IMG/VR virus record: IMGVR_UViG_3300033978_000289
Span: 1-27,497 of that record
Source: a virus
Length of the DNA stretch: 27,497 nt
Strand: one strand, 5' to 3'
The translations under genes were made by a program, and so were the position numbers. Shown piece after piece: positions 1-27,497 of this stretch. The stretch's first letter is position 1. The number at the start of each line of letters is the position of its first letter. A model generated the notes under the pieces. That model had not been told where the DNA came from, did no database searches, and saw nothing but the letters and a program-made list of their open reading frames with translations.

Positions 1-313
1 GACCCTCTTCCAGTGCTTCAACTCTTGCTTCAAGAGTTGTGGCAGGTGCTTCTGCTACTGGAGCAGGTGGTTCTGGAGGAGCTTCTACAACTGCTTCTCT
101 GCGTGGCTCTTCTTTCTTCTCCTCATCCTCACCACCTTTCTTCATAGTATTAATACCAAAAGTTGCAGCAGAGGCAGTGAAGACAGTCGCAATAAAGGTT
201 GGATCCATTTTTGCGAGCATACCAGCATAACTAGCAGTAAGGAGAGCGGCAGACCAACTCAAAATCGCAACACGAATAATTTGACTCATAGTTTTTTCTT
301 TTTTGTTATCCAT
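1..313 (-). CDS. Holin-like membrane protein, partial (cut by left edge)
   Basis: The reading frame enters from 313 and runs off the left edge (104 residues visible). Two hydrophobic segments, about residues 12-34 and 39-57, are separated by a short turn containing KMDPTF. A charged stretch (KKGGEDEEKKEE) and a Pro/Ala/Glu-rich region follow, then the start of a probable coiled coil (LEARVEALEE). Two membrane helices with a charged tail, a few genes downstream of a lysozyme, suggest a holin or other small inner-membrane protein; this is inference from topology and position. I chose the ATG at 313 because it leaves a 28-base gap to the upstream gene. An in-frame ATG at 289 (MSQIIRV) is equally possible, and neither has a clear Shine-Dalgarno sequence. 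Confidence 0.6.
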   Translation of the reverse strand, partial: MDNKKEKTMSQIIRVAILSWSAALLTASYAGMLAKMDPTFIATVFTASAATFGINTMKKGGEDEEKKEEPRREAVVEAPPEPPAPVAEAPATTLEARVEALEEG

Positions 314-341
314 CAGTCTATGTGATGAAGTCTCATCTTAT

Positions 342-821
342 TTAGTTAAAGACATACTTTATTCCCATTCCAAAACGACCATTTGAGAAATCATCGGCAG
401 CAGTAATGTATTCGCCAAACAACTTCACATCTCTACCACCAGTTTCTCCACCCAAAATTACAATCGGATTATTCATACTTGTTCGGTCTTTATCTAAACC
501 TAAATGGTGAACAGAAAGTCCAGCATAAACATTACTGTGCTTTTCAATAGGTAAAAGGAACTTAACACCTGCATGGTTAAATCCCAACCCATCATCTTTT
601 TCAGGAACACTACTTTGATGTTCTACAAATAACCTCACATTCTTATGAATGTCGTGTTGAATACCAAATACACCAATAGGTTCTTTAAGATTAATTTGTT
701 TTTTAGTTGTAGGTGTTGGACTTGCAGTGAATCCTATGTAAGTTTTAATCGGAGTTACTACACCAATTAATATTGTAGATAAAACTAAAGCAACTGCATT
801 TGCAGTAACTCCGATTTCCAT
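342..821 (-). CDS. Small putative outer-membrane beta-barrel-like protein
   Basis: This 159-aa protein has a hydrophobic N-terminal stretch (about residues 7-23) and a short Pro/Thr linker (TASPTPTTKK). About 110 residues of alternating polar and hydrophobic strands follow (for example VRLFVEHQSS, NVYAGLSVHHLG, VKLFGEYITA), ending in GMGIKYVFN. An aromatic residue near the C-terminus after an amphipathic strand resembles small outer-membrane barrels, but I recognise no specific family. It starts 3 bases after the stop of the autotransporter-like gene, so the two are probably co-transcribed and may act together at the cell envelope. The function is unknown and the barrel assignment is an inference from pattern only. 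Confidence 0.6.
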   Translation of the reverse strand: MEIGVTANAVALVLSTILIGVVTPIKTYIGFTASPTPTTKKQINLKEPIGVFGIQHDIHKNVRLFVEHQSSVPEKDDGLGFNHAGVKFLLPIEKHSNVYAGLSVHHLGLDKDRTSMNNPIVILGGETGGRDVKLFGEYITAADDFSNGRFGMGIKYVFN

Positions 822-824
822 AAA

Positions 825-3131
825 TTAGAACCTGAATTTAATTTTGCCAGCAACAGAGTTGTTGGTGACTCCATTATTTAACCCGTGAGACGCTTCAACA
901 ATTAACAATTCTTTATAATCTACGGCAGCAGTAACTCCATAAGAACTATCAGTTCCATAAGCACCTTCAACACTTACACCAAACAGGTTATTTTTCTTAC
1001 CACCAAAACGAGTTTCAAGTTTGAGACCTGCTTCACCAACGTGTGTTGTATTATCAACTGCTGCTACACTTCTTGCGGACTGAACAGAACCACTTTCATT
1101 GTAAGCATTTCTTTTCACATTTTGAACAGTATAACCAACAAATGGTTTAACTCCCTTCGCAAGATGCCAGTATAAACGATTAGAAACCCACCATTCATTT
1201 CCAGTCGTAGTGCCTTCGTTATAGAAAACTCCACCAACATTTCTTCCATATCTATAATTACTATCTGCAATCGCAGCGTTTGTATTCAAAGTAAGAGTGT
1301 TACCATGAAGAGTATTGAAAATACCATAATGATTTTTCTTCTGATGTGACTTTGAATCAACACCATCAAGAACTATGTTAACTTGATTATACTGGAATCC
1401 AACTGTCCAACCTTTCGTAAGGTCCACTTCAAATCCACCACCGAAGATCTTGGAATCAGCAGTATATCCATCAGCATTATAGGACTGAACGAATCTGTTG
1501 TTCTCAAATACTCTTAATCTTTGCTTACCTGCGGTTGGTTCGTGATTCAGAAGTCCATTGATACCATCATTGATTCCATCAAGAACTTCTAACTGATCTA
1601 CACGACCAAAGTAGTAATCATAAGAATCAGATATCGCAACAGATTCAGATGATGTATAAGTATATGTTGGTGTTCCGTCGATTACGGTTGTTGTACCATC
1701 AGCATAATCAGTTGTGGTGACTGGAGTTGTGGTTGTGGTCGTAACCATTGGAGTGGTTACAGTCGTCACCGTTTGCTTTTTGATTTGCTGTTTTCCACTA
1801 GATTCACTTGCTTCAAAATTATATGCTTTAGTTGTAACTGATGGAAGTGTTTGTGATGCAGCAATTGCAGAAGAAACGGAAGGAGCAATTGTTGAAGTAT
1901 AGTTCAGAACAGTTCCCGTAACTTGTGAACTTGATGTTCCGTTAGATGTGGATGTGGTTACAACTGGCGTTCCATTTGATGTGGTTGTAGAACCATCAGA
2001 ATATGTGGTGGTTGTAACTGGAGTTGTAGTTGTAGTGGTTGTTGTAACTGGAGTTGTGGTTTCTACAGTATCAGTATAGTTCTGAACTGTACCGTATCCG
2101 TCAGTATCAAGATTACTTACATTATAAGTAACTTGAGATGTTGCTACAACATTTGAAATTGATGTGGATGTTGTAACTTGGTCAGATGTTGTGGTTCCAG
2201 TTACTGTTGGAGCAGCTGGAGTTGGATTTGGATTTGTTGTAGGAGCATTTGGATTATTTGGAGTAACAGCACCAAATGTTTGTCCATTTTTGAGAGTAGT
2301 TCCTGGTTGACTATCAACTAAAAGAACTGGCGATAGTGCAGTATCACCAAGATTAAATACTGCAAAACCTAATAGGTAAGTACCAGTTACATCAACCTGA
2401 TAGGTTGAATTTTGCCATCCAGTAGAACCATAAGTTCCCGTAGAATAATCTCCTGTTCCTGGATTAGTGAATCCCAAAAGTGCATAGTTACCAGTATAGT
2501 TATTAACTATTACATTTGGTGTAGAACCAGATCCCTGATAGACAAGAGATGTGATGGAACCATCATTGAAAGGAACATAGTCAGTTCCAATATAGTTCCA
2601 AGACATTGTATAAGTAGTTCCAGCATCAAGATTTACACTTTGAGTTAACCATGCAGCATTAGTTGGATTAGGATTTCCGAGTCCTGATGCTTGTTGATCT
2701 TGCTGAAGTTTTGTTTTGATTGCTTGATTTTGAGTTTGTGTAAGTCCTAATGCTGATGTTGCAGCATCAAATGTTACATTACCTGTTGGTTGTAATGCAG
2801 CACCATAAGAACCATATGGAGCAAATGTCCAAGTTGTTGGAGTTACTGCGGGTGCATAATATGGATTTGGTGATCCATCTTGTTTAGTTGGACTTCCTAC
2901 TGCAGGGTGCGATGGAGCACTGAATGTTACTGAACCGTTGATAAGAGTAACACCAGTTCCATTGCCTGTAATGGTTCCGTTGGTTAGAGTTCCTGTTTGA
3001 GATCCAACATTCCAACCAGATAATGAACCTCCCTCAAAATCTGTACCAGAAATTGTATCGGCAAAAGTTGCTGTTGGTGCTCCCATCAAAAGAGCAGACG
3101 CTACAGCAAGCGCCCTGGTAGCGTAAGACAT
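825..3131 (-). CDS. Secreted autotransporter-like protein with Thr-rich stalk and C-terminal beta-barrel
   Basis: This 768-aa protein begins with a classical signal peptide (residues 1-24, cleavage expected after T-F-A). A lectin/CBM-like N-terminal region carries DFEGGSLSGW at about 31-40 and a Y-x-PFNDGS segment, both common in secreted bacterial proteins. Two Thr-rich blocks follow (about 357-400 and 453-490), each repeating the pattern PVTTT-x-Y-x-DG-x-TT. From about residue 505 to the end there are alternating amphipathic strands ending in AGKIKFRF. A terminal Phe is the usual signal for outer-membrane barrel assembly. The order signal, passenger, stalk, barrel matches a type V-like secreted protein. 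It is preceded by an AGAGG ribosome site about six bases before the ATG and lies downstream of the lysozyme. A host-derived adhesin or envelope-remodelling protein is possible, and its role in the phage is unknown. The barrel is seen as a pattern and has not been modelled. Confidence 0.72.
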   Translation of the reverse strand: MSYATRALAVASALLMGAPTATFADTISGTDFEGGSLSGWNVGSQTGTLTNGTITGNGTGVTLINGSVTFSAPSHPAVGSPTKQDGSPNPYYAPAVTPTTWTFAPYGSYGAALQPTGNVTFDAATSALGLTQTQNQAIKTKLQQDQQASGLGNPNPTNAAWLTQSVNLDAGTTYTMSWNYIGTDYVPFNDGSITSLVYQGSGSTPNVIVNNYTGNYALLGFTNPGTGDYSTGTYGSTGWQNSTYQVDVTGTYLLGFAVFNLGDTALSPVLLVDSQPGTTLKNGQTFGAVTPNNPNAPTTNPNPTPAAPTVTGTTTSDQVTTSTSISNVVATSQVTYNVSNLDTDGYGTVQNYTDTVETTTPVTTTTTTTTPVTTTTYSDGSTTTSNGTPVVTTSTSNGTSSSQVTGTVLNYTSTIAPSVSSAIAASQTLPSVTTKAYNFEASESSGKQQIKKQTVTTVTTPMVTTTTTTPVTTTDYADGTTTVIDGTPTYTYTSSESVAISDSYDYYFGRVDQLEVLDGINDGINGLLNHEPTAGKQRLRVFENNRFVQSYNADGYTADSKIFGGGFEVDLTKGWTVGFQYNQVNIVLDGVDSKSHQKKNHYGIFNTLHGNTLTLNTNAAIADSNYRYGRNVGGVFYNEGTTTGNEWWVSNRLYWHLAKGVKPFVGYTVQNVKRNAYNESGSVQSARSVAAVDNTTHVGEAGLKLETRFGGKKNNLFGVSVEGAYGTDSSYGVTAAVDYKELLIVEASHGLNNGVTNNSVAGKIKFRF
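1680..2070 (-). repeat. Two divergent copies of a Thr-codon-rich repeat
   Basis: The stalk-coding part of the autotransporter-like gene has two similar stretches, around 1690-1760 and 1975-2065, made of ACA/ACT/ACC Thr codons. Both encode runs of Thr, then PVTTT, an aromatic residue, DG and TT. They are 200-300 bases apart and could recombine or expand. Boundaries are approximate. Confidence 0.6.
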
Positions 3132-3268
3132 AAGAATCCTCTATGACTCAGTGTGTACTAAACGAAACAACCCGAAGTGTGTTTAAAAGTAAAGTATTCA
3201 CCGAATCACAGAGGACTCGGAGTATATAGATTCAGATCAGAAGATCAAGAATCAGTAATGATTGTAAC

Positions 3269-3276
3269 TATTTATC
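3269..3276 (-). promoter_or_regulatory. T4-type late promoter (GATAAATA)
   Basis: The minus strand reads GATAAATA, which fits the NATAAATA late box of T4-like cyanophages. It overlaps the lysozyme stop codon and faces the autotransporter-like gene, whose ATG is about 138 bases away. This is the longest leader of any late promoter here. An imperfect inverted repeat (GATTC..GATC/GATC..GAATC, 3229-3253) lies in the leader and lacks a T-tract. Confidence 0.5.
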
Positions 3277-3940
3277 CTTTCTTCCAAGCTTCGCCTTCTG
3301 CCTTTCTTCTACGAGCAAGACCTGCTTCTACATTAGAACCAGGATTGCGATAGAGGAATAAAGCATCAGGAACTAAGTCCCATTCTTTATTCTTCAGGCG
3401 TTTAGTAATAGTATTAAAGTTAGCGCCGCCGTAAAAACCGGCACCAAGATTATAAGCAAAGCTGAGCAAAGCTCCTCTTTTTCCATCTGACATTTCACTC
3501 CAATATGGGATTTTGCGTAATGCGGGAAGAAACTCCTTCTTACACTGTTCAATCAGAAGTGCATCTGCTTCTGCCTGTGTAAGGGTATCATCAAGTTTGA
3601 ATGCTGAACCATCCTTCTTACGAGTCGAACCCCAACCGATTGTGATTGGAAGTCCACCGGTCAGAGGGTCAGGATATGCCTTTAGATGGCATCCTTCAAA
3701 CTCCTTGATTAACTTGATGCCCATTTGTGGGACATCATCACCACCAGTTACAGGAGCTGCAGCAGCGGCAGGGGCTGGTGCAGCACTAGTCTTTTTTCCT
3801 CTAAAGATCTCCGCCCAATCAACATTATCTTCCAGATACTTAACAGGAAGATTGTCTTCTAACCATTGAACTGCCTTAACATGATTTGGATTTCTTTCAT
3901 CATAGAATTGAAAGAAATTGTGTAGATCAACTCTTGCCAT
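3272..3940 (-). CDS. GH24 (T4-type) lysozyme/endolysin with N-terminal module
   Basis: This is a peptidoglycan muramidase expected to cleave the host cell wall at lysis. Residues 1-47 form a module (DLHNFF-x-FYDE...AVQWLEDNLP...DW...FR) shared with the C39-like gene upstream. An Ala/Pro linker (about 52-64) follows, then a GH24 domain. The T4 lysozyme triad Glu-Asp-Thr aligns with E82 (KEFEG), D91 (AYPD) and T100 (ITIGWG), and a helical core follows (SFAYNLGAGFY). I chose the ATG at 3940 because GGAGG lies five bases upstream and the protein then aligns with its neighbour. A start at 3952 would add MEDQ. The start overlaps the stop of the 45-aa gene by 14 bases. It could instead be a virion-associated lysozyme, since the N-terminal module looks like a docking piece. 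Confidence 0.88.
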   Translation of the reverse strand: MARVDLHNFFQFYDERNPNHVKAVQWLEDNLPVKYLEDNVDWAEIFRGKKTSAAPAPAAAAAPVTGGDDVPQMGIKLIKEFEGCHLKAYPDPLTGGLPITIGWGSTRKKDGSAFKLDDTLTQAEADALLIEQCKKEFLPALRKIPYWSEMSDGKRGALLSFAYNLGAGFYGGANFNTITKRLKNKEWDLVPDALFLYRNPGSNVEAGLARRRKAEGEAWKKG

Positions 3941-4064
3941 TTGGTCCTCCAAAATACTTTTGAAAAAGGTCGTTTGCTTCTTTATGTTTACCGTTATTTG
4001 TAAGATCCTTAATAACCTTAAGCATCTTTCTCTTAAAATTAGTCGAAGATTCTTCCCCAGCCAT
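3927..4064 (-). CDS. 45-aa basic protein embedded between the two lysis-enzyme genes
   Basis: This small ORF starts inside the 3' end of the C39-like gene and stops inside the start of the lysozyme gene. Two adjacent ATGs exist at 4067 and 4064. AGGAGG sits five bases before the second, which I chose (MAGEESSTNFKRK...). The protein is hydrophilic and basic, probably helical (MLKVIKDLTNNGKHKEANDLFQKYF), with no membrane segment, so it is not a holin. The strong ribosome site and the overlap at both ends suggest translational coupling and a real gene. I do not recognise the family. A regulatory or antiholin-like role is only a guess from its position. Confidence 0.65.
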   Translation of the reverse strand: MAGEESSTNFKRKMLKVIKDLTNNGKHKEANDLFQKYFGGPNGKS

Positions 4065-4710
4065 CATTCCCTCCTGGGCACCAACGGTGCTTGAGAACTG
4101 CTTTGGTGTAAATAGTCTTCTTACCATTTGTCACAGGACCAGTATAGTTATCGTTGAGGGAACCATAAGGATCATTAACAAAATATCCTTTACCATCTGG
4201 TGTCTTACCGATGACTACACACATGTGCCCACCAGTAGGTGCAGAAAGAGAACCCCTGTGCAGGATACCAATAACAACAGGTTTCCCAGCATCAAGACTT
4301 TTATCAACGTCAGCAAAAGAAAGATTGTAACTAAAGTGTGACTTAACTCCATAACCTGCAAGTACCTTTGTTTGTACCGCATGATCTGTAGTATCGCCAA
4401 TCGCAAATACTTTCTTAACATACTCGTCATCACCTTTAATCGATCCTGGCTTGAGGAAAGCAAGGCACATTGCACATGATGAACTATTACAAGTTCTATG
4501 TGCATCTCTGTAGTTGTCTACTTGATTGAAATATGGAACTGCGAGTACTTCTGGAGTTGGTGGTTTTGTTCTGAACATTCCAATCCAGTCAGTCTCTGCA
4601 TCATCTAAGAAGTTAGCAGGTAGATTATCCTCTAACCATTGAACTGCTGCTACATGATTTGAATTCTTTTCGTCGTAAAATTTGAAAAAGTTGTGAAGGT
4701 CAAGTGTCAT
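4039..4710 (-). CDS. C39-like papain-fold cysteine peptidase/amidase with N-terminal module
   Basis: This 223-aa protein has the same N-terminal module as the GH24 lysozyme (residues 1-48, DLHNFF-x-FYDE...AVQWLEDNLP...DW...FR). A domain of the Peptidase_C39_2 type follows. The probable nucleophile is C74 in RTCNSSSCAM, the histidine is H162 in GGHMCVVIG and the aspartate is D180 in VNDPYG. The C-terminal RWCPGGNDGWGR resembles the closing motif of these wall-associated enzymes. Members of the family cut peptides or amide bonds, and peptidoglycan cross-links would fit the neighbouring lysozyme. An AGGAGAGGA ribosome site precedes the ATG at 4710, which overlaps the stop of the 62-aa gene. The substrate is inferred, not shown. 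Confidence 0.8.
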   Translation of the reverse strand: MTLDLHNFFKFYDEKNSNHVAAVQWLEDNLPANFLDDAETDWIGMFRTKPPTPEVLAVPYFNQVDNYRDAHRTCNSSSCAMCLAFLKPGSIKGDDEYVKKVFAIGDTTDHAVQTKVLAGYGVKSHFSYNLSFADVDKSLDAGKPVVIGILHRGSLSAPTGGHMCVVIGKTPDGKGYFVNDPYGSLNDNYTGPVTNGKKTIYTKAVLKHRWCPGGNDGWGRIFD

Positions 4711-4888
4711 CTTCCTCTCCTATGAACTCTAATGAGAAAATATCATGATCTAAAATATTCGGATTCAACCATTCACTAAATTCAGATTGAATCGCATGGG
4801 CATTCTCAATATTTTCTTCACAGAGAGTATGAATGCGGTCAACTGCCCAATCATGAGTTGTCTGAAGAGTCTCTTCCAAAGTTTCCAT
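4700..4888 (-). CDS. 62-aa acidic protein of unknown function
   Basis: This acidic ORF (TLEETLQTTHDWAVDRIHTLCEENIENAHAIQSEF in two shorter helical pieces, ending GEEDDT) overlaps the end of the GIY-YIG gene by 38 bases and the start of the C39-like gene by 11 bases. No domain or membrane segment is visible. Its place in a tightly overlapping five-gene run supports expression, although the ribosome site (GAAAAG) is weak. I do not recognise it. Confidence 0.55.
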   Translation of the reverse strand: METLEETLQTTHDWAVDRIHTLCEENIENAHAIQSEFSEWLNPNILDHDIFSLEFIGEEDDT

Positions 4889-5300
4889 AATCTTTTCGCA
4901 TGTAGCGTCCTAGAATATTACTATTGTAATACGCTGGACTCCCATCGTCAAGAGACTCAATCAACACATTATTTAGGAAAAGCTGTTTTGTTTCTTCATA
5001 ATTACACTGCCCCTTTGTCTTATGAAGACTCAAAATTACTCTATCAAATGACTCTTTCCCCCAAAGGTTAACGTCTTCTTTGAGTTCAGGACAGGAGCCG
5101 TAATATGTTTTCCAATCGGACTCTGACTTAACTTTTCTAGATTTTCCTCTTGGTGTGCGGAAAGACCAGAAATACTTTCTACCAATATAACTACGACCAG
5201 TTTTATTGCAGTGAATATGATAAACAAAACCAAAATTATCTTGAATATCAGAAGACTCAAAAATTTCCCCATTGAATCTCCAGGGATTTTCATAACTCAT
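4851..5300 (-). CDS. SegE-like GIY-YIG endonuclease domain protein
   Basis: This 149-aa protein contains a GIY-YIG-like core: FGFVYHI (residues 23-29), then TGRSYIGRKYFWS, followed by basic residues (RTPRGKSRKVKSESDW) and KTYYGS. A distal glutamate region (YEETKQLFLNN) and an NSNILGRY tail follow. It resembles the T4 SegE-type freestanding endonucleases, which nick DNA at specific sites and spread by homing. The gene is led by both a sigma70-type and a late promoter just after a terminator hairpin, as expected for a mobile module inserted upstream of the lysis genes. Whether it is an active homing enzyme or a domesticated nuclease cannot be told here. Confidence 0.75.
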   Translation of the reverse strand: MSYENPWRFNGEIFESSDIQDNFGFVYHIHCNKTGRSYIGRKYFWSFRTPRGKSRKVKSESDWKTYYGSCPELKEDVNLWGKESFDRVILSLHKTKGQCNYEETKQLFLNNVLIESLDDGSPAYYNSNILGRYMRKDYGNFGRDSSDNS

Positions 5301-5322
5301 ACTAAGAATCTTTATGAGCTAT

Positions 5323-5330
5323 TATTTATC
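5323..5330 (-). promoter_or_regulatory. T4-type late promoter (GATAAATA)
   Basis: The minus strand reads GATAAATA 23 bases before the ATG of the GIY-YIG gene at 5300, the right distance for a late promoter. It would drive the whole run of nuclease, 62-aa, C39-like, 45-aa and lysozyme genes late in infection. A sigma70-type promoter lies just upstream at 5349-5378. Confidence 0.65.
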
Positions 5331-5348
5331 TTCAACCCTAGCAAAGCG

Positions 5349-5378
5349 ATTCTAGCAATAAAAAAGGGGGTTTGTCAA
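5349..5378 (-). promoter_or_regulatory. Sigma70-type promoter with the -35 box inside a terminator loop
   Basis: On the minus strand, TTGACA (5373-5378) is followed after 18 bases by TAGAAT (5349-5354). The perfect -35 box covers the loop of the terminator hairpin at 5366-5383, and the spacer holds the hairpin's 3' arm and the T-tract. This is the early-promoter/stem-loop arrangement known from T4-type phages. It would give early expression of the GIY-YIG gene. Confidence 0.65.
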
Positions 5379-5383
5379 CCCCC
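5360..5383 (-). terminator. Rho-independent terminator after the 536-aa gene
   Basis: On the minus strand, GGGGGTT, loop GACA and AACCCCC form a 7-bp stem (5366-5372 with 5377-5383), followed by six T. It lies just past the stop of the 536-aa gene at 5405. Confidence 0.9.
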
Positions 5384-5404
5384 GAGTATTATGTTAAACT
5401 TATA

Positions 5405-7015
5405 TCAAACTCCAGGAAGTTGTGGTCCTGTGCGCTTTAAAGCAGATTGCGCTTCATTTGGATTGTTAGTTCCTTTTCCAAGATTATAAATCTTTTGAGT
5501 TTTTTGTGCTGCTTTGTGAGCTGCTGGATCAATTGGTTCGGGCATTACACCTTCAACGATGCTTTGGATACACTTTGAATCCATCTCCATCATTACATAA
5601 AGTGCTTCTTCTAAGGTATCTACGTGACCTTGTGAGAGGAGATAATCAAGAACGATATCATATGCTTCTTTTCTTGTGCCTAAAATGTTTCTAGTTCTTT
5701 GTGACATTTTTGCAGTTGCAGCAGGGGAATAATCACCACCAGGAAGACTTGATTTTGCTTGTGGACCAGTTCCTGGCGACATATCTGCTTTCAATTTTTT
5801 CCCTAAATCTTTTAAATCTTGAACATCCTGCGAAATTGATCTAGGAGCAGGCATTGCAGAACCACTCTTTGCAGCAGCAAGAATTGCACGTTGTTGTGGA
5901 GTGCCAACTCTAGAAATCATAGGTTCGTTTGCCTTTGCCCAAGTTGATAAATTCTTGGTCCTATCACCAGTTTGTGCTGTTGGTTTTGGTTTAGTGGGTT
6001 CTGGTTTTGTTGCTGCTGGTTTAGTTGGTTCTGGTTTAGTTGGTTCTGGTTTAGTTGGTTCTGGTTTAGTTGGTTCTGGTTTTGTTGTTGCTGGTTTTTT
6101 TGCTGGTTGTGATGGATTAGGAATTTTGTTCCAATCAGTATATCCTTGTGCTCTAGCCCATCTTCTAGCAGTTTTTGGAAACTGCCAACCTAAACCAGGA
6201 ATATATACTTTTCTCTCACCACCTAATGTCAAAGTTGCGACACCTTTTGGTTTAGGTGCAGAATTCCAATCTGGACCCTCGCTAATAATATTTTCAAGAG
6301 ATAAACCCTCTGGAAATAGTTTTTTTGGTTTTGGTTTTGCTGTTGCTGGTAGTTCTGGTAGTTTAACATTTTTAATAGCATCTGCTGCTTTTTGTGGGCT
6401 TGGGATATTGTGTGCCGCTTGCCTTACACCCTGAACAGCAGCACCAACATATTCTCTTCCTTTACCACCACTTATAAATTGATCTGCTGCAGCTGCTACA
6501 CCTGCAGGAACTCCAAGTTTAACTCCAAATTTACCCAACTTTTGGAGTGCTTGTTTAGCAGGTTCCTTTGCACCCTTCCATACATTACCTAAAACTTTTC
6601 CGCCAAGTCTTGCAGCACCCGAGAGTGCCCCTTTTGCTGCTTGTCTAGCACCTGCACCAAATAAAGTTCTACCAATTGCAGGAAGCACCGCCCGTGCAGC
6701 AGCTCCTAATCCTAATCCCAATCCAACCAAAGGCGCAACTTCATAAAGTTTTTGCATCTGCTCTTCAATATATTCTTCCGAAGATAAGTTCTCAACAATC
6801 AAATCATCACTAGAATAGTGATTAATATCCTCTATAAAAGTTTCATAATCAACATTTGCAAAATATTCAAGAACCTCAACCGCATTAGATCCATTAGAAA
6901 TCAAGGTATATGCTATTGATTCAATTATTTGATTTTCTGTTACTTCTACATTTTCATAAATTGAAGCATATGTTTCTCTCAAACTCGCAATTTCACCACC
7001 AGTAAGTCTAGACAT
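5405..7015 (-). CDS. Pro-rich, probably virion-associated protein (paralogue of the 353-aa neighbour)
   Basis: This 536-aa protein has a helical N-terminus (YASIYENVEVTENQIIE), an Ala/Gly-rich hydrophobic stretch (about 93-150, PLVGLGLGLGAAARA), and a long Pro/Lys region with five TKPEP-type repeats (about 310-345). Near the end a C-terminal module (about 450-489) reads YDIVLDYLL..G..DTLEEAL..MM.M....QSIVEG. The same module closes the downstream part of the 353-aa gene, so the two are paralogues in layout. Several (I/L)-x-E sites, the T4 prohead-protease consensus, are seen: LIVE (72-75), KLYE (89-92) and SIVE (485-488). This suggests a head-associated or scaffold-like protein that is processed, which is an inference. 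It has its own late promoter and terminator. Confidence 0.75.
   Translation of the reverse strand: MSRLTGGEIASLRETYASIYENVEVTENQIIESIAYTLISNGSNAVEVLEYFANVDYETFIEDINHYSSDDLIVENLSSEEYIEEQMQKLYEVAPLVGLGLGLGAAARAVLPAIGRTLFGAGARQAAKGALSGAARLGGKVLGNVWKGAKEPAKQALQKLGKFGVKLGVPAGVAAAADQFISGGKGREYVGAAVQGVRQAAHNIPSPQKAADAIKNVKLPELPATAKPKPKKLFPEGLSLENIISEGPDWNSAPKPKGVATLTLGGERKVYIPGLGWQFPKTARRWARAQGYTDWNKIPNPSQPAKKPATTKPEPTKPEPTKPEPTKPEPTKPAATKPEPTKPKPTAQTGDRTKNLSTWAKANEPMISRVGTPQQRAILAAAKSGSAMPAPRSISQDVQDLKDLGKKLKADMSPGTGPQAKSSLPGGDYSPAATAKMSQRTRNILGTRKEAYDIVLDYLLSQGHVDTLEEALYVMMEMDSKCIQSIVEGVMPEPIDPAAHKAAQKTQKIYNLGKGTNNPNEAQSALKRTGPQLPGV
6015..6090 (-). repeat. Tandem 15-base repeat coding TKPEP
   Basis: About five head-to-tail copies of a 15-base unit (ggttctggtttagtt on the plus strand) encode T-K-P-E-P repeats in the 536-aa protein. 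Copies are nearly identical at the DNA level, which suggests recent slippage expansion. The copy number is likely to vary between isolates. Confidence 0.85.
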
Positions 7016-7041
7016 TTTTTTGTTTTAGTTTCTTATAAAAA

Positions 7042-7049
7042 TATTTATA
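7042..7049 (-). promoter_or_regulatory. Late promoter TATAAATA
   Basis: A perfect T4 late box on the minus strand lies 27 bases before the ATG at 7015. It joins the T-tract of the preceding terminator directly, reading TTTTTTTATAAATA. Confidence 0.85.
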
Positions 7050-7073
7050 AAAAAAGAGGGTATTAAACCCTCT
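7049..7073 (-). terminator. Rho-independent terminator after the 353-aa gene
   Basis: On the minus strand, AGAGGGT, loop TTAAT and ACCCTCT form a 7-bp stem (7055-7061 with 7067-7073), followed by a run of T that merges into the late promoter of the next gene. Confidence 0.88.
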
Positions 7074-7097
7074 AGTGTGCCAGTTTGGGAAGTGGAC

Positions 7098-8159
7098 TCA
7101 ACTAGAATAATCACCTTTGTTCATTCTACCTTGTCTTTCAACTTGCCCAACACTCATACCAGAACTTTGCATTTTTTTCTTTCCGCCGCCAGCACCAAAG
7201 TCAGTTAGTTTTCCACTATCATCTTTTGAAGCAGGAACAGCAGGTGGTCTATTTGGTCCAGTTTGTTTTGTAGGTGGAACATATGTTTGACCTTTTGGAA
7301 GATTCCCACTAAACAACGAACGAACAGCACCAGCAACAGGTCCTACTGTGCGTCCTCCACCAACATCATAACGACCTGAACTATTAAAACCACCCTCAAC
7401 AATACTCTGTCTCCACTCTTCACTCATATTTGCCATAATAGCAAGAGCTGCTTGTTCAGTATCAGCATAACCTTCATCAAGAAGGTGTCCTTTGATTACA
7501 TCAAAAATATCAAAACTAGATTTTTGCAATTTAGATACAGCAGCGATAGCATCTTTCTCAACATCTGCAGTACTTTTACCAGCAGATCTTGCCGCCGCTC
7601 TTGCTGCTGTTGCTGCTTTCAATTCTGCCGAAGTTAAAGTTCTTGGGGTAAAACCAAGAGGCTTAGGTGCTGATGGTGCAGGTTTTGCAGCAGCAGGATC
7701 TGGAGTAGGTTTAGGGGGAGCTGGAGTAGGTTTAGGGGGAGCTGGAGTAGGTTTAGGGGGAGCTGGAGTAGGTTTAGGGGGAGCTGGAGTAGGTTTTGGT
7801 TTTTCAACAGGTTTTGATCCTTGACTCATAATACCTTGAGAGATTCTACCACCCAATGCGCCAAGGGCACCAAGTGCTCCACCATATTGATATCCTTTAG
7901 CAACATCTCTTGCAGTGGAACTAGCACCACGCTGAACTTGTCTTGCTGTATTGCTTACCGCTCCACCAATTGCTCTGTTGGTTGCAGACGCTGCATTACC
8001 AGATGCAGATGCTGCTCTAGTTACAGCAGACCTAATTTTTCCTCTATTTGAGATAATATCCCCAATTAAATCTTCATTAAGTTGCTCCTCTTGTCCAGAA
8101 GCAATAATGTTTTCATATAAATTTCCAATATCATCAATTTGTTTCGAAGAAAGCGTCAT
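7098..8159 (-). CDS. Pro-rich, probably virion-associated protein (paralogue of the 536-aa neighbour)
   Basis: This 353-aa protein starts with a helical segment (IDDIGNLYENIIASG). An Ala-rich helical region (about 43-105) and a Pro-rich linker of four PTPAPPK repeats (about 115-150) follow. The C-terminal module at about 213-256 (FDIFDVIKGHLLDEGYADT..AALAIMANMSEEW.QSIVEG) matches the end of the 536-aa protein. The DEGYADT..A..IM.NMSEEW pattern is common in T4-like cyanophage virion proteins, to my recollection. Possible prohead-protease sites are LNE (27-29) and IVE (253-255). It has its own late promoter (8187-8194) and terminator, so it is a single-gene late unit. A capsid-interior or head-associated role is likely but unproven. 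Confidence 0.75.
   Translation of the reverse strand: MTLSSKQIDDIGNLYENIIASGQEEQLNEDLIGDIISNRGKIRSAVTRAASASGNAASATNRAIGGAVSNTARQVQRGASSTARDVAKGYQYGGALGALGALGGRISQGIMSQGSKPVEKPKPTPAPPKPTPAPPKPTPAPPKPTPAPPKPTPDPAAAKPAPSAPKPLGFTPRTLTSAELKAATAARAAARSAGKSTADVEKDAIAAVSKLQKSSFDIFDVIKGHLLDEGYADTEQAALAIMANMSEEWRQSIVEGGFNSSGRYDVGGGRTVGPVAGAVRSLFSGNLPKGQTYVPPTKQTGPNRPPAVPASKDDSGKLTDFGAGGGKKKMQSSGMSVGQVERQGRMNKGDYSS
7702..7797 (-). repeat. Tandem 21-base repeat coding PTPAPPK
   Basis: Four almost identical head-to-tail copies of a 21-base unit (ggagctggagtaggtttaggg region on the plus strand) encode PTPAPPK in the 353-aa protein. It plays the same linker role as the TKPEP repeat in the paralogue but has an unrelated unit, so the two linkers expanded separately. 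Confidence 0.88.
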
Positions 8160-8186
8160 TTTACTACTACTTATTTCTTATAAAGA

Positions 8187-8194
8187 TATTTATA
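8187..8194 (-). promoter_or_regulatory. Late promoter TATAAATA
   Basis: A perfect late box lies 28 bases before the ATG at 8159 and merges with the T-tract of the terminator at 8201-8218. The 30 bases from 8176 to 8205 match 7031-7060 at 28 positions. Confidence 0.85.
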
Positions 8195-8218
8195 AAAAAA
8201 GAGGATCCGAAGACCCTC
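8194..8218 (-). terminator. Rho-independent terminator with UUCG tetraloop after the nrdB/53-aa genes
   Basis: On the minus strand, GAGGGTC, TTCG and GATCCTC form a stem (8201-8207 with 8212-8218) closed by a stable UUCG loop, followed by seven T. The stem needs one G-U pair that forms only in minus-strand RNA, which fixes the direction. The stem overlaps the stop codon of the 53-aa gene. Confidence 0.9.
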
Positions 8219-8378
8219 ATTTTACATCATCATGGCATTTACCCAACCATTCTTTTTTGTAATCATAATCACCAAACAAGTATTCATCACATTCTGCTGC
8301 TTCTTGATATGCGTTCAGGATTTCCTGTTCGCACCATTCATCATAGTTGGAATCCTGAGAAAGTATCTTTGGTAACAT
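8217..8378 (-). CDS. 53-aa acidic protein overlapping the end of nrdB
   Basis: This ORF begins at ATG 8378 inside nrdB and ends 124 bases beyond its stop. The sequence is acidic and rich in aromatics and Cys (YDEWCEQEILNAYQEA, then AECDEYLFGDYDYKKEW). A longer version starting at 8519 exists, but its extra residues are out-of-frame translation of nrdB. GGAGG lies 11 bases before the chosen ATG. The family is not recognised. Its position after nrdB and before the terminator puts it in the ribonucleotide reductase transcript. Confidence 0.6.
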   Translation of the reverse strand: MLPKILSQDSNYDEWCEQEILNAYQEAAECDEYLFGDYDYKKEWLGKCHDDVK

Positions 8379-9483
8379 CCTGTTTGATTCCTCCAACAAT
8401 GTATGATTCAACTTCGGTTTCCTGTGGTGCCACTTGAAGACCCTTAGAAGAAATCCAGTGCTCAGTCCAAGGAAGTGGATTATTCTTCGCAGAAATATCA
8501 TAAAGTGGTTTGAGACCAATTGCCTTCATTCTACGGTTCGCAATCCATTCAACGTACTGTTGTAATAGTTTGTCATTCAGACCAATCATTGACCCATCCT
8601 TGAACAGATACTCTGCCCAAAGTTTTTCCTGATTCACAGCGTTCTCAAAAGTCTTGTAGAACCATTGCTCTTCTTCTTTAGAGATACGCGCCATATCAGG
8701 ATCATCACCTTCTTTCCATTTGTTCAGAATGTTCTGAGTAATAACCAGATGCTGATTCTCATCACGAGCAATCAGTGAGATGATTTTTGCACTTCCTTCC
8801 ATAAGTTTGAGCTCGCCAAACGCAAAACTACAAGCGAAGCTGACGTAAAAGCGAATACCTTCAAGAATATTAACGTTTGCAACTGCTCTGAATAGTTTTC
8901 TTTTGAGTTCATACCTTGCCTCTTGTGCGTATGGTACTTGTTCTAATGCGTGAACCCACTCATTTGTAGAACCATAATGCTGAGCACTATTGATGAAATC
9001 GTTATATGCCTGAGTTACACTCACGGCACGTTCCATAATGCGGTCTTCTTTGAGAATAGTATCAAAAACTTCAGAAGGGTCTGAATAAACATTCTTAATG
9101 ATATAGGTGTATGAGCGAGAATGGATCATCTCCATAAACTCCCAAACCTTCATACACGCTTCCAGTTCAGGCAGTGAACAGTATGGAGCAAATGCCATAC
9201 CAGGTCCACGACCCTGAACGGAATCCAACATTACCTGATACTTCAGGTTACTGGTGAAGATGTGCTTTTGCTCTGGGCGTAGCATATGATAGTCGCTACG
9301 ATCTTTTTGAAGAGAAACTTCTTCGGGTCTCCAGAAGTAACCTAGTTGCTGTGTTGTTAGTTTATCGAAGATTGGATATTTGTAAGAATCATATCTTTGA
9401 ATTCCTAGTGGTTGTCCAAAAAACATAGGTTGTTTTTTGGTGTCTACTTCCTGAGGGTTAAAGACGGTCATTGATTCGACCAC
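8341..9483 (-). CDS. nrdB: Ribonucleotide reductase class Ia, beta subunit
   Basis: This radical-generating subunit reduces ribonucleoside diphosphates together with NrdA, supplying dNTPs for phage DNA synthesis. The di-iron ligands and radical tyrosine are readable: Asp in YQVMLDSVQ, Glu and His in MEMIHS, Tyr four residues after that His (HSRSY), Glu in NILEGIRFY, and Glu/His in ARDENQH. The tail ends in DTFSGFQL, the kind of C-terminus that docks into NrdA. I chose the GTG at 9483 (MVESMTVF) because GGAGG lies eight bases upstream and it begins 22 bases after the nrdA stop. Alternatives are ATG 9471 (MTVFNPQEV) and GTG 9525, which overlaps nrdA. At about 380 residues it has the normal family length. 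Confidence 0.95.
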   Translation of the reverse strand: MVESMTVFNPQEVDTKKQPMFFGQPLGIQRYDSYKYPIFDKLTTQQLGYFWRPEEVSLQKDRSDYHMLRPEQKHIFTSNLKYQVMLDSVQGRGPGMAFAPYCSLPELEACMKVWEFMEMIHSRSYTYIIKNVYSDPSEVFDTILKEDRIMERAVSVTQAYNDFINSAQHYGSTNEWVHALEQVPYAQEARYELKRKLFRAVANVNILEGIRFYVSFACSFAFGELKLMEGSAKIISLIARDENQHLVITQNILNKWKEGDDPDMARISKEEEQWFYKTFENAVNQEKLWAEYLFKDGSMIGLNDKLLQQYVEWIANRRMKAIGLKPLYDISAKNNPLPWTEHWISSKGLQVAPQETEVESYIVGGIKQDVTKDTFSGFQL

Positions 9484-9505
9484 TGCTTTTTCCTCCAAAC
9501 CTGTT

Positions 9506-11803
9506 TTAAATCTTACAAGACTCACAATCTTCCTCCTCTGCTTGTTCTAGTTGAGAAATTAAATCTTCAAGAGACTGCTTGGTTTCTTCAACCTCATCAG
9601 TCTTATGATCATAAGTATTCTGATAGTAACTGGTTTTCCAGCCGTACTTATATGTAGTTAAAAGGTCCTGTGCCATTACTGAAGTAGGAACTTCATTATC
9701 GGGGTAATTTTCTGGATTATATGACCAGTTTCCAGAAATCGCTTGATCAAAGAACTTTTGCATAACAGCAACAATATGAATATAACCGCGATTGCTAGGC
9801 ATATCCCAGAGCAACGTATAGTTGTTTTTAAGACTTTGATACTGGGGAACAATCTGCTTGAGTGGACCCTTTTTCGACTTCTTAATGGACAAGTATCCGC
9901 GAGGTGGTTCGATTCCGTTGGTTGCGTTTGACACAACGGAACTGCTCTCCGATGGCATCTGTGCGGACAATGTTGAGTTCCGTACCCCGTATTTGAGTAC
10001 CTGCTCTCTAAGATGCTCCCAATCATACTTCAATTCGTTAGGTACAATTTCATCAACGTCCTTTTTGTATGTATCAATGGGAAGAATCCCATTACCATAT
10101 TTGGTTCGGTTACTATACTCACAAGCACCTTTTTCTTTAGCAAGATTAACAGTTGCTTGAATCAAATAATACTGAAATGCCTCAGTAAGGTCGTGTACAA
10201 GTTTCCAGGCACCAGGATCGTCATAATGCTCCCCGTGCTTAGCGAGATAATGGGCAAGACCAATAAAACCTACCCCAAGTGAACGACGTGCTCTGGTGGC
10301 GATTTCTGCTGCCTTAACGGGGTATCCCTGAAAATCAATAAGTTCATCAAGAGACCTAACAGACAGATCACAAAGAACCTCAAGGTCTTCATTATCCCGA
10401 ATCTTTCCAACATTAATAGCAGAAAGTATGCATAGAGCAATCTCACCATTTGGATCGTCAATATGTTGAATTGGTTTGGTAGGCAGAGTGATCTCCTGAC
10501 ACAAATTGCTCATCTCAACCTTATCCATAAAGGACGAATGAGAGTTGCAATGGTCAATGTTCATAATATAAACACGACCAGTTTCAGCACGTTCTTTCAG
10601 GAGGTCCAAAAAGAGTTCTTGAGCGCCGATAGTTTTTCTTGGAATAGACTCATCTCGTTCATAACGAACATACAACTCGTCAAATCCATCAGTGCCAAAA
10701 GCATCATACAGACCAGGAACAGAGTGGGGAGAGAAGAGAGAGATTTCTTCGTTGCGGATGAAGCGTTCATAGAAGAGTTTGGAGATTTGGATAGAATAGT
10801 CTAACTTACGAACACGGTTATCTTCGGTTCCTTTGTTATTCTTTAATACTAGGATGTCTTCGATCTCTTGGTGCCAGATGGGGAAGTGGACAGTTGCTGA
10901 TCCACCTCTGATGCCATTTTGAGTGCAGCATCGGACAGTTGCTTCAAACTTTTTGAGGAAAGGGACAACACCTGTGTGCTGAACTTCTCCACCTCTGATT
11001 TTAGCGTTGATGCCCCTGATACGACCTGCGTTGATACCAATTCCTGCTCTTTGAGCAACATAGCGACCAATTGCCATATCAGAGCTGAAGATACTGTCAA
11101 GGGTGTCATCAACATCAACAAGAACACAACTTGCATATTGGCGAAGTGGGGTTCTAACACCTGCCATGATTGGCGTAGGAATGTTGATTTTGTGCTTGGA
11201 GATTGCATCGTAGTACTTCCTCACGTAATCTAAACGTGTTTCTTTAGGATACTTGGAAAAGATTGTCGCCGCAATCAAAAGGTACATAAACTGTGGCGTT
11301 TCATAAAGTTCGTTAGAACTTCTGTCCTGCACGAGGTACTTATCAACGACTTGACGTAGACCTGCGTAAGTAAACAGATAGTCACGACTATGATCAATGA
11401 ACGACTCAAGTTTATCAAACTCTTCATCAGTATACAGATCAAGGATTTCTGGGTCATAGACACCTCTACCAACGGCACGAAGAACGTGCTGCTTGACAGT
11501 AGGGCAATCGTGCATACGACCAAATAACTGCTTGCGGAGGGCGAACAGAAGCAGGCGAGCAGCAACGAATTGATAGTTGGGGTGATCCAGATCAATCAGG
11601 TCAGAAGCAGAACGAATCAGAATTTCCTGAATCTCTGCGGTAGTGATACCATCATAAAATTGGATGCCTGATTGCATCTCTACCTGAGATGCTGATACAC
11701 CTGCTAGGTCTTTGCAGGCTTCTTCCACCATAACGTGGAGTTTATTTAGATCAAGGGGTTCAGTTTTACCATTTCTCTTAACGACTTTCGTTCCGTTGCT
11801 CAT
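9506..11803 (-). CDS. nrdA: Ribonucleotide reductase class Ia, alpha subunit
   Basis: This is the catalytic subunit for conversion of NDPs to dNDPs. The 765-aa protein begins with an ATP-cone (VVKRNGKTEPLDLNKLHVMVEEAC). Catalytic features are the first redox cysteine in YASCVLVDVDD, the N-x-C-x-E active-site motif in SNLCQEITLP and the partner cysteine in ALCILSAINVG. The C-terminus ends DCESCKI, the mobile C-x-x-C that passes electrons from thioredoxin or glutaredoxin. The start overlaps the gp61 primase stop by four bases (ATGA), so translation is probably coupled. Such genes let marine phages recycle host ribonucleotides. No nrdC-like glutaredoxin is in the window. Confidence 0.97.
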   Translation of the reverse strand: MSNGTKVVKRNGKTEPLDLNKLHVMVEEACKDLAGVSASQVEMQSGIQFYDGITTAEIQEILIRSASDLIDLDHPNYQFVAARLLLFALRKQLFGRMHDCPTVKQHVLRAVGRGVYDPEILDLYTDEEFDKLESFIDHSRDYLFTYAGLRQVVDKYLVQDRSSNELYETPQFMYLLIAATIFSKYPKETRLDYVRKYYDAISKHKINIPTPIMAGVRTPLRQYASCVLVDVDDTLDSIFSSDMAIGRYVAQRAGIGINAGRIRGINAKIRGGEVQHTGVVPFLKKFEATVRCCTQNGIRGGSATVHFPIWHQEIEDILVLKNNKGTEDNRVRKLDYSIQISKLFYERFIRNEEISLFSPHSVPGLYDAFGTDGFDELYVRYERDESIPRKTIGAQELFLDLLKERAETGRVYIMNIDHCNSHSSFMDKVEMSNLCQEITLPTKPIQHIDDPNGEIALCILSAINVGKIRDNEDLEVLCDLSVRSLDELIDFQGYPVKAAEIATRARRSLGVGFIGLAHYLAKHGEHYDDPGAWKLVHDLTEAFQYYLIQATVNLAKEKGACEYSNRTKYGNGILPIDTYKKDVDEIVPNELKYDWEHLREQVLKYGVRNSTLSAQMPSESSSVVSNATNGIEPPRGYLSIKKSKKGPLKQIVPQYQSLKNNYTLLWDMPSNRGYIHIVAVMQKFFDQAISGNWSYNPENYPDNEVPTSVMAQDLLTTYKYGWKTSYYQNTYDHKTDEVEETKQSLEDLISQLEQAEEEDCESCKI

Positions 11804-12771
11804 ATTTTCTTCCAGTTGTTAAACTTAATTTTTGCTTCTAAACCTGTGTATGTATTTGATTTTAACACATCCATAACGTTAAGTCCAGCTAAAACCATAT
11901 CATTAATATCTTTTTGCTGGATACTTGTTGGCCAAATAATTACCTTGTCTCCTCTGTTGATTGTTTTTGATATTCGGTTGACGATTTCTCGATTGCGAGG
12001 TTCGTTATCAAAAACGTAAATATAATCGCCCCAACCAAACGACCCAATATCAACGTCGGACCCACACATAGCAATAGCATTTTGTACAAACGTGGAGTCG
12101 AAGGGTCCTTCAACAATGTAAATGGGTTTCGAAGAATCCACTTGGTCAAGACCATAAATCTTCGGGGCATCATCAGAAAGCATCACGGTAATATATTTAA
12201 CAGGGTTGGGACCCAGTGCTCTTCCCTGAAAACCTATCAAGTTGGAGTCTGCATCATACATTGGTATAATAATGCGACTCTCATCCCTACCGATAGTGTC
12301 GAACGTAACTTTTTGAGTGTTCGTCCACTCCTTAAATTTGTCAGCAAAGTAAAACTTTTCTGGGTTCAGTTTCCTCCTTTCCAGGTATTCTCTAGCAATC
12401 GGAATCTTTGATGCTTTAGGTAAATCCAGTTTCTTTTTGAAGACTGGTTTTACAAACTCAAACTTGGGTTCCTCAACCACAAAGTTTTTACCCGTATGCC
12501 CTTCCTTAAACTTTTCCAGAGTGTATTGCTTATGGAGCGTAGGATCTAACTCCTTGAGAAAGTTATTGAAGGATAAACTTGCTCCGCAGTTGTGACACTT
12601 GAAGTTCGTATTATTCTTGACTGGATACAAGTATCCTCGTGCCTTTGTTTTGTTACGTTGAGAGTCACCACATATGGGGCAGCGGAAGTTGTAGAGATCT
12701 GCCTTGACTCTCTTAAACTTTTGTAAGCGTGACGAAACAAGTCCAATGTACTTGGAGTCAATCAAATCCAT
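11800..12771 (-). CDS. gp61: DNA primase subunit, T4 gp61-like
   Basis: This enzyme makes RNA primers for the lagging strand in complex with gp41 helicase. The 323-aa protein has an N-terminal zinc ribbon: C31-x2-C34 (CPICGDSQRN) and C59-x2-C62 (CHNC). A toprim catalytic core follows, with RIIIPMYDADSNLIGFQGR, the acidic motif YIVEGPFDS and the DxD-like YVFDNEP. Both belong to the DnaG/gp61 family. It lies apart from the gp41 gene, directly upstream of nrdA (four-base overlap). The start codon lacks a clear Shine-Dalgarno and sits 12 bases after the preceding gene, so coupling is likely. Confidence 0.93.
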   Translation of the reverse strand: MDLIDSKYIGLVSSRLQKFKRVKADLYNFRCPICGDSQRNKTKARGYLYPVKNNTNFKCHNCGASLSFNNFLKELDPTLHKQYTLEKFKEGHTGKNFVVEEPKFEFVKPVFKKKLDLPKASKIPIAREYLERRKLNPEKFYFADKFKEWTNTQKVTFDTIGRDESRIIIPMYDADSNLIGFQGRALGPNPVKYITVMLSDDAPKIYGLDQVDSSKPIYIVEGPFDSTFVQNAIAMCGSDVDIGSFGWGDYIYVFDNEPRNREIVNRISKTINRGDKVIIWPTSIQQKDINDMVLAGLNVMDVLKSNTYTGLEAKIKFNNWKKI

Positions 12772-12783
12772 TATAAAGGTGCT

Positions 12784-13206
12784 TTACTTCGCTCTTTCTA
12801 TTGTAGCAGGGGTAGAAGCAGGAGTCAATAAAGAAGTTGCGGTGGGAATGACTCCGATTAGAAAAGCAACAATTGCGATTGCTCCCACTGCTTTCCATTT
12901 AAACTGTGATATTTCTTCTACCTTTTCTTCAACCTTTTCTATTCTTTCACTAAGTTCTTTACTAATTGCTTCGTGTTGTTCTTTGGATGATACTTTAATA
13001 TCCTCAATCATCTTTACAATAATATTATCTGTTCGGTTACACTGTTCAATCTTTTCATTATGAACGGCAAGCATTTGACTAATATTTTGACTTGTCTCAC
13101 CAATCTTTTGAATTGCAGTATCAATACGCTCCATCATTTGCTCGTAAACATTAATACGCTCTTCGAGCAGTGCTATTTTTGTTTCTGTAGATGATAATGG
13201 GAACAT
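12784..13206 (-). CDS. Coiled-coil protein with C-terminal membrane anchor (XhlA-like layout)
   Basis: From the ATG at 13206 the protein is 140 aa. It begins MFPLSSTETKIALLEERINVYEQ, continues as a long heptad-rich coiled coil to about residue 100, and then has one membrane helix (about 104-121, WKAVGAIAIVAFLIGVI) and a short Thr/Pro tail. This resembles the XhlA family of small phage membrane-associated proteins that act with holins, but similarity is in layout only. Extending to 13266 would overlap the upstream gene's coding end, so I prefer 13206. A tail, membrane or lysis-accessory role is possible. The function is unknown. Confidence 0.7.
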   Translation of the reverse strand: MFPLSSTETKIALLEERINVYEQMMERIDTAIQKIGETSQNISQMLAVHNEKIEQCNRTDNIIVKMIEDIKVSSKEQHEAISKELSERIEKVEEKVEEISQFKWKAVGAIAIVAFLIGVIPTATSLLTPASTPATIERAK

Positions 13207-13210
13207 TGAC

Positions 13211-13420
13211 TTATTGTGGTGGTTTTCTTTTTTGCATCCAACGAGAACGAGAACCTTTTCCACCATAGATATATTTTTTCTTTGGCGCAGGCATTACTGG
13301 ATCATATCCTGCAACAGGACCTTTTGGATCAGCGGAACCAGTAAATCCACCAGCACCTACAACCATGCCTTCCTCTTTAAGGGTACGAATAATTTGAATT
13401 ACTCTATCTAATTTATTCAT
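13211..13420 (-). CDS. Small conserved phage protein (MNKLDRVIQI family)
   Basis: This 69-aa protein starts at 13420 with MNKLDRVIQIIRTLKEEG. A Gly-rich turn (VVGAGGFTGSADPKGPVAGYDP) and a basic tail (GGKGSRSRWMQKRKPPQ) follow. I recall the same start and the GGFTG...GPVAG-x-DP pattern from T4-like cyanophage genomes, where it is annotated as hypothetical. The ATG overlaps the stop of the DUF7207-like gene in a TAATG junction, which decides the start and implies coupled translation. The basic C-terminus could bind nucleic acid. No function is claimed. Confidence 0.75.
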   Translation of the reverse strand: MNKLDRVIQIIRTLKEEGMVVGAGGFTGSADPKGPVAGYDPVMPAPKKKYIYGGKGSRSRWMQKRKPPQ

Positions 13421-13791
13421 TAAATTTCTTGCAATTGAGAAAGACACTCATTATCTTCTGGAATATCATGAATTTGAGTTCTAGGATATTCTGGAAAACG
13501 ATTCAAAAAAATCAAAAAACTTTTTATAGATGGCCACAGTTCTTTTTCTAAATTATAGAACAAAAGAGGAACTGCTGCATCATTGAAAACATTAAACAAT
13601 ATAATTAAATGATTTAATATGAGATGAGTTTTAAGTTCACCAGTATTCTTATATCTTTTCAACAATCGTTTTACATAACGAATTCTTTTCAAATCAGTTT
13701 CAAAATCCTCCATAGTCAATGCTTGAGGATTCTCATAGAATTTTATAGCAAATAACAAATAATTGTCATCATTCAATTCATCAAATCTCAT
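13420..13791 (-). CDS. Conserved T4-like cyanophage protein (DUF7207-like)
   Basis: This 123-aa mostly helical protein reads MRFDELNDDNYLLFAIKFYENPQ, then EDFETDLKRIRYVKRLLKRY, GELKTHLILNHLIILFNVF, and LWPSIKSFLIFLNRFPEYP. This series is familiar from T4-type cyanophages, where it is widely conserved without a known function (I recall it as DUF7207). It starts ten bases after the stop of the virion protein gene and its own stop overlaps the next gene (TAATG). The co-transcription with a virion protein suggests a structural or assembly role, but this is not shown. Confidence 0.8.
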   Translation of the reverse strand: MRFDELNDDNYLLFAIKFYENPQALTMEDFETDLKRIRYVKRLLKRYKNTGELKTHLILNHLIILFNVFNDAAVPLLFYNLEKELWPSIKSFLIFLNRFPEYPRTQIHDIPEDNECLSQLQEI

Positions 13792-13800
13792 ACCATATTA

Positions 13801-14358
13801 TCAGCTTTCTGGATATCTGGTGTCGTCTTCAGCGTCACCTGCAATCATGCTTCCTGCAACTAAGGTTTCAGACTTAACTCTGAAATTACCGTGACAATCA
13901 ACATAGGTTGTTACTCCAACCCATCCCGCGTGTGCGACGGCATAAGCGGCATTCTTTCCACCAACCGTTCTACCAGCAGCAACGTTTGTTTCAGTTGTAC
14001 CAACACCAAATACAGCAGAGAATCTATTAGACTTTACTTCAGGAGCAAAGTATTGACCATCCTCAAGAGTATATTTTGGTTTTTGAGTTACAGTGTATCC
14101 AGCGCCAGAAATCGTGTTGAGTGTTGGATGTGGAATCAAGAACTGTGTAGATCCGATTGAAAGTTGAGTAGCAGAAGTAATTCCAGTGATCACTGCTTGA
14201 CCATAGGTTCCTCCAGCGCCAACGACTAAAATATCGCCAGTTGAAATGCCTGCAGTTACAAAGGTTGTGCCACTTCCAAGTACAACTTCAGTACCAAGAT
14301 TAATTGTAATAGTTCCAGTTAGATTGCTAAAAGAATCTCTATTGCCCCAAAGAGCCAT
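13801..14358 (-). CDS. Virion structural protein (MALWGNRD family)
   Basis: This 185-aa beta-rich protein with Thr/Gly/Val repeats begins MALWGNRDSFSNLTGTITIN. It continues with EVVLGSGTTFVTAGISTGDIL, a YFAPEVKSNRFSAVFGVG segment, and the conserved TVGGKNAAYAVAHAGWV and VKSETLVAGSMI. I recall this family as a common cyanomyovirus virion structural protein. A perfect late promoter 33 bases upstream, directly after a terminator, supports late expression. It is the first gene of a run that continues to nrdB with no visible terminator. Its exact place in the particle (neck, tail or head decoration) is not known to me. Confidence 0.82.
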   Translation of the reverse strand: MALWGNRDSFSNLTGTITINLGTEVVLGSGTTFVTAGISTGDILVVGAGGTYGQAVITGITSATQLSIGSTQFLIPHPTLNTISGAGYTVTQKPKYTLEDGQYFAPEVKSNRFSAVFGVGTTETNVAAGRTVGGKNAAYAVAHAGWVGVTTYVDCHGNFRVKSETLVAGSMIAGDAEDDTRYPES

Positions 14359-14390
14359 GTTTCCTTACCTATAAATTCTTTGTATACAGA

Positions 14391-14398
14391 TATTTATA
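14391..14398 (-). promoter_or_regulatory. Late promoter TATAAATA
   Basis: A perfect late box lies 33 bases before the ATG at 14358 and merges with the T-tract of the terminator at 14405-14427. Confidence 0.85.
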
Positions 14399-14427
14399 AA
14401 AAAAGGAGACCTTTAGTTTTGGTCTCC
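14398..14427 (-). terminator. Rho-independent terminator after the 59-aa gene
   Basis: On the minus strand, GGAGACC, a 9-base loop and GGTCTCC form a 7-bp stem (14405-14411 with 14421-14427), followed by seven T that continue into TATAAATA. Confidence 0.92.
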
Positions 14428-14448
14428 TCGTTTTTGTTTTTATTTAAT

Positions 14449-14628
14449 TCAAGGAGTTATATCTTTAGCACCTTTATTCTTCAGTTGTGCTTGAACTTGA
14501 AGAAGAATGAGTGAAAGAATTCCGTTTGATTTTACCTTTGGGTTTGCTCCAAGTGCTTCCGAAACTGCAAAAAGTACAGTTGCGATAAGAGCCTGATTTG
14601 CTAAACACCAAGCGACGACTGCCGACAT
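14449..14628 (-). CDS. 59-aa hydrophobic protein (possible membrane peptide)
   Basis: The ATG at 14628 has a strong GGAGGT ribosome site seven bases upstream. The protein reads MSAVVAWCLANQALIATVLF, then AVSEALGANPKVKSNGIL, SLILLQVQAQLKNKGAKDITP. It has one clear hydrophobic helix (about 2-22) and a second weaker one (about 36-49), separated by a short polar turn. I recall close relatives in T4-like cyanophages as hypothetical proteins. Size and topology would allow a holin-like function, though nothing near it is lytic. It lies between the DUF3008 protein and the terminator, as the last gene of its transcript. Another frame over the same bases is longer (14474-14668) but has no ribosome site and a low-complexity Ser tail, so I reject it. 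Confidence 0.78.
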   Translation of the reverse strand: MSAVVAWCLANQALIATVLFAVSEALGANPKVKSNGILSLILLQVQAQLKNKGAKDITP

Positions 14629-14668
14629 GATGACCTCCGTATGAAGAGTATCCTGTCCTATTTAGCAA

Positions 14669-16150
14669 TCAATCGTATCTTGAATGCATCATGTCCTGTG
14701 CTCTTTGAGCATCAGCACGACGCTTTGCTACTTTTTGAGCAGGAGATCTTGGTCCACCATATTCACCAGCTGCAGGTGGTTTTTTGCCAGGAACTTTTTT
14801 ACGTTGTCCAGCAGGCTTTCCTTCCATTCCACGAATTGTCTTTTTTACAGAACGATATGCTGGATCTGAACTACCACCACTTTGCTTTCCTTGCTCTCTT
14901 TCAAGACGATTTAATTCATCAATTTGCTCACCTTCTGGTTCATAAGACATTTTAAGACCCATTGCTCTCATCTTATTTTTAACAAGATTAATCTTAGTTG
15001 GGATTTCTCTAGGGTCTTCTACACCACCTTCACTCTTTTTGAGTTTTGGTTTTTCATCCATACCACAATCTGCTTCTTCCTTATGAACTGGAAGACCCTT
15101 ATGCTTTGTTTTAGCAAACTTCTTTGCTTCTTTTTTACTCATTCCAGCGGCTGCTTTTGCAACTTCAGGAGAAGCGGGGGTCTCACCTTTTTTAGCAGCA
15201 TAAACCATTCCCATAAACTTTTGCTGAGCCTGACTTACTGCTTTCTCAGATAAGAAAGGTCCTTCCATTTCATGGTGAGCAACTTGCATATACGAAGATG
15301 CATTTCTTCCAGTACCAGTTCCAGGGACTTCTGGATTGATTTTAACTGTGTTTTTTCCCTTCATTACATCAATTTTTTTATTATTCGCATCTGGATTTGC
15401 CGACTCATCATTTACTTCACCAATAAATTCTTCAGCAACACCTTTCCTTTTCTGAATTGCAGCGCCGCGAACTTTTCTACGATTTAAAAGATACTTATCA
15501 GTCTTATCATGATCACCATCATTATCAATGTCCTTATCTTCCCTACCAACTGGATCTAAACCTTTACCTGCTTTTACTCTTGCGGTTTGCTCACCCTTCT
15601 TTCTCTCACCTTCATAAGGATCACCATATTCCGTCATTTCAACTTCTTTAATATTTGGATTTGCACGAAGAGCACTAATTTTATCACGAGTGGCATATCT
15701 GACATAAGAACGACCGTCTTTACCAGTTACTCTTACCTTATATTTTCTGTGCTCAGCAGTCTCCAGCTTCTCCATATAAGTTAGACGGATTGGTTCTTCT
15801 TCTTTCTGAACCCCTTCTACAAATACTTTATAAAGTGCATTTGCAACACTAGTAGTTGCAAACTCTTCAATATTAAAATCTTCTGCTTGCATTCCGCCCT
15901 TACCAAACAATTTCTGCTTTACTAAAGTCTTTTCTTGCTGACTCATATTGCTATTTTGCATATATTGAGAATATGCTTGACGAAGAGGAAGTTCTTCTCT
16001 TCTGGCACGATACCGAATATCATAAATCGCTTGCTTTACTCTCTTTTCTGGAGACTTTCCACCAGCTTCCTTTTTATCTCCGCCAGCAGGAGCTGCAGCA
16101 GCAGGAGCGTGTTTTCTTGCTGGAAGCTCTTCAGCAATATGTTTTTTCAT
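14669..16150 (-). CDS. Multidomain virion-associated protein with DUF3008 and EF-hand-like loop
   Basis: This 493-aa highly charged protein has several short modules joined by linkers: a basic Ala/Pro-rich N-terminus (MKKHIAEELPARKHAP); a helical region (33-113); a small alpha/beta module (about 122-180, with VRVTGKDGRSYVRYATRDK); and a calcium-loop-like DIDNDGDHD (207-215) followed by KTDKYLLNRR. A DUF3008 domain follows at about 300-357 (SQAQQKFMGMVYAAKKG, SKKEAKKFAKTKHKGLP), then a basic tail. Sites of the form I-x-E occur between modules (IAE 5-7, IEE 94-96, IGE 243-245, IDE 410-412), matching the prohead-protease consensus. It has a late promoter (16183-16190). I infer an internal or head-associated protein, possibly processed into peptides. 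Confidence 0.75.
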   Translation of the reverse strand: MKKHIAEELPARKHAPAAAAPAGGDKKEAGGKSPEKRVKQAIYDIRYRARREELPLRQAYSQYMQNSNMSQQEKTLVKQKLFGKGGMQAEDFNIEEFATTSVANALYKVFVEGVQKEEEPIRLTYMEKLETAEHRKYKVRVTGKDGRSYVRYATRDKISALRANPNIKEVEMTEYGDPYEGERKKGEQTARVKAGKGLDPVGREDKDIDNDGDHDKTDKYLLNRRKVRGAAIQKRKGVAEEFIGEVNDESANPDANNKKIDVMKGKNTVKINPEVPGTGTGRNASSYMQVAHHEMEGPFLSEKAVSQAQQKFMGMVYAAKKGETPASPEVAKAAAGMSKKEAKKFAKTKHKGLPVHKEEADCGMDEKPKLKKSEGGVEDPREIPTKINLVKNKMRAMGLKMSYEPEGEQIDELNRLEREQGKQSGGSSDPAYRSVKKTIRGMEGKPAGQRKKVPGKKPPAAGEYGGPRSPAQKVAKRRADAQRAQDMMHSRYD

Positions 16151-16159
16151 GAGAAAATT

Positions 16160-17473
16160 TTACTTTTTACTTTTTCTATATTTATTTATGAATTGCTTAA
16201 CATCATATCCCATATATGCCTTTCCACCATATTGCAAATTCTCTTTTCCCGTTCCAATTGCTCCTGGTGTCATATCAGAAAAATGTTTAAATGCACCTAA
16301 AGTTCCTACAAGAGTATTAGGATGAATTTTATCTCTCATTTTACTATCCATTCTAACTTCAGTATATTCAACCAAATCTTTAATCCACGATTTGAACATT
16401 TGACCAGACTCGGTAACGCAAATTAGATAATTCGTCCCTCTACGAATAATACGTCCAACTAATCCAGTGTTTAAATTTTCAACTTTTTCACCTAGTTTAA
16501 AAATAGATTCCGTAAGGTAGTTTTCACGAAGAGTTTGAAAATCAAACTTAGGTGCAATCTGCCAGATATCCCATCCTTCTTTAACACTCATAGCACCACG
16601 AAGAATGTTGAAAAGTTCTTTTGCTTCTGCTGGTTTGACTTCAGGAGGAAGACCAGAACGGAAAGTTTTAAAGTCTCCTTCAGCAGCAGCAAGTCTCATT
16701 CTTGATGCGGACATTCCTTCCACACCTTTTGCATCAGGATCTCTATCACCAGCAGAAACTACTTCAATATTATCAAAATTATAAAGTTGACCATTATACT
16801 GACCAGAAAGTTTTTCAAATTCCTTAACTCTATCAGCACCACCGATAATTCTCACACCAGCATATCCATTATTATGTGCCATTTTTAATACATCAAAAAT
16901 GGTTTTAGTATTAGCGTCGTTTACAATATTACCGGCGTGATTTGGATAAAACTTCTGCATATAAGCAATCTTTGTATCAGGATCAAGAGGATTCTTTTTC
17001 TTATCCTGACTTCTTGAGGGAAAGATTAAATATTGCCCATCTTTGTCCTGAGACGCTGCCTGTGCCGCAACATCCATTAATTGCTGATGTCCAATTGTTG
17101 GTGGATTAAATCTACCAAAAGCAATAGTAAGAGTACCTTTGGTTTTAGGAACTGGAAGATATTGTGCAGGAGGTTGTTCTTGTGCTACTGCCTGTTGCTC
17201 TGGTGCAGGTGCCTGCTGCTGTGCTGCCTGCTGTTGAAGTGCTGGATCATTATAACCAGGCGAGGCAATTGTTTTTTCCTTTTCAGTTTGTGGTCCGTCT
17301 TTCTGACCTACTCTTTGACGCTTATTATAAAATTTTAACTTACCACCTTCAGTTTTTGCTACAAACTCTCCCTGCTTATCATACCAACCACCATGACCAT
17401 CTCCAACAAGTCCAAGACGCTGTGCTTGTTGAGATGCGGTTGCTTCTGTTATGAATTGGAAAAAACTTTTCAT
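16160..17473 (-). CDS. Nucleotidyltransferase (cytidylyltransferase/NMNAT-like), putative packaged virion protein
   Basis: This 437-aa protein carries a complete Rossmann nucleotidyltransferase domain (about 113-275). The ATP-binding motif GRFNPPTIGH spans 120-129, and the C-terminal GMSASRMR at 253-260 corresponds to the ISSTxxR-like motif. Enzymes of this fold transfer AMP or CMP to a phosphate group; the substrate here is unknown. Upstream are a small GGWYDKQGEFVAK module and a Gln/Ala/Pro-rich linker (75-105). Downstream is an SH3/KOW-like piece (about 335-372, GLVGRIIRRGTNYLICVTES). The first ten residues, MKSFFQFITE, match T4's capsid-targeting sequence, with the FITE/A cleavage site in the same place. 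This predicts packaging in the head and injection with DNA. A late box (17512-17519) lies upstream. Confidence 0.83.
   Translation of the reverse strand: MKSFFQFITEATASQQAQRLGLVGDGHGGWYDKQGEFVAKTEGGKLKFYNKRQRVGQKDGPQTEKEKTIASPGYNDPALQQQAAQQQAPAPEQQAVAQEQPPAQYLPVPKTKGTLTIAFGRFNPPTIGHQQLMDVAAQAASQDKDGQYLIFPSRSQDKKKNPLDPDTKIAYMQKFYPNHAGNIVNDANTKTIFDVLKMAHNNGYAGVRIIGGADRVKEFEKLSGQYNGQLYNFDNIEVVSAGDRDPDAKGVEGMSASRMRLAAAEGDFKTFRSGLPPEVKPAEAKELFNILRGAMSVKEGWDIWQIAPKFDFQTLRENYLTESIFKLGEKVENLNTGLVGRIIRRGTNYLICVTESGQMFKSWIKDLVEYTEVRMDSKMRDKIHPNTLVGTLGAFKHFSDMTPGAIGTGKENLQYGGKAYMGYDVKQFINKYRKSKK
16183..16190 (-). promoter_or_regulatory. Late promoter CATAAATA
   Basis: The minus strand reads CATAAATA 33 bases before the ATG of the 493-aa gene at 16150, within the 3' end of the nucleotidyltransferase gene. 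It fits NATAAATA and the usual spacing. Confidence 0.6.
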
Positions 17474-17511
17474 TATCTATTTAAATATGTACCAGTTACT
17501 CTTATATTATG

Positions 17512-17519
17512 TATTTATT
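17512..17519 (-). promoter_or_regulatory. Possible late promoter AATAAATA
   Basis: The minus strand reads AATAAATA 39 bases before the nucleotidyltransferase ATG at 17473, in the short gap after the 307-aa gene. The first base is less typical and the area is A/T-rich. Confidence 0.5.
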
Positions 17520-18443
17520 TCATACAAATCTTGAAATGGTTCTTCCACCAATTGGTTGTATGATGACTCTGGCACCTTTTATCCCATGATCACTGCGATC
17601 TCCTTTATATACACCTAGAAATACTGGTTCATAATTACCACTTATTCTATCACCATTGTTTAATTTATGTCCAGAGCAAGTTAATTCATAATATCTTCCC
17701 CTACTTTGAATATTTAATATTCCTTGCATAGTAACATCCACATTATTCTCATTTTTCATACCACCATAACCACTTCCATAAACCGCCATTTTTTTCAGAT
17801 TTTCATCTTGAATTTTTCTACCAACCGTTGTAGCTGCGGGCATACCATTTACAAACATTTCTTTTAAAGTGTTTATGAATGCTTGGGTTTCTGGATGATT
17901 ATAAATCAAAGGTTCTACCCTTTGAGACGTTCCAGACCATTGTTGAAATGCCTTTGGTCCATCACCAGCTTTATGAGAAACGTGTCCAACGTATCCAGAA
18001 ACTCCCCTAAAGTGAAAATCACATTTGGGTGTTCCAGGAGTGCTTTCACATAGACCAACTTGATATATTGTTGTACCAACTTTTAGAGGTATAATTTCAG
18101 TACCTAATTTATCGAAGATTGCATTTAATTGCTGATTGATTCTTACAATCTGAGCATCTTCTTGTGCCGTGGTCGCTTGCGTTCTACCAGAAAATTCAGA
18201 ATCTTTAAAAATTTGAGTTAAACTTATATACTGTCCCGAAATAGTTGGAAGCATTATGGATCTTCCACTTTTAAATCTTTCAAAATGACTAAGAGTAGTC
18301 AATTCTTTTAAAATAGATTTATCTAGTTTTACTTTAGTTCCGTTTGATTCTGATAAAATAAAATCTTTTCCTATTCTTATTCTGTTTAAAAAAATATTAA
18401 AATTATTTCTTTTTGCAAGTTCACTAGGACTTAACGTAGCCAT
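17520..18443 (-). CDS. Protein of unknown function with a PD-(D/E)XK-like segment
   Basis: I do not recognise a named family for this 307-aa protein. Mixed alpha/beta sequence follows a basic N-terminus (LAKRNNFNIFLNRIRIGKDF). The central stretch CDFHF (141-145), then GYVGHVSHKAGDGPKAFQQW (149-168), resembles the D...(S/E)-x-K core of PD-(D/E)XK nucleases, with D142 and K158 as candidate metal and catalytic residues. The second half (VYGSGYGGMKNENNVDVTMQ and VIIQPIGGRTISRFV) is beta-rich. It follows the two tRNA genes. The ATG at 18443 is preceded by an A-rich leader whose last 20 bases are identical to the leader of the 57-aa gene at 26075. The nuclease idea is a motif-level inference. A virion protein is the main alternative. 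Confidence 0.7.
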   Translation of the reverse strand: MATLSPSELAKRNNFNIFLNRIRIGKDFILSESNGTKVKLDKSILKELTTLSHFERFKSGRSIMLPTISGQYISLTQIFKDSEFSGRTQATTAQEDAQIVRINQQLNAIFDKLGTEIIPLKVGTTIYQVGLCESTPGTPKCDFHFRGVSGYVGHVSHKAGDGPKAFQQWSGTSQRVEPLIYNHPETQAFINTLKEMFVNGMPAATTVGRKIQDENLKKMAVYGSGYGGMKNENNVDVTMQGILNIQSRGRYYELTCSGHKLNNGDRISGNYEPVFLGVYKGDRSDHGIKGARVIIQPIGGRTISRFV

Positions 18444-18462
18444 TTTTATTTTTATTTAGAAG

Positions 18463-18544
18463 TGCCCAAAAGAGGACTTGAACCTCCACAGAATACTCTA
18501 CAGGAACCTAAACCCTGCGCGTCTACCAATTCCGCCATTTGGGC
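18463..18544 (-). tRNA. tRNA-Leu(UAG)
   Basis: A class II cloverleaf of 82 bases reads 5'-GCCCAAA on the minus strand, pairing with 3' TTTGGGC plus discriminator A. The anticodon stem CAGGG/TCCTG holds the loop TTTAGGT, giving anticodon UAG. A long variable arm and a GGTTCAAGTCC T-arm are present. CCA is not encoded. It decodes CUN leucine codons, read by few tRNAs in A/T-rich hosts. Confidence 0.93.
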
Positions 18545-18548
18545 AAAG

Positions 18549-18621
18549 TGGAGAATAGCGGGTTCGAACCGCTGACCTCCTGAATGCAAATCAGGCGCAC
18601 TACCAACTGTGCTAATTCCCC
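18549..18621 (-). tRNA. tRNA-Ala(UGC)
   Basis: A 73-base cloverleaf has a GGGGAAT acceptor pairing with ATTCTCC (one G-U). D-arm TAGCACAGTTGGTAGTGC, anticodon stem CCTGA/TCAGG with loop TTTGCAT (anticodon UGC) and T-arm AGCGGTTCGAACCCGCT are present. CCA is not encoded. It lies four bases upstream of tRNA-Leu on the same transcript. Confidence 0.95.
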
Positions 18622-18636
18622 AATAAAAATATTATA

Positions 18637-19044
18637 TCACTTCATAGGCATAAGGTCAAATAGTTCTGGATGAAGTTGACCGTACTTCCGCATCAATTCA
18701 CCTGCCTTTGCATTTGCTTGATTTTCAGTTGGACTACCAGCATGAGAACTTTTACGGTCTAAACCTTTCTCCATATGCTGCTTATAATGAACATATTCGT
18801 GAGCAAGAGTTCTCAAAATATCCATAGGATGACGATTAATAACACTCAAATGAATAGCATTATTTTTTGATATTTCTCCGAATGCTGCGATTCTTTTTGC
18901 AAAGTCAGTATCATCTATGAGAATAATTGGAATGTCATAATTAAGACGCAACTCTCTTTTTAAGAAAACAATAAATCTTTTGAGAATTGCGTCAAACTGA
19001 ATTTGAGTCGTTGGTCTTCCTTTTCTTTTACCAAGAAGAGACAT
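18637..19044 (-). CDS. SprT-like zinc metallopeptidase domain protein
   Basis: This 135-aa protein has the zincin motif HEYVH at residues 82-86 (LRTLAHEYVHYKQH). A downstream glutamate at about 107 in GSPTENQANAKAG is a plausible third ligand. The N-terminus is basic (MSLLGKRKGRP) and the first half is alpha/beta. SprT-type enzymes act on proteins bound to DNA or on cell-envelope proteins. The target here is unknown. The start lies 12 bases after a GATAAATA late box, which would leave almost no untranslated leader. The two tRNA genes follow directly, so they are likely cut from the same transcript. Confidence 0.82.
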   Translation of the reverse strand: MSLLGKRKGRPTTQIQFDAILKRFIVFLKRELRLNYDIPIILIDDTDFAKRIAAFGEISKNNAIHLSVINRHPMDILRTLAHEYVHYKQHMEKGLDRKSSHAGSPTENQANAKAGELMRKYGQLHPELFDLMPMK

Positions 19045-19055
19045 ATTTTTTGAAA

Positions 19056-19063
19056 TATTTATC
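19056..19063 (-). promoter_or_regulatory. Possible late promoter GATAAATA
   Basis: GATAAATA on the minus strand overlaps the stop codon of the 61-aa gene and ends 12 bases before the metallopeptidase ATG. If used, the mRNA would be nearly leaderless. It marks the switch from the replication block to late genes. Confidence 0.45.
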
Positions 19064-19247
19064 AGGCGCCAAGAATGGCGCCAATATTGTCATCAATATC
19101 TTGAATAACTGCACGAATATCAGAAATACGAGGAGGAACACTCACTTCATCATAAGTGTATCCTTGCTGTGCTTCAAACAAAATTTGACGAACTGCAGCT
19201 GCTGCACGAACATCAAGTTTCAGAGTTACTTTTTTATCTTTAGTCAT
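19062..19247 (-). CDS. 61-aa conserved protein downstream of mazG
   Basis: This small protein reads MTKDKKVTLKLDVRAAAAVR, then QILFEAQQGYTYDEVSVPPR, ISDIRAVIQDIDDNIGAILGA. It has a beta strand, then an Ala-rich helix and a C-terminal helix, with no membrane segment. The start overlaps the mazG stop in an ATGA junction. Its layout (short strand plus helices) would suit a ribbon-helix-helix-like or subunit-binding peptide, but I recognise no family. It is the last gene of the replication run. Confidence 0.75.
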   Translation of the reverse strand: MTKDKKVTLKLDVRAAAAVRQILFEAQQGYTYDEVSVPPRISDIRAVIQDIDDNIGAILGA

Positions 19248-19660
19248 CGGTCGTCAGCAGCACGGTTTTCAGAGAAGTAAACATCAAAAGCACCTTCAGG
19301 ATAACGCTTGAGAAGTTTTTGAACATTACGAGCAACAACATCATCAAGTGTAGTATCCAATGCCATACAAGCCTGGGCAACATACCACATAATATCACCC
19401 AGTTCAATGATCAGGTGCTCACGGTTGTCTTCGGTATAAGGTTTGCCCTGAAATACCATCTTCTTGACGATTTCCATAAACTCACCACCTTCAGCATTGA
19501 TACCAACGGCAGCAGTCAGGAGTCGTTCAATATTAGCACCTTTTTCATCCAGTTGAACCAGACGATCAGAGAGGGCAAGAAAGTCCTTAGATGCGTCAGA
19601 AGTCACGGCATCTACAAACTCAGCATACTTATCAAAATTAACGTGTTTAGCGGTTTCCAT
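19244..19660 (-). CDS. mazG: MazG nucleotide pyrophosphohydrolase
   Basis: This enzyme hydrolyses nucleoside triphosphates to monophosphates and pyrophosphate. In cyanophages it is thought to alter nucleotide or (p)ppGpp pools, or to feed nucleotide salvage. The 138-aa single-domain protein has the metal-binding ExxE...ExxD arrangement: E57-x2-E60 (AEGGEFMEIVKK) and E86-x2-D89 (IIELGDIMWY). The helix ARNVQKLLKRYPEG near the end is also typical. It is coupled to gp41 upstream (TAATG) and to the 61-aa gene downstream (ATGA). Confidence 0.93.
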   Translation of the reverse strand: METAKHVNFDKYAEFVDAVTSDASKDFLALSDRLVQLDEKGANIERLLTAAVGINAEGGEFMEIVKKMVFQGKPYTEDNREHLIIELGDIMWYVAQACMALDTTLDDVVARNVQKLLKRYPEGAFDVYFSENRAADDR

Positions 19661-21039
19661 TAAAATTTAAATCCTTCAAACGACTTTTTAGGTTTCTTGT
19701 CTTCGTTATCATTATACTCGTCTTCGTTTCCAGAGTCAAGTATATCTTTTTGTGCTGACTGTTCACAATCGTACAGTCTCATTTTAGCACGGTCAATACC
19801 CACAATGAAACGCTTAAAAATTGTGGGGTCATTGTATCGATTCTTCAATTGCTTCACCATGATCTGTCCCAACTGCTCAAGCTCTTCAGTGCTAATAAGG
19901 GCAAACATAAGATCAGCAGTAGCAGGCAAACCAAAGGACTCGCTAGTATCAGTAAGTTCAACATCAGAAGAACCAAAACCTGAACGAGTGGTCTGAGTAG
20001 CGGAGACAATTGGGACATTAAACTCGACGGCGAGCCCCCTAAGTTCTTCAGCAATTGACTTGATATATGAATAAGAATTGATAGAGCTGTTTGCCTTATG
20101 CCTAGAGGAAGCACAAATATTAAGGTAATCAATGAAAATAATATCAGGTCTGAATGATTTCTTAAGAGCAAGTTCATTGAGAAGTGCCTTAAAGTGTCCT
20201 GAATGTGCAGAAGCAGTTGGATATTCTTTGATGACCAAAGAACCTTGTGTCTTCTTCGCAATACTATTTACTTTCGTTTCAAACATTTGGCGTGGGAGAT
20301 CAACCAGTTGCTGAATCGGGACATTGAGAAGGTTCGCATCAATCCTCTCTGCAATTCGCTCTTCTGCCATCTCAAGAGTGATATAGAGAACGTACCTGCC
20401 TTGCAGTAAGACGGAAGAAGCCAAGTGACACATGAATAGCGATTTCCCAACGCCCGTCCCAGCGAGAGCGATATTGAGAGTCTTATTAGGGAGACCACCC
20501 TTTGTGATTTTGTTGAAATATTCCAGATCAAACTCGATCTTATCTTCTTTACGGTGATAAAACTCATATCGCTCCTCATAGTTCTGAAGATAATCGTGTC
20601 CGATATTATTATCAAACGATACTGCTAGAGCATCAGAAAGAATGCTTGGAATCGCATCACGATTTTTCTTATCGTTATTGCCATCAGCAATATGGATTGA
20701 CTCCATAAGTGCCAAGTAGATAGCACGATCACGACACCACTTTTCTGTGGTGTCAAGCAACCACTGCTTTTCTACTGCAGCATCATTTAAAGACGCATTA
20801 ATTTCTCGAATCTCTTTGACTTCAGTTTCATTGAGATCAGTGCGATTCTCTACCTCAATGTTGAGTGCTTCAATGGTGATTGCTGAACCATACTTAACAA
20901 TGAATTGAACAATCTCTTCAAAAATGACCTTCTCCGCCTTTTGCTCAAAATAATCTGGTTGTATGAAAGGTATAACTTTTCGTGAGTAATCTTCATTAAA
21001 TACAAGGTTCCTTAAAATAGTTGTCTCAATTCTTTCCAT
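19660..21039 (-). CDS. gp41: Replicative DNA helicase, T4 gp41-like
   Basis: This DnaB-family ring helicase unwinds the fork and recruits gp61 primase. The 459-aa protein has the N-terminal helical domain (1-160) and a RecA-like motor with Walker A AGTGVGKS (193-200), Walker B DIIFIDYLN (299-307) and a Gln sensor (VSATQTTRSG). An acidic then basic tail (NEDEYNDNEDKKPKK) ends KSFEGFKF. It resembles a terminal protein-docking tail. The ATG overlaps the stop of the oxygenase gene (TAATG) and its own stop overlaps mazG (TAATG). Confidence 0.95.
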   Translation of the reverse strand: MERIETTILRNLVFNEDYSRKVIPFIQPDYFEQKAEKVIFEEIVQFIVKYGSAITIEALNIEVENRTDLNETEVKEIREINASLNDAAVEKQWLLDTTEKWCRDRAIYLALMESIHIADGNNDKKNRDAIPSILSDALAVSFDNNIGHDYLQNYEERYEFYHRKEDKIEFDLEYFNKITKGGLPNKTLNIALAGTGVGKSLFMCHLASSVLLQGRYVLYITLEMAEERIAERIDANLLNVPIQQLVDLPRQMFETKVNSIAKKTQGSLVIKEYPTASAHSGHFKALLNELALKKSFRPDIIFIDYLNICASSRHKANSSINSYSYIKSIAEELRGLAVEFNVPIVSATQTTRSGFGSSDVELTDTSESFGLPATADLMFALISTEELEQLGQIMVKQLKNRYNDPTIFKRFIVGIDRAKMRLYDCEQSAQKDILDSGNEDEYNDNEDKKPKKSFEGFKF

Positions 21040-21596
21040 TATTTGTAATGCAAATAGGCACTCATAATATACTTTGGACCACTAATTGGTGATTCCCCCT
21101 TATGAGGGAACATCCAAAGTGGAGGAAACATAATCAAAGTTCCCTGTTTTGGTTGAATTTGAACATCTTTGAAAATAGTTTGACCGCCACTTTCAACATC
21201 ATTCAAATACCACATAAAAGATAAAAATCTACGGGCGGTCCCATAGTCTACCACATCTACGTGCGTATCAAACTGATCAACACCATTTGGTTCGTATTTT
21301 TTAATACGAAATTGTTCTAGAGCGTGTTCCTCAGGAAATACACGCTTATCTACAAACTCATAATACTTATCACGATATTCAAAAATGTTTTTGATGATAT
21401 GACTATGAACTTGATTAACTTCTGGTGTTAATTCACGATTTTCTGTGAGATTAAACTGAGTAAAGTTAGGTTTTCCATCATTATCAAGACGTTCGTGTTT
21501 GTCTAAAACCTGATCAAATAAATTAATTAAAAAATTACATATATCAGGTTCAAGGGCATTTTCGTAAATATGAATGAAATCTTGAAGTTCATCCAT
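21039..21596 (-). CDS. 2OG-Fe(II) oxygenase (prolyl-4-hydroxylase-like)
   Basis: This 2-oxoglutarate and iron-dependent oxygenase is 185 aa from the ATG at 21596. The jelly-roll iron ligands are H112-x-D114 (FDTHVDVVDY) and H165 (MFPHKGESP), and K175 (GPKYIMSAY) probably binds 2-oxoglutarate. Such genes are frequent in T4-like cyanophages, where the substrate is not known. Modification of DNA, nucleotides or protein has been suggested. I chose 21596 over 21617 because it gives MDELQDFIHIYENALEPDIC, a typical family N-terminus, with only an eight-base overlap with uvsX. It is coupled to gp41 by TAATG. Confidence 0.9.
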   Translation of the reverse strand: MDELQDFIHIYENALEPDICNFLINLFDQVLDKHERLDNDGKPNFTQFNLTENRELTPEVNQVHSHIIKNIFEYRDKYYEFVDKRVFPEEHALEQFRIKKYEPNGVDQFDTHVDVVDYGTARRFLSFMWYLNDVESGGQTIFKDVQIQPKQGTLIMFPPLWMFPHKGESPISGPKYIMSAYLHYK

Positions 21597-22590
21597 AAGA
21601 AAATTCACCTTTAGCAATCACATCAAGTTTTTCCATTACTTCTTCAGTGAAATATTGCTGTGGGTTTTTGAGAATTTCCTTCCCATAAATTTTCTTACCG
21701 TCTATTTCATAGCGCCCTGCTACATTCTTCCAAAGTCCACCGAGTTCTCCGAGTTCCAGAAGACCATAATAGCGATCAAGACCGCGCTCATCATAAAATA
21801 GACGGATTTCAACTTGTTGGTTCTCCTTACTCAAACGCGACTTAGCAGTCTTTGCCTTGATAATGTTTCCAATAACTTCCTTTCCATCCTTTTCCTTTGA
21901 CTTACTAAGATAAATGATAGTAGAAGCGGCATACTTAAGACCACTACCACCACCCATTTCCTTAGTAGGAACATAAGCACCGATGACATCGTAAGTGTGG
22001 TTGGTTACAATCATTGGAATGTTTGCCTGCCCCAACTTGAGAGTAAGCATACGGAAAGCACCTTTCACAAGTTGTGATTTAGTCATATCACGAACTTGTT
22101 TGTCGTTCAGTGCGTCAGTAATCTCTTTTTCTGTGGAAAGCATACCCAAAGAGTCTAACACAAACATACAAGGTTTGCGTTCTTCTACGGGTTTTTTTAA
22201 GTAAATATCTACTGCCTTGAGTGCTTTACCACGGAACTCTTCAATAGTAACAACATTAACAACCACAAGACGAGAAGTATCAATTCCACGAGATTCTAAA
22301 AGAGATTTAGTGATAGCAGCCTCAGTGTCAAAGTAGAGACAGTAACCATCGGAATGAGTATCAAGAAAGTTCTTAACCACGGCGAGAGAGAAAAAAGTCT
22401 TTCCAGTACTAGACTCTCCAGCAATAGCAGTAATCTTATTCCCAGATACACCGCCAAATATGCTACCTGAAACCAGTGCATTAAAAATGTACGAACCCGT
22501 ATCAACATAAGTCTCAGTCTCATCAATATCAGAAGCAAGTTTCGTATACTCGCCACCAACTTCTTTTACAATTTCTTTAAGAAAATCCAT
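21589..22590 (-). CDS. uvsX: UvsX RecA-like recombinase
   Basis: This DNA strand-exchange protein is needed for T4-type recombination-dependent replication and repair. The 333-aa protein has Walker A GESSTGKT (58-65), a Walker B region MFVLDSLGML, and the NHTYDVIGAYVPTKEMGGGSG loop typical of RecA/UvsX. The start at 22590 overlaps the stop of the 54-aa gene in a TGATG junction. An upstream ATG at 22596 is in frame but less likely. The C-terminus (VIAKGEFSYG) overlaps the oxygenase start. Confidence 0.95.
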   Translation of the reverse strand: MDFLKEIVKEVGGEYTKLASDIDETETYVDTGSYIFNALVSGSIFGGVSGNKITAIAGESSTGKTFFSLAVVKNFLDTHSDGYCLYFDTEAAITKSLLESRGIDTSRLVVVNVVTIEEFRGKALKAVDIYLKKPVEERKPCMFVLDSLGMLSTEKEITDALNDKQVRDMTKSQLVKGAFRMLTLKLGQANIPMIVTNHTYDVIGAYVPTKEMGGGSGLKYAASTIIYLSKSKEKDGKEVIGNIIKAKTAKSRLSKENQQVEIRLFYDERGLDRYYGLLELGELGGLWKNVAGRYEIDGKKIYGKEILKNPQQYFTEEVMEKLDVIAKGEFSYG

Positions 22591-22754
22591 CAGCACACCA
22601 TCCCGTATTCTTCACGAAGTATTTTTTTATAAGGTAAACCTTGTTCTTTAAGTTCTTTAACCAGTTTCAGTTTATGATACAAAGCGGCATCTCCACCAAA
22701 ACCAAGTGCCTTTACAATCGTATCCAGTTCGTTATCATTAATAGGCAAGTCCAT
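22590..22754 (-). CDS. 54-aa conserved protein between gp43 and uvsX
   Basis: This small ORF reads MDLPINDNELDTIVKALGFG, then GDAALYHKLKLVKELKEQGL, PYKKILREEYGMVC. It looks fully helical and mildly basic, with no membrane segment. Its ATG overlaps the gp43 stop (TAATG) and its stop overlaps the uvsX ATG (TGATG), so all three are probably translated in a coupled way. I recall a similar small gene at this place in cyanomyoviruses. Its role is unknown. Confidence 0.85.
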   Translation of the reverse strand: MDLPINDNELDTIVKALGFGGDAALYHKLKLVKELKEQGLPYKKILREEYGMVC

Positions 22755-25255
22755 TAAGCAAAAAATAGTTCAAGGTTTACGGTTTTTTCCACATTCCATC
22801 CAATAGAATCAAGGATAGATTTGAGTGGTTCTACAAAACTCTTTTCAAATTGTAGTTCATAGTCGATGTATTTGTCAAGACCAAGTTCTTTGGGAAAGTC
22901 TTGAATAAAGGAGATAATATTCTCCTGAATGATATTTGGTTTTTTAAGATAGACAAACTTAATCTTCTCACCGTTTGCAATGAGTGAATACTTATTTGTC
23001 AGTTTATTTTCCTTTATATAATGATTGAAGAGAAGTGCTCCACGAATATGAATGGGAGTTCCTTTGTTGTAAATATCAGAAGATGAATAATATTTACGGA
23101 CATCAGAAGCAGTTCGTGGAAAAGCAATTTGTTCTGGTGGAAGTTTTTTGAAATCAGAGCGGCACTTATCAATAAACTCAATTACCTCTTCCTCTGTTCC
23201 ACTCATCATCAGTTTGAGTCCATCTTTAATCATCTGACGGCAAGGTGCAGGAGTAGAAGACTTAACTGCCTCAATACCCATCATCTTCAGTTTAGGTTCT
23301 TCATAGCGAACACCTTCACTATCCCAGACATTCAGAATGTAACGCTTTTTAGCAGTCCAGATTCCACGCTCAGCAATGTTCTCACGTTTCATCTGCATCT
23401 TCTGGTCATAAGCATTCACATAGGTCGCCAATTCTTGGTAGCAACCTTCAATATACTTTTCAAATTCCACCTGACAGACCTTATCAAGGAACGAAACAAC
23501 GCTTTGAGTAGTTTTCTCTCTTCCCTTGTATACACTTTCAACCAAAGGACCCATATTAAGATAGATAGAGTCAGTATCTGAAGCAATAACATAGTCCACC
23601 TCATCAGTTTTGAGAATTTTATTCAGATAGGCATTCATCTTGTTCTCAATCCAACGGATAGAAACCTGACCCGACAAGGTGATTGCCTCAGCGTTTGCTA
23701 GTTTGTAATAACGGAAATACTGATTGCCGATAGCACCATAAGCAGAGTTAAGTTGAATCTTCCTCGCCATTTGGATGTTGTTGCATCTTGCAATCTCTTT
23801 TTCCAAGTCTTTCGTCTTTTTCTTTTCATACTCTTGTTTGGCAGCAAGCATTTTCTTTTTGTAGATGGTGCGATCCTTATAGATCTTTTCCATCAACTCT
23901 GGAAGAAATCCACGCACATCTTTGCGGAACATTGCTCCGTTAGCACAAACCGCGTAGTCTTTATACAACTCAAAGTTAGTCTGTTGATTGAGAATTTTAT
24001 CAACAGTTACATTTGGATGCCTCTCTTCTAGAAGAGTTTCTGGCGAGATGTTGTATTGCATAATGAGGTGAGGGTATAGCGAGTTGAGGTCAAAAGACAC
24101 AACCCAGTCATACTTTCCAGGAATAGGTTCCTTAACATAAGCACCAGCATACTTAGAATCTTTATCAGAACGTTCTTTGGGAGGAATCACAATGTTCCTC
24201 TTTTTCAGATAGTTGTAGATAATCGTGTCCCACATTCTTACTTGCGAAAAAACATCTGTATAATTTGCTTTGGCGTCATATGCCATCGTCAAAGCAAGTT
24301 CAATCAGTTTCATCTTGTCTTCCATACGGTCAACAAGTTCCACGTCAATGATGTTGTATTCTACAAACTTCTGCCAACCTTTCGTGTAGAAGTCTTTGAA
24401 AGTATCAAACTCGGAGTGGTCAAGTTTCTTTTGACCCAATTCGACACTTGCAATATAATCAAGGCGATAAGATTCCTGTGCCTTATAAGTAAACTTCTTA
24501 TAAAGGTTTAGATAATCAAGTTGACTAATACCACCAACATCGTATGAAATATGCTTACGACCAGCAACATAAATTTCATCCTCAGTCACAAGACCCCAAG
24601 GAGAAAAACGTTTCATCAACTTCTCACCAAGAATACGGTCCAAACGACGAACCAAATATGGAACGTCATATAGTTCAATATTCCAACCAGTTACAACTTC
24701 TGGTGTATTCTCTTCAACCATCCACCAGTTGATAAAGTCCATCAACAAGTCACGCTCGTTATCAAAAGAACGATAAATCACATTCTTTTGTTGATTCTTA
24801 AATGGACCCATACCCCAAGTACGAATCTGTTTAGAAGAATAGTCCTGAATAGTAATCAACAGAACTTCTTCTGCAGCAGATTCTACATCAGGAAATCCAT
24901 TCTCCGATGCAACCTCAATATCAAGAGTAGTAACCTTAACTTTACTAATATCAAACTTTAGTTCCTCCTCTGGATACATTTCAGAGATATACTGATAAAT
25001 GTATTGAGTATTTCCATAGATTTTAAAGTTTTCTACTCCCTCATACTTTTTGATAAACTCCCGACAGTCACGAACAGACCCAGGTTCAACTGCCTCTACA
25101 TATTCGCCACTTAATGTCTGATATTTGGTTTTCTTTTGAGAAGGGACAAAAAGAGTCGGGTTGAACTTCTCCCGAGTCATAAAGTGTTTACCATCTTCAT
25201 AACCACGGACCAAGAAGTGATCCCCGACCATTTGAACGTTTGTATAAAATCGCAT
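22754..25255 (-). CDS. gp43: DNA polymerase, family B, T4 gp43-like
   Basis: This is the replicative polymerase with proofreading. The 833-aa protein is slightly shorter than T4 gp43 (898). Exonuclease motifs are Exo I TLDIEVASENG (D112, E114), Exo II VVTGWNIELYDVPYL and Exo III YNIIDVELVDRM. Polymerase motifs are A DLNSLYPHLIMQYNISPETL, B KIQLNSAYGAIGNQYFRYY and C ASDTDSIY, all intact. The C-terminus ends VNLELFFA, a clamp-binding-like hydrophobic tail. The start overlaps the stop of the 84-aa gene (TAATG), and the stop overlaps the 54-aa gene (TAATG). Confidence 0.97.
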   Translation of the reverse strand: MRFYTNVQMVGDHFLVRGYEDGKHFMTREKFNPTLFVPSQKKTKYQTLSGEYVEAVEPGSVRDCREFIKKYEGVENFKIYGNTQYIYQYISEMYPEEELKFDISKVKVTTLDIEVASENGFPDVESAAEEVLLITIQDYSSKQIRTWGMGPFKNQQKNVIYRSFDNERDLLMDFINWWMVEENTPEVVTGWNIELYDVPYLVRRLDRILGEKLMKRFSPWGLVTEDEIYVAGRKHISYDVGGISQLDYLNLYKKFTYKAQESYRLDYIASVELGQKKLDHSEFDTFKDFYTKGWQKFVEYNIIDVELVDRMEDKMKLIELALTMAYDAKANYTDVFSQVRMWDTIIYNYLKKRNIVIPPKERSDKDSKYAGAYVKEPIPGKYDWVVSFDLNSLYPHLIMQYNISPETLLEERHPNVTVDKILNQQTNFELYKDYAVCANGAMFRKDVRGFLPELMEKIYKDRTIYKKKMLAAKQEYEKKKTKDLEKEIARCNNIQMARKIQLNSAYGAIGNQYFRYYKLANAEAITLSGQVSIRWIENKMNAYLNKILKTDEVDYVIASDTDSIYLNMGPLVESVYKGREKTTQSVVSFLDKVCQVEFEKYIEGCYQELATYVNAYDQKMQMKRENIAERGIWTAKKRYILNVWDSEGVRYEEPKLKMMGIEAVKSSTPAPCRQMIKDGLKLMMSGTEEEVIEFIDKCRSDFKKLPPEQIAFPRTASDVRKYYSSSDIYNKGTPIHIRGALLFNHYIKENKLTNKYSLIANGEKIKFVYLKKPNIIQENIISFIQDFPKELGLDKYIDYELQFEKSFVEPLKSILDSIGWNVEKTVNLELFFA

Positions 25256-25509
25256 TATGCAGTCAATTCAAGATACTTTTCAATAATTTCTTCTTTTGGA
25301 TCAACAATAGTAAGAATACTATCCGAATGAATCATCATTTCTCGTTGATCGGTTACTTCTGGCCAAGGAGTTAAATTTCCTTCAGAATCAATCTTATAAG
25401 GGTTTATAAGTTTACAATCAGGTTCTCCAAGTTCAGATCCAACTTCAATAATTTCAGTGACAATTACATTGTCAACTTTCAGTAAAAGACACTTGACCGT
25501 CTTGCTCAT
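25255..25509 (-). CDS. 84-aa protein, tandem paralogue of the 110-aa gene
   Basis: This small beta-rich protein is laid out as KCLLLKVDNVIVTEIIEV, LINPYKI, a DSEGNLTPWPEVT segment and SILTIVDPKEEIIEKYLEL. The neighbour just upstream has the same order of motifs (LALLKSG..II, TKPHKIE, LAPWIVLT, WIVTIVEPIQTIKEMYEE), so the two are diverged duplicates. Short strands around a PxKI turn suggest a small barrel (LSm or SH3-like), but this is a guess. A GGAG ribosome site lies seven bases before the ATG at 25509. It is coupled to gp43 through TAATG. Confidence 0.8.
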   Translation of the reverse strand: MSKTVKCLLLKVDNVIVTEIIEVGSELGEPDCKLINPYKIDSEGNLTPWPEVTDQREMMIHSDSILTIVDPKEEIIEKYLELTA

Positions 25510-25804
25510 TTACTTTCTCCTCATACATTTCTTTTATAGTTTGAATTGGTTCCACGATTGTAACAATCCAATCTGGTGGAACTGGAATTTGATCATCGCT
25601 AGTTAAAACGATCCACGGTGCTAATGAAACCTCCAAATCACCTTTTGTAGATTCATTTTCTTCTACCAATAAAAATGCTTTTCTGGTCTCAATTTTATGT
25701 GGTTTAGTAAAGAGATACCCACAGACCTTATCATCAGAAATAAGTTCTTTAGCATCTGAAATAATGGTCTCACCAGATTTTAGTAATGCTAACTTAATTG
25801 ACAT
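25472..25804 (-). CDS. 110-aa protein, tandem paralogue of the 84-aa gene
   Basis: This is the longer member of the tandem pair: MSIKLALLKSGETIISDAKEL, CGYLFTKPHKIE, an insert with LVEENESTKGDLEV, then LAPWIVLTSDDQIPVPPDW and IVTIVEPIQTIKEMYEEKV. It starts the gp43 transcript: a TTGACT-17-TATAAT promoter ends 22 bases before its ATG. The 38-base overlap with the 84-aa gene suggests coupling. Similar proteins are found in T4-like cyanophages without a known function. The position ahead of the polymerase suggests a regulatory or replication-accessory role. Confidence 0.8.
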   Translation of the reverse strand: MSIKLALLKSGETIISDAKELISDDKVCGYLFTKPHKIETRKAFLLVEENESTKGDLEVSLAPWIVLTSDDQIPVPPDWIVTIVEPIQTIKEMYEEKVNEQDGQVSFTES

Positions 25805-25825
25805 TTGTTAAACTATCCTCTAATC

Positions 25826-25854
25826 ATTATAGAACAAAAAAAGGGGGAAGTCAA
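25826..25854 (-). promoter_or_regulatory. Sigma70-type promoter TTGACT-17-TATAAT
   Basis: On the minus strand, TTGACT (25849-25854) and TATAAT (25826-25831) are exactly 17 bases apart. The -35 box overlaps the 3' arm of the terminator stem at 25845-25878 and the T-tract is the spacer. It should drive the 110-aa, 84-aa, gp43, uvsX and gp41 run early in infection. Confidence 0.8.
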
Positions 25855-25878
25855 CCTGGATTTTGCCAGGGACTTCCC
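25838..25878 (-). terminator. Rho-independent terminator after the 57-aa gene
   Basis: On the minus strand, GGGAAGTC pairs with GACTTCCC (25871-25878 with 25845-25852). It encloses a second stem CCTGG/CCAGG (25866-25870 with 25855-25859), and a run of T follows. It ends the hsp20/57-aa transcript. Confidence 0.85.
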
Positions 25879-25901
25879 GCGCCGACGATATTCAGTTGTA
25901 T

Positions 25902-26075
25902 TTAGTCTCCGTTACCATTCCCACCACCATCACCAGCACCGCTTCCAGGATTAATTGGAACTGCTCTTCCAGCACCCACATTAGTCACTCTTCCTTTATG
26001 ATAAACTTTATGTGCCTTTGCTGCTGGATATGAAATAGTTTTTATTTCACTAATAAACTGGTGGAAAGATTTCAT
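25902..26075 (-). CDS. 57-aa peptide with capsid-targeting-like N-terminus
   Basis: This small ORF begins MKSFHQFISEIKTISYPAAK and continues AHKVYHKGRVTNVGAGRAVP, INPGSGAGDGGGNGNGD. The first ten residues match the T4 capsid-targeting sequence, with FISE/I at the cleavage place. They also match the start of the nucleotidyltransferase at 17473. The rest is a short basic piece and a Gly/Asn/Asp tail. It would behave like a T4 internal peptide: packaged, cut and injected. It lies 12 bases after hsp20 and before a terminator. The leader CTAAATAAAAATAAAA is A-rich, with no Shine-Dalgarno. Confidence 0.75.
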   Translation of the reverse strand: MKSFHQFISEIKTISYPAAKAHKVYHKGRVTNVGAGRAVPINPGSGAGDGGGNGNGD

Positions 26076-26087
26076 TTTTATTTTTAT

Positions 26088-26522
26088 TTAGAGATAGTCC
26101 TTGCGGGAGTGATGTTCTGGTACTATTTTCCCAAGTACGATCCGTAAAAGTCCGTCTTCAAATGTGACTTCGCGGACTTCTGTGTCGTCGGATAAAGTCC
26201 ACGCTCGTTTAAAACTTCTGCTAGCCACTCCCTTGTGGATAAACGTCCTATCCGATTCGGCATCTGCTTTTTGTCCTTCGACAAAAAGTTTTCCATACTC
26301 CGTGAAGACATTGACCTCTCCTTTCTTGAATCCTGCTAATGCGAGTTCCAAATGGGATTCAACGTTATTTATTTGGACTAGGTTATATGGAGGATAGTTT
26401 GTTGAAGTTTCGTGAAGGTTAAAAATACGATCAAAATATTCATCCATTCCAATGCTGTTTCTTGTAATCCTCTCCATTAAGGCAGGAAGATCCGCAGCAG
26501 TATACCTTGTGATACTGTTCAT
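26088..26522 (-). CDS. hsp20: Small heat shock protein Hsp20
   Basis: This 144-aa alpha-crystallin-type chaperone is widely found in cyanomyoviruses and is thought to protect proteins or assist head assembly. The N-terminal helical region (1-42) is followed by the crystallin domain from YPPYNLVQINNVESHLELAL through YGKLFVEGQK, GVASRSFKRAWTLSDDTEV and the FEDGLLRIVL motif. A short tail (GKIVPEHHSRKDYL) follows. A ribosome site AAAGGAG lies nine bases before the ATG. The gene and the 57-aa peptide sit between two terminators as a separate module inserted between regA and the polymerase run. Confidence 0.95.
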   Translation of the reverse strand: MNSITRYTAADLPALMERITRNSIGMDEYFDRIFNLHETSTNYPPYNLVQINNVESHLELALAGFKKGEVNVFTEYGKLFVEGQKADAESDRTFIHKGVASRSFKRAWTLSDDTEVREVTFEDGLLRIVLGKIVPEHHSRKDYL

Positions 26523-26580
26523 TATTGTAGCTCCTTTAAAAGCGAGGTTTGATTGTGTGGACCCAAAAGGCGTCCTTACT

Positions 26581-26594
26581 ATTATATAGGTATA
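26581..26594 (-). promoter_or_regulatory. Probable promoter for hsp20 (-10 TATAAT)
   Basis: On the minus strand, TATACC (26589-26594) and TATAAT (26581-26586) follow the terminator T-tract about 60 bases before the hsp20 ATG. The layout is like the two terminator/promoter elements at 5349 and 25826, but the -35 match (TTCAAC in the hairpin, 18 bases before TATACC) is weak. Confidence 0.45.
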
Positions 26595-26600
26595 GACAAT

Positions 26601-26624
26601 AAAAAGGGGAGTGTTGAACTCCCC
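26601..26624 (-). terminator. Rho-independent terminator after regA
   Basis: On the minus strand, GGGGAGT, loop TCAAC and ACTCCCC form a 7-bp stem (26606-26612 with 26618-26624), followed by five T. It lies seven bases past the regA stop. Confidence 0.9.
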
Positions 26625-26630
26625 AATTTA

Positions 26631-27071
26631 TCATTCGGCATCCTCTACCTTTTTCTTTTTGGCACCAATATTATACTTGGTCTCCAGAATCCAGTCCCCC
26701 TTGTCCTTATAAGCAAGAACTTTAATTTGATTCAAGGGAGCAATATCCTGAATCTTTTTAAGATCAACAATCTCAATCAGACCCCAATCAGCAAGAAGTT
26801 GGGCGATACGATTGCGACGCTGAACATCATTCACAGTCAGGTTTGCGTGTTTGCCGTCCAGGGCAAACAGTTCCTTAAAGTGAACGAGATAATATCTACC
26901 TTGCTTGTGTAGAATATGACAAGACTGATAGATTTTCTTTTCTTTTCTTGAAGCAACTCCGATTCGGGTCAAAGTTTCACGAACTTTCAAAAAGTCATCT
27001 GGTTCATTCAGAATGACTTCCACCATTTGATCGGGCGTCCACTTTACTTCAGGTTCTTGAACGACACTCAT
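26631..27071 (-). CDS. regA: RegA translational repressor
   Basis: This RNA-binding protein represses translation of early phage mRNAs near their start codons and controls its own message in T4. The 146-aa protein aligns with T4 RegA through PDDFLKVRETLTRIGVASRKEKK, YQSCHILHKQGRYYLVHFKELFALDGK, and RRNRIAQLLADWGLIEIV. The first 16 residues and the basic/acidic tail (GAKKKKVEDAE) are extra compared with T4. The start overlaps the gp62 stop (ATGA). A terminator follows directly. Confidence 0.95.
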   Translation of the reverse strand: MSVVQEPEVKWTPDQMVEVILNEPDDFLKVRETLTRIGVASRKEKKIYQSCHILHKQGRYYLVHFKELFALDGKHANLTVNDVQRRNRIAQLLADWGLIEIVDLKKIQDIAPLNQIKVLAYKDKGDWILETKYNIGAKKKKVEDAE

Positions 27072-27448
27072 TTTGTTCCTCCAGTTTCAAATTTCGATTT
27101 TATAAAATTAAGTTGTTCTTTAGTAAGAATCCTCAAAGCTTGTTTTGCCTTCTCATTACTATATCCATAGTAACGTTTAACATAATCAAGGTCTTTGATT
27201 TTATCTTGACGGAGCCAGGGAGAAAATCTCTTCTTTTTCCTCAGACTATTTATAAAAAAGTCATATTGAAGTTTTTTGGGGAGGAAATGATACTGATTCA
27301 TTTCGTTCGCAAACATAATACAATCAATGTGTCCAGAGAGGCAGCGATTGATAATATAAGGAGCATATTCCTTCTCAAGAGAAGGGTCTTCATCAATCAG
27401 ATGTTTCTTCGTTTGATTGATCGAGTTTAACCAGTCCTTCAATTCCAT
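27068..27448 (-). CDS. gp62: Sliding clamp loader small subunit, T4 gp62-like
   Basis: This is the small subunit of the gp44/gp62 complex that loads the gp45 clamp. From the ATG at 27448 the protein is 126 aa (MELKDWLNSINQTKKHLIDE), shorter than T4 gp62 (187), as in cyanophages. Helical segments include YAPYIINRCLSGHIDCIMFANEMN, FFINSLRKKKRFSPW and YGYSNEKAKQALRILTKEQLNFIK. A GTG further upstream (27487) is in frame but adds MSKNNVKNSCFLI, which looks like the end of an upstream gene's region. The upstream neighbour, probably gp44 by synteny, is outside the window. The stop overlaps regA (ATGA). Confidence 0.88.
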   Translation of the reverse strand: MELKDWLNSINQTKKHLIDEDPSLEKEYAPYIINRCLSGHIDCIMFANEMNQYHFLPKKLQYDFFINSLRKKKRFSPWLRQDKIKDLDYVKRYYGYSNEKAKQALRILTKEQLNFIKSKFETGGTK

Positions 27449-27497
27449 AATTAAAAAGCAAGAGTTCTTTACGTTGTTTTTGCTCACGCATATATTC

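Follow-up and report, generated by a model that had tools for sequence, protein, structure and literature searches.

We propose that a nucleotidyltransferase (NTase) encoded by a T4-like cyanophage is packaged into the phage head by a T4-type N-terminal tag, cut there and delivered with the DNA. For this reading as a whole we estimate a probability of about 0.68. The gene product, an enzyme of adenylyl/cytidylyltransferase fold, would be loaded into the head of the phage that encodes it. Its first ten residues (MKSFFQFITE) would serve as a T4-type capsid-targeting sequence (CTS) and bind the prohead core while the head is assembled, and a gp21-homologue prohead protease would then cut after E10, so that the enzyme would start at A11 and be free in the mature head. 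At infection it would exit with the DNA and could act in the cyanobacterial host before any phage gene is expressed. The substrate is the part of this explanation that we hold with the lowest certainty. Virion carriage and host entry of an NMNAT-like enzyme are already in print; the new element is the targeting signal. Our search, which covered mostly literature outside subscription journals, found no publication that links cyanophages to a capsid-targeting sequence with its prohead-protease site or to a wider tagged cargo.

The enzyme and its modules

The window, that is the whole stretch of DNA analysed, is a 27,497-base virus record with the gene content of a T4-like cyanophage. The NTase gene (16160..17473) lies on the minus strand, as do all features of the protein given below, starts with ATG and encodes 437 residues. 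It belongs to the cyanophage core family T4-GC190/phrog_395. The phrog_395 'cytidyltransferase' profile matches it with E = 4e-98, and P-SSM2_194, annotated as T4-GC190, is 57% identical. Relatives are found in 533 phage records, mostly of Synechococcus and Prochlorococcus phages, and the T4-GC190 NTase has been described as a cyanophage core gene (PMC3037559).

The CTS-like residues 1-10 (17444..17473), with a cut predicted after residue 10 from homologue conservation and comparison with gp23 cut sites, precede a short GDGHGGWYDKQGEFVAKT module at residues 22-52 (LVGDGHGGWYDKQGEFVAKT...; 17318..17410) that is common to the S-CREM2 virion Cas9-like protein gp12 and kinase gp14. A Q/P/A-rich linker follows (residues 53-108; 17150..17317), of variable length in the alignment and predicted to be disordered, with pLDDT <50 at residues 52-106. 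The nucleotidyltransferase domain (residues 112-298; 16580..17140) is delimited by Pfam PF01467, which scores above the Pfam cut-off in the profile search, by the AF2 model (mostly pLDDT 70-92) and by fold search. It carries the nucleotide-binding motif GRFNPPTIGH at residues 120-129 (17087..17116), whose G, R, P, P, G and H do not vary among 14 diverse homologues, and the motif SASRMR at residues 255-260 (16694..16711), in which the first S and the last R are likewise invariant. Both the intact GRFNPPTIGH and the MKSFFQFITE/A start reported in the preliminary description are present in the translated reading frame; here and below the slash marks a known or predicted cut. A small C-terminal beta domain (residues 325-370, VENLNTGLVGRIIRRGTNYLICVTE..FKSWIKD; 16364..16501) is defined by the alignment and the AF2 model, and by its occurrence as a separate ORF in MED4-213 and ACG-2014i.

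The full-length AF2 model is weak (mean pLDDT 64), and the NTase domain alone is usable, with 10-residue means mostly of 70-92. In VIA-align this domain, which has the nucleotidyltransferase fold with the GRFxP-x3-GH motif, scores Z 13.7 against CoaD, 12.7 against NadD and 12.4 against the archaeal NMNAT of M. thermautotrophicus. Judged from the model, CoaD and NadD are about 1 Z apart, and we treat NMNAT-like and PPAT-like folds as tied. The best match in a PDB profile search is MJ0541 (E = 0.004), the weaker matches being mostly chance, and the NCBIfam equivalogs TIGR00482 (19.1 bits, cut-off 112) and TIGR01526 (17.3 bits, cut-off 341) are not reached. The reaction that we tentatively favour is the NadM-like conversion of NMN or NaMN with ATP to NAD, on account of the likeness of the GRFxPxxxGH and NP[LF] motifs to those of archaeal NMNAT. 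The enzyme shares its fold and the GRFxP..GH and NP[LF] motifs with the NadM-type NMNATs (MJ0541, M. thermautotrophicus), but identity to them is very low and PPAT scores equally. The 'NAD synthetase' (T4-GC213) near NTase homologues was considered as support for a role in NAD metabolism and was dropped, as its product looks GIY-YIG-like by eye. This holds for the genes so named in S-SRM01 and S-SM1 (L049:33969-34400 and L050:26512-26973), where the annotation is probably wrong; the window copy lies at 4851-5300.

The enzyme is likely to be catalytically active, since the residues of its catalytic motifs are invariant in the 14 diverse homologues. Such invariance would be unnecessary if the role were purely structural. 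The enzyme might instead serve in the structure or assembly of the head or tail, brought to the prohead by the tag for a role in assembly or DNA packing and not delivered as an active enzyme; its status as a cyanophage core gene, its place among virion genes and its large non-catalytic modules would agree with that. We consider such a role unlikely, also in view of the low peptide numbers, as 3 peptides were detected for the NTase gp154 in S-CREM2 virions against 165 for the capsid protein (PMC10665884).

The N-terminal tag and its predicted cleavage site

Compared with T4 ipII and ipIII (MKTYQEFIAEA), the N-terminus of the window enzyme is identical at M1, K2, F7, I8 and E10, as the preliminary description had noted, and differs conservatively at position 3 (S/T) and at the aromatic position 4 (F/Y). 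The cut is predicted at the same residue, after E10, in FITE/A here and in MKTYQEFIAE/A in T4; that description was right on this point as well. The T4 proteins with this start that the tag pattern retrieves are annotated as the internal head proteins IpII and IpIII. The first ten residues of T4 IPIII are enough for head incorporation, and within its propeptide residues 4 and 7 serve mainly targeting, residues 8 and 10 processing (review, PMC9026906).

Conservation of the tag was assessed in relatives taken from viral contigs by the catalytic motif FGRF[NQ]PP alone, so that the tag itself played no part in their choice and circularity was avoided. This set holds the best 80 matches, with a bias to closer relatives, and 79 of them have a complete start. 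The pattern MK....F[ILF].E stands at the start codon in 77 of these 79; the exceptions begin with MKNFFQFVQNIQE (L182) and MKSFFQFLES (L208). The preliminary description would have fallen with homologues unconserved in their first ten residues, and its claim survived this comparison. Positions 1, 2, 7, 8 and 10 lie inside the scanned pattern, positions 4 and 11 outside it. The conservation of F4 in 76 and of A/S11 in 70 of the 77 tagged relatives is therefore independent support. The aromatic residues at the targeting positions are F4 and F7 in the window enzyme, and F7 recurs in 77/77 tagged relatives, being part of the scan pattern. The (L/I)-x-E consensus at positions 8-10 reads I-T-E in the window enzyme, with L, I or F at position 8 and E at position 10 in 77/79 relatives. 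The positions conserved in the family are thus those used in T4 for targeting (4, 7) and for processing (8, 10), which supports the reading as a capsid-targeting sequence.

Codons for K2, F4, F7 and E10 vary synonymously among tagged relatives, so the constraint acts on the protein, and a nucleotide-level constraint at the gene start is ruled out. A chance origin of the tag is ruled out by its conservation in 77/79 relatives together with the contrast between start and internal positions: in the genomes of T4 and five cyanophages, 17 of 3,433 first-Met positions match M[KR]....F[ILFMV].E, compared with 2 of 5,770 other Met positions (Fisher P = 4e-6).

Some family members carry no tag. The NTases of MED4-213 and ACG-2014i are short (187-188 aa) and untagged, and in both the separate ORF for the C-terminal domain starts with MKSLADF or MKDFKKL; the homologue of coliphage 121Q lacks the tag too. 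Tags shorter by one residue occur in S-SZBM1 (MRFRQFIIE/A) and in the methylotroph phage Melnitz (MKKFSEIIE/A). In phage C48C1 (L157, position 2016) the NTase start is probably misannotated, with the CTS-like KNFSQYLLEEE in frame upstream. Though untagged members exist, 'T4-type CTS' is a fair label for the N-terminus of the window enzyme.

As in T4 IPII and IPIII, one header stands on unrelated bodies; unlike in these, the body here is a nucleotidyltransferase conserved across cyanophages. To our knowledge, the T4 internal proteins are small and without a known enzymatic domain. The T4 ADP-ribosyltransferase Alt is likewise a particle-borne enzyme whose N-terminal propeptide is cut by gp21 (PMC9026906 for the propeptide), but its fold is a different one and its own propeptide (MELITE) is different and shorter. 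T4 gene 61.1 (AF158101 19130-18966) encodes a protein of 54 aa with the CTS-like start MKTFKEFIKE/D; as it is annotated as hypothetical only, we count this match against the proposed reading.

The predicted cleavage site FITE/A resembles the LTE/A sites of cyanophage gp23. Compared by eye, the major capsid protein reads ILTE/A in S-SZBM1, LLTE/A in S-CREM2 and SFLTE/A in T4, the last of which we take to be the gp23 cut position. Genes for gp20-gp23, including a gp21-like protease, are absent from the 27 kb window fragment; the relatives S-CREM2 and S-SZBM1 encode gp21. Trimming of the enzyme family after E10 appears probable from these comparisons. For the trimming claimed in the preliminary description, what stands is the conservation of the site in relatives and its match to the cyanophage gp23 cut site. 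The gene at 14669-16150 (minus strand) starts with MKKHIAE/ELPARK and its relatives in S-SRM01 and P-SSM2 with MKKHIAE/D and MSKNIVE/E, with an IxE site close to the N-terminus. Starts of this type recall MELITE/L in T4 Alt and may represent a second, shorter type of propeptide.

Virion carriage of the enzyme family and of other tagged proteins

The evidence for virion carriage comes from published mass spectrometry of homologues in other cyanophages than the window phage. In S-SM1, T4-GC190 was found in purified virions (PMC3037559); it belongs to the same gene family as the window enzyme, because P-SSM2_194 carries the same family number, and its start MKKFSAFLNE/A is the sole ATG-start match to the motif in the S-SM1 genome. 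Three further members of the family, described as T4-GC190 or NMNAT-like virion proteins, were detected in virions: ORF91 of S-SCSM1 (PMC9602691), starting MKSFLQFLKE/A, S-SZBM1_140 (PMC9146016) and gp154 of S-CREM2 (PMC10665884), starting MKNFSSFLTE/A. S-PM2 encodes the NTase, yet it went undetected in the virion (PMC3037559).

The gene context agrees with virion cargo. A late-promoter-like AATAAATA (17512..17519, minus strand) lies 46 nt upstream of the NTase start codon. On the coding strand of the window, 8 of 11 NATAAATA sites precede a gene by 15-50 nt (compared with uniform placement, P = 5e-10; 6/6 within intergenic sequence only, P = 8e-5). We take AATAAATA and NATAAATA sites to resemble the T4-type late promoter, and the late-type promoter predicted for the NTase gene would be as expected for a virion gene. 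Directly downstream lies a phrog_3326 gene containing DUF3008 (14669..16150, minus strand), which has late-promoter-like sites at -40/-36 and regions homologous to the S-SCSM1 virion proteins 92 and 93. The gene at 13801..14358 (minus strand) encodes a homologue of S-SCSM1_95, an annotated virion protein. These neighbours with virion homologues support the reading of the NTase as virion cargo. The neighbour at 17520-18443 showed no relation to S-SCSM1_90 on comparison. Elsewhere in the window, 825-3131 (minus strand) encodes a possible outer-membrane or porin-like protein of 768 aa that appears to have a signal peptide and contains long Thr-rich repeats; a 'porin' is annotated in S-SRM01 at L049:39504-40964.

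If the tag marks virion cargo, other proteins that carry it should also be found in virions. In S-CREM2 we scanned for the pattern at ATG or GTG starts, with Q also allowed at position 2, and obtained five ORFs: gp6 (SAM hydrolase, MKDFDSFLEE), gp13 (MKDLHSFLTE), gp14 (APH-like kinase, VKRFDAFLTE, GTG start), gp136 (MQTFSMFFSE) and gp154, the NTase (MKNFSSFLTE). All five are among the 52 published virion proteins (hypergeometric P = 6e-4, about 219 genes). For the three phages tested by mass spectrometry together, 6 of 9 proteins picked out by the motif are virion proteins (P = 0.003). The small tagged proteins SSCSM1_30 and SSZBM1_191 do not appear among virion proteins in the annotation or in the part of the MS table consulted, and one S-SZBM1 tag match is probably chance.

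Authors of the S-SCSM1 (PMC9602691) and S-CREM2 (PMC10665884) studies propose a possible entry of such enzymes into the host, and also raise co-purification or carry-over of abundant cytoplasmic protein. On the latter account the NTase would be an intracellular auxiliary enzyme of NAD or nucleotide metabolism, its detection in virions carry-over and its likeness to the tag of other cause, as the untagged homologues of MED4-213, ACG-2014i and coliphage 121Q might suggest. Against this, homologues are detected in at least four phages, all S-CREM2 ORFs with the start motif fall in the virion set, the conserved positions are those that matter in T4, and the promoter is of late type. We therefore regard an intracellular enzyme as improbable, and slightly more so than a structural component.

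Residues 12-55 of the window NTase also match inside S-CREM2 gp12 and gp14, and searches with these two proteins return NTases of other cyanophages. At the sequence level, a small domain is common to three different virion-associated enzymes, the NTase, the Cas9-like protein and the kinase. This recurrence in virion proteins would also fit a model in which packaging depends mainly on the GDGHGxWxD module or the C-terminal beta domain, the tag being a removable propeptide only. S-CREM2 gp154, gp6 and gp13 as well as S-SZBM1_140 are in virions without an obvious module, and we consider module-driven packaging very improbable.

We regard it as highly probable that a T4-type signal directs packaging of this enzyme family. 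The packing inside the head put forward in the preliminary description is well supported by the conservation of the ten residues, by homologues in virions of at least four cyanophages and by the other S-CREM2 virion proteins with the same start. Its wider interpretation is upheld in part: head packing stands, trimming is backed by site conservation, and delivery is drawn from T4. By this analogy, we judge active delivery into the host somewhat more probable than its opposite.

A possible common header for injected enzymes

CTS-like starts extend beyond the NTase. The S-CREM2 Cas9-like virion protein gp12 has LRFASFMAE/A at residues 17-25, the S-CRM01 kinase homologue starts with MISFDQFLSE/K and its neighbour with MKKLDQFLTE/K. 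S-CREM2 gp12 and gp14 (L108) and S-CRM01 g128-g131 (L306) make up a cassette for kinase, Cas9-like and small proteins, marked by CTS-like N-termini and a common GDGHGxWxD module. The window encodes a second CTS-like protein (25902..26075, minus strand) of 57 aa, which starts with MKSFHQFISE/IKTISYPAAK and ends in a Gly/Asp-rich tail; its family is found in 63 viral contigs, against no match in isolate phages. In L301-L304 the first 16 residues of this protein are kept on a different body. The genes at 3272-3952 and 4039-4710 (both minus strand) encode different bodies, lysozyme-like and peptidase-like by eye, with a common N-terminal stretch of about 30 residues, DLHNFF[QK]FYDE[RK]N.NHV.AVQWLEDNLP, possibly a further header.

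We lean slightly towards the view that Kyanoviridae place the T4 CTS as a general header on the enzymes that they inject. This would cover the core NTase in most members and the SAM hydrolase, APH-like kinase and Cas9-like protein in some lineages, the tag often being followed by the common GDGHGxWxD module. Several proteome papers on cyanophages report metabolic enzymes in virions but were unable to separate cargo from contamination. With its conservation, a T4-type signal for targeting and cleavage at the start of these proteins would supply a mechanism and would allow injection into Prochlorococcus and Synechococcus by these abundant viruses to be predicted from genomes. If the header is indeed general, the injected proteome of cyanophages would be readable from N-termini alone.
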